64,000 nucleotides of DNA from Pseudaquabacterium pictum (GTDB taxonomy: Bacteria > Pseudomonadota > Gammaproteobacteria > Burkholderiales > Burkholderiaceae_C): assembly GCF_005403045.1 (NCBI RefSeq), contig NZ_BJCL01000005.1, positions 62,001-126,000 of the forward strand. The letters are read 5' to 3'. The notes under the pieces are model-generated. The model did not search any database, was not told the origin of the DNA, and saw nothing but the letters and a program-made list of their open reading frames with translations. Numbering within the stretch: the first letter of the stretch is position 1; each line of letters begins with the position of its first letter. A program made the position numbers and the translations under genes. This document shows, one piece after another, positions 1-64,000 of the stretch.

Positions 1-2140
<2,140 letters not shown>

Positions 2141-2418
2141 GCTGTCACCTCCTGGGCCGTCCGTGGACGGCTTGTCTCCATGGGCCGGCGCTGCTGGCGC
2201 CTTGGCTGCCCGTTTGTGTTGGCGCCCGCCGGCCTGTGCTGGCGGTGCGCCACTGTCGCGATCGCAAGAGCCGGGCCGCGGCCGAGTGCTTCAAGTTCGC
2301 ACACTGCCCGCGTCTGGCGGCGCCGATGGTACGTCCGGCAGGCCGGATCGTTCGAAAACTCAGCAACCCGGTCGGGCATCGCCCGCATCGGCGGGCGTGT
2401 CGCTGACCGGACATTCCG

Positions 2419-2434
2419 TGGCACGCCGATTGCA
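2419..2434 (+). promoter_or_regulatory. Sigma-54 (-24/-12) promoter for the cytochrome operon
   Basis: The bases read TGGCACG-N4-TTGCA, which matches the sigma-54 consensus with the invariant GG and GC at correct spacing. The -12 element lies about 46 bases before the cytochrome ATG at 2480. The gap 2141-2479 otherwise has no gene. It holds a TGTC-N8-GACA dyad at 2398-2413 next to the -24 box and a GCGATCGC palindrome at 2258-2265. The second is far enough upstream to be an activator site, but neither can be assigned. Confidence 0.85.
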
Positions 2435-2479
2435 GTCAATGCCGCCAAAGCTGTTTCAACCCTGGACGGAGACAACCCC

Positions 2480-2968
2480 ATGACCCACCGCTGTACCCTG
2501 TTGCCGCGCCGCCTGGCGCACACGGCCGTGCTGGCCGCGCTGACCCTGGCCGCCGGCCTGGCCGCTGCCCACGGCGATGTCACGCCGCAGGCGGTGGACA
2601 CCAAGGACCTGCCGCCGCTGGGCGAGCAGTGGCGTGCGGAGAACCCGTACCGGCAGAACGACAAGGCGATCAAGGTGGGCACCTCGGCCTACAACCAGAA
2701 CTGCGCCCGCTGCCACGGGCTGGAGGCCATCTCCGGCGGCATCGCGCCCGATCTGCGCAAGCTGGACAACGACTGCGCCAGCCTGAAGGACGCCAAGAAG
2801 AAGGACGCCTGCATCAAGGAGATCGACGACTACTACGTGGCCAGCGTGCGCCGCGGCAAGGTGCGCAACGGCGCGGTCTACATGCCGCCGTTCGAAGGCA
2901 TCCTGAACCAGGAAGCCACCTGGGCGATCAAGGCGTACCTGGAAACCCGCCGCGAGAAGCCGCTGTGA
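2480..2968 (+). CDS. pedF: Cytochrome c-550, PedF type
   Basis: Small periplasmic c-type cytochrome of 162 residues. It has an N-terminal signal peptide (hydrophobic run about residues 13-30, ending AAAHGD) and one haem-binding CARCH motif near residue 76. Family knowledge: PedF/ExaB-like cytochromes take electrons from PQQ-dependent alcohol dehydrogenases. The Met-containing stretch AVYMPPFEG probably gives the axial ligand. The next gene overlaps its stop codon. No PQQ alcohol dehydrogenase lies in the window, so the dehydrogenase partner must be outside it. The start was chosen at 2480 because the signal peptide begins there, although the frame stays open far upstream. Confidence 0.88.
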   Translation: MTHRCTLLPRRLAHTAVLAALTLAAGLAAAHGDVTPQAVDTKDLPPLGEQWRAENPYRQNDKAIKVGTSAYNQNCARCHGLEAISGGIAPDLRKLDNDCASLKDAKKKDACIKEIDDYYVASVRRGKVRNGAVYMPPFEGILNQEATWAIKAYLETRREKPL

Positions 2969-3795
2969 CCCGCCGCCGCGTGCTGCTGGCCGGCGCTGCG
3001 GCGCTGGCCACCTCGGCCCTGCCGGCGCTGGCCCAGGACAAGCCCGCGCTGCAGCGCATCCGCGAGCGGGGCAGCCTGGTCGTCGGCGTCTACAACGAGA
3101 TGCCGCCCTTCCATGCCGGCGGGCAGGGCATCGACGTGGCCCTGGCCGGCGCGCTGGCCCAGGCGCTGGACGTCAAGCTGTCGCTGCTGCCGTTCAATGC
3201 CGGCGAGGACATGAACGACGACCTGCGCAACATGGTGTGGCGCGGCCACTACCTGGGCTTCGGCCCGGCCGATGTGCTGCTGCACGTGCCGGTGGACCGG
3301 CCGCTGATGGCGGCCAACCCGCGTGTCAGCATCTTCGCGCCCTACTACCGCGAGCGGGTGATGATCGCCCGCGACCTGGCCAAGGTGCCCAGGCTGGAGA
3401 GCCTGGCCGACCTGGGCAGCCAGAAGATCGCCGTGCCCGGCCAGAGCCTGGCCGGCTGGCTGCTGATCGGCGCCGACGGCGGCAAGTACCGCGACCAGCT
3501 CAACACCCGGCTGAAGGACGGCACCGAGGCCGCGGCCCTGCTGCAGCGCGGCGAGGTGGCGGCCGCCGCCGGCCATGCGTCGGAGCTGGAATCGGTGCTG
3601 GCGGGCGATGCCCGCTATGCCATCGAGCCGCTGCCGTCGCCGCGCATGAAGGACGGCTGGGTGATCGGCCTGGCGGTCAAGAAGGAGAGCGACGACCTGG
3701 CGCGGGCGCTGCAGGCCGCCGTCAACACGCTGGTCGACAACGGCGAGATGGGCCGCTTCTTCGCGGCCGGCAAGGTGTCCTGGCGCAAGCCTTGA
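2965..3795 (+). CDS. Quinoprotein-associated periplasmic substrate-binding protein, MoxJ-like
   Basis: Protein of 276 residues with a Tat-like/Sec leader (TRRRVLLAGAAALATSALPALAQ) followed by a solute-binding-protein type 3 fold (IRERGSLVVGVYNEMPPF). Proteins of this family sit beside PQQ alcohol dehydrogenases and their cytochromes, where MoxJ/MxaJ helps mature or dock the dehydrogenase rather than serving an ABC importer. No ABC permease or ATPase is nearby, which supports that reading. The GTG start at 2965 overlaps the TGA of the cytochrome gene, so the two are translationally coupled and share the sigma-54 promoter. An ABC-type amino acid binding role is less likely. Confidence 0.8.
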   Translation: MTRRRVLLAGAAALATSALPALAQDKPALQRIRERGSLVVGVYNEMPPFHAGGQGIDVALAGALAQALDVKLSLLPFNAGEDMNDDLRNMVWRGHYLGFGPADVLLHVPVDRPLMAANPRVSIFAPYYRERVMIARDLAKVPRLESLADLGSQKIAVPGQSLAGWLLIGADGGKYRDQLNTRLKDGTEAAALLQRGEVAAAAGHASELESVLAGDARYAIEPLPSPRMKDGWVIGLAVKKESDDLARALQAAVNTLVDNGEMGRFFAAGKVSWRKP

Positions 3796-3796
3796 A

Positions 3797-3895
3797 CTGG
3801 CCCCCCCCGAAGCGCCTGCGGCGCTCCCCCCAGGGGGCGCCCCCGGCGGCCCGGCAGAGCCGGTTCCGCGGCGGCTGCTTGGTCACCCCGGCGCC
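3797..3895. repeat. GC-rich palindromic intergenic element between convergent genes
   Basis: The gap between two convergent genes is filled by C-runs and stem-forming segments: AGCGCC-tgc-GGCGCT at 3811-3825, then a CCCCC/GGGGG stem and further GGCC-rich dyads. Similar C-rich palindromes recur between genes in many Burkholderiales genomes, so this is probably a dispersed repeat that may also stop transcription from both sides. Copy number cannot be seen from this window. Confidence 0.55.
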
Positions 3896-3918
3896 GTGGA
3901 TCGAGCCAATCGGTCAAC

Positions 3919-6471
3919 TCAATTGTTGCTGATCGCGCGCACTTCCTCGATCGAGGTCAGGCCGGCCAGCACCTTCAGGATGCCGTCCTGGCGCAGGGTG
4001 CGCATGCCTTCCATCATCGCGGCCTGCTGCAGCTGCTCGGCCCGGGCGCTGGTCTGGATCAGGTGGCGCAGCTCGCGGCTGACCACCAGCAGCTCGTGCA
4101 GGCCCACGCGGCCGGCGTAGCCGCTGTTGTCGCAGTGGCTGCAGCCGGGCGCGTGGTGGTGCATCAGCTGGCCGTCCACGCCGAAGCGCTGGGTCCAGTC
4201 GGCCAGCAGCGCATCGCCGTCGGGGCGCTGGTTGGCATCGGGGTAGCTGAACAGGTAGCCGTCCACCAGGCCCTGCAGGTCCTCGGGCGTGGCCGGGCGG
4301 TGGGTCACGCAGTGCTTGCACAGCCGTCGCACCAGCCGCTGGGCCAGCACCGCCAGCAGACTGTCGGCAAAGCTGAACGGGTCCATGCCCATGTCCAGCA
4401 GGCGGGTCACCGTCTCGGGCGCGCTGTTGGTGTGCAGCGTGCTCATCACCAGGTGGCCGGTCAGGCTGGCCTCCACCGCCATGCCGGCGGTCTCGGCATC
4501 GCGGATCTCGCCGACCATCACCACGTCGGGGTCGGCACGCAGGAAGGCGCGCAGCGCCTTGGCGAAGGTCCAGTCGATCTTCGGGTTCACCTGCACCTGG
4601 CGCAGGCCGGGCTGGGTGATTTCCACCGGGTCCTCGGCCGTCCAGATCTTGCGCTCGGGGGTGTTGATGTGGCCCAGCGCGGCATGCAGGGTGGTCGTCT
4701 TGCCGCTGCCGGTGGGCCCCACGCACAGCACCATGCCGTAGGGCCGCTCGATGGCGGTGCGCAGCTTCTCCAGCGTGTCGGGCTGCATGCCCATGCCTTC
4801 CAGCGGCAGCGTCTTGGCGCTGGCCAGCAGGCGCATCACCACGTCTTCCAGGCCGTTGGCCGTGGGGATGGTGGCCACCCGCAGTTCCAGCTTCTGGCCC
4901 TGCATCCAGCGGCCGAAGTTGATCTTGCCGTCCTGCGGTTTGCGGCGCTCGCTGATGTCGAGGTCGCACATGATCTTGATGCGGGCCACCAGCGCGCTGC
5001 GGTAGGTGTGCGGCAGCTCGATGTAGGGCTTGAGCACGCCGTCGCGGCGGAAGCGCACCTGCACCTTCTGCGTGCCGGGCTGGCATTCGATGTGGATGTC
5101 GGAGACGCCGCCCTGCTTGGCCTCCATGATCATGGTGTTGATCAGCCGCACCAGCGAGTTGTCGCTCTGCTCGATGGGCGTCTCGTCCTCGCGCGTGCCC
5201 GGTGACTGCTCCTGCTCCAGGTTGGCCAGCAGCTTGTTGGCGTTGTCGCCGCCGTCCAGGTCCAGCGTGAAGGCGGCGGCCAGATCGGCCGACGGCTCGA
5301 TCGCATCCTTGCCCAGGCGCAGGTAGACGCGGTCGATGGCCATGGCCAGCGTGCCGGCCCGCGCCAGCACCGGCAGCACCTTGCACTGGGCGCTGAACTC
5401 GATCTCGTCGATGGCCATGCGGGCCGACGGGTCCTCCAGCGCCACCACCAGGCGGCCGGCGCGCATCATCAGCGGCAGGGCGGTCAGCCGCCGGGCGGCA
5501 GCCAGCGGCAGCCGCAGCGCGGCCTCGTTCTCCACCGGGAAGGCCGCCACGTCGACGATGGGGTAGCCCATCTTGCGCGACAGCGCAGTCTGCAGGTCGG
5601 CACGGGTCACGATGCCGCGGCTGACCAGCAGTTCGCCCAGCGGCAGGCGGCGGTCGGCCGACTGCAGCTTCAGCGCCTCGCCCAACTGGGCCTCGGTGAT
5701 GAAGCCCAGGCCCACCAGCGCCTCGCCGATGCGCACCATCGGCATCTTGGCCTGCTGGTCGATGGCCTTGGCCAGGTGCTCGGCTGTGGTGATCTGGGCG
5801 GCCGTCAGCATGTCGCCCAGCGATGGCGGGCGCGCCACCCGGGCGCTGGGAAGCTCGTCCAGCGCCATCGGCGCGGTGTCCGGTTCGTCGCTGGCGGGTC
5901 GCGCGCCGCCAGCCGGTGCCACGTCCACCGCCACCAGCATCGGCCGCGGATACAGGCTGCGCAGCAGGCGGCCGCTGGCGTCGATGGGGCTGAAGGTGAA
6001 CAGGCCCAGCGGCTTGTCGATCAGGCCGACGCTGGACAGCGTGGTCTCGGTGCCGTCCTTGAAGCGCAGGCGGTAGGGCTGCAGCAGGTTCTGCGGCAGC
6101 AGCGGGGTGGTGTCGTCCAGCCGGGCGCCGTCGGCCATCGGCAGCGGCTCCAGCGGGCGCAGCAGGCTCAGCCGGCGGAACTGGGTGAAGCGCAGCGTCA
6201 GCGGGTTGCGCCCGGGCGGGATCAGGATCTGCACCTGGCCGGCGTCGGGATCGAAGGCGACCAGGCGGCCGGTGTTGACCTTGCCGTTGGGGCCTTCCAG
6301 CTCGCAGGGCTCATGCTCGCCGGTGGCCGGGGGCGCGGCGTAGCCGACGCTCGGCGGGGCCGGCCAGGGCAGGCTGGCGATGGCCGCCCGCAGCGGCCCC
6401 GGGGCGATGGGTGGTGGCGGCTCGGCACCGAGCGGCACCAGCGTCAGCGGCGGCAGGGATAGGTCGGACAT
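3919..6471 (-). CDS. GspE/PilB-family secretion or pilus ATPase
   Basis: Hexameric traffic ATPase of 850 residues, longer than the usual 560-570 because of an extra N-terminal region (about residues 1-220). Next come MshEN/T2SSE N-terminal helices (about 220-390) and the motor domain: Walker A GPTGSGKTT near 584, Walker B-type MVGEIRD near 652, and His box LTGHLVMSTLHTNSA near 670. Two CxxC pairs (CKHC near 718, CSHC near 776) form the zinc-binding element typical of the family. The start at 6471 follows AGGAA. No other type II secretion or pilus gene is adjacent, so the system it powers is not shown here. Confidence 0.9.
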   Translation of the reverse strand: MSDLSLPPLTLVPLGAEPPPPIAPGPLRAAIASLPWPAPPSVGYAAPPATGEHEPCELEGPNGKVNTGRLVAFDPDAGQVQILIPPGRNPLTLRFTQFRRLSLLRPLEPLPMADGARLDDTTPLLPQNLLQPYRLRFKDGTETTLSSVGLIDKPLGLFTFSPIDASGRLLRSLYPRPMLVAVDVAPAGGARPASDEPDTAPMALDELPSARVARPPSLGDMLTAAQITTAEHLAKAIDQQAKMPMVRIGEALVGLGFITEAQLGEALKLQSADRRLPLGELLVSRGIVTRADLQTALSRKMGYPIVDVAAFPVENEAALRLPLAAARRLTALPLMMRAGRLVVALEDPSARMAIDEIEFSAQCKVLPVLARAGTLAMAIDRVYLRLGKDAIEPSADLAAAFTLDLDGGDNANKLLANLEQEQSPGTREDETPIEQSDNSLVRLINTMIMEAKQGGVSDIHIECQPGTQKVQVRFRRDGVLKPYIELPHTYRSALVARIKIMCDLDISERRKPQDGKINFGRWMQGQKLELRVATIPTANGLEDVVMRLLASAKTLPLEGMGMQPDTLEKLRTAIERPYGMVLCVGPTGSGKTTTLHAALGHINTPERKIWTAEDPVEITQPGLRQVQVNPKIDWTFAKALRAFLRADPDVVMVGEIRDAETAGMAVEASLTGHLVMSTLHTNSAPETVTRLLDMGMDPFSFADSLLAVLAQRLVRRLCKHCVTHRPATPEDLQGLVDGYLFSYPDANQRPDGDALLADWTQRFGVDGQLMHHHAPGCSHCDNSGYAGRVGLHELLVVSRELRHLIQTSARAEQLQQAAMMEGMRTLRQDGILKVLAGLTSIEEVRAISNN

Positions 6472-6553
6472 GGCGGGTTCCTGGCACAGACAGCTGCCCC
6501 ACGCCACCGGGGCCGCGGCGGCATGTCAGCCGTTCCATGCTAGGTGCCGGTGC

Positions 6554-6585
6554 CTGCGGCCATCGCCTGAACAGGCGGGCCGCAG
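6554..6585 (-). terminator. Strong stem-loop just after dctM
   Basis: CTGCGGC (6554-6560) pairs with GCCGCAG (6579-6585), and inside it CGCCTG (6564-6569) pairs with CAGGCG (6572-6577) across an AA loop. The structure begins 29 bases beyond the dctM stop on its own strand. There is no U-run, so it may act as a Rho-assisted terminator or an mRNA-stabilising hairpin. Confidence 0.5.
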
Positions 6586-6614
6586 CCGGTCAGTTCGCCG
6601 TCACGTGCATGCCG

Positions 6615-7910
6615 TCACATCCGCGCCGGCAGCGCGGTGACGATGCCGGGGAACAGCCAGATCAGCGTCACCGCCAGCACCATCAGGAAGAAGAAGGGCA
6701 GTGTCACCTTGGCCAGCCAGCTGATCTCGCGCCCGGTCATGCCCTGCAGCACGAACAGGTTGAAGCCCACCGGCGGCGTGATCTGCGCCATCTCGACCAC
6801 CAGCACGATGAAGATGCCGAACCAGATCAGGTCGATGCCGGCCTTCTGCACCGTGGGCAGGATCACGCCCATGGTCAGTACCACCATGCTGATGCCGTCG
6901 AGGAAGCAGCCCAGCACGATGTAGAACACCATCAGCACCGCCAGCAGGGCCACCGCCGAGAGGTTGAGGCTGCCGATCCACTCGGCCAGGTGGCGCGGCA
7001 GGCCGATGTAGCCCATGGCCAGCGTCAGGAAGCTGGCGCCGGCCAGGATCAGCGCGATCATGCAGTACAGCCGGGTGCCGCCCATCAGCGAGTCCCGGAA
7101 GGTAGCCCAGCTCAGCGAGCCCTGCAGCGCCGACAGCACCAGCGCGCCCAGCACGCCCACGCCCGCGGCCTCGGTGGCGGTGGCCACGCCGGTGTAGATG
7201 CTGCCCAGCACCGCGGCGATCAGCAGCACCACCGGGATCAGGTGGCGGCTCTCGTGCAGCTTCTGCGCCAGGGTCATCGGCGCGTCGGCCGGCGGCACCT
7301 TGGCCGGGTTCAGCAGCGCCCACACGCCCAGGTAGCCGGAGAACAGCCCGGCCAGCAGCAGCCCCGGCAGCACGCCGGCCATGAACAGCTTGGCGATCGA
7401 CACATCGGCCGACACGCCGTAGACGATCATGATGATCGACGGCGGGATCAGCAGGCCCAGCGTGCCGGCGCCGGCCAGCGAGCCGATGGCGATGCTGTCG
7501 GGGTAGCCGCGGCGCTGCAGCTCGGGCAGCGTCATCTTGCCGATGGTGGCGCAGGTGGCCGCGCTGCTGCCCGAGACGGCGGCGAAGATGGTGCAGCCGA
7601 TCACGTTGGTGTGCAGCAGCCGGCCGGGCAGGGCCTGCACCCAGGGCGACAGGCCGCGGAACATGTCGCTGGACAGCCGGGTGCGGAACAGGATCTCGCC
7701 CATCCAGATGAACAGCGGCAGCGCGGTCAGCGTCCAGCTGCTGCTCGATCCCCAGATGGTGACGGCCATGGCATCGCCGGCCGGGCGGCTGCTAAACAGC
7801 TGCATGCCGATCCAGGCCACGCCCGACAGCGTGAGGCCGATCCACACGCCGCTGGCCAGGATGGCGAACAGCGCGCCCACCAGCAGCACGGTGATGGCGA
7901 TGTCATTCAT
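6615..7910 (-). CDS. dctM: TRAP transporter large permease subunit (DctM)
   Basis: Large membrane subunit (431 residues, normal size) of a tripartite periplasmic transporter that imports organic acids with sodium. The sequence is hydrophobic throughout and reads as about twelve membrane segments, with DctM-type stretches such as SGSSAATCATIGKMTLPELQ and LLIPPSIIMIVYGV. The ATG at 7910 overlaps the end of dctQ by eight bases and begins MNDIAITVLL; upstream in-frame codons belong to the dctQ region. Gene order is dctP, dctQ, dctM, all on the minus strand. The module is divergent from 5-oxoprolinase, which suggests that 5-oxoproline or a related acid is the substrate (inference). Confidence 0.93.
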   Translation of the reverse strand: MNDIAITVLLVGALFAILASGVWIGLTLSGVAWIGMQLFSSRPAGDAMAVTIWGSSSSWTLTALPLFIWMGEILFRTRLSSDMFRGLSPWVQALPGRLLHTNVIGCTIFAAVSGSSAATCATIGKMTLPELQRRGYPDSIAIGSLAGAGTLGLLIPPSIIMIVYGVSADVSIAKLFMAGVLPGLLLAGLFSGYLGVWALLNPAKVPPADAPMTLAQKLHESRHLIPVVLLIAAVLGSIYTGVATATEAAGVGVLGALVLSALQGSLSWATFRDSLMGGTRLYCMIALILAGASFLTLAMGYIGLPRHLAEWIGSLNLSAVALLAVLMVFYIVLGCFLDGISMVVLTMGVILPTVQKAGIDLIWFGIFIVLVVEMAQITPPVGFNLFVLQGMTGREISWLAKVTLPFFFLMVLAVTLIWLFPGIVTALPARM

Positions 7911-8412
7911 TGCGCAGCGGCTCCGCAGAGGCCGGCTGGCTGCGCTGGCCGCGCCATTCCAGCACCAGTTCATCGAGCAGGGCCACCGTCAGCACCAGGG
8001 TGCCGGCGGCCATGCCCAGCTGCGGCAGCCACAGCGGCGTGGCGTCGTTGCCGGTGGAGATGTCGTTGAAGGCACGGCTCTGCCAGACCAGCCGCGCGCT
8101 GTAGAAGGCCAGCAGCCCGGCCAGGCCGCTGGCAGCGGCCAGGGCCCACAGCTCCAGCGCCCGCCGGGTGGTGCCCTGCAGGGCGCTGAGCAGCAGCGTG
8201 ACGCGGATGTGCTCGCCCCGCTTGAGGGTGTGGGCCAGCGCCAGGAAGCCGGCACCGGCCATCAGGTAGCCGGCATAGGCATCGGTGCCGGGCAGGTGGA
8301 AGCCCAGCGAGCGGCCAGCGATGCCCAGCATCACCATCGCCAGCAGGGCCACCATGCACAGCGCGGCGAGGGCCGCGGCGCCGTCGTACAGCAGGTTCAG
8401 CGCGCGCCGCAT
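7903..8412 (-). CDS. dctQ: TRAP transporter small permease subunit (DctQ)
   Basis: Small membrane subunit of 169 residues with four predicted membrane helices (about residues 12-32, 45-62, 85-105 and 128-148). The GEHIRVTLL segment between helices two and three is typical of DctQ. It sits ten bases after dctP and overlaps dctM by eight bases, so the three subunits are made from one message. With DctM it forms the membrane part that receives ligand from the periplasmic binding protein. Confidence 0.9.
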   Translation of the reverse strand: MRRALNLLYDGAAALAALCMVALLAMVMLGIAGRSLGFHLPGTDAYAGYLMAGAGFLALAHTLKRGEHIRVTLLLSALQGTTRRALELWALAAASGLAGLLAFYSARLVWQSRAFNDISTGNDATPLWLPQLGMAAGTLVLTVALLDELVLEWRGQRSQPASAEPLRNE

Positions 8413-8422
8413 GCCGGCACAG

Positions 8423-9409
8423 TCACTTCATGAAGGCGTCGACCAGCGACTTGCCCTCGGGGCCGGCCTTGTCCAGCCATTCCTTCAGCATCGTCTCGCC
8501 GACCTTCTTCATGTCGGCCTTGAGCTGCGGCGTGGGCGGCACGATGGCCATGCCGTTCTTCTTCAGCAGGTCCAGGTACTCGGTGTTCTTGGCCTTGCTG
8601 GTGGCCCAGCCGCGGGTCTCGGCATCGGCGCCGGCCTTCATCACCGCGGCCTTGGTGGGTGCGTCCAGCGCGTCGAAGGCGGCCTTGTTGACCAGCACCG
8701 CGTTCTTCGGCAGCCAGGCCTGGGTGTCCATGTAGAACTTCAGGTGCTCGTAGGTCTTGGTGTCGTAGCCGGTGGCACCGCTGGACATGTAGCTCTCGAC
8801 CACGCCGGTGGCCATGGCCTGGCTCAGCTCGGCCTGCTGGATGGTGACCGGCTGGGCGCCCACCAGCTCGGCGATGCGGCCGGTGCTGGGGCTGTAGGCG
8901 CGCCACTTCACGCCCTTGAGGTCGGCCGCGCTGCTGATCGTCTTCTTCGCGAAGATACCCTGCGGCGGCCACGGCACCGAATACAGCAGCAGCATGCCCT
9001 GCTCGGCCAGCTTCTTCTCGAGCAGCGGCTTCTGCACCTTGTAGAGCTTGGCGGCCTCGTCGTAGCTGTCGGCCAGGAAGGGCAGGCCGTCGGCGGCGTA
9101 GACCGGCCACTCATTGCTGAAGTTGGCCAGCAGGATCTCGCCCATCTGCGCCTGGCCGCCCTGCACCGCGCGCTTGATCTCGGGCGCCTTGAACAGCGAG
9201 GCGCCGGCATGCACGGTGATCTTCAGCTTGCCGGCGGTGGCCTTGTCCACGTCGGTGGCGAACTGCGCCAGGTTCTCGGTGTGGAAGTTGCTGGCCGGAT
9301 AGGCCGACGGCAGATCCCATTTCACCTGGGCCTGGGCGGTGCCGGCCAGCAGGCTGCCGAAGCAGGCCAGGGCCAGGAGATGGCGGCGGAGGGGGCGGCA
9401 GACGGACAT
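8423..9409 (-). CDS. dctP: TRAP transporter substrate-binding protein (DctP)
   Basis: Periplasmic binding protein of 328 residues. The leader (about residues 1-27, ending GTAQAQ) precedes the DctP fold beginning [15 protein letters not shown]. The segment [24 protein letters not shown] includes the conserved Arg region that clamps a substrate carboxylate in this family. The start at 9409 has AGGAG eight bases upstream; a longer reading to 9511 would run into the divergent promoter. Only 116 bases separate it from the 5-oxoprolinase start, so the two operons probably share control. Confidence 0.92.
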
Positions 9410-9525
9410 CGGGCGAACTCCTGTGGTGGATGTGCGGTGGGGCCAGAGCATATCGGCATCCACAGGTGCACGAGCCGTGCCAGCCGCCGTGGATACTGCG
9501 CGCTGCTGCATTCCCAGGCCCCGCG

Positions 9526-12500
9526 ATGTCCCTGCTTCCCCCTTCCCGCTGGCAGTTCTGGATCGACCGCGGTGGCACCTTCACCGACATCGTCGGCCGC
9601 CGCCCCGACGGCACGCTGGCCACGGCCAAGCTGCTGAGCGAGAACCCCGGGCAGTACGCCGATGCGGCGGTGGAGGGCATGCGCCGCCTGCTGGGACTGG
9701 GCCCGGACGAAGCCATCACGCCCGACCGGGTGGCCAGCGTGAAGATGGGCACCACCGTGGCCACCAATGCCCTGCTGGAGCGCAAGGGCGACCGCACCGC
9801 GCTGGTGATCACCCGCGGCTTCGGCGATGCGCTGCGCATCGCCTACCAGAACCGCCCGCGGCTGTTCGACCGCCACATCGTGCTGCCCGAGCTGCTGTAC
9901 AGCGCCGTGGTCGAGGCCGACGAGCGGCTGGATGCCCAGGGCCAGGTGCTGCAGCCGCTGGATGCGGCCGCGCTGCGCGTGGCGCTGCAGCCGCTGTTCG
10001 AGGCCGGCATCCGCGCCTGCGCCATCGTCCTGCTGCACGGCTGGCGCAACCCGGCGCATGAGCTGGCCGCCGCCGCCGTGGCCCGGGCCATCGGCTTCAG
10101 CCAGGTCAGCGTCTCGCACCAGGTCAGCCCGCTCATCAAGCTGGTGCCGCGCGGCGACACCACCGTGGTCGATGCCTACCTCAGCCCGATCCTGCAGCGC
10201 TACGTGGACAGCGTGGCCAGCCAGATGCCGGGCGTGCCGCTGTACTTCATGCAGAGCTCGGGCGGGCTGACCGAGGCCCACCGCTTCCAGGGCAAGGATG
10301 CCATCCTGAGCGGCCCTGCGGGTGGCATCGTCGGCATGGTGCGCACGGCGCTGGCGGCCGGGCACGGCAAGGTGATCGGCTTCGACATGGGCGGCACCAG
10401 CACCGATGTGAGCCACTACGCCGGTGTCTTCGAGCGGGCCTTCGACACCCAGGTGGCCGGCGTGCGCATGCGCGCGCCGATGATGGCCATCCACACCGTG
10501 GCCGCCGGTGGCGGCTCGGTCATCGCCTTCGACGGCGCCCGCCTGCGGGTGGGGCCCGAATCGGCCGGCGCCCACCCCGGCCCGGCCGCCTACCGCCGCG
10601 GCGGCCCGCTGGCGGTGACCGATGCCAACGTGCTGCTGGGCCGCCTGCAGCCGGCGCACTTCCCGGCGGTGTTCGGTGCCGATGGGCAGCAGCCGCTGGA
10701 TGGTGAGGTGGTGCGCCGGCAGTTCGACACGCTGGCCGCACGCATCGCCCAGGCCACCGGCCGACCGGCCACCGCCGAGATGGTGGCCGCCGGCGCGCTG
10801 CAGATCGCCGTGGCCAGCATGGCCAATGCGATCAAGCGCATCTCGGTGGCGCGCGGCTACGACGTCACTGCCTACACCCTGCAGTGCTTTGGCGGTGCCG
10901 GCGGCCAGCATGCCTGCGCGGTGGCCGATGCGCTGGGCATGCAGCAGGTGCTGATCCACCCGCTGGCCGGCGTGCTGTCGGCCTATGGCATGGGCCTGGC
11001 CGACCAGATCGCGATGCGCGAAGCCTCGGTGGAACGGCCGCTGGACGCTGCCGGCCTGCAGGCCGCCCGCGAGCGCCTGGTCACGTTGACCGACGCCGCG
11101 GTGGCCGAGGTGCAGGCCCAAGGCGTGCCGCCCGACCGCATCCAGCCGGTGCAGCGCCTGCTGCTGCGCTACCAGGGCACCGACACCGCGCTGGCCGTGC
11201 CGGTGTCGGCCGACAGCACCATCGCCAATCTGGTGGCCGGTTTCGAGGCGGCCTACCGCCAGCGCTTCGCCTTCGGCATGCCGGGGCGCGCGCTGGTGAT
11301 CGAGGCTGCGTCGGTCGAGGCCATCGGCGCAGCTGAAGCGGTGCCCGATGGACCGGCGGCCACCGTGGCCTTGCCGCGCGACGCCACGCCGCTGGCCACG
11401 GTGCGCATGCACTGTGCCCTGGACGACGGCAGCGCCGAGGCCTGGTGTGATGCCGGGCTGTTCCGGCGCGAAGCCCTGACGCCTGGCGCCCGCGTCGCCG
11501 GCCCGGCGGTCATCACCGAGGCCAACGCCACCACCGTGGTCGAGCCCGGCTGGGCCGCCACCGCCACCGCCCGGGGTGACCTGCTGCTGCAGCGGCTGCG
11601 CCCGCGGGCGCAGCGCCAGGCGGCCGGCACCCAGGCCGACCCGGTGATGCTGGAGGTGTTCAACAACCTGTTCATGAACATCGCCGAGCAGATGGGCCTG
11701 CGGCTGCAGAACACCGCCCACTCGGTCAACATCAAGGAGCGGCTGGACTTCAGCTGCGCGCTGTTCAGCGCCGACGGCGCACTGATCGCCAACGCGCCGC
11801 ACATGCCGGTGCACCTGGGCAGCATGGGCGAGTCGATCAAGACGGTGATCGCCCGCAACCCTGCCATGCAGCCGGGCGATGTGTACGTGCTGAACGACCC
11901 GTACCACGGTGGCACCCACCTGCCCGACGTGACGGTGGTGACGCCGGTGTACCTGGACGATGCCGCCACCTGCCCGCAGTTCTACGTCGCCAGCCGCGGC
12001 CACCATGCCGACATCGGCGGCAGTACGCCCGGCTCGGTGCCGCCGTTCTCGAAGACCATCGACGAGGAGGGCGTGCTGATCGACAACCAGTTGCTGGTGC
12101 GTGGCGGCCGCCTGCTGGAAACCGAGCTGCGCACGCTGCTGGCCAGCGGCCCCTGGCCGGCCCGCAACCCCGACCAGACCATCGCCGATCTGCGGGCCCA
12201 GATCGCCGCCAACGAGAAGGGCGTGCAGGAGCTGCGCGCGATGGTGGCGCAGTGGGGCGAGCCCACCGTGACCGCCTACATGCAGCACGTGCAGGACAAC
12301 GCCGAGGAATCGGTGCGCCGGGTGATCACGGCGCTGAAGGACGGTGCCTTCACCCTGCCGATGGACAACGGCGCGCAGATCCAGGTGCGGCTGACGGTGG
12401 ACGCGGCCCGCCGCGCCGCCACGCTCGACTTCACCGGCACCAGCGCGCAGACGCCCGACAACTTCAACGCGCCCAAGGCGGTGACGATGGCGGCGGTGCT

Positions 12501-13164
12501 GTACGTGTTCCGCAGCCTGGTCGACGACGACATCCCGCTGAACGCCGGCTGCCTGAAGCCGCTGCAGGTGATCGTGCCCGACGGCTGCCTGCTGAACCCG
12601 CGGCCGCCGGCAGCGGTGGTGGCGGGCAACGTGGAGACCTCGTCCTGCGTGACCAATGCGCTGTACGGCGCGCTGGGCGTGATGGCCGCCAGCCCCTGCA
12701 CGATGAACAACTTCACCTTCGGCAATGACCGCCACCAGTACTACGAGACGATCTCCGGCGGCTCGGGCGCCGGGCCCGGCTTCGACGGCACCAGCGTCGT
12801 GCAGACCCACATGACCAACAGCCGCCTCACCGACCCGGAGGTGCTGGAACTGCGCTTCCCGGTGCGGCTGGACAGCTACGCCATCCGCCCCGGATCGGGT
12901 GGCGCCGGCCGCTGGCGCGGTGGCGATGGCGGCGTGCGCCGCGTGCGCTTCCTGGAGACGATGACCGCGTCCATCCTCAGCAACGGCCGCCACCATGGCG
13001 CCTTCGGCGGCGACGGCGGTCAGCCCGGTGCGCCCGGCATCAACCGGGTGGAGCGGGCCGACGGCACGGTGGAGGCGCTGGACTACATCGGCTCGGTGAC
13101 GGTGCAGCCAGGGGATGTGTTCGTGGTCGAGACGCCCGGTGGTGGCGGATGGGGGCAGGCATGA
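9526..13164 (+). CDS. oplA: 5-oxoprolinase, ATP-hydrolysing (fused HyuA and HyuB domains)
   Basis: Cytoplasmic enzyme of 1212 residues that opens 5-oxoproline (pyroglutamate) to glutamate using ATP. It begins with the HyuA N-terminal domain ([18 protein letters not shown]), continues through the actin-like ATP-binding HyuA core ([15 protein letters not shown] near residue 285; AAGGGSVI), and ends with the HyuB domain from about residue 705 ([44 protein letters not shown]). The length is typical of fused eukaryote-like and proteobacterial oxoprolinases. The pyroglutamyl peptidase gene overlaps its stop, which favours oxoproline over hydantoin as substrate. Confidence 0.9.
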
Positions 13165-13811
13165 GCGTGCAGCGGGTGCTGGTGACGGGCTTCGAGCCCT
13201 TCGGTGGCGAGACGATCAACCCGTCGTGGGACGTGGCGCAGGCGCTGCACGGCCAGGTGCGCGGCGGCGCCACCATCACCGCGGTGCAGCTGCCCTGCGC
13301 CTTCGCCACGTCGTTGCCGGCGCTGCGCGCGGCCCTCCGCCGCCACCGGCCGCAGCTGGTGCTGAGCCTGGGCCTGGCCGGCAGCCGCTCGGCCATCAGC
13401 CTGGAGCGGGTGGCCGTCAACCTGTGCGATGCCCGCATCCCCGACAACGCCGGCGCCCAGCCGGCCGGCACGCCGGTGGTGGCCGGCGGCCCGGCGGCCT
13501 GCTTCACCCGCCTGCCGGTGAAGGCGCTGCTGCAGCGGCTGCAGGCGGCGGGCCTGCCGGCCGAGCTGTCGCTGAGTGCTGGCAGCTTCGTCTGCAACCA
13601 GGTGATGTACGGCCTGCTGCATGCCTTGCGCCGCCAGCCCGGCGTGGCCGCCGGCTTCATCCACCTGCCGCCGCTGCCCGCGCAGGCCGCCGCCCATCCG
13701 GGCAGCCGGCCGCTGGCGCTGGCCGACCAGGTGCGCGCGCTGGAACTGCTGGTGGATGCGCTGGTGCCCGGCCTGGACGAATTGCACATTCCTGGCGGCC
13801 GCACCGACTGA
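13161..13811 (+). CDS. pcp: Pyrrolidone-carboxylate (pyroglutamyl) peptidase
   Basis: Cysteine peptidase (C15 family) of 216 residues that removes N-terminal pyroglutamate from peptides. The family triad is visible: Glu82 in SLERVAVN, Cys145 in [10 protein letters not shown] and His168 in GFIHLPPL. The N-terminus ([17 protein letters not shown]) is the family signature. The ATG at 13161 overlaps the TGA of the oxoprolinase gene in an ATGA. The two gene products act in order: peptidase frees pyroglutamate, oxoprolinase turns it into glutamate. Confidence 0.95.
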
Positions 13812-13933
13812 CCGGCGGCTGACAGCCGTCAAGTCCCCGCACCAGCTGGCCGATATGGCGAAGACCGGTGGACAGCCGCGGCCTGCGGCCGTGTCCGGCC
13901 GGCCATCCACACCACCGCCATTGGAGTTTGCCC

Positions 13934-14395
13934 ATGAAGAAGTTCGCCCGCTGCCTGTCCCTGGCCATTGCTGCCGCCGTGCTGTCCGTTCCGGTTGCCG
14001 CCGAAGTGAAGAACGCCACCAAGGACGAAGCGCTGGCCATGATCAAGAAGGCGGTCGCCCACTACAAGAAGGTCGGCAAGGACAAGGCCCTGGCCGACTT
14101 CAGCGCCAAGGGCGGGCCGTTCACCGACCGCGACCTGTATGTCTACACCGCCGACCTGACCGGCAAGGTCACCTCGCACGGCGCCAACGAGAAGCTGCTG
14201 GGCCGCGACCTGATGCAACTGAAGGATGCCGACGGCAAGCTGTTCATCGTCGAGATCCTGGACAAGGCCAAGGCCGGCAAGACGGGCTGGACCGACTACA
14301 AGTGGGTCAACCCGGTCAGCAAGGACATCGAGCAGAAGTCCGCCTACTGCGAGCCGCTGGATGCCCAGGTGATCTGCGCTGGCGTCTACAAGTGA
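13934..14395 (+). CDS. Periplasmic single-Cache-domain protein
   Basis: Secreted protein of 153 residues. A signal peptide (MKKFARCLSLAIAAAVLSVPVAAE) is followed by one small Cache-type sensor domain (ALAMIKKAVAHYKKVGKDKALADFS, then DRDLYVYTADLTGKVTSHG and KWVNPVSKDIEQKSAYCEPL). Such domains bind small ligands; here there is no membrane anchor or output domain. A GGAG ribosome site precedes the ATG. The chemoreceptor gene begins 34 bases downstream in the same direction, so the pair may work together, with this protein presenting a ligand to the receptor (inference). Confidence 0.8.
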   Translation: MKKFARCLSLAIAAAVLSVPVAAEVKNATKDEALAMIKKAVAHYKKVGKDKALADFSAKGGPFTDRDLYVYTADLTGKVTSHGANEKLLGRDLMQLKDADGKLFIVEILDKAKAGKTGWTDYKWVNPVSKDIEQKSAYCEPLDAQVICAGVYK

Positions 14396-14429
14396 GCGGC
14401 CGGCCGACTGACCGGACGAGGAGGTGCTG

Positions 14430-15992
14430 ATGTCGAGCCAACTCACGGTGTCGCAGCGGTTGTCGCTGGGATTTGCGGTGCTGGCGCTGCTGCTGCTGGC
14501 GGTGTGCGCGGCGTCCTGGTTGACCGTCAACCGCACCCAGGACATGGTATCCGGCGACTTGCGGCAGGCGCAGGACCGGCTGGCCCGCGCCAACGAGATG
14601 GTGCAGCTGGTCTTCGAGCAGGATCTGCATCTGCGCCAGGTGGGCCTGGTGACCGATCCGCCGACGATGGAGCGCCATGCCACCCTGGTGCGTCAGGCTG
14701 GCGAGAAGCTGGAGAAGATGCTCGATGCCCTGGGCAACGAGCCGGACCTGAGCACCGCCGAGAAGGCGCTGCTGGGCGAGGTGCGCAGCCTGCACGACAA
14801 GAGCAAGCCGGTGCTCAAGCGGGCGATGAACCTGGCACTGATGGTGATGCAGGAGGATGCCGCCAAGGTGATCACCGGCCAGCTCGACCAGTTGTCGCAG
14901 CAGCGGCGGGACCGGCTGCTGGCCTTCAACACGCTGCAGCGTGAGCAGGCCAGTGCCGCGGAGGCCCGCATCGGCGCCAGCAGCCGCCATGCGTCGGTCG
15001 CGATGCTGGTGGCCGCCGTCGCCGGTGTGCTGCTGGCCGCAGTGGCCGGCGTGCTGTGCACCCGCTCGGTGGTGCGGCCGCTGCAGGCCGCGGTGCAGGC
15101 CGCGCAGCAGCTGGCCGACGGTGACCTGCGGGTGCGCCTGGACAGCAGCCGTCGCGACGAATTCGGCCAGCTGCTCGGCGGCATGAACCGCATGGCCGAA
15201 TCGCTGCGCGGCGTGATCGGCACGATGCGCAGCTCGGCGGAGTCGGTGCGCAATGCCTCGGCCGAGATCGCCGCCGGCAACCACGACCTGTCGTCGCGCA
15301 CCGAGCAGCAGGCCAGCAGCCTGCAGTCCACCGTGTCGACGGTCGCCGAGCTGGGCGCCTCGGTGCGCCGCAATGCCGAGGCGGCCCAGCAGGCCACCCG
15401 GCTGGCGGCCGACGCCTCCGGCGTGGCCAGCCAGGGCGGTCAGCGGGTGGGCGAGGTGGTCAGCACCATGGACGAGATCAGCCAGTCGTCCAGGCGCATC
15501 GCCGACATCGTCGGCGTGATCGACGGCATCGCCTTCCAGACCAACATCCTGGCATTGAATGCCGCGGTGGAGGCAGCGCGCGCCGGCGAGCAGGGCCGCG
15601 GCTTTGCGGTGGTGGCCGGCGAGGTGCGCAGCCTGGCCCAACGCAGCGCCGGCGCGGCCCGCGAGATCAAGACCCTGATCAGCGCCAACGTCGAGAAGGT
15701 GGAAAGCGGCACCCGCCTGGTGGCCGATGCCGGCAGCACCATGTCGGACATCGTGCAGTCGTCCGAGCGGGTGGCGGCCATCATCAGCGAGATCAGCCAG
15801 GCCACGCAGGAACAGGCCAGCGGGCTGGAGCTGGTCAGCGGCGCCGTGCAGCGCATCGACGAAGCCACGCAGCAGAACGCGGCGCTGGTGGAACAGAGCG
15901 CGGCTGCCGCCAGCAGCCTGCAGGACCAGACCGTCCGTCTCAACGAGGCGGTGGGCGTGTTCCAGGTCGCCGATCAGTCCTCGGACCGGTAG
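14430..15992 (+). CDS. Methyl-accepting chemotaxis protein
   Basis: Transmembrane chemoreceptor of 520 residues. A first membrane helix (about 12-33) is followed by a four-helix-bundle type periplasmic sensor (about 34-188), a second helix (about 190-212), a HAMP domain (about 213-265), and a long coiled-coil signalling domain. The kinase-contact hairpin is IDGIAFQTNILALNAAVEAA...GEQGRGFAVVAGEVRSLAQR. It has no C-terminal CheR/CheB pentapeptide. The ATG at 14430 follows GAGGAGG; a GTG six bases earlier overlaps that site and is unlikely to be used. Its stop overlaps the end of the convergent anti-sigma gene by 19 bases. Confidence 0.95.
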   Translation: MSSQLTVSQRLSLGFAVLALLLLAVCAASWLTVNRTQDMVSGDLRQAQDRLARANEMVQLVFEQDLHLRQVGLVTDPPTMERHATLVRQAGEKLEKMLDALGNEPDLSTAEKALLGEVRSLHDKSKPVLKRAMNLALMVMQEDAAKVITGQLDQLSQQRRDRLLAFNTLQREQASAAEARIGASSRHASVAMLVAAVAGVLLAAVAGVLCTRSVVRPLQAAVQAAQQLADGDLRVRLDSSRRDEFGQLLGGMNRMAESLRGVIGTMRSSAESVRNASAEIAAGNHDLSSRTEQQASSLQSTVSTVAELGASVRRNAEAAQQATRLAADASGVASQGGQRVGEVVSTMDEISQSSRRIADIVGVIDGIAFQTNILALNAAVEAARAGEQGRGFAVVAGEVRSLAQRSAGAAREIKTLISANVEKVESGTRLVADAGSTMSDIVQSSERVAAIISEISQATQEQASGLELVSGAVQRIDEATQQNAALVEQSAAAASSLQDQTVRLNEAVGVFQVADQSSDR

Positions 15993-16168
15993 GCGCGCCA
16001 GCGGTCCAGCGCCTGGCGCATCACGGCCTGCTGGTCGCGGAAGCGCCGGCAGCCGCCGCAGGCCAGCCAGTGCAGCCGCAGGGACAGCGCTTCCAGCGCG
16101 TCCAGCGGCCGGTCCTGGCTCTCCAGCACCAGGCGGGTGACGTCGCGGCAGCTGCGGCGGATCTTCAT
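15974..16168 (-). CDS. Small zinc-finger anti-sigma factor (ZAS type)
   Basis: Soluble protein of 64 residues that should hold and inhibit the sigma factor encoded 25 bases upstream. It carries the zinc anti-sigma motif H-x3-C-x2-C (His33, Cys37, Cys40) plus Cys7, which in this class can sense oxidants by releasing zinc. No membrane segment is present. It resembles the short anti-sigma partner (MseR type) known with some betaproteobacterial ECF factors, where oxidative stress frees the sigma factor; that comparison is from memory of the family. Its 3' end overlaps the chemoreceptor gene tail to tail. Confidence 0.82.
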   Translation of the reverse strand: MKIRRSCRDVTRLVLESQDRPLDALEALSLRLHWLACGGCRRFRDQQAVMRQALDRWRAYRSED

Positions 16169-16193
16169 GGCGGGCTGGGGCGGGGCAAGGTGT

Positions 16194-16769
16194 TCAGGTC
16201 GGCTGGGCGCTGTTGAACCAGCGCTGCTGCAGGCATTCCCGCAGCCGCAGCCGCGCCCGGTGCAGCAGCACCCACAGGTTGGTCGCGGTGATCTGCAATT
16301 CCTTGCAGATTTCGTCGGTGCTCAGCTCCAGCCACTCGCGCATCATGAACACCCGGCCCTGTGCCGGCGGCAGGTGGTCCATGCAGGCCTCCAGCACCTC
16401 GAAGAACTGGCGCTGGCCCAGGTGCGCCTCGGGGCTGCCCCAGTCGGGCGGCATGGCGCGCCAATGGTGGCCTGCGGCGCTGTCGAACAGGCTCTCGTCC
16501 AGGTCCTCGCCGTCGTCGGTGGTCAGCACCGTGGCCTCGCGGGCATGGCGGCGCAGCTGGTCGACGACCTTGTTCTTCAGCACCGCCACCAGCCAGGTCT
16601 TGAGCTGGCTGCGGCCGGCAAAGCTGTGTGGCTTCTCCAGCGCGGCCAGCAGGGTCTCGCTGACGGCGTCCTCCGCCCAGGCGTCGTTGCGCAGCTGGCT
16701 GCGGGCAAAGCGCAGCAGCTGCGGGCGCAGCGCCTCCACCTGGGCGGCGAAGTCGACGCCGTCGTTCAT
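16194..16769 (-). CDS. ECF-type sigma-70 family RNA polymerase sigma factor
   Basis: Alternative sigma factor of 191 residues. Region 2 (LRPQLLRFARSQLRNDAWAEDAVSETLLAAL, then FAGRSQLKTWLVAVLKNKVVDQLRRH) and region 4 (LPPAQGRVFMMREWLELSTDEICKELQITATNLWVLLHRARLRLRECL) are both complete, with a longer than usual linker between them. The ATG at 16769 overlaps the stop of the nitrile hydratase accessory gene in an ATGA, so the regulator is translated as part of the enzyme operon. The zinc anti-sigma follows. Its targets may include this operon. Confidence 0.92.
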   Translation of the reverse strand: MNDGVDFAAQVEALRPQLLRFARSQLRNDAWAEDAVSETLLAALEKPHSFAGRSQLKTWLVAVLKNKVVDQLRRHAREATVLTTDDGEDLDESLFDSAAGHHWRAMPPDWGSPEAHLGQRQFFEVLEACMDHLPPAQGRVFMMREWLELSTDEICKELQITATNLWVLLHRARLRLRECLQQRWFNSAQPT

Positions 16770-17137
16770 GCCTGCGCCCAGTCCGCCGGCTCCAGCACGA
16801 TGGGCTGGCCGTGCGGCGTGCGGTCGGCGGCGTGGTCCCAGGCGCGGGCGCAGCGCGCCAGCTCATCGGCCTGCGCGGCGCCCTTGGCGGCCACCAGCGT
16901 CTCCAGCGCGGCCAGCCAGTGGTGGTAGTAGGTATCGCCCAGGTCGGCATCGCCGGCGGCCTGCGCAGCGGCGATCTGCGCCGACAGCGCCGCGGCCCAT
17001 TCCGGCCAGGTGAACAGGCCCTGCTGGTGCAGCTGCAGCACCATCGCGAAGGCCTGGGCCATCCAGGGTTCGGCGAAGACCGGGGCGCTGTCGTCGCCCA
17101 GCGGCAGGCCGGGGCAGCTGGCCAGATCCATGGTCAT
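16766..17137 (-). CDS. Nitrile hydratase accessory (activator) protein
   Basis: Protein of 123 residues that belongs to the nitrile hydratase beta-like accessory family (P14K/NhlE type), which loads cobalt into the alpha subunit through subunit exchange. It begins [25 protein letters not shown] and has the family stretch AMVLQLHQQGLFTWPEWAAALSAQI and YYHHWLAALETL. The ATG at 17137 overlaps the beta-subunit stop in an ATGA, and its own stop overlaps the sigma factor start. The long reading upstream to 17257 lies inside the beta gene and is rejected. Confidence 0.87.
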   Translation of the reverse strand: MTMDLASCPGLPLGDDSAPVFAEPWMAQAFAMVLQLHQQGLFTWPEWAAALSAQIAAAQAAGDADLGDTYYHHWLAALETLVAAKGAAQADELARCARAWDHAADRTPHGQPIVLEPADWAQA

Positions 17138-17808
17138 GCAGGGTCTCCGTCGTCGGGCTGCAGGTAGCTCTCCCAGGCATCCACCGACACCTGCAGGCCC
17201 GGCTGGGCCTCGGGGCCCCACAGCGTGGCGCCGTCGAACACCACGGTGTACAGCCACTGCGGCTGCTCGCCCCGGCCCTGGGCGTTGGTGTCGGGGAACA
17301 CATGGGCGCCATGCAGCCGGGCGATGGTGCCGCGCCGGCCCTGCGCATAGCCGGGCAGCCGGCTGTGGTGGTCGACATGGCCGGCCCGGGTGCGCACCGC
17401 ATCGCCCACTGCAAACCGGGCCGGACCAGGCGCCGGGCGATCGGTGGGCGAGCCCTTGGCCAGCACCGCCGGCACGGCATCGGCCAGCAGCTTGCGCGGC
17501 AGCGGCTTCGGCGGGTGCAGCAGCCGGCCGGCGGCCACTTCATCGGCACCCACCAGGCCGCGTTCGGCCATCAGGCGTTCGATGCCCGCCAGCCAGATGC
17601 GGTAGTAGCTGAGCCGGGCGTAGTCGGGCATGGTCTCGCGGGCCGAGCGGCTCTGGTCGATGTTCCAGGCGCCGGTGGCGCCCATGGCGAGGGTCAGGGC
17701 CAGGGCCTTGGGCTCGAAGGCTTCGTGCCAGAACTCGCCTTCGGCCTCGGGTGTCACCGGGCCATGACCGGGCTGGCCGCCCAGGTCGGCGTGGAATGCG
17801 TAGCTCAT
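17134..17808 (-). CDS. nthB: Nitrile hydratase beta subunit
   Basis: Beta subunit of 224 residues, the usual size. The N-terminal helical part ([17 protein letters not shown], then [18 protein letters not shown], and [21 protein letters not shown]) is followed by the C-terminal SH3-like barrel ([31 protein letters not shown]). It surrounds the metal site of the alpha subunit to form the nitrile-to-amide hydratase. The ATG at 17808 overlaps the alpha stop in an ATGA, and upstream in-frame sequence lies inside alpha. The alpha-before-beta order is the Fe-type order, although the alpha metal motif is of Co type. Confidence 0.93.
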
Positions 17809-18428
17809 GCCTGCGGGCTCCTGGCCAGGCCGGTGCCGATCATCGAATCCCGCGTCACCAGGTCGGCCAGCTGGTCCTCGGTCAGCCCGTCGGTGCCCGC
17901 CGGCCGCTGCGGGATGACGAGGTAGCGCACTTCCGCCGTGCTGTCCCAGATGCGGCACTGCGTGGCCTCGGGCAGCTGCACGCCGAAGTCGGCCAGCACG
18001 CCGCGTGGGTCTTTCACCGCCCGGCTGCGGTAGGGCGCGCTCTTGTACCAGGTGGGCGGCAGGCCCAGCACGGTCCAGGGGTAGCAGCTGCACAGGGTGC
18101 AGACCACCAGGTGGTGGGTGTCGGGCGTGTTGAACACCGCCACCATGTGCTCGCCCTGGCGGCCGGTGTAGCCCAGGCTGGCGATGGCGGCGGTGGCATC
18201 GGCCTCCAGCCAGGCGGCAAAGGCCGGGTCGGCCCAGGCCTTGGCCACCACCCGGGCGCCGTTGCGCGGGCCGATCTTGGTCTGGTAGGTGTCGACCAGC
18301 ACATCCAGCGCGGCCGGATCGATGTAGCCCTTCTGGGTCAGCACCGTCTCCAGCGCGCGCACCCGCAGGTCCATGGCGTCGAGATGGCTCATGCCATCGG
18401 CGTGGTCATGATCGTGGTCGTGGCTCAT
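17805..18428 (-). CDS. nthA: Nitrile hydratase alpha subunit, cobalt type
   Basis: Catalytic subunit of 207 residues that turns nitriles into amides. The metal-binding motif is VCTLCSC with Cys110, Cys113 and Cys115; Thr at the second position marks the cobalt class, where Fe enzymes have Ser. Cys113 and Cys115 are the ones oxidised to sulfinic and sulfenic acids in the family. The N-terminus is unusually His/Asp-rich ([14 protein letters not shown]), which could bind metal. The ATG overlaps the upstream PQQ dehydrogenase stop. No amidase gene is present in the window, so the fate of the amide is not shown. Confidence 0.95.
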
Positions 18429-19573
18429 GGCAAAACCCTCAGAACGCGCCCGTCGGCGTTGTCAGTCAGCAAGTAGAGCAGCCCGTCGGGCCCTTGACGC
18501 ACATCGCGGATGCGCTCGTTCAGGGACTGCAGCAGGCGTTCCTGCGCCACCACCTTGTTGCCGTCCAGCGTGATGCGCACCAGCGCCTGGCCACGCAGCG
18601 CGCCGATGAACAGGTTGCCCTTCCAGCCGGGGTAGCGGTCGCTGGTCAGGAAGGCCATGCCGCTGGGGGCGATCGAGGTGGGCACCCAGTGGGCCTGCGG
18701 CGCCACCACGTCGGCCCGCTCGGTGCCGTCGCCGATCTTGGTGCCCAGGCCGTAGTTGCGGCCGAAGGTGATCACCGGCCAGCCGTGGTTGCCGCCGCGC
18801 TGCACCAGGTTCAGCTCGTCGCCGCCCTGGGGGCCGTGCTCGGTGGCCCACAGGTCGCCGGTGGCGGGGTGGATGGCTGCGCCCTGCACATTGCGGTGGC
18901 CCCAGCTCCAGATCTCCGGGCGGGTGCCGGCCCTGCCCACCAGCGGGTTGTCGGCCGGCACCTTGCCGTCGGCCTCGATGCGCACGATCTTGCCCAGGTG
19001 GTTGTCCAGCGTCTGCGCATCGTCCTTGCGGCTGAAGCGGTCGCCCAGGGCGATGAACAGCCGGCCGTCGCTGCCGAACACCAGGCGGCTTCCGAAGTGC
19101 AGCTTGCTGGCCACCTTGGGCAGCTGGCGGAACACCACGGCCACCTCGGCCAGTCGCTCCGCACCCGGGGCGCCGTCCAGCCGGGCGCGGGCCACGGCGG
19201 TGCCGTTGGCGTCGCCGTCGGCGGCGGCCTCGCTGTAGCTCCAGTAGACCAGCCGGTTGCTGGCAAAGCGGGGGTCGACCACCACATCGAGCAGGCCGCC
19301 CTGGCCCTCGGCCACCACCGGTGGCAGGCCGGGCAGCGGCGGGCCCAGCTTGCCGTCGGCAGCGATCACCCGCATGCGGCCGGCCCGCTCGGTCACCAGC
19401 ATGCGGCCGTCGGGCAGGAAGGCCAGGCCCCAGGGGTTGACCAGACCATGGGCCACCACGGCCACCTTGGGCGCATTGCCCTGCGCCGCGGTCAGCGCCG
19501 GGGCCAGCAGGCCGGGCGTGGCCAGCAGGGCCAGGGCCTGGCGGCGTGTGGTGGTGGCGCGGGGGGATGGCAT
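18425..19573 (-). CDS. PQQ-dependent sugar dehydrogenase (soluble aldose dehydrogenase family)
   Basis: Periplasmic quinoprotein of 382 residues. A twin-arginine-like leader ([25 protein letters not shown]) precedes a six-bladed propeller of the Asd/YliI family: [79 protein letters not shown] and PSGMAFLT. The His and Arg residues in these blades bind PQQ and calcium in known members. The ATG at 19573 follows CGGAGA. The gene starts 20 bases after recJ and overlaps nthA, tying a periplasmic oxidase to the nitrile hydratase genes for no obvious metabolic reason. Confidence 0.9.
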
Positions 19574-19593
19574 CGGCGGTCTCCGGGGCAAGG

Positions 19594-21393
19594 TCAGGAC
19601 AGGGAGGATGTGGGGGCGAAGGCGGCTTCCACCACCATCTGCAGGCGCTGCTGGCCCTGGAATTCATCCAGGTTCAGCCGGTAGGCCAGCTGCACCCGCG
19701 CGGGCAGCGGCTCGGCATGGCCGAACCAGATGGCGTCGCGCAGCGTACCGGCATGGCGCACCCGCAGCTTCAAGTGCTTCTCGCCGACCAGGCGCTGCTG
19801 CAGCACGTCCACCTCGTCGCAGAACACCGGCGCCTCGAAGCCCTGGCCCCAGACCTGGGCGTCCAGCGTGGCCACGGTGGCGGTGTTGAACCACTCGCCG
19901 CCCAGCGGGCCGTCGGTGGCCACGCAGCGCTGCAGCGCGGCCGGCTGCAACGCCTCGGCAGCCACTTGCTGCAGTGCGCTGGCGAACAGCGGCCAGTCGG
20001 CCTCGGCCAGGGTGCAGCCGGCGGCCATCGCATGGCCACCGAAGCGCAGCAGCACGCCGGGGTGGCGCTTGCTGACCAGATCGAGCGCATCACGCAGGTG
20101 GAAGCCGGCGATCGACCGGCCCGAACCCTTCAGCAGCCCGTCCTGCCCGCGCGCCAGCACGAAGGTGGGCCGGTGCAGCCGGTCCTTCAGCCGCCCGGCG
20201 ACGATGCCGACCACGCCTTCATGGAAGTCGGGGTCGAACAGCACCAGCGCGGGCGGTGTCTCCTGTCCGGCGGGCTGGCGGGCCAGCAGCGCGTCCAGCA
20301 GCACCTCGGCCTGGGTGGCCATGTCGGTCTGCACCTCGCGGCGCTGGCGGTTGATGGCGTCCAGCGCCTGGGCCAGCTCGCCGGCGCGGGCCGGGTCGTC
20401 GGTCAGCAGGCACTCGATGCCCAGCGTCATGTCCGACAGCCGGCCGGCGGCATTGATGCGCGGGCCCAGGGCAAAGCCGAAGTCGAAGGCGGCGGCCCGT
20501 GCCGGCACCCGGCCGGCAGCGGCGAACAGCGCCGCCACGCCCGGTTGCATGCGCCCGGCGCGGATGCGCTTCAGGCCCTGCGCCACCAGGCGGCGGTTGT
20601 TGTCGTCGAGCTTCACCACATCGGCCACCGTGCCCAGGGCCACCAGGTCGAGCAGGGCATCCAGCCGCGGCTGCTGGTCGGCGGCGAAGGCGCCGCGCGC
20701 GCGCAGCTCGGCCCGCAGCGCCAGCAGCACATAGAACACCACGCCCACGCCTGCCAGGGCCTTGCTGGCGAAGCCGCAGCCGGGCTGGTTGGGGTTGACG
20801 ATCACATCGGCGGCGGGCAGCTGCACCGTGCCGTCGGCGCCCAGCGCAGGCAGGTGGTGGTCGGTCACCAGCACCTGCAGGCCCAGCGCGCGGGCATGGG
20901 CCACGCCGGCGCTGCTGGCGATGCCGTTGTCCACCGTCACCAGCAGCTGCGGCGGCGTGGCCGGGGTCTGCGCCAGGGCCAGATCGACGATGGCCGGCGT
21001 CAGGCCGTAGCCATGCACCAGGCGGTCGGGCACCACGTACTGCAAGGTGTCGGGTGCGGCGCCCAGCAGGCCCAGGCCACGCAGGGCCACGGCGCAGGCG
21101 GTGGCGCCATCGCAGTCGTAGTCGGCCACGATGCAGATGCGCCGGTGTGCGGCGATGGCATCGGCCAGCAGCACCGCGGCCTCGGTGGCGCCTTGCAGCT
21201 GCGCAGGCGGCAGCAGCCGGGCCAGGCCGTCGTCCAGATCGTCGGCGCTGCGCACGCCACGGGCGGCGAACAGCCGGGCCAGCAGCGGGTGCACGCCGGC
21301 CTGTTCCAGGGCGAAGGCGACGCGCGGCGGAACGTCGCGCCGGGTCAGGGTCTGCGGCGGCACGTCCCGGCGCTGCAGCGTGGGGCTGGTCAC
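19594..21393 (-). CDS. recJ: Single-strand DNA 5'-3' exonuclease RecJ
   Basis: DHH-family exonuclease of 599 residues used in recombination and mismatch repair. Catalytic motifs are visible: ADYDCDGATA near residue 88, VTDHHLP near 172, ALGTVADVV and GPRINAAGRL, followed by the DHHA1 domain (GSGRSIAGFHLRDAL, LLRFGGHAMAAG) and the C-terminal OB-like domain. The GTG start at 21393 overlaps the TGA of the upstream gene. This RpfE-RecJ order is common in betaproteobacteria and Xanthomonas. Confidence 0.95.
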   Translation of the reverse strand: MTSPTLQRRDVPPQTLTRRDVPPRVAFALEQAGVHPLLARLFAARGVRSADDLDDGLARLLPPAQLQGATEAAVLLADAIAAHRRICIVADYDCDGATACAVALRGLGLLGAAPDTLQYVVPDRLVHGYGLTPAIVDLALAQTPATPPQLLVTVDNGIASSAGVAHARALGLQVLVTDHHLPALGADGTVQLPAADVIVNPNQPGCGFASKALAGVGVVFYVLLALRAELRARGAFAADQQPRLDALLDLVALGTVADVVKLDDNNRRLVAQGLKRIRAGRMQPGVAALFAAAGRVPARAAAFDFGFALGPRINAAGRLSDMTLGIECLLTDDPARAGELAQALDAINRQRREVQTDMATQAEVLLDALLARQPAGQETPPALVLFDPDFHEGVVGIVAGRLKDRLHRPTFVLARGQDGLLKGSGRSIAGFHLRDALDLVSKRHPGVLLRFGGHAMAAGCTLAEADWPLFASALQQVAAEALQPAALQRCVATDGPLGGEWFNTATVATLDAQVWGQGFEAPVFCDEVDVLQQRLVGEKHLKLRVRHAGTLRDAIWFGHAEPLPARVQLAYRLNLDEFQGQQRLQMVVEAAFAPTSSLS

Positions 21394-22316
21394 AGCGCCT
21401 CCAGCACCGCGGTGGCCGACGGCGGCTGCCAGCGGCCGGCCAGGCGCTGCCACAGGCCCTGCCGGGCGGGCATGAAGGTCTGCGCGAAGCGTTCGCCGCA
21501 CAGGGTGAGCCGCACGTCGCCACCGGCGCGGGCCAGGGCGTCGATCGGGCCGGCGTCCAGCGCCCGCCAGGCCTCGCACCAGGCGGCCCAGTCCTCGTCC
21601 AGCGCGGGCTGGCGCAGGCGGTCGTCCACCTGCGCCGAGGGCGGCGGGGAGGCCCCGTCGGGCAGGCGGCCGCAGTGGCTGAGCCAGACGCTGTTGACCG
21701 TGGGCAGGCCGGCAGCCTCGCGCGCATCGTTCAGCGGGTGGGTGTAGAGCAGCATCTGCACCTCGTTCTGCAGCCGGCGGATCAGCCGCGCATCGCCGTG
21801 GCCGGGCAGCCAGCGGTCGATGTTGCGGCCGACCACGCGGTCCAGCGCGGCGGTGGCCAGGCCGTCGAACAGCGGGTGGCTGGCCAGCCATTGCAGCGGG
21901 CCGGTCGGGTGCAGGGTGAAGCCCTCGCTCTCGAACAGGGGGCGCACGGCGTCGAGCAAGCCGCGTGATGCCGCGTCGTCCAGCTGCAGGGCCCAGGGGG
22001 CCGTCAGGCTGACCTGGTCGGTGCCCACGTGCAGGTGTACAGGCGTCAGCAGGCCCCAGGGCTGGCTGGCGTCCAGGCCCAGCGCGGCGGCCTGGCGGGC
22101 AGCCAAGGGCAGGGCGGCATCGGGACCGGCTGGCCAACCCCAGGCCGTGGCCAGGGCCTGCTCATGCGGCGGGTTCAGGCTGTGGGCGTCGCTGCCCAGG
22201 CGTTGCCCCGGCTGCAGCCGGGCCAGCAGCTTCTCCAGCCGCGGCAGGGCCAGCGACTGCAGGGCCTGGTGGCCTGCCTCGGAGACAGTGCCGGCGAAGG
22301 GGACGATCAGGTGCAT
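21390..22316 (-). CDS. RpfE-like conserved protein (often annotated phosphoglycerate mutase)
   Basis: Cytoplasmic protein of 308 residues of the family that lies next to recJ in many beta- and gammaproteobacteria. It shows MHLIVPFAGTVSEAG at the N-terminus, PWGLLTPVHLHVGTDQVSL, LQNEVQMLLYTHPLND and VNSVWLSHCG. I see no metal-binding or catalytic motif of true phosphoglycerate mutases, so that database name should not be taken as function. The ATG at 22316 is preferred over an upstream start that would reach into the lolC promoter. It overlaps recJ by four bases. Confidence 0.75.
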   Translation of the reverse strand: MHLIVPFAGTVSEAGHQALQSLALPRLEKLLARLQPGQRLGSDAHSLNPPHEQALATAWGWPAGPDAALPLAARQAAALGLDASQPWGLLTPVHLHVGTDQVSLTAPWALQLDDAASRGLLDAVRPLFESEGFTLHPTGPLQWLASHPLFDGLATAALDRVVGRNIDRWLPGHGDARLIRRLQNEVQMLLYTHPLNDAREAAGLPTVNSVWLSHCGRLPDGASPPPSAQVDDRLRQPALDEDWAAWCEAWRALDAGPIDALARAGGDVRLTLCGERFAQTFMPARQGLWQRLAGRWQPPSATAVLEAL

Positions 22317-22411
22317 GTGCGACGCATTATCCGGGCCGGGCTCTGGCCGGCGCCGCGGCGGGCCCACTGTTAGCATCCCGCGCCTATGGCTTCTTCCCCT
22401 GGCCGGCCCGC

Positions 22412-23663
22412 ATGAACTGGCCCTATGAATGGCAGATCGGCTGGCGCTACACCCGCGCCGGTCGGGTCGGTCGGCGCAACGGCTTCATCTCCTTCATCTC
22501 GCTGGTGTCGATGCTGGGCATCGCGCTGGGCGTGGCGGCGCTGATCATCGTGCTGAGCGTGATGAACGGCTTCCAGAAGGAAGTGACCGACCGCATGCTC
22601 AGCGTGGTGGCCCACATCGAGGTGTTCGACGTGCAGGGCAATGCCCTGGCCGACTGGCGCGCCACCGCCGCCGCCGCGCAGAAGAACCCCGCCGTGGTGG
22701 CCGCCGCGCCCTTCATCACGCAGCAGTCGCTGATCGCCCGCGGCGACGAGATGCGCGGCGCCATCGTGCGCGGTGTCGACCCGGCCGAGGAACTGAAGGT
22801 GACGCCGCTGGCCGCGCAGATGGCCCAGAGCGGCCTGCTGGGCCAGCTGCAGCCCGGTGCCTGGCGCATCGTGCTCGGTGCCGAGCTGGCACGCCAGCTG
22901 CGCGTGCGGGCCGGCGACAGCGTCACCCTCGTGGCACCGGGCGGCCAGGTGACGCCGGCGGGCACGGTGCCGCGGCTCAAGAGCTTCACCGTGGCCGGCA
23001 CCTTCGACGCCGGCCACTACGAGTACGACAGCGGCCTGGCGCTGATCCATGTGGAGGACGCGGCCCGCCTGTACCGGCTGGACGGCCCCAGCGGCGTGCA
23101 GCTGAAGCTGGCCGACCTGCACCAGGCCCGCGCCGTGGCCCAGCAGCTGGTCGACAGCCTGCAGCCCGGCCTGCTGGTGCGCGACTGGACCCGCACCAAC
23201 CGCAACTGGTTCGACGCGGTGCAGCTGGAGAAGCGGCTGATGTTCATCATCCTGACGCTGATCGTCGCGGTGGCGGCGTTCAACCTGGTCAGCACCCTGG
23301 TGATGACGGTGACCGACAAGCGCGCCGACATCGCCATCCTGCGCACCCTGGGCGCCAGCCCGCGGTCGGTGATGGGCATCTTCGTTGTGCAGGGTGCGGC
23401 CAGCGGGGTGATCGGCACGCTGTCGGGTGTGGCTTTCGGCCTGCTGGTGGCGCTGAACATCGGCACCCTGGTGCCGGCGCTGGAGCGGCTGCTGGGCGTG
23501 GCCTTCCTGCCCGGCAGCATCTACGTGATCAGCCGCATGCCCAGCGACCCGCGCATGAGCGACGTGCTGCCGATCACGCTGATCTCGCTGCTGCTGGCCT
23601 TCCTGGCCACGCTGTACCCCAGCTGGCGCGCCAGCCGCGTCAATCCGGCGGAAGCCCTGCGCT

Positions 23664-23671
<8 letters not shown>
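22412..23671 (+). CDS. lolC: Lipoprotein-releasing ABC transporter permease LolC/LolE
   Basis: Inner-membrane permease of 419 residues that extracts mature lipoproteins for delivery to LolA. One membrane helix near the N-terminus ([21 protein letters not shown]), a large periplasmic domain (about 45-270), and three C-terminal helices (FtsX fold, from [19 protein letters not shown]). The segment [23 protein letters not shown] couples to the ATPase. A single LolC/E gene is followed by lolD with an eight-base overlap, so the complex is probably a homodimer of this permease. Confidence 0.94.
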
Positions 23672-24353
<682 letters not shown>

Positions 24354-24448
24354 CGGCCTGTCCACCGTCGGGACGATGCAGGGCGCACCGGCGGAACGCC
24401 GCTCGGTGCAAATTGGCGGCCTGTGCCACGCCACGCCAGGAAACGCCC

Positions 24449-24982
24449 ATGTCCTGCCTCATCGATCCGCCGCTACAACCTGCCAACCGAACGGTCCGCG
24501 AGCCCGCCCCGTTCGGCCCCATCGTGCTGGCCAGCGGCATGGGCCAGGGGCCGACACCGCTGGCCGCCTTCGATGCCGCCTTGCGCGACACCGGCGTGGC
24601 CAACTACAACCTGATCTGCCTGTCGTCGGTGATCCCGCCGGGCGCGCAGCTGCAGCGCGGGCGCTGGCACACGCCGCCATCGGCCTGGGGCCAGCGGCTG
24701 TACGTGGTGATGTCGCAGATGCGTGAGGAGCGGCCCGGCCACAGCGTGCATGCCGGCATCGGCTGGGTGCAGGAGCCGCGAAGCGGCGCCGGCCTGTTCG
24801 TCGAGCTGCATGGCGACGATCCCGACCGGCTGCAGCATGATCTTCAGCGCACGCTGCAGGCGATGCAGGCCGGCCGCGGTATCGATTTCGGCCCGGTGCA
24901 CACCGAGATCGCCAGCGCCACCTGCCACGACCAGCCGGTGTGCGCGCTGGCCATCGCGGTCTACGGCAGCAGCCCATGGTGA
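24449..24982 (+). CDS. pdaD: Pyruvoyl-dependent arginine decarboxylase
   Basis: Proenzyme of 177 residues that makes agmatine from arginine with a self-generated pyruvoyl cofactor. The cleavage site is the Ser59-Ser60 pair in NLICLSSVIPPG, which matches the PvlArgDC family. Other landmarks are VLASGMGQGPTPLAAFDAAL and the C-terminal Glu/Cys-rich strand. AGGAAA precedes the ATG at 24449. The PACE exporter begins inside its 3' end, suggesting that agmatine or a derived polyamine is exported. Confidence 0.9.
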   Translation: MSCLIDPPLQPANRTVREPAPFGPIVLASGMGQGPTPLAAFDAALRDTGVANYNLICLSSVIPPGAQLQRGRWHTPPSAWGQRLYVVMSQMREERPGHSVHAGIGWVQEPRSGAGLFVELHGDDPDRLQHDLQRTLQAMQAGRGIDFGPVHTEIASATCHDQPVCALAIAVYGSSPW

Positions 24983-25425
24983 GCCAGGCCGCCGACGCCG
25001 CGCCGCTGCGCAGCGCGATGGACCGGCTGCATCAGACGCTGTGGTTCGAGGCGCTGGGCCTGGTGCTGGTTGCACCGCTGCTGGCCTGGACCACCGGCGG
25101 TGACGCGGTGGAGTCGGTGGGCCTGCTGGTGGCGCTGTCGCTGCTGGTGATGGCCTGGGCGGCGATCTACAACACGCTGTTCGACCGCTGGGAGTGGCGC
25201 CGCCACCGCCGCGTGGCCAGTGACCGCCCAGCCAGCCTGCGCACCCTCCACGCGATCGGTCTCGAGGCCACCGTGGTGCTGATGAGCTGCCCGCTGATCA
25301 TGGTCTTCACCGGCCTGGACTTCTGGCCGGCCCTGGGCCTGGACCTGGCCCTGAGCGCCGTGTACGCCGCCTACGGCTGGGTCTTCCATTGGGGCTATGA
25401 CCGGCTGCGGCCGGTGGGCGGCTGA
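24976..25425 (+). CDS. PACE-family efflux transporter
   Basis: Inner-membrane transporter of 149 residues with four helices formed by two repeats of the bacterial transmembrane pair. Repeat one has R-x2-H-x4-FE (MDRLHQTLWFEALG) and the YNTLFDRWEW segment; repeat two has LRTLHAIGLEATVVL and the VFHWGYDR end. PACE proteins such as AceI exchange protons for cadaverine, putrescine or chlorhexidine. It overlaps pdaD by seven bases (GTG at 24979 is an alternative start within a GTGA), so the physiological substrate may be agmatine or another polyamine. Confidence 0.88.
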   Translation: MVSQAADAAPLRSAMDRLHQTLWFEALGLVLVAPLLAWTTGGDAVESVGLLVALSLLVMAWAAIYNTLFDRWEWRRHRRVASDRPASLRTLHAIGLEATVVLMSCPLIMVFTGLDFWPALGLDLALSAVYAAYGWVFHWGYDRLRPVGG

Positions 25426-25584
25426 GACGCACCGGCGCACGCCGGGCTGCGAGCGCCCTTGCACCCGCGGTGGACAGGGCGCCATGCCCGGTTCAGCCGA
25501 TTGACAGCGTGACCGGCAAGCGCACACTGCCCCGCACCCCAACACCACGGCCCGCGAAACGGGCCGGTCAACGAGGAGAACCGC

Positions 25585-26526
25585 ATGCTGTTCGATGTCT
25601 TGAAGCACTCCGCCATTGCCGTTGCGCTGTGCGCTGCCGGCATGGCCGTCGTCTCGGCCCAGCAGGCCGATGAGCGCCCGTTCGCCATCGAAGGGCGCAC
25701 CTTCGTCAACCAGGGCGCGTTTATCGCCGCCGGCCACCGCTGCGGCACGCCGCAGCATGACGACGAGCGCATGTCCGAGGTCGACCGGGTGCTGGCCGCG
25801 CACAAGGCCAAGCTGCAGAAGTGGGCCAAGCCCGGCGATCCGACACCGCAGGCCGCTGGCGGGGTGATCAATGTGTATGTCCACGTGATCACTGCCAGCA
25901 ACGGCACCGGCGCACCCACGTCGCAGCAGATCACCAACCAGATCAATGTGCTGAACCAGGCCTACGGCGGGCAGTGGACGTTCAACCTGGTGCAGACCAC
26001 GGTCACCGCCAACACGGCCTGGTACACGATGCAGCCCGGCACCACCGCCGAGCGCGACGCCAAGAACGCGCTGCGCCAAGGCACCGCGGACGACCTGAAC
26101 ATCTACCTGGCCAACATCGGCGGCGGCCTGCTGGGCTGGGCCACCTTTCCGTCGGACTACACCCGCAGCCCGATGATGGATGGCGTGGTGGTGCTGACCG
26201 CGTCGCTGCCGGGCGGCAGTGCTGCGCCCTACAACCTGGGGGACACCGGCACCCATGAGGTGGGCCACTGGATGGGCCTGTACCACACCTTTCAGGGCGG
26301 CTGCGCGCGGCAGGACACGGGCGGTGACGGCGTGGCCGACACGCCGGCCGAGAAGTCACCCGCTTACGGCTGCCCGACAGGGCGCGATTCCTGCAAGAAC
26401 CTGGCAGGCCTCGACCCGATCAGCAACTTCATGGACTACACCGACGATGCGTGCATGAACACGTTCTCGAATGGGCAGTTCAGCCGCATGGCGACCGCCT
26501 TCGCCAGCTACCGCGCGGGCAAGTGA
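25585..26526 (+). CDS. Secreted zinc metalloprotease, M43 (pappalysin-like) family
   Basis: Exported protease of 313 residues. After a signal peptide (about residues 1-25) and a short propeptide-like stretch, the catalytic domain starts near VINVYVHVITA. The zinc site HEVGHWMGLYH begins at residue 224 and matches HExxHxxGxxH; the Met-turn is SNFMDYTDDACM. Paired Cys residues (GGCARQ, YGCPTGRDSCKN, DACM) suggest disulfides. GAGGAGA precedes the ATG. No inhibitor or secretion gene is adjacent, and substrates are unknown. Confidence 0.9.
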   Translation: MLFDVLKHSAIAVALCAAGMAVVSAQQADERPFAIEGRTFVNQGAFIAAGHRCGTPQHDDERMSEVDRVLAAHKAKLQKWAKPGDPTPQAAGGVINVYVHVITASNGTGAPTSQQITNQINVLNQAYGGQWTFNLVQTTVTANTAWYTMQPGTTAERDAKNALRQGTADDLNIYLANIGGGLLGWATFPSDYTRSPMMDGVVVLTASLPGGSAAPYNLGDTGTHEVGHWMGLYHTFQGGCARQDTGGDGVADTPAEKSPAYGCPTGRDSCKNLAGLDPISNFMDYTDDACMNTFSNGQFSRMATAFASYRAGK

Positions 26527-26532
26527 GCCGCC

Positions 26533-26946
26533 TCAGCGCGGCGGCTGCCAGTCCACCAGCGGATTGCGGCCGTCGTCGCAGACCCAGGCCACCACCCGCC
26601 AGCCCGGTCGCAGCCGACCGGCTGCCGTGGTGATGCGCGCCCAGTCGGCAGCCTGGAACGGCTGGCCGGCCAGCATGAACCAGCGTGCCGCATCGCCCTG
26701 GCCGGGATGGCGGATGCGCACGGACTCGGTGGTGTCCCAGTCGGTGCGGATCTGCAGGTCGGTGTGGTCGCTGTGCCGGCTGTAGCGCAACACGCGCCCG
26801 TCGTACGAGGTCAGATGATCGCGCGGGCAGCCCGCCTCATCCGGTGGTCGCGACCGCGGCGCTGCGTCGCCCGCTGGCTGCGCCTGCGCGGCTGCGGTGG
26901 CCAGCACCACGGCCAGTCCGCAGGCGGCGGCGCGGCGCGGCGTCAA
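26533..26946 (-). CDS. Small secreted protein of unknown function
   Basis: Hypothetical protein of about 137 residues. A signal peptide (TPRRAAACGLAVVLATAAAQAQ) is followed by a compact domain with two Cys (AGCPRDHL, AWVCDDGRN) and many Trp/Arg residues. I do not recognise the family. The TTG at 26946 overlaps the stop of the upstream VWA gene; an in-frame GTG at 26967 is an alternative start. It is the last gene of the protease-MoxR-DUF58-VWA operon and converges on the M43 protease gene with six bases between. Confidence 0.6.
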   Translation of the reverse strand: MTPRRAAACGLAVVLATAAAQAQPAGDAAPRSRPPDEAGCPRDHLTSYDGRVLRYSRHSDHTDLQIRTDWDTTESVRIRHPGQGDAARWFMLAGQPFQAADWARITTAAGRLRPGWRVVAWVCDDGRNPLVDWQPPR

Positions 26947-27974
26947 AGAACCCGTCCGAACCACCACACGCTCAGGCCGGCGGCCAGCACCACCAGCAGG
27001 GCGCCGGCGGCCGCGAACAGCGCGCTGACCTCGGTCTCCTTGGTCTCCACCACCAGCCGGCTGGAGAGGCCCTGGTAGACCTGCTTCAGGTCCTCGGCCG
27101 TGCCGGCGTAGAAGTAGTTGGCACGGGTGGCGTTGGAGATGGCCTTCAGCGTCTCCTCGTCCAGCTTCACCCGCATGCTCCAGCCCTCGAAGCCGATGGT
27201 CTCGCCGGCCTTGGTGCCGATGCCCACGGTGAACACCTTCACGCCGCGCTCGGCCGCCATCTTGGCGGCTTCCATCGGATCCGGCCCGGTCGTGCGCTGG
27301 CCATCGGTCAGCAGGATCACCGCAGCCGATCCGTAGCTGCCCGGCTCCACCGGCTCGAACGGCTTCCTGGCCTTCTTCTCCTCGGGTGAGGCCGGCATCG
27401 CCCGCGCGCCGGTGATCTGGCTCAGGTCGATGCCTTCATCCGGGAAGATCGTCGCCAGCGACAGGATCAGGCCCGAGCCGATGGCCGTGGCCCGCTGCAT
27501 CTGGAAGCGGTCGATGGCCGCCACCACGTCCTCGCGGCTGACGGTGGGGGCCTGCACCACCGCGGCCGTGCCGGCGAAGCTGACCACGCCCACCCGCACC
27601 GAGCGTGGCAGCCCGGCGACGAAGGCCTTGGCGGCCTCCTGCGCGGCCACCATGCGGTTGGGCTTCACATCGGTGGCGCGCATGCTGCCCGACACATCCA
27701 TGGCCAGGATGATGGTCTGGTCGCGCGCCGGCAGCTTGAGCTTGACCACCGGCCGCGATGTGGCGAACAGCAGCAGGCCGACGGCCAGCAGCAGCAGCAG
27801 CGGCGGCACATGGCGGCGCCAGCCCGGGCCGCTGCCCAGCGCCTGGCGCACGATGGCCACGCTGGCCAGCCGCACGCTGTTCTTCTTGCGCCGCGCCAGC
27901 AGGCGCAGGTACAGCAGCACCAGCGCCGGCAGCAGCAGCAGGGTCCACAACCAATCGGGCCAGAGCAGGGTCAT
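26943..27974 (-). CDS. VWA-domain membrane protein (BatA-like)
   Basis: Protein of 343 residues with two N-terminal membrane helices (about 5-25 and 57-73), a von Willebrand A domain facing the periplasm or cytoplasm (about 85-310), and a C-terminal helix (about 318-340). The metal-ion-dependent adhesion site is DVSGSMRATD near residue 93 with the later VILLTDGQ. This is the BatA arrangement that goes with MoxR ATPases and DUF58 proteins. It follows the DUF58 gene by 15 bases. Confidence 0.88.
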   Translation of the reverse strand: MTLLWPDWLWTLLLLPALVLLYLRLLARRKKNSVRLASVAIVRQALGSGPGWRRHVPPLLLLLAVGLLLFATSRPVVKLKLPARDQTIILAMDVSGSMRATDVKPNRMVAAQEAAKAFVAGLPRSVRVGVVSFAGTAAVVQAPTVSREDVVAAIDRFQMQRATAIGSGLILSLATIFPDEGIDLSQITGARAMPASPEEKKARKPFEPVEPGSYGSAAVILLTDGQRTTGPDPMEAAKMAAERGVKVFTVGIGTKAGETIGFEGWSMRVKLDEETLKAISNATRANYFYAGTAEDLKQVYQGLSSRLVVETKETEVSALFAAAGALLVVLAAGLSVWWFGRVL

Positions 27975-27989
27975 GGCGGTTCCTCGGGT

Positions 27990-28991
27990 TCAGGCCGCAG
28001 CCGGCGTGCGCAGCGCCGCCGGCATGCGGTGGCCGCTGACAGCCCGCCCGCGCTGGCGGCGCAGGGCCACGTAGCGCAGCAGGGCGGCCAGCAGGTCTTC
28101 GTCGGTGGCCAGCTCCAGCACGTCGACGCCGGCGCTCTGCAGCTGGTCGCGCAGGGCTTCCTCGTGCTGCGCAGCCATGGCCTCGAAGCGTTCGCGGAAG
28201 CCGGCGTCCTGGGTGTCGACCAGCAACTGCTCGCCGGTCTCGGCGTCCTCCACCGTCAGCAGGCCGATGTCGGGCAGGGCCAACTCCAGCGGGTCGACCA
28301 GGCGCACCGCCAGCACCTCGTGCCGGCGCGCCAGCCGGCCCAGCGGCGTGGCCCAGCCGGGGTCGCTGATGAAATCGCTGACGACGAACAGCAGCGACCG
28401 GCGCCGCACGATGCCCTCGGCCCGGCCCAGCAGGTCGGCCAGCCGGGTGGGCGCGGCCGTGCCGCCCTGGCCGCGGGGTGCCGACGCCGGCGGTTGGCGC
28501 ATGCGGGCCAGCAACTGCAGCACCTGGCTGCGGCCCAGGCCGGGCGGGACCACCACCAGCCGCAGACGCGCATCGGCCGCGCCGGGGTGGTACAGGATGG
28601 CGCCGACCCGGTTGCCGTGGCGGGTGAGCAGCCGGGCCAGCGCGGCCACGAAGCCTTCGCTGAGGCCCAGCTTGGTCTGGTCGGCCGAGCCGAAATCCAC
28701 GCTGCCCGACAGGTCGAGCAGGAACCAGGCGGTCAACTCCCGGTCCTCGGTGAACTGGCGCACATGCGGCACCTGCAGCCGGGCGGTGACGTTCCAGTCG
28801 ATGTGGCGCACGTCGTCGGCATGCTGGTACTCGCGCAGGTCGGCCAGGTCGAGCCCGGCGCCCCGCCACAGCGTGCGGTAGTCGCCCTGCAGCAGGCCGT
28901 CGAGGCGGCGCAGCACCGTCCATTCCAGACGGTGCAGCAGCGGCTCGGCAGCGCTGCTGCCGGTGGCGGCTGGGGTGGCGGTCGTGGCCAC
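27990..28991 (-). CDS. DUF58 protein of the MoxR/VWA module
   Basis: Protein of 333 residues with the DUF58 signature (LREYQHADDVRHIDWNVTARL near residue 53, then FTEDRELTAWFLLDLSGSVDFGS) and a degenerate VWA-like fold after it. No membrane segment. Such proteins act with MoxR-type AAA+ ATPases as adaptors in metal-centre or envelope assembly. Five bases separate it from the MoxR gene and 15 from the BatA-like gene. Confidence 0.88.
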   Translation of the reverse strand: MATTATPAATGSSAAEPLLHRLEWTVLRRLDGLLQGDYRTLWRGAGLDLADLREYQHADDVRHIDWNVTARLQVPHVRQFTEDRELTAWFLLDLSGSVDFGSADQTKLGLSEGFVAALARLLTRHGNRVGAILYHPGAADARLRLVVVPPGLGRSQVLQLLARMRQPPASAPRGQGGTAAPTRLADLLGRAEGIVRRRSLLFVVSDFISDPGWATPLGRLARRHEVLAVRLVDPLELALPDIGLLTVEDAETGEQLLVDTQDAGFRERFEAMAAQHEEALRDQLQSAGVDVLELATDEDLLAALLRYVALRRQRGRAVSGHRMPAALRTPAAA

Positions 28992-28996
28992 GGCGG

Positions 28997-29998
<1,002 letters not shown>

Positions 29999-30013
29999 GG
30001 CGTGGCAGTCAGG

Positions 30014-31024
30014 TCAGAAAGGAGGCAGGCCGGCGCCGGCGGCGGCGTTCTCGATGGGCACGGCAAAGCCGATGCCGATGAAGGTGCGCTGTTCGTTCGG
30101 GTTCATGATGGCGGTGACGATGCCCACCACATGGCCGTCCATGGTGATCAGCGGCCCGCCGGAATTGCCCGGGTTGGCCGCCGCGTCGAACTGGATCAGG
30201 TTGGTGAGGATGCGGCGTCCCTCGGGCGAGCGGAACTCCCGCTTCAGGCCCGAGACCACGCCTTGCGAGGCCGATGGCCCGATGCCGAAGGGGAAGCCCA
30301 CCGCCATCACCGCCTCGCCAGGCGCGAGGCCGCTGGTCGAGCGCATGGTGGCGGCATGCAGGTCGTCGGGGATGGTCAGCGCCTGCAGCACCGCCAGGTC
30401 GTTCTCGGGCATCAGGTTCACCACCCGGGCCTCGCTCTGGCTGCCGTCGGAGAAGGTGACGGTGATCTTGGCCGCGCCGTCGACCACATGCAGGTTGGTC
30501 AGGATCAGGCCCTTGTCGACGATGACCACGCCGGTGCCGACACTGCGGCCGCCGTGCGGGTCGGCATCCTCGCTGTCAGGCGCGGGCACCACCGGTTTGC
30601 CGCCCTTGGCCGTCTTCTGCAGCGGTGCAGATGCGGCCGCAGGCGGTTCGCCCACCACCCGCACCACCGACGGCAGCACGGCCTCGTACGCCGCCAGGCC
30701 AGGCGCCTGCAGCGGCTCCTTGGCGATGGACTCGCGCAGTGCGGCATCGATCTGGTCGATGCCCAGCGGGCGCTGCACCTTGGCTGTCCAGGCCGGCCAG
30801 CCAGCGATCAACATCGCCAGCACCAACCCGGTGGCCCACAGCCAGCGCTCATGCCGCAGCAGCCGCTGTCGCCATGTCGGCCGGGCCGATGGCGGAACGT
30901 CGGCTGGTGGCATGTCGGACGCGGGCGGGCGGCCGGCGGCAGCCGCTGCGAGCGGCGCAGCCGGTGCCGGCGCAGGGCCGGCGGCGCGGGCAGGGGATCG
31001 GCTGTAGATCGAGGGGCGTGCCAT
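30014..31024 (-). CDS. Membrane-anchored S1C serine protease (DegP/HtrA-like, no PDZ)
   Basis: Protein of 336 residues. A Pro/Ala-rich cytoplasmic N-terminus precedes one membrane helix (WLWATGLVLAMLIAGW, about 63-80), then a trypsin-like domain with His in LTNLHVVDG, Asp in ENDLAVLQ and Ser in AANPGNSGGPLI. The sequence ends soon after the protease fold, so the PDZ domains of DegP are missing. The ATG at 31024 follows GGTGA. As first gene of the MoxR-DUF58-VWA operon it points to an envelope quality-control function. Confidence 0.87.
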   Translation of the reverse strand: MARPSIYSRSPARAAGPAPAPAAPLAAAAAGRPPASDMPPADVPPSARPTWRQRLLRHERWLWATGLVLAMLIAGWPAWTAKVQRPLGIDQIDAALRESIAKEPLQAPGLAAYEAVLPSVVRVVGEPPAAASAPLQKTAKGGKPVVPAPDSEDADPHGGRSVGTGVVIVDKGLILTNLHVVDGAAKITVTFSDGSQSEARVVNLMPENDLAVLQALTIPDDLHAATMRSTSGLAPGEAVMAVGFPFGIGPSASQGVVSGLKREFRSPEGRRILTNLIQFDAAANPGNSGGPLITMDGHVVGIVTAIMNPNEQRTFIGIGFAVPIENAAAGAGLPPF

Positions 31025-31135
31025 CGTCACCGGCTCCGGCAGCCGCCAGCGGGCCACCTGCACAACACCCTATCACGGCCAGCCGGCGTCTGCAGCCGCA
31101 CGGAGATGCCGACGCGGTGCTGCATCATGGGGGGC

Positions 31136-31978
31136 ATGACGCCGGTCTGGATCGACACCCATTGCCATCTGGACGCGCCGGAGTTCGATGGCGACCGTCC
31201 CGCGGTGCTGGCCCGCGCCCGCGCCGCCGGCGTGGCCCTGCAGGTGCTGCCAGCGGTGATGGCAGCCCACTTCGACACCGTGCGCGCGATGGCCCATGCC
31301 CACGGTCTGGCCTACGCGCTGGGCATCCACCCGTTGTACGTGGACCGCAGCGTCGACGCCGACCTGGACATCCTGGCCGACGCCCTGGCCCGCCACCGAG
31401 ACGACCCGCGCCTGGTGGCGGTGGGCGAGATCGGGCTCGATCACTTCGTGCCCGGGCTGGATCTGGTGCGTGCCGAGCGCTTCTACCAGGCGCAGCTGCG
31501 GCTGGCGCGGGATGCGGGGCTGCCGGTCCTGCTGCATGTGCGGCGCTCGGCCGACGGGCTGCTGAAGGGACTGCGCCGCATGCCGGTGCCTGGCGGCATC
31601 GCGCATGCGTTCAATGCCAGCGATGCGCAGGCTGCGGTGTTCGTGGCCATGGGGTTCCGCATGGGTTTTGGCGGCGCCATGACCTTCGAGCGTTCGCTGC
31701 AGATCCGCCGTCTGGCCGGCAGCCTGCCGGCCGACCGGCTGGTGCTGGAGACCGACGCGCCGGACATCCCGCCGCACTGGCTGTACCGCACCGCGGCGCA
31801 GCGGGATGCGGGCGAGGCCACCGGCCGCAACGAGCCGGCCGAGTTGCCGCGCATCGCCCACACGCTGGCCGGGCTGCGCGGCTGGAACCTGGCGGAGACG
31901 GCCGCCGCCACCAGTGCCAACGCGGTGGCGGCGCTGCCGCGGCTGGCCGGTCTGCTCAGTCCCGCGCGCGCGGCGTGA
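31136..31978 (+). CDS. tatD: TatD-family metal-dependent hydrolase (DNase)
   Basis: Metal-dependent hydrolase of 280 residues with a TIM-barrel amidohydrolase fold. Metal ligands appear in DTHCHLD (His9, His11), VGEIGLDHF, LLHVRRS, IAHAFNAS and LETDAPDIPPHW. TatD enzymes act as 3'-5' DNases in DNA repair or fragmentation. An ATG nine bases upstream (31127) is an equal alternative start. It diverges from the S1C protease and its end overlaps the mscS gene tail to tail by 23 bases. Confidence 0.92.
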   Translation: MTPVWIDTHCHLDAPEFDGDRPAVLARARAAGVALQVLPAVMAAHFDTVRAMAHAHGLAYALGIHPLYVDRSVDADLDILADALARHRDDPRLVAVGEIGLDHFVPGLDLVRAERFYQAQLRLARDAGLPVLLHVRRSADGLLKGLRRMPVPGGIAHAFNASDAQAAVFVAMGFRMGFGGAMTFERSLQIRRLAGSLPADRLVLETDAPDIPPHWLYRTAAQRDAGEATGRNEPAELPRIAHTLAGLRGWNLAETAAATSANAVAALPRLAGLLSPARAA

Positions 31979-32768
31979 TCGGGGTCTCGGGCACCGGGTA
32001 GCCGGCAGCGCCGAAGGTGGCGACGATGGCCTTGTGGGTGTCGAAGTACACCTGCCAGTAGTGGTTGTTGTGGGTGTAGGGCCGCACGCACAGCAGCGGG
32101 CCTTCGGGCGAGAAGCCGGTGATCTCGATGTCGGGTGCGGGCGTGGTGGCCACGTTGGGGATCAGCGTGATCGAGGCCTTCAGCCGGGCGATGGCGTCCA
32201 GCGGGTCGACGCTGTTGGCCACCTTGGCCATGCAGTCCACCCGGCGGTAGGGCAGGGTGGTGTAGTTCTGGATGCTCTCGGAGAACACCTTGTTGTTGCC
32301 GACGATGGTCATCACGTTGTCGGGTGTGATGATGGTGGTGCCGAACAGGCCCACCTCGTGCACCGTGCCGGTGACGCCGCCGGCCTGCACGAAATCACCC
32401 ACCTTGAACGGCCGCAGCACCTGCATGAACACGCCGGCGGCAAAGTGCGTCAGCAGGCCGCCCCAGGCGGTGCCGATGGCGAGACCGGCGCCGGCCAGCA
32501 GGGCGGCGAAGCTGGTGGTCTTGACGCCGAAGATGTCGAGGATGGCCAGCACCAGCACGACGTTCAACACCACGTTGAAGATCGAGCGAAGGTAGTTGGC
32601 CAGCGTGGCATCCACCTTCTTGCCGCGCTCCAGCGCCGCGCCCACCGCGCGCAGCACCAGGCCGATCAGCCAGCGGCCCACAATCCAGGCTGCCAGCGCG
32701 CCCAGGATCTTCAGCCCGAAATCCGCGCCCTGCGTGGTCAGAAAAGTGACGATGGTCTCGACGTTCAT
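31956..32768 (-). CDS. mscS: Small-conductance mechanosensitive channel (MscS, short form)
   Basis: Channel of 270 residues. Three membrane helices (about 17-40, 56-80 and 85-110), the last being the Gly/Ala-rich pore helix (FAALLAGAGLAIGTAWGGLLTHFAAG), then the beta domain (FKVGDFVQAGGVTGTVHEVGLFGTTI, PDNVMTIVGNNKVF) and the cytoplasmic alpha/beta domain. It opens under membrane tension to release solutes. The ATG at 32768 begins MNVETI; a TTG two codons earlier is unlikely. Confidence 0.93.
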   Translation of the reverse strand: MNVETIVTFLTTQGADFGLKILGALAAWIVGRWLIGLVLRAVGAALERGKKVDATLANYLRSIFNVVLNVVLVLAILDIFGVKTTSFAALLAGAGLAIGTAWGGLLTHFAAGVFMQVLRPFKVGDFVQAGGVTGTVHEVGLFGTTIITPDNVMTIVGNNKVFSESIQNYTTLPYRRVDCMAKVANSVDPLDAIARLKASITLIPNVATTPAPDIEITGFSPEGPLLCVRPYTHNNHYWQVYFDTHKAIVATFGAAGYPVPETPITPRARD

Positions 32769-32864
32769 GCGCAATCACTCCTGTCTGTTGTATGGCCTCC
32801 CCCTCGGGCGGCGCGCGATGATGGCACCGGCTCCGGGCCGATTCAACCAGCAGCATCCAGCCCC

Positions 32865-33413
32865 ATGCCGCTGAACGCCGTTCAACTTGGGGATGGTGCG
32901 GTGCAGCACAGCCGTGCCAAGCCGCCGCTGCAGGGCCTGGCCGCGGTGGCCGGGCCGGACACCCGCCTACTGCTGCTGGGCAGCTTTCCCGGCGTGGCTT
33001 CGCTGGCGGCGCAGCAGTACTACGGCCACCCGCGCAACCAGTTCTGGCCGCTGCTGTCGGCCATCTGGAACCTGGACCTGGTGGCGCTGCCCTATGCCGC
33101 ACGGTTGGCAGCGATGCAAGACCGGGGGCTGGGCCTGTGGGATGTCCACGCCAGCTGCCACCGGCAGGGCAGCCTGGACAGTGCCATCCGCGGTGCTGTC
33201 CCGAATGACCTGCCTGGCCTGGCCGCGCGCCTGCCGAAGCTGCAGGCCATCGCCCACAACGGCGGCGAATCGGCGCGGGCGATGCGGGTGACGGCGGCGC
33301 TGGGCCTGCCGGTGCACCGGCTGCCGTCGAGCAGCCCGGCCAATGCCAGCTGGTCGTTCGAGCGCAAGCGGGCGTCCTGGGCCGCGGTGTTCCACCAGCA
33401 CGGGCTGGCATGA
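32865..33413 (+). CDS. DNA-deoxyinosine (hypoxanthine-DNA) glycosylase, UDG superfamily
   Basis: DNA repair glycosylase of 182 residues. The UDG-superfamily motif 1 is LLLGSFPGVASLAAQQYYGHPRNQFW near residue 38, and motif 2 is LPSSSPANASWSFERK near 153. An Asn in the NQFW segment marks the hypoxanthine-specific (family 6) branch. It would remove hypoxanthine made by adenine deamination. The ATG at 32865 diverges from mscS across 96 bases. The spermidine-synthase-like gene overlaps its stop. Confidence 0.85.
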   Translation: MPLNAVQLGDGAVQHSRAKPPLQGLAAVAGPDTRLLLLGSFPGVASLAAQQYYGHPRNQFWPLLSAIWNLDLVALPYAARLAAMQDRGLGLWDVHASCHRQGSLDSAIRGAVPNDLPGLAARLPKLQAIAHNGGESARAMRVTAALGLPVHRLPSSSPANASWSFERKRASWAAVFHQHGLA

Positions 33414-34180
33414 TGACCAAGAAGACACAGACCCACCTGGCCGGCGCCACCATCAGCGAGTTCGATGGGGTGCGCTACCTGCACCTGGGCACCGATTGGG
33501 TGCAGGGTGCGATGCGCATCCGCAGCCCGCGCAAGCTGGAGCTGGAGTACATCCAGCGCATGATGGCCTGGCTGCTGTGGCGGCCCAGCGATCAGCTGGG
33601 CCAGGGCCATGCGGTGCAGCTGGGCCTGGGCGCCGGCGCCATCACCCGCTTCAGCCACCAGGTGCTGCGCTGGCGCACCACCGCGGTGGAGATCAACCCC
33701 AGCGTGGTGGCCGCCAACCGGCTGTGGTTCCAGTTGCCGGCCGACGATGACCGTCTGCAGGTGGTCGAGGCCGACGCCGCCCGCTGGGTGCTGGACGATG
33801 CCCACCTGCAGACGGTGGACGCCCTCTGTGTCGACCTCTACGACCACGAGGCCGCCGCACCGGTGCTGGACGACGAGGACTTCTACCGCGCCTGCCGCGG
33901 CCTGCTGGCGCCGGGCGGGCTGATGGCGGTGAACCTGTTCGGCCGCGACAGCAGCTTCGACCGCAGCGCGGCCCGGGTGGCCGCCGCCTTCGGCGCCGAC
34001 CAGCTCTGGCAGCTGGCGCCGACGGCCGAGGGCAACACCATCCTGGTGGCCGGCCGCGACGTCGCGGTGCCCGACCGCGAGACATTGACAGCCCGGGCGG
34101 CGGTGATCGAGGCGCGCTACGGCTTGAAGGCCGGAAAGTGGCTGCGATTGTTGCGGCCGTATCAGGCGCATGGGGCTTGA
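33410..34180 (+). CDS. Spermidine synthase-like SAM-dependent protein
   Basis: Cytoplasmic Rossmann-fold protein of 256 residues. The nucleotide-binding motif is QLGLGAGAITRF near residue 70, the acidic ribose contact is AVEINPSVV near 92, and the acceptor-region acid is in CVDLYDHEA near 142. This is the spermidine synthase superfamily, but the substrate-specific gate residues are not clear, so it may be a methyltransferase-like orphan. The ATG overlaps the glycosylase stop (ATGATGA). Confidence 0.75.
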   Translation: MMTKKTQTHLAGATISEFDGVRYLHLGTDWVQGAMRIRSPRKLELEYIQRMMAWLLWRPSDQLGQGHAVQLGLGAGAITRFSHQVLRWRTTAVEINPSVVAANRLWFQLPADDDRLQVVEADAARWVLDDAHLQTVDALCVDLYDHEAAAPVLDDEDFYRACRGLLAPGGLMAVNLFGRDSSFDRSAARVAAAFGADQLWQLAPTAEGNTILVAGRDVAVPDRETLTARAAVIEARYGLKAGKWLRLLRPYQAHGA

Positions 34181-34185
34181 TGGCG

Positions 34186-34490
34186 GTATGGGGCTCGTTG
34201 CGGTCTGAGGTTCTGCGCGATCGCGCCGGGCCGGGAGGGCCTGCTTTGCTCCATGTCCCCCGTCCTACACGCCGCAAGCGGCGCATAGGACTCCGCCTTC
34301 ACTTCCGCAAAGCAGGCCCTCCCGGCCCGGCGCTCAGGCACCACTGTGACCTTCGCCGCGCGCGGAGACGGTGGCTGGACGAGGGCGTCGGGTATCTGGC
34401 CGACGTAAGTATTGGGAGGAGGGCCGGAGGCCCGGGGGACATGGAGTCGGCCAGGTACCCGGCGGCCTCGGCCTCGCGCCAAACAAGGCA
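34186..34490. repeat. Long intergenic element with a 27-base perfect inverted repeat
   Basis: The arms at 34223-34249 and 34307-34333 are exact reverse complements, separated by 57 bases. That loop itself holds a nested hairpin (CGCCGC-aa-GCGGCG, about 34270-34283, flanked by CCTA/TAGG). The rest of 34181-34513 contains no believable gene; a 109-codon minus-strand frame across it is judged spurious. The structure would form a strong hairpin in RNA from either strand and looks like a dispersed repeat or a bidirectional terminator between the synthase-like gene and arfB. Confidence 0.7.
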
Positions 34491-34513
34491 TGGCCGCTAC
34501 GAGCCCACACGCG

Positions 34514-34927
34514 TCACTCCCCCGAGACCTTCCCCCGCAGCGCCTTCACCTGCCCGCGCTGCACCTTGCCCTCGACCCGCCGCCGTTGCGATCCCCGGGT
34601 GGGCTTCGTGGCGCGCCGGGTCTTGGCCACATGGGCCGCATCGGCGATCAGCGCGGCCAGCCGTGCCAGCGCATCGGCCTTGTTGCGCTCCAGGCTGCGG
34701 TGGTCCTGGGCCTTGATGACCACCACGCCATCGCTGCTGATGCGCTGGTCGCCCAGGGCCAGCAGGCGTGCCTTCAGCGCGTCGGGCAGGCTGCTGGCAT
34801 GGATGTCGTAGCGCAGGTGCACCGCGTTGCTCACCTTGTTGATGTTCTGCCCGCCCGCGCCCTGGGCGCGGATGGCGTTGAACTGGCACTCGTCCTCGCG
34901 CGGGTGGCCTGACGGGGCTGGCATCAT
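34514..34927 (-). CDS. arfB: Alternative ribosome-rescue factor ArfB (peptidyl-tRNA hydrolase)
   Basis: Protein of 137 residues that frees ribosomes stalled on broken mRNA. The catalytic GGQ lies in QGAGGQNINKVSNAVHLRYDI, and the Lys/Arg-rich tail (about residues 100-137) enters the empty mRNA channel in known ArfB. It lacks the codon-reading domains of normal release factors. The double ATG at 34927/34924 is preceded by AGGCG. It diverges from the LysE gene across only 39 bases. Confidence 0.92.
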   Translation of the reverse strand: MMPAPSGHPREDECQFNAIRAQGAGGQNINKVSNAVHLRYDIHASSLPDALKARLLALGDQRISSDGVVVIKAQDHRSLERNKADALARLAALIADAAHVAKTRRATKPTRGSQRRRVEGKVQRGQVKALRGKVSGE

Positions 34928-34966
34928 CGACGCCTGGTGGCGTGTTGACAGGGACAGGAGCGGCGC

Positions 34967-35581
34967 ATGTTCGGTGTGATGGACTACGGGGCCTTCGTGG
35001 TGGCGGTGATTGTGTTCCTGGCCATCCCCGGGCCGGGCAACCTGGCGCTGGTCACGTCCACCGGCAAGGGCGGGCTGACCGGCGGGCTGGCGGCCACGCT
35101 GGGCGTGATCGCCGGCGACCAGGTGCTGATCTGGCTGGCCGTGGCCGGCATGGCGGCGCTGCTGTCGACCTCGCCGTTGCTGTTCTCGTCGGTGCAGTGG
35201 CTGGGCGCGGCCTACCTGGCCTGGCTGGGCTGGATGATGATCACCGCCAAGCCGGGCGACAAGCCGGTGCTGCAGATCCGCGCCGGCCAGTACTTCCGCC
35301 AGGCGCTGATGATCACCCTGCTCAACCCCAAGGCCATCGTGTTCTACATGGCCTTCTTTCCGCTGTTCGTCGACCCGGCGCGCCACCAGGGCCTGCTCAC
35401 CTTCGGTGTGATGGCGGCCACGGTGGCGGTGCTCACCTTCCTGTACGGCGCGCTGGCGGTGGGCCTGACGCTGCACTTTGCCGAACGGCTGCGCGCCAAC
35501 CCGGTCGCCACCCGCTGGCTGAACCGGCTGGCCGGCACGCTGCTGGTGGGCTTCGGCATCAAGCTGGCACTGTCACGCTAA
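34967..35581 (+). CDS. LysE/RhtB-family amino acid exporter
   Basis: Inner-membrane exporter of 204 residues with six hydrophobic segments. Family landmarks are AIPGPGNLALVTSTGKGG near residue 20, TLGVIAGDQVLIWLAVAG, QWLGAAYLAWLGWMM and ITLLNPKAIVFYMAFFPLFV near 125. It would export an amino acid or derivative such as homoserine, threonine or leucine; the substrate cannot be read from sequence. CAGGAGC precedes the ATG. Confidence 0.88.
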   Translation: MFGVMDYGAFVVAVIVFLAIPGPGNLALVTSTGKGGLTGGLAATLGVIAGDQVLIWLAVAGMAALLSTSPLLFSSVQWLGAAYLAWLGWMMITAKPGDKPVLQIRAGQYFRQALMITLLNPKAIVFYMAFFPLFVDPARHQGLLTFGVMAATVAVLTFLYGALAVGLTLHFAERLRANPVATRWLNRLAGTLLVGFGIKLALSR

Positions 35582-35649
35582 CCTGCACAGGGGGTGGACC
35601 CGCTGGGCCGCCGCCGGCTTTCGTGTCAGCATGCGGGCGGAGGTGAGCG

Positions 35650-36150
35650 ATGCAGAACCTGATCTACCTGATCATCATGGCGCTGGCCGGTGGCGCCGGC
35701 TGGTATGCCGGCAGCTGGAAGGGGCGTGACGCGGTGGAGGCCGTGGCCAAGGCCAAGGTCGTGGCCGAGGAAGCGGTGGCCGCGCGCGACAAGATCGAGC
35801 GTGACCTGAAGGCCAGCCAGGCCGACCTGGTGGCCAAGTTCGAGCAGGCCCAGCAGGCCCGCGATGCCAACCATGCCAAGGTGACCGACGAGCTGAAGAC
35901 CGCGCTGGCCAACAGCGACAAGACCGTGGCCGATCTCAAGCGCACACGCGACGGCAAGCAGACGCAGATCCGCCAGAACACCGCGCTGATCGACAACCCC
36001 GCCACCAGCGCCGCCGAGCGTGACCGCCTGCTGGCCGAGAACAGGCGGCTCAGCGACGAGGTCGCCCGCCAGCAGGCCCAGATCGCCGGCTTCGAATGCG
36101 CCAAGGTGCCGGTGCCCGACAAGCTGCTGTCGCCGCTGCAACGGAGCTGA
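35650..36150 (+). CDS. Membrane-anchored coiled-coil protein, i-spanin (Rz)-like
   Basis: Protein of 166 residues with one N-terminal membrane helix (LIYLIIMALAGGAGWYAGSW, about 4-23) and a long charged coiled coil outside (about 28-140) ending in a short tail with one Cys (GFECAKVPV). The family is not recognised with certainty. The topology, size and position directly before a small Cys-containing lipoprotein match the phage spanin pair Rz/Rz1, whose inner-membrane member has a helix followed by a periplasmic coiled coil. GGAGGTGA precedes the ATG. Other phage lysis genes are absent, so this could also be an unrelated envelope-spanning protein. Confidence 0.65.
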   Translation: MQNLIYLIIMALAGGAGWYAGSWKGRDAVEAVAKAKVVAEEAVAARDKIERDLKASQADLVAKFEQAQQARDANHAKVTDELKTALANSDKTVADLKRTRDGKQTQIRQNTALIDNPATSAAERDRLLAENRRLSDEVARQQAQIAGFECAKVPVPDKLLSPLQRS

Positions 36151-36154
36151 CGCC

Positions 36155-36502
36155 ATGGCCCGCCGCACCATCCCGTTCCTCACCGTCCCGTCCGCCCTGC
36201 TGGCCCTGCTGGCCCTGCTGCTGGCCGGCTGCGCCCCCACCGTGCCGGTGGTGGTGGCGCCGGTGCAGTGCCCCGACGCCGACGCCGTGCTCACCCAGCG
36301 CTGCAGCGCGCCGCAGGCCATACCCGACGGCGCCACCTACGGCGCCGTGCTCGAGCTGCACCAGGCCGACCGCAAGGCCCTGCGGGATTGCGCCGAGCGG
36401 CATGCCGCGCTGGTGCAGTCGGCACTGAACTGCCGCAAGGCGGTGCAGGACTACAACGCCTCGCTGGACGAGGTGAACCGCCGCATCGCCAACAAGCCTT
36501 GA
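36155..36502 (+). CDS. Small outer-membrane lipoprotein, o-spanin (Rz1)-like
   Basis: Lipoprotein of 115 residues. The signal peptide ends in the lipobox LLAGC (Cys about residue 26). The mature part runs through a Pro/Val stretch, then [24 protein letters not shown], which resembles the conserved GxTxGd-(L/A)rich-LxxC block of phage Rz1-type o-spanins, followed by [11 protein letters not shown]. It begins four bases after the coiled-coil gene, so the two are co-translated. No holin or endolysin is nearby. A plain housekeeping lipoprotein is the alternative. Confidence 0.68.
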
Positions 36503-36569
36503 GCGCGGTGCCGGCCGGCGCCGCCGGCAGGGCATAGGATCGGGCGTCTCTCCAACGCCCACGGATCCC

Positions 36570-37487
36570 ATGGCCACCAGCCTGCTTGTCCTGCTCGACG
36601 ACATCGCCAGCGTGCTGGACGACGTGGCCACCATGACCAAGGTGGCCGCCAAGAAGACCGCCGGCGTGCTGGGCGACGACCTGGCGCTCAATGCCCAGCA
36701 GGTGGCCGGCGTGCAGGCCGACCGCGAGCTGCCGGTGGTGTGGGCGGTGGCCCGCGGCTCGGCCATCAACAAGGTGATCCTGGTGCCGGCGGCGCTGCTG
36801 ATCGCCACGCTGGCGCCCTGGCTGATCACGCCGCTGCTGATGCTGGGCGGTGCCTACCTGTGCTTCGAGGGCGTGGAGAAGCTGGCGCACAAGTACCTGC
36901 ACAACCCGGCCGACGATGCCGCCGAGCGCGCCGCGTTGAAGCAGGCGCTTGCTGACCCGACGCTGGACCTGGTGGCGCTGGAGAAGGACAAGATCAAGGG
37001 CGCGGTGCGCACCGATTTCATCCTGTCGGCCGAGATCGTGGTGATCTCGCTGGGCACGGTGGCCGATGCGCCGCTGGCCCAGCAGGCCGCGGTGCTGGCC
37101 GGCATCGCGCTGGTGATGACGGTGGGCGTCTACGGCCTGGTGGCCGGCATCGTCAAGCTCGACGATGCCGGACTGTGGCTCACCCGCCAGGCCAGCGCGG
37201 CGCAGCAGGCGCTGGGCCGCGGCCTGCTGGCCTTTGCGCCCTGGCTGATGAAGGCGCTCAGCGTGGTCGGCACGCTGGCGATGTTCCTGGTCGGCGGCGG
37301 CATCCTCACCCACGGCCTGCCGTGGCTGCACCATGCCATCGAGGGCCTCACCGCCGGCGCCGGCGCGGTGGCCGGCTTCCTGGTGCCGCTGCTGGCCGAT
37401 GCGCTGGTGGGCGTGGCGGCCGGCATCGTGGTGCTGGCCGCGGTGATGGCGGTGCAGCGGATGCGTGGCGCGGCGCCGGCGCACTGA
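36570..37487 (+). CDS. DUF808 membrane protein (YedI family)
   Basis: Inner-membrane protein of 305 residues. It opens with the family signature [40 protein letters not shown] and then has about seven hydrophobic segments, with [18 protein letters not shown] between the early ones. The biochemical role is unknown in any organism I know of. It stands alone between the spanin-like pair and the convergent mltB gene, ten bases away. Confidence 0.88.
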
Positions 37488-37497
37488 TGCGGCGCGG

Positions 37498-38691
37498 TCA
37501 GCGCGCTGCGGCCACCGCCTGGCCCAGTTCGATCACCGCCAGCGCGTAGTAGCTGCTCCAGTTGTAGCGGGTGACGGCATAGAAGTTCTGCGTGCCGGCC
37601 ACATGGCTGGGTGCGGCGTCGCCGTTCTGCAGCTCCACCAGCGCCATCGGGCCAGGGTGGGCGGCACCGGCGGCGTCCAGCACCGCACCGCGCTCGGCCA
37701 TTTGCGCCGCGGTGAAGCTGGGCAGGATGTCGGGCGCCAGCAGGGCGGCGCGGTCGGCGGTGTCGACCGGCGGCTTCACCGCGTGGTGCGTGGGCATGCC
37801 GCGCTGCCAGCCGTGCTCGGCCAGGTAGTGGGCCACGCTGCCGATCACGTCGGCCGGGTTGTTGGCCATGTCGATGTGGCCATCGCCATCGAAGTCGACC
37901 GAGAACCGGTTGATGCTGCCGGGCATGAACTGCCCCAGGCCGATGGCACCGGCGAACGAGCCCTTGATCGACGTGGGCGCGACCTGCTCGGTGTGCGCCA
38001 GCCGCAGGAACTGGCCCAGCTCGTCGCGGAAGAAGTCGCTGCGGTCCTTGCGGCCCTTGGGGAAGTCCAGGCTCAGCGTGGCCAGTGCATCCAGCACCCG
38101 GAAGTTGCCGGTGACGCGGCCATAGAAGGTCTCCACGCCGATGATGCCCACCACGATGTCGGCCGGCACGCCGTAGCGCTCGGCCGCGGCATCCAGCCAG
38201 CGCTGGTGCGTGGCCCAGAAGGCCACGCCGGCGCGCACCCGCTCGGGCTCGATGAAGCGGGCGCGGTAGGCCGCCCAGTTCTTGGCCGTGCCGGCCGGCG
38301 GCGGCATGATCAGCCGCGCCACCGCCGGCTGGTAGCGGGCCTGGGCCAGCTGGGCACGCACCCAGTCGGGCGCCAGTCCATGCTGCTGGGCCAGCTGGTC
38401 GGCCAGGGCCATGGCATCGTCGCGCCGGCCGTAGGTGACGGCATCGGGCGCGTTGTCCGACTGGATCTTGGGGCTGGAGACGCGGCGCTGCGCCGCCTTG
38501 GACGGCTTGGCGGCTGGCGTGGCCTTGGCGGCCTTGGCCGGCCGGGCCTCGCCCCGCACCGCCGGCGAGCTGACGGCCTGGGCCGCCACCGGTGCCGCCG
38601 GCATGGCCCCCAGCGTCAGCGCCAGGCTGGCGATGGCCACGGCCCGGGTGGTGGAGCGGCGGGCGGTGGCGGCAGGCGGGACGGCGGGCAT
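37498..38691 (-). CDS. mltB: Lytic murein transglycosylase, MltB family
   Basis: Exported peptidoglycan-cleaving enzyme of 397 residues. A signal peptide (about 16-38) and an Ala/Lys-rich linker precede the SLT_2 domain: LIMPPPAGTAKNWAAYRARFIEP, the catalytic Glu in GIIGVETFYGRVTG, FPKGRKDRSDFFRDELGQFL and GSFAGAIGLGQFMPGS. No lipobox Cys is present, so it is soluble rather than outer-membrane bound. It ends the MoxR2-DUF58-TgpA operon nine bases beyond the TgpA stop, linking that module to cell-wall work. Confidence 0.92.
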   Translation of the reverse strand: MPAVPPAATARRSTTRAVAIASLALTLGAMPAAPVAAQAVSSPAVRGEARPAKAAKATPAAKPSKAAQRRVSSPKIQSDNAPDAVTYGRRDDAMALADQLAQQHGLAPDWVRAQLAQARYQPAVARLIMPPPAGTAKNWAAYRARFIEPERVRAGVAFWATHQRWLDAAAERYGVPADIVVGIIGVETFYGRVTGNFRVLDALATLSLDFPKGRKDRSDFFRDELGQFLRLAHTEQVAPTSIKGSFAGAIGLGQFMPGSINRFSVDFDGDGHIDMANNPADVIGSVAHYLAEHGWQRGMPTHHAVKPPVDTADRAALLAPDILPSFTAAQMAERGAVLDAAGAAHPGPMALVELQNGDAAPSHVAGTQNFYAVTRYNWSSYYALAVIELGQAVAAAR

Positions 38692-38699
38692 GGGCCGGA

Positions 38700-40766
38700 T
38701 TATCCGGCGGCCGACCCGCGCAACCGGGCGGCTTCGGCCGACACCCGGGCCCACCAGCGCCGGTCGGGCAGCTGCGCCTGGGCACCGGGGGCATAGCGCC
38801 AGCGGTCCAGCGCGTCCAGCGTCTGCGCCAGGGCTTCGCCGCCCGGGCCGTGGCGGTCGCGCACCATGGCGGCCAGGGTGCGCGGCGGGTGGTGCGGCTG
38901 GGCATCGACGCCGATGCCACGCAGCCGCGCCGCCAGCAGGCCCTGCAGCCGCTGCCAGGGATCCTGCCGGCGGCGGTCGATCCAGGCCCACACCGCGCCG
39001 GCGCTGGCCGCCAGCGACAGCACGATCACCAGCGCCCGCGCCACATCGGCCCAGTCGGGCTGGCGCACGCCCAGCTTGGCCAGCAGGTCGAACTGCCGGG
39101 TGCGCGAGTAGCCCATCACCCACTGGTTCCAGCGGCTGTCCAGCAGCTCCCAGGCGCGGCGCAGCTGCGTGGCCAGCGCCGGGTTCATGCTTTGCAGCGC
39201 GCCGGCCACCAGTCCCGGCTGCGGCGGCAGCTGGCGGCTGGCGCGCACCCGCTCCGGCGCGACGGCGGCGGTGGGGTCGGCCCGCTGCCAGCCGGCGCCG
39301 GGCAGCCAGTACTCGGCCCAGGCATGGGCATGGCTCTGCCGTACCACCCGGAAGCCGTCCGCATCGGGCGGCTCGGCGCCCTGGTAGCCGGTGACCACCC
39401 GCGCCGGCACGCCCAGCGCCCGCATCACCACCACGAAGGCGGTGGCGAAGTGCTCGCAGAAGCCTTCGCGGCGGTCCAGCCAGAACTCGTCGATGGCATC
39501 GCGGCCGTAGAGGCCCGGCTGCAGCGTGTACACATAGTTGGCCTGGCGGATGTGGGCCAGCACCGCCGCGGCCAGGGTGCGGGCGTCGACATCGCCCAGC
39601 TGCGTCCGCAGCTGCCGCGCCCAGGCCACGGTGCGCGGGTTGAAGCCGTCGGGCAGGTCGCGCAGCGCGGCCAGTTCATGCGGCGGCAGCTGCTGGCCAT
39701 GGCTGAAGTAGGGCCAGGCGCGGGTGCGCAGGCGCAGGCGTTCACCCACCAGCCGGTCGGTGTGCCACAGCAGGTCGGCGCCCTGCCACAGCACCCAGTC
39801 GGGCAGCTGCTGCTGCATGCCGGCATCTGGCGGTGTGGCCTCCAGCAAGGGCAGCAGCGGCAGGCGGATCGGCTCGAGCATCAGCTCGTAGTCGACCGGG
39901 TTGCCGGCAGGGCGCAGGTCCGGCGGCCGCTGCAGGTTGCGGCGGGCTGCGAAGATCGACGGCTGCCATTCGGTGCCGTCGAAGCGCGACAGCACCGGGC
40001 CGCGGAAATACAGCGCCTCGTTCGGCGGCTCGGCACCGCTGAAGCGGATGCGGAAGGCGATGGTCTCGTCGTTGGCCAGGTCGGCCACACCGCCCAGGCG
40101 CAGCGTGCCCGACAGGCCGGTGCGGCCACCGGCATCCTGCGGCAGGCCCCACAGCGGGCCGAAGCGCGGGAACAGCACGAACAGCGCCACCATCAGGGGC
40201 AGGCCCAGCAGCGCCGAGCGTGCCGCCACCGCGGCGGCACGCCACAGCGGCGGCTTGCCCACCGGCATGTGGGCCAGCACCAGGGCGGTGAGCAGGCCCC
40301 AGGTGGCCACCCCCATGTGCAGCGCGGTCAGCAGCGATTGCGAGTACAGGCAGTGTGTCAGCACCAGGAAGAAGCCGAGGAAGAAGATCACCATCGCGTC
40401 GCGGCGGGCGCGCAGCTCCAGTGTCTTCAGCGCCATCAGCACCACCAGCAGGGTGACGCCGGCCTCCTTGCCCAGCAGGGTGCGCTCGGTCCAGGCCGTC
40501 AGACCGATGGCCAGCGCCAGCACCGCGGCCACCTTCCAGCGGCTGGGCAACTGGCCGCTGGACAGCGCCAGCTGGGCCCGCCATCCCAGCACCACCACCG
40601 TCAGTGCGCCGCACCAGGGCGCCAGGTGCAGCAGGTGGGGCAGCACCGTCCAGCCGATCAGCACCAGCTGGAACAGGGTGTCGCGGGTCTCGCGCGGCCA
40701 CTGGCGCCAGGTGCCCAGGCGGGCACGCAAGGCTTGGCGGGGCAGGGGGGTGGCGCTGTCGGCCAT
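38700..40766 (-). CDS. Transglutaminase-like membrane protein, TgpA/DUF3488 type
   Basis: Protein of 688 residues. About six N-terminal membrane helices (to about residue 205, including LVLIGWTVLPHLLHLAPWCGAL and MVIFFLGFFLVLTHCLYS) carry a periplasmic transglutaminase core with Cys in REGFCEHFATAFVV, His in SHAHAWAEYW and Asp in RADPTAAV, then one more helix near residue 565 and a DUF4129-like tail. The Pseudomonas counterpart TgpA is essential, but its substrate is unknown. The gene lies two bases after DUF58, in the usual MoxR-DUF58-TgpA order. Confidence 0.9.
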   Translation of the reverse strand: MADSATPLPRQALRARLGTWRQWPRETRDTLFQLVLIGWTVLPHLLHLAPWCGALTVVVLGWRAQLALSSGQLPSRWKVAAVLALAIGLTAWTERTLLGKEAGVTLLVVLMALKTLELRARRDAMVIFFLGFFLVLTHCLYSQSLLTALHMGVATWGLLTALVLAHMPVGKPPLWRAAAVAARSALLGLPLMVALFVLFPRFGPLWGLPQDAGGRTGLSGTLRLGGVADLANDETIAFRIRFSGAEPPNEALYFRGPVLSRFDGTEWQPSIFAARRNLQRPPDLRPAGNPVDYELMLEPIRLPLLPLLEATPPDAGMQQQLPDWVLWQGADLLWHTDRLVGERLRLRTRAWPYFSHGQQLPPHELAALRDLPDGFNPRTVAWARQLRTQLGDVDARTLAAAVLAHIRQANYVYTLQPGLYGRDAIDEFWLDRREGFCEHFATAFVVVMRALGVPARVVTGYQGAEPPDADGFRVVRQSHAHAWAEYWLPGAGWQRADPTAAVAPERVRASRQLPPQPGLVAGALQSMNPALATQLRRAWELLDSRWNQWVMGYSRTRQFDLLAKLGVRQPDWADVARALVIVLSLAASAGAVWAWIDRRRQDPWQRLQGLLAARLRGIGVDAQPHHPPRTLAAMVRDRHGPGGEALAQTLDALDRWRYAPGAQAQLPDRRWWARVSAEAARLRGSAAG

Positions 40767-40768
40767 GG

Positions 40769-41721
40769 TCAGCCCCGCGCTGGCGACCACAGCGCCAGCG
40801 CCTCCAGCGCGCTGCGCCGCTGGCCCTCGCCGCTGGCCTGCGGCAGCTCCTGCCCGGGCAGGCGCAGCCCGAAGCCCAGGCCGCTGCGCTCGGCCGCCAG
40901 CACCCAGGCCGCCAGGCGCGACAGCCGCGCCTCGGCATCCAGTGCGCCAGTGGCGGCGTAGTCCAGCACCAGGGCCTGGGCGGCACTGGCGCTGGTGTCA
41001 CGGCTGACCAGCTCGCCGGTGCGGGCCACCTTCTTCCACACCACCTGGCGCAGCGGGTCACCGCGGCGGTAGGCGCGCACGCCTTCAAATTCGCCGCCGG
41101 TGCCGCTGCGGGCCTGCAGCTCATGGCCGCCGCTGGGCTGGCCGGGCGGCAGCGGCTGGGCCGGTGTCTCGGGCGCCGGGTAGACCAGGGCGGTGGCCGC
41201 CGGCCGCCACACCGTCCAGGCGCGGAACAGGCCCAGCGGGAACTGCGTCTCCACCCGCAGCGTGGGCAGCGGGTGCCGGCCGCGCCGCGCCGGCGTGAAG
41301 CGCAGCCGCATCAGCGTGCTGCCCTGGGCCGGCACATCGCAGTGGGCGATGCCGGCCTGGCGGTCGCCGTACAGGCCCAGGCCGACGGCATGGCGCTCGC
41401 CGCCGGGGTTGTCCAGCACCACCTCCAGCGTCGCCGGCTCGCCGGCGAAGACCGGCGGTGGCGGCTTCACTCGCAGCTGCAGCCGGCGCAGGTTGCCGTG
41501 GGTCTGGTGCATGGCGGCCAGCGCCGCGCCGCCGAGCAGGAAGGTCAGCGCATAGCCCAGGTTGAGCTGGTAGTTCACCGAGGCCAGCAGCATCACCAGC
41601 AGGGTGATGCAGAAGCCCCAGCCGGCCTTGGTGGGCAGGATGTAGAGGTTGCGCTGGGTCAGCACCCAGCTGTCGCTGCGCGGCAGCCGGTTCTCGAACC
41701 AGCGCCGGACACGGCCGCGGA

Positions 41722-41725
<4 letters not shown>
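40769..41725 (-). CDS. DUF58 membrane protein of the MoxR-TgpA module
   Basis: Protein of 318 residues. Two close membrane helices (AGWGFCITLLVMLLASVNYQL and GYALTFLLGGAALAAMH, about 29-72) are followed by a periplasmic beta-rich part and a DUF58 block (GGEFEGVRAYRRGDPLRQVVWKKVAR near residue 208). This is the membrane-bound DUF58 form, unlike the soluble one at 28-29 kb. The GTG start overlaps the MoxR stop in a GTGA. Confidence 0.88.
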
Positions 41726-42651
<926 letters not shown>

Positions 42652-42687
42652 CGGCGGCACCATACCGGAAATCATTTCGAGACAACG

Positions 42688-43623
42688 ATGTCCACTGCTT
42701 ACTACAGCCACGCCGAGTGCCGTTTGCACGACATGGGCGATGGCCACCCCGAGTGCCCGCAGCGGCTGGACGCCATCGCCGACCAGCTGCTGTCCTCGGG
42801 GCTGTCGATCGCGCTGGACCAGCGCGAGGCGCCGCTGGCCACGCTGGAGCAGGTGGAGCGCGCCCACTCGGTCAACTACGTCACCCAGCTGCGTGAATTC
42901 ATGGAGCAGGTGCAGGCCAGCGGCGAACCGCGCCACCTGGATCCGGACACCGTCGTCGGCCCCGGCACCTGGCGCGCCGCGCTGCGCTCGGCCGGCGCGG
43001 CCGTGGCGGCCACCGAGGCGGTGGTGCGCGGCGAGGTGGAGAACGCCTTCTGCGCCATCCGCCCGCCCGGCCACCATGCCACGCGCAGCGAGACCATGGG
43101 CTTCTGCTTCTTCAACAACGTGGCCATCGCCGCCCGCCATGCGCTGGACGTGCTGGGCCTGGAACGCGTGGCGATCATCGATTTCGACGTGCACCACGGC
43201 AACGGCACCGAGGACATCATTGCCGGCGACGAGCGGGTGCTGATGGCCAGCTTCTTCCAGCACCCGCTGTACCCGGGCAGCGGCGCCGTGCCCATGGGCA
43301 CCAACATGGTCAATGTGCCGGTGCCGCCGTACACCCGCGGCATGGCGGTGCGCGAGCTGATCGACGTGATGTGGATGCCGCGGCTGGAGGAGTTTGCGCC
43401 GCAGATGCTGTTCATCAGCGCCGGCTTCGACGCCCACCGCGAGGATGACCTCGGCCAGCTGGGCCTGGTGGAGGCCGACTACGAGTGGATCACCCGCCGG
43501 CTGAAGGACGTGGCCGACCGCCATTGCAACGGCCGCATCGTCTCCTGCCTGGAGGGCGGCTATGCGCTGAGCGCGCTGGGCCGCAGTGTCGTGGCGCATG
43601 TGCGGGTCCTGGCCGATGTCTAG
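42688..43623 (+). CDS. Histone deacetylase-family hydrolase (acetylpolyamine amidohydrolase-like)
   Basis: Zinc hydrolase of 311 residues that would remove acetyl groups from polyamines, lysines or related amides. The active site is complete: AIRPPGHHATR with His129-His130, the metal site IDFDVHHGNGTED (Asp165, Asp167, His169) and FISAGFDAHREDDLGQL. The bacterial class II form is typical. Substrate cannot be told from sequence; the window also contains polyamine-type genes (pdaD, PACE), but they are not adjacent. Confidence 0.9.
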   Translation: MSTAYYSHAECRLHDMGDGHPECPQRLDAIADQLLSSGLSIALDQREAPLATLEQVERAHSVNYVTQLREFMEQVQASGEPRHLDPDTVVGPGTWRAALRSAGAAVAATEAVVRGEVENAFCAIRPPGHHATRSETMGFCFFNNVAIAARHALDVLGLERVAIIDFDVHHGNGTEDIIAGDERVLMASFFQHPLYPGSGAVPMGTNMVNVPVPPYTRGMAVRELIDVMWMPRLEEFAPQMLFISAGFDAHREDDLGQLGLVEADYEWITRRLKDVADRHCNGRIVSCLEGGYALSALGRSVVAHVRVLADV

Positions 43624-43650
43624 CCCCCTGCCGATGGAGTGCGCCGCGGC

Positions 43651-44970
43651 ATGAACGGCGTCGACTCCTTCCCTGAACTCATCACCGCCCTGACCCGACC
43701 GACCGCCCTGCTGGAGCTGGGGCTGTTGGTGGGGTGTCTGGGCGTGGCCTGGGCCATCTGTGCGCTGCTGCGGCCGAAGGACGCCCCGCCCGACCCGGAT
43801 GGCGTCGACACCGCGCAGGCCGCCCAGGGCGGCATCTGGTTCGGCCGCCGCGGCTTCGACGGTGCGCTGTTCCCAGTGCTGGCGCTGGCGCTGGCGGTGG
43901 CCGCGCGGGTGCTGATGCGCGACCACATCCCGGTGGCGGTGTTCAAGGTGGCGGTGCCGGTGCTGCTGAGCCTGGCGCTGATCCGCGTCTCGGTGCGGGT
44001 GCTGCATGCGGCGTTTCCGGCGTCGGCCGTGGTGCGGGCCTTCGAGCGCACGCTGAGCTGGGGCGTGTGGATCGCCGCGGTGCTGTGGACCACCGGCCTG
44101 CTGCCGGTGCTGCTGACCGAGATGGAGGCCATCAGCTGGAAGATCGGCGGTGCGCCGGTGTCGCTGCGCAGCCTGATCGAGGGCGGGCTCAGCGCGGTGG
44201 CGGTGCTGCTGGTGATGCTGTGGCTGTCGGCCACCATCGAGCAGCGCCTGCTGCGCGCCAGCAGCATGCACCTGAGCGTGCGCAAGATTGCCGCCAACGC
44301 CACCCGGGCCATCCTGCTGCTGGTGGGCCTGCTGATCGCGCTGTCGGCCGCCGGCATTCCGCTGGGCGCGCTGGGGGTGATGGGCGGCGCGGTGGGCGTG
44401 GGCATCGGCCTGGGTCTGCAGCGGCTGGCGGCCAACTATGTGTCGGGCTTCGTGATCCTGGCCGAGCGCAGCCTGCGCATCGGCGACACGGTGCGGGTGG
44501 ATGGCTTCGAGGGCCGCATCAGCGACATCACCACCCGCTACACCCTGATCCGGGCGGCCAACGGGCGCGAGTCCATCGTGCCCAACGAGATGCTGATCAC
44601 CCAGCGGGTGGAGAACTTCTCCTATGCCGATCCGAACGTGGCCATCAGCACCCTGGTGCAGGTGGCCTATGGCACCGATGTGCCGGCGCTCACGCCGAAG
44701 CTGCAGGCGGCCATGGTCACCGTGCCGCGGGTGCTGAAGGTGCCGGCGCCGGCCGTGCAGCTGAGCAACTTCGCTGCCGACGGGCTGGAGCTGACCCTGG
44801 TGTTCTGGATCGGCGACCTCGAGAACGGCCAGGGCAATGTGCGCAGCGAGGTCAACCTGGCGGTGCTGAACCTGCTGCAGGCCGAGGGCATCGAGATCCC
44901 GTTCCCGCAGCGGGTGGTGCGCGGCCTGCCACCGGCCGGCCCCGCCGCGGCGGCCGAGGCGGCTGGCTGA
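43651..44970 (+). CDS. MscS-family mechanosensitive channel, larger form
   Basis: Channel-like protein of 439 residues with five or six membrane helices. The pore helix is GALGVMGGAVGVGIGLGLQRLAANYVSGFVIL (about residues 240-270), then the beta domain SLRIGDTVRVDGFEGRISDITTRYTLIRAANGRESIVPNEML and the cytoplasmic domain. The extra N-terminal helices resemble MscK/YbdG-type channels. The ATG at 43651 is chosen because the GTG four codons earlier overlaps the only GGAG. It is in line with the HDAC-like gene but separated by 27 bases. Confidence 0.9.
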   Translation: MNGVDSFPELITALTRPTALLELGLLVGCLGVAWAICALLRPKDAPPDPDGVDTAQAAQGGIWFGRRGFDGALFPVLALALAVAARVLMRDHIPVAVFKVAVPVLLSLALIRVSVRVLHAAFPASAVVRAFERTLSWGVWIAAVLWTTGLLPVLLTEMEAISWKIGGAPVSLRSLIEGGLSAVAVLLVMLWLSATIEQRLLRASSMHLSVRKIAANATRAILLLVGLLIALSAAGIPLGALGVMGGAVGVGIGLGLQRLAANYVSGFVILAERSLRIGDTVRVDGFEGRISDITTRYTLIRAANGRESIVPNEMLITQRVENFSYADPNVAISTLVQVAYGTDVPALTPKLQAAMVTVPRVLKVPAPAVQLSNFAADGLELTLVFWIGDLENGQGNVRSEVNLAVLNLLQAEGIEIPFPQRVVRGLPPAGPAAAAEAAG

Positions 44971-44977
44971 GCCTGCC

Positions 44978-46054
44978 TCAGGCCGCCACCGGCAGCAGCG
45001 GAATCCGGCCTGCCGCGCTGCGGCGGGCCAGCAGGTCGAACCAGTCGACCAGCGGCGACGGTTGCCGCTGCAGGCTGGCCAGCGCCGAGCCCACCAGATC
45101 ACGCAGCGCCGGCAGGCCATGTGCGGTGTAGGCCGCCAGCAGCGCATCGCCGGCATCGGCCAGGCTGCCGATGTCGTGGCGGCTGTCAAAGTCGTAGGCG
45201 ATGGGCTTGAGCCGGCCGGTCTCGGTCACGACCAGCGGGTTCACCAGGTCGGACAGGCGGCGCGGGGCGTCACCGTCGGCGCAGCGGGCCAGCAGCGCGG
45301 CATAGGCCTCCCGCTGCTGCCACAGCCGCTGCGCCGGTGCCAGGTCGCACTGCACCAGCACGTCGGGCGCCAGTTCCTGCTGCAGGGCCAGCATCACCAG
45401 GTACAGCCGCTGCAAGTCGACCGGGCTGCAGAAGCGGTTGCTCTCCAGCTGCTGGGCGCGGCCGGCGGCGGCCACCGGCCGCACCTGCAGGGCGCGTGCG
45501 CCGCGGGCCACCAGATGCTCGGCCAATTCAGGCAGGTCGGGCAGGGCCTCGCGGGTGACCGACACCGCTGCCGCCACCGGCCGGCCACGGTCGGCCTGGC
45601 GGGCCAGGGCGTCGCTCGCGCGGGCGAAGGCATCGCTGCGGCCACGCAGCCGGTTGTGCACTGGGGCCAGGCCATCGAAGCTGATGGCGATGCCGTCCAG
45701 ACGGTCGAGCACCGCGTCATGCCGCGGGCCGTGTCGGCCGTCGGCCAGCAGGCCGTTGCTGATCAGGGTGACGCGCAGGCCGGCATCCTGGCTGGCGGCC
45801 ACCAGCTCACCCAGCTGCGGGTGCACCAGGGGCTCGCCGCCCGACAGGCTGACCTGGTCGTAGCCCTGGGCACGCAGCCAGGGCAGGGCGGCGCGCCACG
45901 TCGCCGCGTCCAGCCCGGGCCCCTGCTGCGGCGACGAGCTGGAATAGCAGTGCGCGCAGGCCAGGTTGCAGGTCAGCGTGGGGTGCAAGTGCACCACCCG
46001 CCCGGGCAGGAAGCCCGAGCGGGTGGGCTGCACCGGCTCAGAAGCCGGCGCCAC
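44978..46054 (-). CDS. Radical SAM enzyme coupled to a 114-residue partner
   Basis: Enzyme of about 358 residues. The [4Fe-4S] motif CxxxCxxC is Cys29-Cys33-Cys36 in LTCNLACAHCYSS, followed by the SAM-binding QVSLSGGEPLVHP and the barrel strands VTLISNGLLADG and GIAISFDGLAPVHNRLRG. The C-terminal part resembles a SPASM/twitch extension (PLVVTETGRLKPIAYDFDSRHDIGSL) but lacks its Cys ligands. This fits enzymes that modify peptides or proteins. GTG 46054 overlaps the partner stop by 17 bases; an earlier start at 46114 would overlap more. The substrate is unknown; the coupled small protein is the obvious candidate. Confidence 0.82.
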   Translation of the reverse strand: MAPASEPVQPTRSGFLPGRVVHLHPTLTCNLACAHCYSSSSPQQGPGLDAATWRAALPWLRAQGYDQVSLSGGEPLVHPQLGELVAASQDAGLRVTLISNGLLADGRHGPRHDAVLDRLDGIAISFDGLAPVHNRLRGRSDAFARASDALARQADRGRPVAAAVSVTREALPDLPELAEHLVARGARALQVRPVAAAGRAQQLESNRFCSPVDLQRLYLVMLALQQELAPDVLVQCDLAPAQRLWQQREAYAALLARCADGDAPRRLSDLVNPLVVTETGRLKPIAYDFDSRHDIGSLADAGDALLAAYTAHGLPALRDLVGSALASLQRQPSPLVDWFDLLARRSAAGRIPLLPVAA

Positions 46055-46382
46055 GGGCCACCTGGTTGATGACCTTGCCCTGCAGCTCGTCGACCTCGAA
46101 GCCGACGCGCACATGCCAGCGGTCCCAGTCGATGATGCCGTAGGGGAACACCTCCAGCCCGGCCACGCCGCGCTTGCGGAACATGTCCAGGTCGGGCGTC
46201 TTGTCGGTGAAGTAGTCGATGCAGATGCCCACCGCGCAGGGGTTCCAGCGGTGCATCACCAGGCCGTCGATCAGCAGCCGATCGGTCAGCCGGGTGATGG
46301 CGGCATCGGTCAGCTTGTAGCTGGCCAGGCGGGTCGACAGACGCTTGGCCAGATCCTTGGCCGGGGGGTTGGCAGTTGCCAT
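46038..46382 (-). CDS. Unrecognised 114-residue protein coupled to the radical SAM gene
   Basis: Soluble protein of 114 residues, no signal peptide. A helical N-terminal half (AKDLAKRLSTRLASYKLTDAAITRLTDRLLIDGL) is followed by a more beta-like half with two Cys (HRWNPCAVGICIDYF) and several Trp/Asp residues (YGIIDWDRWHVRVGFEVDELQG). I do not recognise the family. Its 3' end overlaps the radical SAM gene, and a perfect palindrome lies just upstream. It could be the protein substrate, a binding partner or a carrier; no Gly-Gly or typical RiPP leader motif is visible. Confidence 0.75.
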   Translation of the reverse strand: MATANPPAKDLAKRLSTRLASYKLTDAAITRLTDRLLIDGLVMHRWNPCAVGICIDYFTDKTPDLDMFRKRGVAGLEVFPYGIIDWDRWHVRVGFEVDELQGKVINQVARGAGF

Positions 46383-46406
46383 GGTGCGCTCTCCTTCGGG
46401 TTGCAG

Positions 46407-46423
46407 GGTGCAGGCCCTGCACC
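46407..46423. promoter_or_regulatory. Perfect 8-1-8 palindrome before the radical SAM operon
   Basis: GGTGCAGG-c-CCTGCACC centred 33 bases upstream of the 114-residue gene's ATG at 46382, inside the 151-base gap after fumarase. The symmetry and place suggest an operator or a hairpin in the leader RNA. No ligand or repressor is evident. Confidence 0.55.
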
Positions 46424-46533
46424 GGCCCGGTTGGGCGGCACAAAGCCTGGCTGCAGCTTAGGGAGCGCACCCGCGGTGGCCATCCACCGCGCGGGCGAGG
46501 GAACGGCGCGCCGGTCCCTCTTCAAGCGGAGGT

Positions 46534-48069
46534 TCAGCCCGCCACCACCGGGATGCCGGCGATCTTCGCCTTCCATTCCTTCGGGCCGGTGTCGTGCACG
46601 CTGGTGCCCTGGCTGTCCACCGCCACGGTGACCGGCATGTCCTTCACGTCGAACTCGTAGATGGCCTCCATGCCCAGGTCGGCAAAGCCCAGCACCTTGG
46701 CGCCCTTGATGGCCTTGGCCACCAGGTAGGCCGCGCCGCCCACGGCCATCAGGTAGGCGCTCTGGTGCTTGCGGATGGCCTCGATGGCCACCGGGCCACG
46801 CTCGCTCTTGCCGATCATCGCGATCAGCCCGGTCTTCGCCAGCATCATCTCGGTGAACTTGTCCATGCGGGTGGCGGTGGTGGGGCCGGCCGGGCCCACC
46901 ACCTCGTCGCGCACCGGATCGACCGGGCCGACGTAGTAGATGACGCGGTTGGTGAAGTCCACCGGCAGCGGCTCGCCCTTGGCCAGCATGTCCTGGATGC
47001 GCTTGTGCGCGGCATCGCGCCCGGTCAGCATCTTGCCGCTGAGCAGCAGGGTGTCGCCCGGCTTCCAGCTGGCCACCTCGGCAGGGGTCAGGGTGTTCAG
47101 GTCGACCTGGCGGCTCTTGTTGTAGTCGGGTGCCCAGGTCACGTCGGGCCACAGGTCCAGGCTGGGCGGGTCGAGGTAGACCGGGCCGCTGCCGTCCAGC
47201 ACGAAGTGGGCATGGCGGGTGGCCGCGCAGTTGGGGATCATCGCCACTGGCAGGCTGGCGGCGTGGGTGGGGTAGGTCTTGATCTTGACGTCCAGCACCG
47301 TGGTCAGGCCGCCCAGGCCCTGCGCGCCGATGCCCAGCGCGTTGACCTTCTCGTACAGCTCGATGCGCAGTTCTTCCAGCTTGTTCGACGGGCCGCGCGC
47401 CAGCAGCTCGTACATGTCGATGTCGTCCATCAGCGCTTCCTTGGCCAGCAGCACGGCCTTCTCGGCGGTGCCGCCCACGCCGATGCCCAGCATGCCCGGC
47501 GGGCACCAGCCGGCGCCCATCGTCGGCACCGTCTTGAGCACCCAGTCGACGATGCTGTCGCTGGGGTTGAGCATCTGCATCTTGCTCTTGTTCTCGCTGC
47601 CGCCGCCCTTGGCGGCCACGGTCACGTCCACCGTGTTGCCCGGAACCACCGTCATGTGGATGACGGCCGGCGTGTTGTCCTTGGTGTTCTTGCGGGCGAA
47701 GATCGGATCGTCCAGCACGCTGGCGCGCAGCACGTTGTCGGGGTTCAGGTAGCCCTGGCGCACGCCCTGGTTCACCACATCCTCGATGCTGCCGTTGAAG
47801 CCCTCCCAGCGCACGTCCATGCCGATCTTCAGGAACACGTTGATGATGCCGGTGTCCTGGCAGATCGGCCGGTGGCCGGTGGCGCACATCTTGGAGTTGG
47901 TCAGGATCTGAGCGATCGCATCCTTGGCCGCCGGGCTCTGCTCACGCGCGTAGGCCCGTGCCAGGTGGGCGATGAAATCGGCCGGGTGGTAGTAGCTGAT
48001 GTACTGCAGCGCGGCGGCCACGCTCTCGATCAGGTCGGCTTGGCGGATGGTGGTGGTGTTGAGGCTCAT
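46534..48069 (-). CDS. fumA: Fumarate hydratase, class I (iron-sulfur)
   Basis: TCA-cycle enzyme of 511 residues converting fumarate and malate. The iron-sulfur Cys residues are seen as Cys62 (SKMCATGHRPICQDTG), the Cys of GAGWCPPGML and that of MIPNCAATRHAHF. The C-terminal beta domain has VIYYVGPVDPVRDEVVGPAGPTTATRMDKF and MIGKSERGP. Class I enzymes are heat-labile and oxygen-sensitive. It diverges from the mrp operon, with an inverted repeat in the shared 150-base region. Confidence 0.95.
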   Translation of the reverse strand: MSLNTTTIRQADLIESVAAALQYISYYHPADFIAHLARAYAREQSPAAKDAIAQILTNSKMCATGHRPICQDTGIINVFLKIGMDVRWEGFNGSIEDVVNQGVRQGYLNPDNVLRASVLDDPIFARKNTKDNTPAVIHMTVVPGNTVDVTVAAKGGGSENKSKMQMLNPSDSIVDWVLKTVPTMGAGWCPPGMLGIGVGGTAEKAVLLAKEALMDDIDMYELLARGPSNKLEELRIELYEKVNALGIGAQGLGGLTTVLDVKIKTYPTHAASLPVAMIPNCAATRHAHFVLDGSGPVYLDPPSLDLWPDVTWAPDYNKSRQVDLNTLTPAEVASWKPGDTLLLSGKMLTGRDAAHKRIQDMLAKGEPLPVDFTNRVIYYVGPVDPVRDEVVGPAGPTTATRMDKFTEMMLAKTGLIAMIGKSERGPVAIEAIRKHQSAYLMAVGGAAYLVAKAIKGAKVLGFADLGMEAIYEFDVKDMPVTVAVDSQGTSVHDTGPKEWKAKIAGIPVVAG

Positions 48070-48114
48070 GGCAGAGAGCGCCGGCGTGGCGCCGTGGTCA
48101 ACAAGGGAACTTTG

Positions 48115-48172
48115 CAGTGTAGAACGCACACCCAGGCGGTGGCCTGACATGTCCGACCGGGCTTCTACACTG
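48115..48172. promoter_or_regulatory. Divergent promoter region with 10-base inverted repeat (fumA/mrpA)
   Basis: CAGTGTAGAA (48115-48124) and TTCTACACTG (48163-48172) are exact inverted repeats 38 bases apart. On the plus strand CTGACA (48144-48149) and TACACT (48166-48171) have a 16-base spacer and form a plausible sigma-70 promoter for mrpA. The left arm holds the same TACACT box on the minus strand, a possible -10 for fumA, but no good -35 is seen there. Confidence 0.5.
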
Positions 48173-48219
48173 GCGCGCGCCGCAGCCCGCGCTCTCAGAA
48201 CACGAACAACACCGCCTGC

Positions 48220-51045
48220 ATGAGCCCGCTCGCCCTCGTCGTCCTGCTGCCGCTGCTGCTGGGCACCACGCTGTGCTGGGCCGCGGGCCGCGCCGGCACG
48301 CCGGCCGCGCGGCGCGCCACGGCCTGGCTGGCGGCCGCCGTCACCGGCGCGGCGCTGGCGCTGCTGCTCGGCCAGGCCGGCGCGGTGTTCGGCGGCCAGG
48401 TGCTGCTGGCGCAGGCCGAGTGGCTGCCAGCCCTGGGCCTGAACCTGGGCCTGCGGCTGGACGGCCTGGCGCTGATGTTCGCGCTGCTGATCACCGGCAT
48501 CGGTCTGCTGATCATCCTGTATGCCGCCTGGTACCTGCATGACGATGATCCGGCGGGCAAGTTCTACAGCCTGCTGATGCTGTTCATGGCAGCGATGCTG
48601 GGCATTGCGCTGTCGGACAACCTGTTGCTGCTGGTGGTGTTCTGGGAGCTGACCAGCATCTCGTCCTTCCTGCTGGTGGGCTACTGGGGCCACAAGGCCG
48701 AAGCCCGCGCCGGCGCCCGCATGGCGCTGGCCGTCACCGGCGGCGGCGGCCTGGTCATGCTGGCTGGCGTGCTGGTGCTGGGCCACATCGGCGGCAGCTA
48801 CGAGCTGTCGGTGCTGCTGCAGCGTGGCGCCCAGGTGCAGGCCCATGCGCTGTACCCGGTGGCGCTGGGCCTGATCCTGGTGGGCTGCTTCACCAAGAGC
48901 GCGCAGTGGCCGTTCCACTTCTGGCTGCCCGAGGCCATGGCCGCGCCCACGCCGGTGTCGGCCTACCTGCACTCGGCCACCATGGTCAAGGCCGGCATCT
49001 TCCTGCTGCTGCGGCTGTACCCGGTGCTGGGCGGCACCGCGCTGTTCGAGGGCGTGGTGGCCACCGTGGGCCTGGCCACCATGGTGTTTGGCGCCTATGT
49101 GGCGGTGTTCAAGCACGACCTGAAGGGCCTGCTGGCCTATTCCACCATCAGCCACCTGGGGCTGATCGTGTTCCTGATCGGGCTGGACACCCCGCTGGCC
49201 GAGGTGGCGGCGGTGTTCCACATCCTCAACCACGCCACCTTCAAGGCCGCGCTGTTCATGACGGCCGGCATCATCGACCACGAGACCGGCACGCGGGACA
49301 TGCGCCGCCTGGGCGGCCTGCTGAAGTTCATGCCCTGGACGGCCACGCTGGCGATGGTGGCGGCGGCGTCCATGGCCGGCGTGCCGCTGTTCAACGGCTT
49401 CCTGTCCAAGGAGATGTTCTTCACCGAGGCGGTGGCGGGCCAGGCCAATTTCGCCTTCGGCCTGCTGGTGCCGGTGGCCGCCACGCTGGGCGGCATCTTC
49501 TCGATGGCCTATTCGCTGCGCTTCATCCACGACGTGTTCTTCAACGGTCCGCCGGTCAACCTGCCCAAGCCGCATCCGCATGAGCCGCCCTGGATGATGA
49601 AGGCGCCGGTGGGCCTGCTGGTGGTGCTGTGCCTGGTGGTGGGCCTGCTGCCGGCGGCCACCTACGGGCCGATGGTGCACCTGGCCGCCACTGCAGTCCT
49701 TGGCACGGCGCCGCCGGCCTACACCCTGGCCATCTGGCACGGCTTCAACCTGCCGCTGGGCATGAGCGCGGTGGCCCTGGTGGGCGGCGTGGCGATGTAC
49801 TGGGCGCTGCAGCGCCGCTTCCACCTGCACCTGCACCACCCGCGCGGGTTCACCGGCCGGCTGCTGTTCACCCGGGCGATCGACGGCCTGTTCAGCCTGG
49901 CAGGGCGTCTCACGGCCCGGCTGGAGATCCAGTCGCTGCAGCGCCATCTGGCCTGGACGCTGGGCTTCGCGCTGCTGCTGGCCATCTGGGCCTTCACCAC
50001 CGGGCAAGACAGCGCGCCGGCCACCGGCACCCGCCCGCTGTTGCCGGCCACGCTGCCGGCGGTGGCGGCCTGGTTGCTGCTGCTGGCCGCCGGCGGCGCG
50101 CTGGTGCTGGGCCACCACCAGCGGCTGCGGGCGGTGGTGCTGGTGGGGGTGGTCGGCCTGGTCACCTCGCTGGCCTTCGTCGGCCTGTCGGCGCCCGATC
50201 TGGCGCTGACCCAGCTGTCGGTGGAGGTGGTGTCCACCGTGCTGCTGCTGATGGGCCTGGCCCTGCTGCCGCCGACCACACCGCGGGAATCGAGCGCGCT
50301 GCGCCGCTGGCGCGATGCCACGCTGGCCATCGGTGGCGGCGCCGGCATGGCCTGGCTGAGCTGGCTGCTGATGACCCGCGGCCATGATTCGATCAGCTGG
50401 TTCTTCCTCGACAAGTCGGTCTCCGAGGGCGGCGGCACCAACACCGTCAACGTGATCCTGGTCGACTTCCGTGGCTACGACACCTTCGGCGAGATCACCG
50501 TGCTGGGCATCGCCGCGCTGGGCGTGCTGGCGCTGATGGACCGCTGGCGGGTGCGCCGGCCCACGGCCGACGCCGACGGCCGGCCCTGGGGCTTTGCCCC
50601 GCCGCCGCTGCTGCTGCAGACCGCCGCCCGCCTGGTGCTGCCGCTGGCCATCGTGGTCAGCCTCTACATCTTCTGGCGCGGCCACAACCTGCCGGGCGGT
50701 GGCTTCATCGCCGGGCTGCTGACGGCGGTGGCGCTGGTGCTGCAGTTCATGGCCATGGGCCAGCAGCGGGCCGAGGCCCTGCTGCACGCGGCCGGCGGCC
50801 AGCGCTTCGTGCAGGCCGTGGGCATCGGGCTGGGCATCGCCTGGCTGACCGGCATCGGCGCCTTCGTCTTCGGCCGACCGTTCCTCACCAGCGCCTTCGG
50901 CCACCCGGTGGTGCCACTGCTGGGCGAACTGCCGCTGGCCACCGCGGCGCTGTTCGACCTGGGGGTCTACATCACCGTGGTGGCGTCGACGCTGCTCACG
51001 CTGTCGGTGCTGGGCGCCGCCAGCAAGGAAGGGCAGCGACCATGA
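48220..51045 (+). CDS. mrpA: Mrp-type cation/proton antiporter, fused subunits A and B
   Basis: Large inner-membrane subunit of 941 residues related to complex I NuoL. The antiporter core contains NLLLLVVFWELTSISSFLLVGYW, the proton-path KSAQWPFHFWLPEAMAAPTPVSAYLHSATMVKAG near residue 225 and FKHDLKGLLAYSTISHLGLI near 297. The C-terminal 190 residues (from about 755: FAPPPLLLQTAARLVLPLAIVVSLYIFWRGHNLPGGGFIAG) are the MrpB part, fused as in PhaAB/ShaAB of proteobacteria. The complex exchanges Na+ or K+ for protons in pH and salt balance. First gene of the mrp operon. Confidence 0.95.
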   Translation: MSPLALVVLLPLLLGTTLCWAAGRAGTPAARRATAWLAAAVTGAALALLLGQAGAVFGGQVLLAQAEWLPALGLNLGLRLDGLALMFALLITGIGLLIILYAAWYLHDDDPAGKFYSLLMLFMAAMLGIALSDNLLLLVVFWELTSISSFLLVGYWGHKAEARAGARMALAVTGGGGLVMLAGVLVLGHIGGSYELSVLLQRGAQVQAHALYPVALGLILVGCFTKSAQWPFHFWLPEAMAAPTPVSAYLHSATMVKAGIFLLLRLYPVLGGTALFEGVVATVGLATMVFGAYVAVFKHDLKGLLAYSTISHLGLIVFLIGLDTPLAEVAAVFHILNHATFKAALFMTAGIIDHETGTRDMRRLGGLLKFMPWTATLAMVAAASMAGVPLFNGFLSKEMFFTEAVAGQANFAFGLLVPVAATLGGIFSMAYSLRFIHDVFFNGPPVNLPKPHPHEPPWMMKAPVGLLVVLCLVVGLLPAATYGPMVHLAATAVLGTAPPAYTLAIWHGFNLPLGMSAVALVGGVAMYWALQRRFHLHLHHPRGFTGRLLFTRAIDGLFSLAGRLTARLEIQSLQRHLAWTLGFALLLAIWAFTTGQDSAPATGTRPLLPATLPAVAAWLLLLAAGGALVLGHHQRLRAVVLVGVVGLVTSLAFVGLSAPDLALTQLSVEVVSTVLLLMGLALLPPTTPRESSALRRWRDATLAIGGGAGMAWLSWLLMTRGHDSISWFFLDKSVSEGGGTNTVNVILVDFRGYDTFGEITVLGIAALGVLALMDRWRVRRPTADADGRPWGFAPPPLLLQTAARLVLPLAIVVSLYIFWRGHNLPGGGFIAGLLTAVALVLQFMAMGQQRAEALLHAAGGQRFVQAVGIGLGIAWLTGIGAFVFGRPFLTSAFGHPVVPLLGELPLATAALFDLGVYITVVASTLLTLSVLGAASKEGQRP

Positions 51046-51434
51046 TCTCGATGGAATTCCTCTTCGCCACCGGCATCGGCTTCGTCACCGCCTGCGGCAT
51101 CTGGCTGCTGCTGCACGGGCGCAGCTTTCCGGTGGTGCTGGGCTTGGGCCTGCTGGGCTATGCGGTCAACGTGTTCATCTTCGTGATGGGCCGGCTGTGG
51201 CAGAACGCGCCGCCCATCCTGGGCCAGGACGGGCGCGCCATCGCCGACCCGCTGCCCCAGGCCCTGGTGCTGACCGCCATCGTGATCGGCTTCGCCACCA
51301 CCGGCTTCGTGATCGAGCTGGCGCTGCGCAGCCGGGCCGAGAACGGCAGTGACCACGTGGACGGGCGCGAGCCCGGCCACCCGTCTCGTTCTGATGGGCG
51401 CGAGCCCGGCCAGCCGCCGGAGGCGCCCAAGTGA
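51042..51434 (+). CDS. mrpC: Mrp antiporter subunit C
   Basis: NuoK-like membrane subunit of 130 residues with three helices (about 5-22, 30-48 and 72-95; PLPQALVLTAIVIGFATTGFVIEL is the family signature). Its tail after residue 103 is unusual: a 17-base direct repeat encodes DGREPGHP and DGREPGQP. The ATG overlaps the mrpA stop in an ATGA and the stop overlaps mrpD in a GTGA. Confidence 0.93.
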   Translation: MISMEFLFATGIGFVTACGIWLLLHGRSFPVVLGLGLLGYAVNVFIFVMGRLWQNAPPILGQDGRAIADPLPQALVLTAIVIGFATTGFVIELALRSRAENGSDHVDGREPGHPSRSDGREPGQPPEAPK

Positions 51435-53080
51435 CCGGGCTCGCCCAGCACCTGCCCGTGCTGCCGGTGCTGCTGCCGGCCGCCACCGCCATGCTGCTCT
51501 TGCTGCTGGGCGATGGCGGTGGTGGCAGCGGCGTGGGTGGCCATGGCCACCGCCGTCTGCTGTGGGCGCGCCGGCTGGCCCTGCTGTCCACAGCCCTGGG
51601 CCTGGGCCTGGCCGTGCTGCTGCTGCGCCAGGCCGACACCGGCGCGCTGGCGGTCTACCGGCTGGGCGACTGGCCGGCGCCGTTCGGCATCGTGCTGGTG
51701 GTCGACCGGCTGTCGGCGCTGATGCTGGTGCTGACCAGCGTGGTGGCGCTGCCGGTCCTGGTCTATGCCAGCGGCGGCTGGGACCAGCACGGCCGCTACT
51801 TCCATGCGCTGTTCCAGTTCCAGCTGATGGGCCTGAACGGTGCCTTCGTCACCGGCGATCTGTTCAACCTGTTCGTGTTCTTCGAGGTGCTGCTGATCGC
51901 CAGCTATGTGCTGATGCTGCACGGCGGCGGTGCCGAGCGGCTGCGCACCGGCCTGCACTACGTGGTGCTGAACCTCTGTGCGTCGGCGCTGTTCCTGATC
52001 GGCGTGGCCATGGTCTACGCCCTGACCGGCACGCTGAACTTCGCCGATCTGGCGCTGCGGGTGCCGCAGGTGCTGGGGCCCGATGCCGCCATCCTGAAGG
52101 CTGCGGCGCTGCTGCTGCTGGTGGTGTTCGGCTTCAAGGCGGCGCTGGCGCCGCTGTCGCTGTGGCTGCCGGCCACCTATGCCGCGGCCAGCCCGCCGGT
52201 GGCCGCGCTGTTCGCGATCATGACCAAGGTCGGCGTCTACGCCATCCTGCGGGTGCACGGCGTGGTGTTCGGTGATTTCACGCCGGCCGGGCCGGGCGAT
52301 TCGGCCGCCCTGGTGGCCCAGCCGGTGCTGCTGCCGCTGGCGCTGGCCGGCAGCGTGGTGGCGGTGCTGGGTGCGCTGGCGTCGCACACCTTGCCGCGGC
52401 TGGTGGCCTGGCTGACGGTGGCCTCGGTGGGCACCATCCTGGCGGCGCTGGGGCTGCATGGCGTGGCCGCGTGGTCGGCCGGCCTGTTCTACCTGCTCAA
52501 CAGCACGCTGGTGGTGGCCGGGCTGTTCCTGCTGGCCGAGCTGGTGGCGGCGCAGCGGGGCGAAGCCGGTGGCCGGCTGGAGCCGGCGTCTGCGGTGGCA
52601 CAGCCGGTGCTGCTGGGCGGGTTGCTGCTGCTGGCAGCAGCCAGCGCGGCCGGCCTGCCTCCGCTGCCGGGCTTCATCGGCAAGGTGATGCTGCTGCAGG
52701 CGGCCTGGGGGCAGGGCGCCGCGGTGGCGCTGTGGGTGGTGGTGCTGGGCGTGGGCTTCCTCACGCTGCTGGGCCTGGCGCGGGCCGGCAGCGTGCTGTT
52801 CTGGCATGTGCGGCCCGACCTGCCGGCCACCACCGCCGGCGGCAGCCCGCGCATGGTGGGGGCCACGGTGGCGCTGGTGGCCGCCAGCGTGCTGCTGAGC
52901 CTGGCCGCCGCGCCGGTCACCCGCTACACCGATGCCACTGCGCGGCAGCTGACCGACCGCGCGGCGTATGCCCGCGCGGTGCTGCCCGAGCTGGGCGGCG
53001 AGCGGGCGGTGACGGTGCGGCCCTACACCGGTGAGCGACCGTCCGCCGCAATACCGCCTGCTGCGGGAGCCAGCCGATGA
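51431..53080 (+). CDS. mrpD: Mrp antiporter subunit D
   Basis: NuoM/N-like membrane subunit of 549 residues, usual size or slightly long, with about 14 helices. The proton-path Lys/Glu residues are seen in LFNLFVFFEVLLIASYVLML near residue 150 and FGFKAALAPLSLWLPATYAAASPPVAALFAIMTKVGVYAI near 235. The GTG start at 51431 overlaps the mrpC stop. The Gly/Ser/His-rich loop GGGGSGVGGHGH near residue 30 is variable in the family. Confidence 0.94.
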   Translation: MTGLAQHLPVLPVLLPAATAMLLLLLGDGGGGSGVGGHGHRRLLWARRLALLSTALGLGLAVLLLRQADTGALAVYRLGDWPAPFGIVLVVDRLSALMLVLTSVVALPVLVYASGGWDQHGRYFHALFQFQLMGLNGAFVTGDLFNLFVFFEVLLIASYVLMLHGGGAERLRTGLHYVVLNLCASALFLIGVAMVYALTGTLNFADLALRVPQVLGPDAAILKAAALLLLVVFGFKAALAPLSLWLPATYAAASPPVAALFAIMTKVGVYAILRVHGVVFGDFTPAGPGDSAALVAQPVLLPLALAGSVVAVLGALASHTLPRLVAWLTVASVGTILAALGLHGVAAWSAGLFYLLNSTLVVAGLFLLAELVAAQRGEAGGRLEPASAVAQPVLLGGLLLLAAASAAGLPPLPGFIGKVMLLQAAWGQGAAVALWVVVLGVGFLTLLGLARAGSVLFWHVRPDLPATTAGGSPRMVGATVALVAASVLLSLAAAPVTRYTDATARQLTDRAAYARAVLPELGGERAVTVRPYTGERPSAAIPPAAGASR

Positions 53081-53571
53081 AGCCGACCGGCGTCTGGCCC
53101 CGTCCGCTGCTGTCGGCCCTGGTGGCGGCCAGCTGGCTGCTGCTCAATCAGAGCCTGTCGCCGCCGCAGCTGATCACCGCCGCGCTGCTGGCCTGGGGCC
53201 TGCCGCGGCTGCTGCACGGCTTCCTCGGCCCGGCGGCGCAGGTGCACGCCTGGGGCACCGTGCTGCGGCTGATCGGCCTGGTGCTGTGGGACATCCTGGT
53301 CTCCAACATCGCCGTGGCGAAGCTGGTGCTGCTGCCCGGCGCCCGGCCGCAGCCGCTGTGGGTGCCGGTGCCGCTGGACATCCAGCACCCGGTGGCGGTG
53401 TCGCTGTTTGCCACCATCATCACCACCACGCCGGGCACGGTGTCCTGTGTGGTCGACCTGGCCGGCCGGCAGATCCTGGTGCATGCGCTCGATGGTGCCG
53501 ATCCGGCCGCCATGGCGCAGCAGATGAAGCAACGCTACGAACAGCCGCTGCGGGAGATCTTCGAACCATGA
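53077..53571 (+). CDS. mrpE: Mrp antiporter subunit E
   Basis: Subunit of 164 residues with two N-terminal membrane helices, then an amphipathic domain. Family stretches are LVLWDILVSNIAVAKLVL, FATIITTTPGTVSCVVD and LVHALDGADPAAMAQQMKQRYEQPLREIF. Needed for stable assembly of the Mrp complex. It overlaps mrpD and mrpF by four bases each. Confidence 0.93.
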   Translation: MKPTGVWPRPLLSALVAASWLLLNQSLSPPQLITAALLAWGLPRLLHGFLGPAAQVHAWGTVLRLIGLVLWDILVSNIAVAKLVLLPGARPQPLWVPVPLDIQHPVAVSLFATIITTTPGTVSCVVDLAGRQILVHALDGADPAAMAQQMKQRYEQPLREIFEP

Positions 53572-53840
53572 TCCTCGGATACGCCCTCGACCTGGCCACC
53601 GGTGCGGTGGCCCTGGCCATGCTGCTGTGTGGCTGGCGCCTGCTGGCCGGGCCGTCCCTGCCGGACCGGCTGCTGGCGCTGGACACCCTGGCCATCAATG
53701 CGGTGGCGCTGGTGGTGCTGCTGGGCCTGCGCTGGCAGACCGGCCTGCTGTTCGAGGCGGCGCTGATCATCGCGATGCTGGGTTTCGTGTCCACCGTGGC
53801 GGTGGCGCGCTTCGTCACCCGTGGCGACGTGGTGGAGTGA
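53568..53840 (+). CDS. mrpF: Mrp antiporter subunit F
   Basis: Small membrane subunit of 90 residues with three helices. LLAGPSLPDRLLALDTLAINAVALVVLLG is the MrpF signature with its conserved Asp, and the end FVSTVAVARFVTRGD closes the fold. The ATG at 53568 overlaps the mrpE stop. MrpF has also been linked to bile-salt and sodium efflux in relatives. Confidence 0.92.
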   Translation: MILGYALDLATGAVALAMLLCGWRLLAGPSLPDRLLALDTLAINAVALVVLLGLRWQTGLLFEAALIIAMLGFVSTVAVARFVTRGDVVE

Positions 53841-54199
53841 TGGCGATGCACGACCTGCCCTTGTGGCTGGAAATCGGGCTGTCGATGCTGCTGCTGGTGG
53901 GCGGTCTGTTTGCGCTGGTGGGATCGGTGGGGCTGCTGCGCTTCCCGGATTTCTTCATGCGCCTGCATGCGCCCACCAAGGCCACCACGCTGGGCGTGGG
54001 TGGCCTGCTGCTGGCCAGCATGGTGGCGGCCTGGTGGCGCGGTCAGACCGGCGCGCCCGAACTGATGATCACGCTGTTCCTGTTCGTCACCGCGCCGGTG
54101 TCGGCCAGCCTGATGGCCAAGGCCGCCATCCATCTGGGCCTGGCCTCGCGGGCCGGTGCCGCGCCGGTGGATGCCGACCCGGCGCCGCCGCCGCGCTGA
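53840..54199 (+). CDS. mrpG: Mrp antiporter subunit G
   Basis: Small membrane subunit of 119 residues with three helices. The signature is LVGSVGLLRFPDFFMRLHAPTKATTLGVGGLLL near residue 27, followed by LMITLFLFVTAPVSASLMAKAA. Its ATG shares one base with the mrpF stop. Last subunit of the antiporter; the DUF2062 gene starts 17 bases later and may be co-transcribed. Confidence 0.93.
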   Translation: MAMHDLPLWLEIGLSMLLLVGGLFALVGSVGLLRFPDFFMRLHAPTKATTLGVGGLLLASMVAAWWRGQTGAPELMITLFLFVTAPVSASLMAKAAIHLGLASRAGAAPVDADPAPPPR

Positions 54200-54216
54200 C
54201 CGACCGGCTGCATCCG

Positions 54217-54780
54217 ATGCCCTGGACGGCGATCAAGGCGCGGCTGCGCCGCCTGCTGCCCGAACCCGACACCCTGGCGCAGAACCGCTGGCTGCGCTGG
54301 CTGGGCCCGGCGCTGCACCACCCGCGCCTGTGGCACATGAGCCGGCGCGGCATCGCGCTGGGCGCCGCCATCGGGGTGTTCTTCGGTTTCCTGATCCCGC
54401 TGGCGCAGATCCCTGTGTCGGCCGCCTTCGCCGTCGCGCTGCGCGCCAATGTGCCCACCGCCGTGGCCAGCACGCTGGTGACCAACCCGATCACCTTTCC
54501 GCCGGTGTACTACGCCGCCTGGAAGGTGGGCGGCGCGATCCTGGGCGAGGCCGGGCCGGCACCCGGTCGTGCGCAGGCCGAACCCCCGCCCGCCGAGGCC
54601 AGCGGCAACTGGCTGCAGCGCACCTGGGCCAGCCTGCAGCGGGTGGGCAAGCCGCTGGTGCTGGGGCTGGCGATCTTCGCCTGCGGCTTCGGGCTGCTGG
54701 TCTACCTGCTGGTGCACCTGGGCTGGCGCGCCCAGGTGCGCTTCAAGCGCTGGCGGCGCACGCGGGCGGCGGCCCGCTGA
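54217..54780 (+). CDS. DUF2062 membrane protein
   Basis: Protein of 187 residues with the DUF2062 pattern: an amphipathic N-terminus with HPRLWHMSRRGIALGAAIGVFFGFLIPLAQIPVSAAFAVALRANVP, then the Asn-Pro motif VTNPITFPPVYYAAWKVG near residue 90 and a final membrane helix (about 150-170). Function is not known. It follows mrpG closely and ends 16 bases from the convergent antiporter gene. Confidence 0.87.
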   Translation: MPWTAIKARLRRLLPEPDTLAQNRWLRWLGPALHHPRLWHMSRRGIALGAAIGVFFGFLIPLAQIPVSAAFAVALRANVPTAVASTLVTNPITFPPVYYAAWKVGGAILGEAGPAPGRAQAEPPPAEASGNWLQRTWASLQRVGKPLVLGLAIFACGFGLLVYLLVHLGWRAQVRFKRWRRTRAAAR

Positions 54781-54796
54781 GGGCTGTCCGGCGCCG

Positions 54797-55879
54797 TCAG
54801 CGCCGGGTGGCGGCCGGCTTGATCAGCACCACCATCAGCGTCACCACTGTCAGCGGCGCCACGAAGCCCAGCATCGCTGCCGAGAACGGCTGTGCGGCGC
54901 TGTGCTGCTGGGCCTGCAGCACCAGCCAGGTCACATAGGCGGCGTAGTACGCCACGAACAGGCCACCCTCCCAGCGGGCGATCTCGCGGCCGCTGACGAA
55001 CACCGGCAGGCAGGCCAGGGCCACGGCCACCATCACCCACAGGTCGAAGGCCATGGCCGCCGGCGGCACCGGCAGGCCGCTGCCCGAGGCCAGGCCGGCC
55101 AGGCCCAGGCAGCCCAGGATGTTGAACACGTTGCTGCCCACCACATTGCCCACGGCGATGTCGCGCTGGCCACGGATGGCCGCCATCACCGAGGTGGCCA
55201 CCTCGGGCAGCGAGGTGCCGGCCGCGACGATGGTCAGGCCGATGACGAGGTCGCTGACACCCAGCGACTTCGCGACCGTGACGGCGGCGGTCAGCAGCGC
55301 CTGCGAGCCGGCCACCAGCAGCACCAGGCCGCCGACGATCAGCACGAACTGCGCCGGCAGCTTGGCGTCCCAGTCCTGCGGTGCAGCGGCGGCGGGCAAG
55401 TCGTCGGTCTGCGCTGCGGCCTGCGCCGTCTGCGCCCGCGACTGGCGCACCAGGAACACGGTGTAGCCCACCTGCAGCGCGAGCAGCAGGGCCGCGTCGC
55501 CCAGGCCCAGCCGGCCGTCCAGCGCCATCACCAGCAGCAGCACCGAGACGCCGATCATGATCGGCACCTCCTGGCGGATCAGCTGGCGGTCGACCACCAG
55601 CGGCGTGATCAGCGCCGCCACACCCAGGATGAACAGCACGTTGAAGATGTTGCTGCCCACCACGTTGCCCACCGCCAGGTCGGCCTGGCCCTGCAGGGCG
55701 GCGCCCACCGACACCGCCACCTCGGGTGCGCTGGTGCCGAAGGCCACCACCGTGAGGCCCACCACCAACGGCGACAGGCCGAACGACAGCGCCAGCTTGG
55801 AGGCACCGCGCACCAGCAATTCAGCCCCGGCCACCAGGCCCACCAGGCCGGCGATGAACAGGCCGGCGGTGACCAGCAT
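54797..55879 (-). CDS. Calcium/sodium antiporter, CaCA family (YrbG-like)
   Basis: Membrane exchanger of 360 residues built from two homologous halves of about five helices. The alpha repeats contain the ion-binding Glu: VVAFGTSAPEVAVSVGAALQGQADLAVGNVVGSNIFN (near residue 45) and IVAAGTSLPEVATSVMAAIRGQRDIAVGNVVGSNVFN (near 215). It would export calcium in exchange for sodium or protons. The gene begins two bases after the stop of the YqhA-like gene, so the two form an operon. Confidence 0.93.
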   Translation of the reverse strand: MLVTAGLFIAGLVGLVAGAELLVRGASKLALSFGLSPLVVGLTVVAFGTSAPEVAVSVGAALQGQADLAVGNVVGSNIFNVLFILGVAALITPLVVDRQLIRQEVPIMIGVSVLLLVMALDGRLGLGDAALLLALQVGYTVFLVRQSRAQTAQAAAQTDDLPAAAAPQDWDAKLPAQFVLIVGGLVLLVAGSQALLTAAVTVAKSLGVSDLVIGLTIVAAGTSLPEVATSVMAAIRGQRDIAVGNVVGSNVFNILGCLGLAGLASGSGLPVPPAAMAFDLWVMVAVALACLPVFVSGREIARWEGGLFVAYYAAYVTWLVLQAQQHSAAQPFSAAMLGFVAPLTVVTLMVVLIKPAATRR

Positions 55880-55881
55880 GG

Positions 55882-56523
55882 TCAGTGCGAGCCCGGCTGG
55901 GCGGCCGGATGCATGATCCGGTCGGCCAGCGCGATGGCCAGCGCCGAGAACAGGAAGGCGACGTGGATGATCGTCTGCCAGAGCAGCACCTTCTCGGTGT
56001 AGTTGGCGGCGTTGATGAAGGTCTTGAGCAGGTGGATGGAGCTGATGCCGATGATGGCGGTGGCCAGCTTGACCTTCAGCACCGAGGCGTTCACATGGTC
56101 CAGCCACTCGGGCTGGTCGGGGTGGCCGTCGAGCCGCAGGCGGGAGACGAAGGTCTCGTAGCCGCCGATGATCACCATGATCAGCAGGTTGCTGATCATC
56201 ACCACGTCGATCAGCGCCAGCACCACCAGCATGATGATGGTCTCGTTCAGCGCCTTGATCGGCTGGTAGCCGGTGATCTTGCCGTCGGGCCCGAAGATCG
56301 GCGCGGCCTGGTAGCCGGTGCTGGTGACCAGCGTGGCCAGCGCATCCTGGTTGCCGAAGGCGGCCTCGATCAGGTGCACCAGCTCCAGCCAGAACTGCCA
56401 GACATAGACGCCCTGGGCCAGGATCAGCCCGATGTAGAGCGGCAGCTGCAGCCAGCGGCTGGCGAAGATCAGGCGTGGCAGTGGCGACATGCTGGTGTTG
56501 GAGGTCTGGGGGTGCTGTGCCAT
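55882..56523 (-). CDS. TIGR00645/YqhA-family membrane protein
   Basis: Membrane protein of 213 residues with four hydrophobic segments. Family landmarks are LIFASRWLQLPLYIGLILAQGVY, ETIIMLVVLALIDVVMISNLLIMVIIGGYETFVSRL and KLATAIIGISSIHLLKTFINA. Function is not established. A 33-residue insert (GNQDALATLVTSTGYQAAPIFGPDGKITG) lies between the first two helices. The ATG at 56523 is chosen over an upstream start that would lengthen the protein by 29 atypical residues. Confidence 0.88.
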   Translation of the reverse strand: MAQHPQTSNTSMSPLPRLIFASRWLQLPLYIGLILAQGVYVWQFWLELVHLIEAAFGNQDALATLVTSTGYQAAPIFGPDGKITGYQPIKALNETIIMLVVLALIDVVMISNLLIMVIIGGYETFVSRLRLDGHPDQPEWLDHVNASVLKVKLATAIIGISSIHLLKTFINAANYTEKVLLWQTIIHVAFLFSALAIALADRIMHPAAQPGSH

Positions 56524-56730
56524 GGTGTGACGCCGGCTTCGGGGATTTCCCGGAGATTCTAGGTGGCTGCCTGTGACGGGCTGGCCGGCACGGCGCTTGC
56601 GCTGCATCATCGGCGACCGCGCGCACCGGTGGCGGAGTCAGGCGTTCGTCAGCCCCTCTGCCTAAGGTGCTGCCCAGGACGCTGCCATCCGGCAAGCCGC
56701 CGTTCCACCGCCAGACACCAGGAGACGACA

Positions 56731-58710
56731 ATGACCGCTGAAGGCCCGACCGAGCTCAAGACCTACCTGCCCTCGGCCGCCGCCATGGCCGGCGCCCATG
56801 TGCAAGGCATGGCTGCCTATGACGCCTTGTGCGCAGAGGCCGAGGCCGACTACGCAGGCTACTGGGCCCGCCATGCCCGCGAGCTGCTGACCTGGAAGAC
56901 GCCCTTCACCCAGGTGCTGGACGACAGCAATGCGCCGTTCTTCAAGTGGTTTGCCGACGGCACGCTGAACGCCAGCGTCAACTGCCTGGACCGCAATGTC
57001 GAGCGCGGCCTGGGCGACAAGACCGCCATCATCTTCGAGGCCGACGGCGGCGAAGTCACCCGCACCACCTACAGCCAGCTGCTGGCCCGCACCTGCCAGA
57101 TCGCCAACGGCCTGCGCAGCCTGGGCGTGCAGAAGGGCGACCGGGTCATCATCTACATCAGCATGTCGATCGACGGCGTGGCCGCCATGCAGGCCTGCGC
57201 CCGCATCGGCGCCACCCACTCGGTGGTGTTCGGCGGCTTCAGCGCCCAGAGCCTGCGCGACCGCATCGAGGACACCGGCGCCGTGGCGGTGATCACCGCC
57301 GACCACCAGGTGCGCGGCGGCAAGCAGCTGCCGCTGAAGAGCATCGTCGACGAGGCCCTGGCCATGCCGGGCTGCGGCTCGGTGAAGAACGTGCTGGTGG
57401 TCAAGCGCAGCGGCGCCGACATCGCGATGACCGCCGGCCGCGACCAGTGGATGGCCGACGTGGCCGACCGCCAGCCCACCACCTGCGAGCCCGAGTGGGT
57501 GGGCGCCGAGCACCCGCTGTTCCTGCTGTACACCAGCGGCTCGACCGGCAAGCCCAAGGGTGTGCAGCACAGCACCGGCGGCTACCTGCTGCATGCGGCG
57601 CTGACCACCAAGCTCACGTTCGACCTGAAGCCCGACGACGTGTTCTGGTGCACCGCCGACATCGGCTGGGTGACCGGCCACACCTACATCACCTACGGCC
57701 CGCTGGCCCTGGGCGGCACCGAGATCGTCTTCGAGGGCGTGCCCACCTACCCGGATGCCGGCCGCTTCTGGAAGATGATCCAGGACCACAAGGTCAGCAT
57801 CTTCTACACCGCGCCCACGGCCATCCGCAGCCTGATCAAGGCCGCCGAAGCCAACGACAAGGTGCACCCCAAGAGCTACGACCTGTCCAGCCTGCGCATC
57901 CTGGGCTCGGTCGGCGAGCCGATCAACCCGGCCGCCTGGGAGTGGTACCACCTGCATGTGGGCGGCGGCCGCTGTCCCATCGTCGACACCTTCTGGCAGA
58001 CCGAGACCGGCGGCCACATGATCACGCCGCTGCCGGGCGCCACGCCGCTGGTGCCGGGCTCGTGCACGTTGCCCTTCCCGGGCATCCAGGCCGCGGTGGT
58101 CGACGAGACCGGCAAGGACGTGCCCAACGGCCAGGGCGGCATCCTGGTCGTCAAGAAGCCGTGGCCCAGCATGATCCGCACCATCTGGGGCGACCCCGAG
58201 CGCTTCAAGAAGAGCTACTACCCCGACGACTTCAAGGGCCAGTACTACCTGGCGGGCGACGGCGCGATCCGCGACGCCAAGACCGGCTACTTCACCATCA
58301 CCGGCCGCATCGACGACGTGCTGAACGTCAGCGGCCACCGCATGGGCACGATGGAGATCGAGAGCGCCCTGGTCAGCTGCACCGAGCTGGTGGCCGAGGC
58401 CGCGGTGGTGGGCCGGCCCGACGACACCACCGGCGAGGCGATCTGCGCCTTCGTGGTGCTGAAGCGCCCGCGCCCCACCGGCGATGAGGCCAAGGCCATC
58501 GCCAAGCAGCTGCGCGACTGGGTGGGCAAGGAGATCGGCCCGATCGCCAAGCCCAAGGACATCCGCTTCGGCGACAACCTGCCCAAGACCCGCAGCGGCA
58601 AGATCATGCGCCGCCTGCTGCGTTCACTGGCCAAGGGCGAGGCGATCACGCAGGACACCAGCACGCTGGAGAACCCGGCGATCCTGGACCAGTTGGGCGA
58701 GAACCTCTGA
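56731..58710 (+). CDS. acs: Acetyl-CoA synthetase (AMP-forming)
   Basis: Enzyme of 659 residues that activates acetate to acetyl-CoA. The adenylation P-loop [18 protein letters not shown] starts near residue 267, WWxTE-type [10 protein letters not shown] near 420, the hinge and A8 motif in [17 protein letters not shown], and the catalytic Lys624 in [11 protein letters not shown], the site acetylated by Pat-type regulators in relatives. AGGAGA precedes the ATG. No pat or cob gene lies beside it. It fits with alcohol oxidation at the left end of the window, which would yield acetate (inference). Confidence 0.95.
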
Positions 58711-58751
58711 CCCAGGGCGGGCGCAGGCCCGCAGCTGAAACGGCCTGTGCC

Positions 58752-59315
58752 TCAGCCGGCAGCAGCGCTGCGCCGACGGGCTGCCACCCCGATCAGGCCC
58801 AGCCCTGCGGCCAGCATCACTATGCTGGCGGGCTCCGGCACCGGTTGCGCCAAGGCGATGCCGATGGTGAGGGTGCCGCTGCTGGTGCCGTCCAGGTTGA
58901 TGGCCATCGAACGTGCGTCCGGCAGCGAGATCGACACGCCAAACCCCGTGGCGTGGTTCAGCGTGAAGGATTGGATGTCGTGATCGAACCCGGAGATCAC
59001 GTAGCCATCGAATCGGCTGCCAGACCCGATGTATCCAGATGTGACATTGGCAGTCAGTTGGATTTCGTACGCTTCGGGGTTGAAGGTCGTGACACTCAGG
59101 GTGCCGCTGTTGACGACCCAGCTCACCTGATCGCTGGTTCCTGCGGCCACCACCGTGTCGGGGATCGGCGCCAGGTATTGGGTCGCGGTGTTTGGATAGG
59201 CCCGCAGGAACGACAGCGTGTCGCCCAGGAGATTCACGTCGGCCAGCGCTGCGCTGGTCGACAGTGCCAACGTGGCCGCAGCCAGTGCGCGGGATGTGGT
59301 GCTCTGCAGGGACAT
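58752..59315 (-). CDS. PEP-CTERM sorting-domain protein
   Basis: Exported protein of 187 residues. A signal peptide (about 1-25, ending SAALA) precedes a beta-rich, Ser/Thr/Gly-rich body and a C-terminal sorting signal: VPEPASIVMLAAGLGLIGVAARRR, which has the PEP motif, a membrane helix and a basic tail. Exosortase (EpsH) would cut it and place it on the surface or in a polysaccharide matrix; no exosortase gene is in the window. AAGGAAGGA precedes the ATG. The body matches no family I recognise. It faces the tandem LuxR genes. Confidence 0.88.
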   Translation of the reverse strand: MSLQSTTSRALAAATLALSTSAALADVNLLGDTLSFLRAYPNTATQYLAPIPDTVVAAGTSDQVSWVVNSGTLSVTTFNPEAYEIQLTANVTSGYIGSGSRFDGYVISGFDHDIQSFTLNHATGFGVSISLPDARSMAINLDGTSSGTLTIGIALAQPVPEPASIVMLAAGLGLIGVAARRRSAAAG

Positions 59316-59464
59316 GGCGGTGTCCTTCCTTGGCTGTTGGGGTCTGGGCGGCGGGCCTGGATCGCCAACGACCCGGCTCCGGTCGGTCATTGCGTTGGGC
59401 ATCCGAGCTGACGACAGATCCTGGCGGCGTGGGGTACGTCTGGCCTCCTGCATGTTGTGGAGCA

Positions 59465-59545
59465 CCCCGCAACTGGGGGGCTGAGGTTCTGGGCACCGCG
59501 TCAGGCTGACGCCGTCGCACCGTCAAATACCCCCCAGATTCGGGG
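59465..59545. promoter_or_regulatory. Two related CCCC-N6-GGGG palindromes, candidate operators
   Basis: CCCCGCAACTGGGG at 59465-59478 and, inverted, CCCCAGATTCGGGG at 59532-59545; read on the same strand they share CCCCG-x-A-x-CTGGGG. Their centres are 67 bases apart. They sit in the 389-base gene-free gap (59316-59704) between the PEP-CTERM gene and the first LuxR gene, where a regulator of both could bind. The rest of the gap shows no clear feature. Confidence 0.5.
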
Positions 59546-59704
59546 GCGGGGCTGCGTGCCCGCGGTTTCCGGCATGGCCGACCGGGCCCGTGTGCGCCGG
59601 CAACTCGGCACAATTTGAGTGACTTCGATTCCTGGCGTGTCGCCTCCGGGCTGCGGCACCGCCATGGACTGGGCGATCTGCCCCGTGTTCACCGACGCTC
59701 GCCG

Positions 59705-60739
59705 ATGCCCGTTCCCGATTTCGATGCCACCGTGCGGAGCCTGTACCTCGCTGCCACCGGTGCGGCGCTGTGGGACGGCGCGCTGGCGGCCCTGCGCGAC
59801 GGGCTGGGCGCTGCCGCCCTGGAGGTTCAGCAGGCGCCGGCGTCTGCCACGGCGGGCCGAATGGCCGATCCCGACCCACGCTGGGCCCATGGCCCGGCGG
59901 CCGGCACGCCCGGGCACATTGCCCGGCTGCAACTTCGGCCGCAGGCGGGTGCGGCCGTCGCGCTGCAGATCAGCTGGTCAGGCCACCAGGCGCCGGACAC
60001 CACCACCCGCACCTGGCTCGACCGCCTAGCGCCGCATCTGAACGACGCACTGCGGGCCGACGCCCGGCTGCGGCAGCTGCCGGCGCGGGCGCAACTGGGC
60101 CAGCTGCTGCTGGACACGCTGCCGCACCCGGCCTGGCTGCTGCGGGGGGACGGCTGCATCGCCGGCGCCAATGCCGCGGCCCGGCAGCCTCGCGTCCCGC
60201 CGCGCTGGCTGCAGTCCGCCGGGCCGGCGCTGCTGCTGCCGACGCCTGCCGAGCAGCAGGCTGTCGATGCGGCGCGGCTGCAGGCGCTGGCGTCTGACGC
60301 GAGACGGCCGGTCATGGCCACGCTGGCAGGCGTGGATGCCAGCAGTGGGGCCGGCGCACAGGCGGCGCGGGCGCGCTGGCTGATCCGCCGCCTGGATGCA
60401 ACCGCCGACGATCCGGTGCTGCTGGCCATCCTGTTCGATCCGGATGCCGGCAGCGCCAGCAAGTCAGGTGCAGGCACCATCACGCTGTCCGCCCCCGCGC
60501 TGGCGGGCACCTTCGGCTTCACCCCGGCGGAGTCCCGGGTGGCCGTCTGGCTGGCCCAGGGCTGCACCGTGCGCGAGATCGCCATCTTGCTGGATGTGGC
60601 GCCCAGCACCGTGCGCAGCCATCTCGACGCGGTGATGGCCAAGCTGGGCGTGGACCGCAAGCTGGATGCGGTGCGTCTGCTGGTGCAGGGCGGTTGGATG
60701 TGGCGCGACATGCAAGCAGAGGGAGCCGTGGATGCGTGA
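59705..60739 (+). CDS. LuxR-type transcriptional regulator (first of tandem pair)
   Basis: Regulator of 344 residues. The N-terminal part is divergent (GAF-like remnant), followed by a PAS-like segment LLDTLPHPAWLLRGDGCIAGANAAAR near residue 135 and a C-terminal LuxR helix-turn-helix (TPAESRVAVWLAQGCTVREIAILLDVAPSTVRSHLDAVMAKLGVDRK near 275). It has no acyl-homoserine lactone pocket motif and no receiver domain. The ATG at 59705 is chosen over a TTG at 59615. It shares its plan with the next gene, so the two are paralogues. Confidence 0.85.
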   Translation: MPVPDFDATVRSLYLAATGAALWDGALAALRDGLGAAALEVQQAPASATAGRMADPDPRWAHGPAAGTPGHIARLQLRPQAGAAVALQISWSGHQAPDTTTRTWLDRLAPHLNDALRADARLRQLPARAQLGQLLLDTLPHPAWLLRGDGCIAGANAAARQPRVPPRWLQSAGPALLLPTPAEQQAVDAARLQALASDARRPVMATLAGVDASSGAGAQAARARWLIRRLDATADDPVLLAILFDPDAGSASKSGAGTITLSAPALAGTFGFTPAESRVAVWLAQGCTVREIAILLDVAPSTVRSHLDAVMAKLGVDRKLDAVRLLVQGGWMWRDMQAEGAVDA

Positions 60740-61877
60740 GGCAGCAGTGGACGCGCTGGTGCGCGGTGTGTGGGCGGCAGCCACCGGGGAGGCGAGCTGG
60801 GTGGATGCGCTGGATCCGGTGGCCAGGCACTTCCGGGCGCGGATGGCCGTGGTGCAGCGCTTCGACCTGGCCAACCACCGTGTGCTGGCCATCGAGTCCG
60901 GCGGCGCGCCGGACCTGGAGGACGGCGTTCTGCAGTACCTGCGCCAGTTCCACCAGCTGGATACGCGCAAGGCCAGCCTGCTGGAGGGCCGCCTGGTGCC
61001 GCACGGCGGCTGGTACCACGACCACGAACACCTCGACGAGCAGTTCGTGGCGGGCGATCCGTTCTACCAGCACTTCCTGCCGGCCTATGGCTGCCGCTAT
61101 GTGTCTGGCCGCACCCACGCACCGGCGCCGGACCAGGCCTGCCTGTTCGCCCTGGAGCTGGCGCCCGACCGCGGGCCGCTGGACACCGACGAGCGCGCCG
61201 AGCTGGACCGCCTCGGCGGCCACCTCGACGAGGCGCTGCGCGCCTACGAGCGGCTGCGCCGTGCGCAGGCGCAGGTGCTGGCCGGCCACCAGCTGCTGCA
61301 CACCTTCGCCCAGCCGATGTGGCTGATCGACACCGACCGCTTCGTCCACGACGCCAATGCGGCTGCACGGGCCGAGGCGCAGCAGGCGCGGCTGCTCGCC
61401 CAGCGCGGCCCGCACCTGGTGGCCACCGCCGGCCGGCTGGAGACGGCGCTGCTGGCGGCCGTGCACCAGCTGCGCGGCCAGCCGCATGGCAGCCGGCAGG
61501 TGCTGCAGCACCGCCCGGCCGGCGCCGCCCAGCCGCTGTGGCTGCACCTGTCGCTGCTGCAGCCGCAGTTGAGCGCCGGCGCCTTCGGTGCCCAGGCGAT
61601 GGTGCTGGTGACCCTGTTTGATCCGCAGCAGGTACCGGCCTTCGACCCCTATGCGCTGTCCAGCCTGCTGGACCTGACGCCCACCCAGGCGCGCGTGGCC
61701 ACCGGCCTGGCACAGGGCCACACCGTGGCGCAGATGGCGGCTGCCAGCGGCACGGCGGTGGCGACGGTCCGTTCGCACTTGTTCAGCGTGATGCAGCGGG
61801 TGGGCGCCAACCGTGGCGATGACCTGGTGCGCCGCCTGCACGACGGCCACCTGCTGTGGGGCGCGACCGGCGCCTGA
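60732..61877 (+). CDS. LuxR-type transcriptional regulator (second of tandem pair)
   Basis: Regulator of 381 residues with an N-terminal sensor (YHDHEHLDEQFVAGDPFYQHFLPAYGCRY), a PAS-like segment LLHTFAQPMWLIDTDRFVHDANAAAR near residue 195, and a LuxR helix-turn-helix (TPTQARVATGLAQGHTVAQMAAASGTAVATVRSHLFSVMQRVGANR near 315). The ATG lies eight bases inside the end of the first LuxR gene, so they are co-translated. The sensor part is about 40 residues longer than in its neighbour. Confidence 0.85.
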   Translation: MREAAVDALVRGVWAAATGEASWVDALDPVARHFRARMAVVQRFDLANHRVLAIESGGAPDLEDGVLQYLRQFHQLDTRKASLLEGRLVPHGGWYHDHEHLDEQFVAGDPFYQHFLPAYGCRYVSGRTHAPAPDQACLFALELAPDRGPLDTDERAELDRLGGHLDEALRAYERLRRAQAQVLAGHQLLHTFAQPMWLIDTDRFVHDANAAARAEAQQARLLAQRGPHLVATAGRLETALLAAVHQLRGQPHGSRQVLQHRPAGAAQPLWLHLSLLQPQLSAGAFGAQAMVLVTLFDPQQVPAFDPYALSSLLDLTPTQARVATGLAQGHTVAQMAAASGTAVATVRSHLFSVMQRVGANRGDDLVRRLHDGHLLWGATGA

Positions 61878-61892
61878 GCGGCCGGCGCAGGC

Positions 61893-62381
61893 TCAGGCCG
61901 CCAGCCGCTCCAGCGCCCACTGCAGCGCGCGGGCGTCGCTGCTGGCGCGGTGCCGGCCGATGCCCAGCGCGGCAAAGGCCTGCTGGCGCTCGGCGTCCAG
62001 CCGGGCCAGGCGGGCGTCGTCGAGCAGGCGGTTCACCGATTCCAGCTTGAAGCGCGGCACCAGGCCGGCTTCCTCGAACAACAGGCCCAGCCAGGCGTAG
62101 TCATGGGCCCAGCCGTCGCAGTAGACGGTGCGGCCGGCCAGATCGGCATTCAGGCGGCGGGCCACCTCGGCCACCGCGCGGCCGTGCTGCAGCAGCACCG
62201 GTCGGGCGATGCCGTGCACCCGCTCGGCCTGCTCGTCCCAGTGCTGCCAGTCGTCGGCCGGGCGCACGAGGCTGCACCAGGCCTGGCCATCCTCGCGCAC
62301 ATAACCGATCTCGATGGGGTAGCTGTGCCGACCGAAGCCCGAGGCCTCGATGTCGAGCACGCAACGCTGGGCATCCTGCAT
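61893..62381 (-). CDS. DEDD-family 3'-5' exonuclease
   Basis: Protein of 162 residues with the exonuclease fold of RNase T/DnaQ: Exo I VLDIEASGFG near residue 8, Exo II in YCDGWAHDYAWLGLLFEEAG near 88 and Exo III GIGRHRASSDARAL near 140, giving the DEDDh acids and His. It is short and lacks other domains, so it may trim RNA or DNA ends. The ATG at 62381 starts MQDAQRCVLDIE; an earlier in-frame ATG at 62420 would lie over the cytochrome terminator. Confidence 0.85.
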   Translation of the reverse strand: MQDAQRCVLDIEASGFGRHSYPIEIGYVREDGQAWCSLVRPADDWQHWDEQAERVHGIARPVLLQHGRAVAEVARRLNADLAGRTVYCDGWAHDYAWLGLLFEEAGLVPRFKLESVNRLLDDARLARLDAERQQAFAALGIGRHRASSDARALQWALERLAA

Positions 62382-62417
62382 CGGACCGCACGATAACCCA
62401 GCGCGGCCCGACCCAGG

Positions 62418-62445
62418 CAAACAAAAGCCCGCGCAGTGGCGGGCT
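62418..62445 (-). terminator. Rho-independent terminator after the cytochrome c gene
   Basis: On the minus strand AGCCCGC and GCGGGCT pair (62439-62445 with 62426-62432) around a six-base loop, followed by TTTTGTTTG. It lies 23 bases beyond the cytochrome stop at 62468. It separates that gene from the exonuclease gene on the same strand. Confidence 0.85.
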
Positions 62446-62467
62446 CGAGCGGGAGCGGGTGCTCAGC

Positions 62468-62788
62468 TCACTTGATCGACAGCACCCAGGTGGCGAGCTG
62501 CTTCGCTTCGTCGGCGCTGACCTGCGGGTTGGCCGGCATCGGGATCGCGCCCCAGTTGCCCTTGCCCGGCACGCTGCCCTTCTGGATGCGCTCGGCCAGC
62601 TGGGCGACGGCGTCCTTCTGGCCGGCGTATTTGGCGGCGACATCCTTGTAGGACGGGCCGACCAGCTTCTTGTCGGCGGCATGGCAGGCCATGCAGCTCT
62701 TCTTCTGGGCCAGTTCCATGCTGGCCTGGGCGGGCACGGCCAGCAGCATGCCCAGGGCGGCAGCGGCAAGCGCGAAGGGGGTCTTCAT
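62468..62788 (-). CDS. Class I cytochrome c (c-551/c8 type)
   Basis: Periplasmic electron carrier of 106 residues. Signal peptide (about 1-22, ending VPAQA), one haem site CMACH near residue 32, and the axial Met in WGAIPMPANP near 84. The mature size of about 84 residues and the VSADEAKQLATWVLSI end are typical of c-551/c8. It could feed nitrite reductase or a terminal oxidase. It has its own terminator and no operon partner. Confidence 0.92.
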   Translation of the reverse strand: MKTPFALAAAALGMLLAVPAQASMELAQKKSCMACHAADKKLVGPSYKDVAAKYAGQKDAVAQLAERIQKGSVPGKGNWGAIPMPANPQVSADEAKQLATWVLSIK

Positions 62789-62907
62789 GGAGTCCTTTCA
62801 GGGGCCACAGCCGGGAGCGGCTGCACTACAGTGTCTTCAATGCAGTTTAGCCCGCACCGGTTGACAGCCACCCGCTGCAACCCCGGGCCGCGCAAGGGGA
62901 CCAAGGC

Positions 62908-63189
62908 ATGTGGCTCGTGGTGGTGGGGGTGGTGCTGTCGGGGCTGAAGCTGGCCGGTGTCGGCTTCGTGGCCGGCTGGTCGTGGTGGCTGGTGCTGGCG
63001 CCGTTTGCGCTGGCGGCGGTCTGGTGGAAGGTGGCCGACATGACCGGCATCACCCAGCGCCAGGCGATGGCGCGGGAAGATGCCCGTGCCGCCCAGCGCC
63101 GCGAGGCGCAGTTCGAGTCGTTGGGCATGCGCCCGCCGTCGGCCGGCCGCCCGGCCAAGCCCGAGCGGTCCAACCGCGCCGACAACTGA
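62908..63189 (+). CDS. Small Trp-rich membrane protein (TIGR04438 family)
   Basis: Protein of 93 residues with two hydrophobic segments (MWLVVVGVVLSGLKLAGVG and GWSWWLVLAPFALAAVWWKVAD) and a charged tail (QRQAMAREDARAAQRREAQFESLGMRP). The Trp-rich membrane part and the basic tail fit the small family known from Burkholderiales; its role is unknown. It ends four bases from the convergent ilvD gene. Confidence 0.82.
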   Translation: MWLVVVGVVLSGLKLAGVGFVAGWSWWLVLAPFALAAVWWKVADMTGITQRQAMAREDARAAQRREAQFESLGMRPPSAGRPAKPERSNRADN

Positions 63190-63193
63190 GCGC

Positions 63194-64000
63194 TCAGAAC
63201 TTGTCGAGCACGGCGCCCGAGCTGGCGCTGCTGGCGTTGTGGGCGAACTTCGCCAGCACGCCGCGGGTGTAGCGCGGCGCCGGCTTCTTCCACAGCGCAC
63301 GGCGGCGGGCGATCTCGGCATCGTCGACGTTCAGCTGCAGCAGCAGCCGGTGCGCGTCGATGGTGATGGCATCGCCTTCCTGGATCAGCGCGATCAGCCC
63401 GCCCTCGGCGGCCTCGGGCGCCACATGGCCCACCACCATGCCCCAGGTGCCGCCGGAGAAGCGGCCGTCGGTGATCAGGCCCACGCTCTCGCCCAGGCCC
63501 TGGCCGATCAGCGCGCCGGTGGGCGCCAGCATCTCCGGCATGCCCGGGCCGCCCTTGGGGCCCAGGTAGCGCAGCACCATCACGTCGCCGGCGACGATTT
63601 TCTTGGCCATGATGGCCGCCAGCGCCGATTGCTCGTCGTCGAACACCCGCGCCGGGCCGGTGATCACCGGGTTCTTGAGACCCGTGATCTTGGCCACGCA
63701 GCCTTCGGGCGACAGGTTGCCCTTCAGGATGGCGAGGTGGCCTTCGGCATACAGCGGGTTGCTGACCTTGCGGATCACCTTGTTGTCGGCGGCCACCGGC
63801 GGCACGTCGGCCAGGTTCTCGGCCACGGTCTTGCCGGTGATGGTCATGCAGTCGCCATGCAGCAGGCCGGCGTCCAGCAGTTCCTTCATCACCGCGGGGA
63901 TGCCGCCGGCATGGTGCAGGTCGATGGCCAGGTACTGGCCGCTGGGCTTCAGGTCACACAGCACCGGCGTCTTGCGGCGCACGCGTTCGAAGTCGTCGAT
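63194..64000 (-). CDS. ilvD: Dihydroxy-acid dehydratase, C-terminal part (5' end beyond window)
   Basis: Last 268 or so residues of the branched-chain amino acid and pantothenate enzyme that dehydrates dihydroxyacids. The visible part has [48 protein letters not shown], with a Cys in the DCMT segment, [24 protein letters not shown] and [21 protein letters not shown]. The frame is open to the window edge, so the N-terminus and the start codon are not seen. Confidence 0.95.

Follow-up and report, generated by a model that had tools for sequence, protein, structure and literature searches.

The closest described counterparts of the sigma/anti-sigma pair considered here come from Neisseria meningitidis and Haemophilus influenzae. 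In the meningococcal system, SigE/NMB2145, an ECF sigma gene is followed by a gene for a small zinc anti-sigma factor, and PMC2893595 describes SigE as autoregulated, encoded inside a DoxX operon, and controlling both that DoxX-containing operon and methionine sulfoxide reductase (MsrAB) from promoters with a -35 element of GTMAGBWTT, a -10 element of CGTCTAAH and a 12-13 base spacer. The same text states that SigE expression in meningococci was unaltered by oxidative stimuli, which makes redox release uncertain even in this closest counterpart. In the Haemophilus system, RpoE2/HrsE, a zinc peptide anti-sigma accompanies a Group 13 ECF sigma; the system has methionine sulfoxide reductases among its targets and responds to hypochlorite, and locus tags place its DoxX cluster apart from the pair (PMC7907618). 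Sigma genes are also described in bufferin-1 clusters alongside genes for a DUF2282 precursor, MNIO, DUF2063 and DoxX, where the anti-sigma named is of the NrsF kind (PMC12452194), a different anti-sigma that is paired with SigF in Caulobacter (PMC3511200).

The window analysed here, a 64,000-nucleotide stretch of the Pseudaquabacterium pictum genome, carries a pair of the zinc anti-sigma kind at the end of a nitrile hydratase operon, with the following features:

19594-21300, minus strand: recJ (the searched in-frame portion), lying upstream of the dehydrogenase gene at a distance of 20 bases
18425-19573, minus strand: glucose/sorbosone dehydrogenase-type protein (PF07995), at the head of the tight cluster
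17805-18428, minus strand: nthA, nitrile hydratase alpha subunit, cobalt type (TIGR01323, 304.4 bits, cut-off 249.85; motif VCTLCSC)
17134-17808, minus strand: nthB, nitrile hydratase beta subunit (TIGR03888)
16766-17137, minus strand: nitrile hydratase accessory protein (TIGR03889)
16766-16769, minus strand: ATGA, shared by the accessory stop codon and the sigma start codon; in the relatives G296 and G227 this position is occupied by bufDCBA in the opposite orientation
16194-16769, minus strand: ECF sigma factor (NF009173, 285.5 bits, cut-off 255; TIGR02943, 240.5, cut-off 162.2)
15974-16168, minus strand: zinc anti-sigma factor (NF052368, 64.9 bits, cut-off 50)

The coordinates bear out the six-gene array proposed in the preliminary description, with exact four-base overlaps at four junctions (18425-18428, 17805-17808, 17134-17137 and 16766-16769) and a gap of 25 bases between sigma and anti-sigma (16169-16193). 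Since recJ ends only 20 bases before the dehydrogenase start, the run of genes on this strand extends beyond the array on its upstream side, and recJ is possibly on the same transcript. A simple scan of 15900-22600 returned no sigma-70-like promoter or terminator, and the Rfam scan of the window at the gathering threshold gave 0 matches.

The alpha, beta and accessory genes, together with the VCTLCSC motif, identify a cobalt nitrile hydratase, and the closest solved-structure matches of nthA are likewise Co-type. This gene set and the Co-type alpha motif are shared with cobalt nitrile hydratase operons; here, however, a dehydrogenase-type gene leads and the sigma/anti-sigma pair trails. The leading gene had been described as a PQQ sugar dehydrogenase: PF07995 agrees with the glucose/sorbosone dehydrogenase type, but the TIGR03606 score of 131.2 falls far under the cut-off of 434.55, and the PQQ label is a family-level guess only. 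The sigma factor has regions 2 and 4 and, by profile scores above cut-off, is of the TIGR02943 kind.

The anti-sigma, for which Pfam gave no match at 0.001, has its zinc ligands at Cys7, His33, Cys37 and Cys40, which fits the ZAS pattern C/H-X23-26-H-X3-C-X2-C and is retained in 10/10 anti-sigmas compared. The preliminary description is right in that the pair has the zinc anti-sigma ligand set of redox-type systems. The ligand spacing is that of RsrA and of MseR, the type to which the meningococcal NMB2145 belongs. For NMB2145 the ligands are given as Cys4-His30-Cys34-Cys37 (PMC2893595), with identical spacing. The likeness to SigE and RpoE2 lies in the type of promoter, the ligands of the anti-sigma and the genes nearby.

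Finding such a pair beside nitrile hydratase is unusual, as had been supposed. By tblastn, the sigma factor was present in 1 of 80 retained nitrile hydratase loci (flanks up to 7 kb) and, among the matches listed, lay within 5 kb of nitrile hydratase in 3/299 family genomes, all three from the window's genus. Among the papers listed on nitrile hydratase with a sigma factor, titles and abstract openings gave no report of this arrangement. The accessory-sigma-anti-sigma order occurs in three of the 21 genus genomes: the window genome (G000), G305 and G312. The preliminary description was to be abandoned if the order proved unique to this genome and the pair occurred elsewhere without nitrile hydratase and with unrelated targets; the order is not unique, but the pair does occur elsewhere without nitrile hydratase, with other likely targets. 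The dehydrogenase gene also adjoins recJ in G296, G227, G305, G310 and G311. The pair is missing at the locus in G310, G314 and G311 (the G311 contig being short), and G310, the nearest relative by nthA, carries only a 54% relative.

In two relatives of the same genus, G296 (L032/L142) and G227 (L141), the accessory gene and sigma are separated by a bufferin operon that runs the other way and consists of DoxX, DUF2063, MNIO/DUF692 and DUF2282 genes; Pfam confirmed DoxX, MNIO and DUF2282 in L032. Their flanks match the window, with recJ and the dehydrogenase on one side and pcp on the other, and the window sigma is 75-78% identical to their copies. This gene set is that of the sigma-bearing bufferin-1 clusters, but the anti-sigma of the relatives is of the zinc kind. 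More generally, among the best 30 family sigma loci (~1.5 kb flanks), a DUF2282 gene was near in 25, an anti-sigma in 30 and nitrile hydratase in 0; the usual neighbour of this sigma pair is the bufferin operon. PF05114 and PF10048 are each present in 18 of the 21 genus genomes, whereas the window genome, with a stated completeness of 99.97%, yielded 0 matches to either, and neither an MNIO nor a DUF2282 gene was found. A bufferin cluster, defined as a DUF2282 precursor with MNIO at the locus, was thus not found, and relocation of the bufferin genes elsewhere is ruled out by the same genome-wide result. The SigE gene lies within its DoxX operon (PMC2893595) and Haemophilus keeps both a DoxX cluster and msrAB (PMC7907618), unlike the window genome, which lacks such an operon and has the pair trailing nitrile hydratase.

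The motif GTAAG-N16/17-NGAC faces bufA in all 33 distinct bufA-sigma intervals (two of which are the same locus), 31 of them with CGAC, and the bufA site is the sole one in the L141 and L142 stretches. Read against the SigE promoter, GTAAG and the four bases after it are separated from CGAC by 12-13 bases, a spacing that matches PMC2893595. No site faces sigma in any of the 33 intervals (0/33), in contrast to the autoregulation described in PMC2893595. The preliminary description had pointed to the region upstream of recJ/rpfE for ECF promoter motifs; GTAAG-N16/17-NGAC is absent from the whole window, and of 13 one-mismatch sites only two, at 18993 and 16306, fall in the interval 15900-22700, each of them within a coding sequence.

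The window genome contains four GTAAG-N16/17-CGAC sites. Three of them immediately precede genes: one precedes msrPQ, whose MsrP scores 472.3 bits against a cut-off of 207, another a catalase-like gene, and the third a DUF1223 gene. The fourth, G000:C3:555948, had no gene start found behind it and was taken as chance. The msrP site recurs in G296, G312, G310 and G227, the DUF1223 site in G305, and the catalase site in 6/7 genus genomes holding the gene, the window genome included; in G312 the catalase site is degenerate (GTCAGG). Across the family, the catalase site is present in 13/18 genomes with a sigma ortholog vs 4/16 without (Fisher p 0.015). A backwards control pattern gave 81 matches in the window genome vs 4 for the motif itself (12 vs 1 in another count), but being unmatched in composition it provides no usable chance rate. 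The site pattern is found in silico, and this sigma may use GTAAG-type promoters. G310 keeps sites at catalase and msrP with the pair missing at the locus, so another sigma may read them. The catalase-like and DUF1223 proteins have apparent export signals by eye. Passages of PMC3597554 mention neither catalase nor DUF692. The predicted targets, MsrPQ, the catalase-like protein and the DUF1223 protein, differ from MsrAB in the SigE system (PMC2893595).

Control of the nitrile hydratase operon by the pair, with oxidants or metals as the signal, would agree with the four-base overlaps on a shared strand, the recurrence of the close-up in three genomes and the zinc ligand set. Against it stand the site-free window, the coding location of both nearby one-mismatch sites, the restriction of the L141 and L142 site to bufA, and the 79/80 nitrile hydratase loci without such a sigma; with the site absent we ruled this control out, and consider it highly improbable. 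The earlier proposal that the pair ties nitrile or metal chemistry to redox stress accordingly finds no support, given the usual bufferin neighbour and the sites before msrPQ, the catalase-like gene and the DUF1223 gene. Slimmer still is the chance that an insertion or a transfer placed the pair beside nitrile hydratase, with no bufferin link at any time in this lineage. Its position directly after the accessory gene in only 3/21 genus genomes would fit, yet G296 and G227 share both flanks, hold the bufferin operon between them and carry sigma copies 75-78% identical to that of the window, and on this synteny a recent gain is ruled out.

The pair might instead be a non-functional leftover in the course of being lost, its main target gone and relatives already without it, which we regard as unlikely. 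The missing bufferin genes and the empty loci of G310, G314 and G311 favour this, as does an anti-sigma dN/dS of 0.39-0.73 among the closed-up genomes, although other pairs also reach 0.55-0.78. Against it, both frames are open with all zinc ligands in the three closed-up species, three promoter sites of the window genome recur in relatives, and sigma is constrained much like its neighbours (dN/dS 0.32-0.48 among the closed-up genomes, near recJ at 0.32 in one pair and the accessory gene at 0.28-0.42), with the dS values, by Nei-Gojobori, unreliable at about 72% GC.

We consider it likely that the pair is the orphaned regulator half of a bufferin locus, still serving msrPQ, the catalase-like gene and the DUF1223 gene rather than nitrile hydratase; most likely, its control is exerted on genes for protein repair at other places in the genome, with the nitrile genes left out. 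The ancestral order would have been recJ, dehydrogenase, nthA, nthB and accessory gene, then a convergent bufD-C-B-A and a divergent sigma and zinc anti-sigma. We infer that loss of bufDCBA (about 2.6 kb) moved sigma up against the last gene of the nitrile hydratase operon, where its transcription would now presumably depend on read-through and its translation on stop-start coupling with the accessory gene. As in SigE/MseR and RpoE2/HrsE, sigma would stay bound to the zinc anti-sigma until released under stress, the signal probably being thiol oxidation, and would then read GTAAG-N16/17-CGAC promoters. Its predicted targets would then be msrPQ, for periplasmic methionine-sulfoxide repair, and the catalase-like and DUF1223 proteins, with nitrile hydratase outside the regulon. 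It is rather doubtful, if conceivable, that the close-up was retained as useful, with nitrile hydratase transcription setting the amounts of sigma and anti-sigma together and so coupling enzyme to regulator. If so, growth on nitriles would pre-load the methionine-sulfoxide repair and peroxide-defence response.

The locus presents a known kind of regulator in a new arrangement, and cautions that operon membership need not mean regulation. If the orphaned-regulator reading is true, a stress sigma factor has outlived its usual partner operon and joined an unrelated metabolic one while its distant target sites persist. With msrPQ, the catalase-like gene and the DUF1223 gene, a SigE/RpoE2-like system acquires a regulon open to test in a genome where no bufferin genes were found, and such a regulon would set this sigma family's part in repair apart from its link to bufferins.

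The six-gene array proposed in the preliminary description was confirmed at its stated place. All its genes are minus-strand; there are four exact four-base overlaps, and 25 bases separate the sigma from the anti-sigma gene:

15974–19573, minus strand, whole array, its genes being:
minus strand, dehydrogenase, GSDH type, first of the six genes
minus strand, nitrile hydratase alpha (cobalt type), beta and accessory genes, by family assignment
minus strand, ECF sigma factor (NF009173/TIGR02943)
minus strand, zinc anti-sigma factor (NF052368)

Upstream, 20 bases separate the end of recJ from the start of the dehydrogenase gene, which extends the same-strand run beyond that first described. A simple scan of 15900–22600, a weak method at ∼72% GC, found neither a sigma-70-like promoter nor a terminator. 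Between the anti-sigma gene and pcp, the gene on the far side of the sigma/anti-sigma pair, lie two genes (13868–15992), one for a Cache-domain protein and the other for a methyl-accepting chemotaxis protein, the latter convergent with the anti-sigma gene and overlapping its 3′ end by 19 bases; a similar two genes occur in genome G312 (locus L210).

The array is real and rare. Of 299 family genomes, 51 gave a match to nitrile hydratase alpha (33 above cut-off) and 123 had the sigma above its cut-off. Among the matches listed, the two lay within 5 kb of each other only in the window's genome (G000), G227 and G296, three members of a single genus, a count taken across many fragmented genomes. 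Searching 80 of 322 nitrile hydratase loci by tblastn with the window's proteins recovered the sigma in one and the dehydrogenase in three. Clusters of short alpha-like fragments in G014 (C3:19518-22678) and G083 (C381, C587) are possibly NHLP-type peptide precursors.

Across the 21 genomes of the genus, 10 encode the sigma at ≥77% identity. Accessory gene, sigma and anti-sigma are closed up in G000, G305 and G312 (the G312 contig stops inside nthB, placing nthA outside view), the accessory-sigma junction being an ATGA overlap in the window, 19 bases in G305, and 11 bases in G312 or a TTGA overlap if the start is TTG. In G296 (L032) and G227 (L141), ∼2.6–2.8 kb separate accessory gene and sigma, and this interval holds, on the opposite strand, genes for DoxX, DUF2063, MNIO (DUF692) and a DUF2282 precursor, the set described as a bufferin cluster in PMC12452194; in L032 all were assigned by Pfam except DUF2063, which was placed by position and by eye only. 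Sigma and nitrile hydratase lie on separate contigs in G308 and G309, the sigma accompanies bufferin genes with nitrile hydratase not found in G011, G143 and G304, and in G310 and G314 the pair is gone and pcp directly follows the accessory gene.

The sigma's usual company in the family is the bufferin operon. At the 30 best-scoring sigma loci, an anti-sigma gene was nearby in all, a DUF2282 gene in 25 and nitrile hydratase in none; one of the other five (L117) is an early-ending stretch. A pyroglutamyl peptidase gene adjoins the anti-sigma in seven sigma/bufferin loci (L116, L119, L121, L124, L126, L134 and L137) and likewise lies near the window's pair. The window's genome matched neither PF05114 nor PF10048, each present in 18 of the 21 genus genomes; the others without them are G306 (70% complete) and G311 (91%). 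G305 and G312 keep MNIO/DUF2282 clusters elsewhere, with no promoter-type site seen in the stretches around them.

The closed-up array was probably produced by deletion. A two-gene tree, with weak deep support, nests G310 within the G312/G000 group and places G305 beside G311 in another part of the tree, leaving room either for a single deletion followed by loss in G310 or for two or more deletions. The sigma shows no visible decay. Neither gene of the pair contains stops, and the zinc ligands are conserved in all 10 aligned anti-sigmas. Values of dN/dS are unreliable at this GC; for the sigma they span 0.32–0.48 among the closed-up genomes, close to those for recJ (0.32, from a single available pair) and for the accessory gene (0.28–0.42). 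The anti-sigma evolves faster than the sigma in all pairs (0.39–0.73 among closed-up genomes; two pairs of relatives gave 0.55 and 0.78).

Where the bufferin operon is present, GTAAG-N16/17-NGAC points towards bufA in all 33 distinct bufA-sigma intervals (CGAC in 31) and towards the sigma in none; the intervals came from 39 loci, with L032 and L142 counted as one locus and intervals >1200 bases (L152 included) dropped. If the −35 block is taken as nine bases, the spacer is 12–13, the same as that given for meningococcal SigE in PMC2893595. The window contains no such site on either strand. Four intervals are long (730–867 bases; L118, L123, L155, L159), three of them with two sites, and by eye seem to hold a thioredoxin/TlpA-like gene; a TlpA-like gene with a site in front also occurs in G227 (L222:5268-5796), and in G143 a site stands at the start of a short, DUF4242-looking protein (by eye; L224:5209-5595).

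Elsewhere in the window's genome, GTAAGRA-N14/15-SGAC occurs once and GTAAG-N16/17-CGAC four times, one of the four having no gene start found behind it. The candidate targets are:

G000, catalase-like gene (PF00199), site 85 bases upstream of the start used
G000, MsrP gene with MsrQ next, site 26 bases before the ATG
G000, DUF1223 gene, site in front

A site before msrP is also present in G296, G312, G310 and G227; among the seven genomes searched for the CGAC form, G305 (82% complete) and G306 (70%) gave none there. MsrP was assigned through NCBIfam in G000 and G227 and from evident likeness of sequence in the remaining three. The DUF1223 site is shared with G305. A site precedes the catalase-like gene in six of the seven genus genomes holding it; G312 has a degenerate one. 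Roughly 1e-4 shared targets would be expected by chance, assuming 5500 genes per genome. Backwards control patterns outnumber the real ones (81 vs 4 for CGAC, 12 vs 1 for GTAAGRA) because the two differ in composition.

In the family, GTAAG-N16/17-[CG]GAC lies ≤250 bases upstream at 17 of the 34 catalase-like places examined (of 45 found; the rest had no locus). It was present at 13 of the 18 places in genomes that have a sigma ortholog (best E ≤1e-40, or ≥77% identity) and at 4 of the 16 in genomes that have none (Fisher p 0.015, kinship uncorrected; 0.0016 without the incomplete G306 and the paralog-bearing G310). As background, the 80 nitrile hydratase loci held 8 sites in 2.2 million strand-bases.

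By comparison with SigE and the Haemophilus pair RpoE2/HrsE (PMC2893595, PMC7907618), the anti-sigma would hold the sigma, which once freed may activate methionine-sulfoxide repair along with related genes. RpoE2 is linked to hypochlorite (PMC7907618), but meningococcal SigE expression is described as unaltered by oxidative stimuli (PMC2893595). The window's genome differs in that its bufferin operon is missing and its sigma seems to rely on the nitrile hydratase run being transcribed, presumably by read-through. The kind of regulator is known and its arrangement new, and the pair's regulon probably lies elsewhere than in the array.
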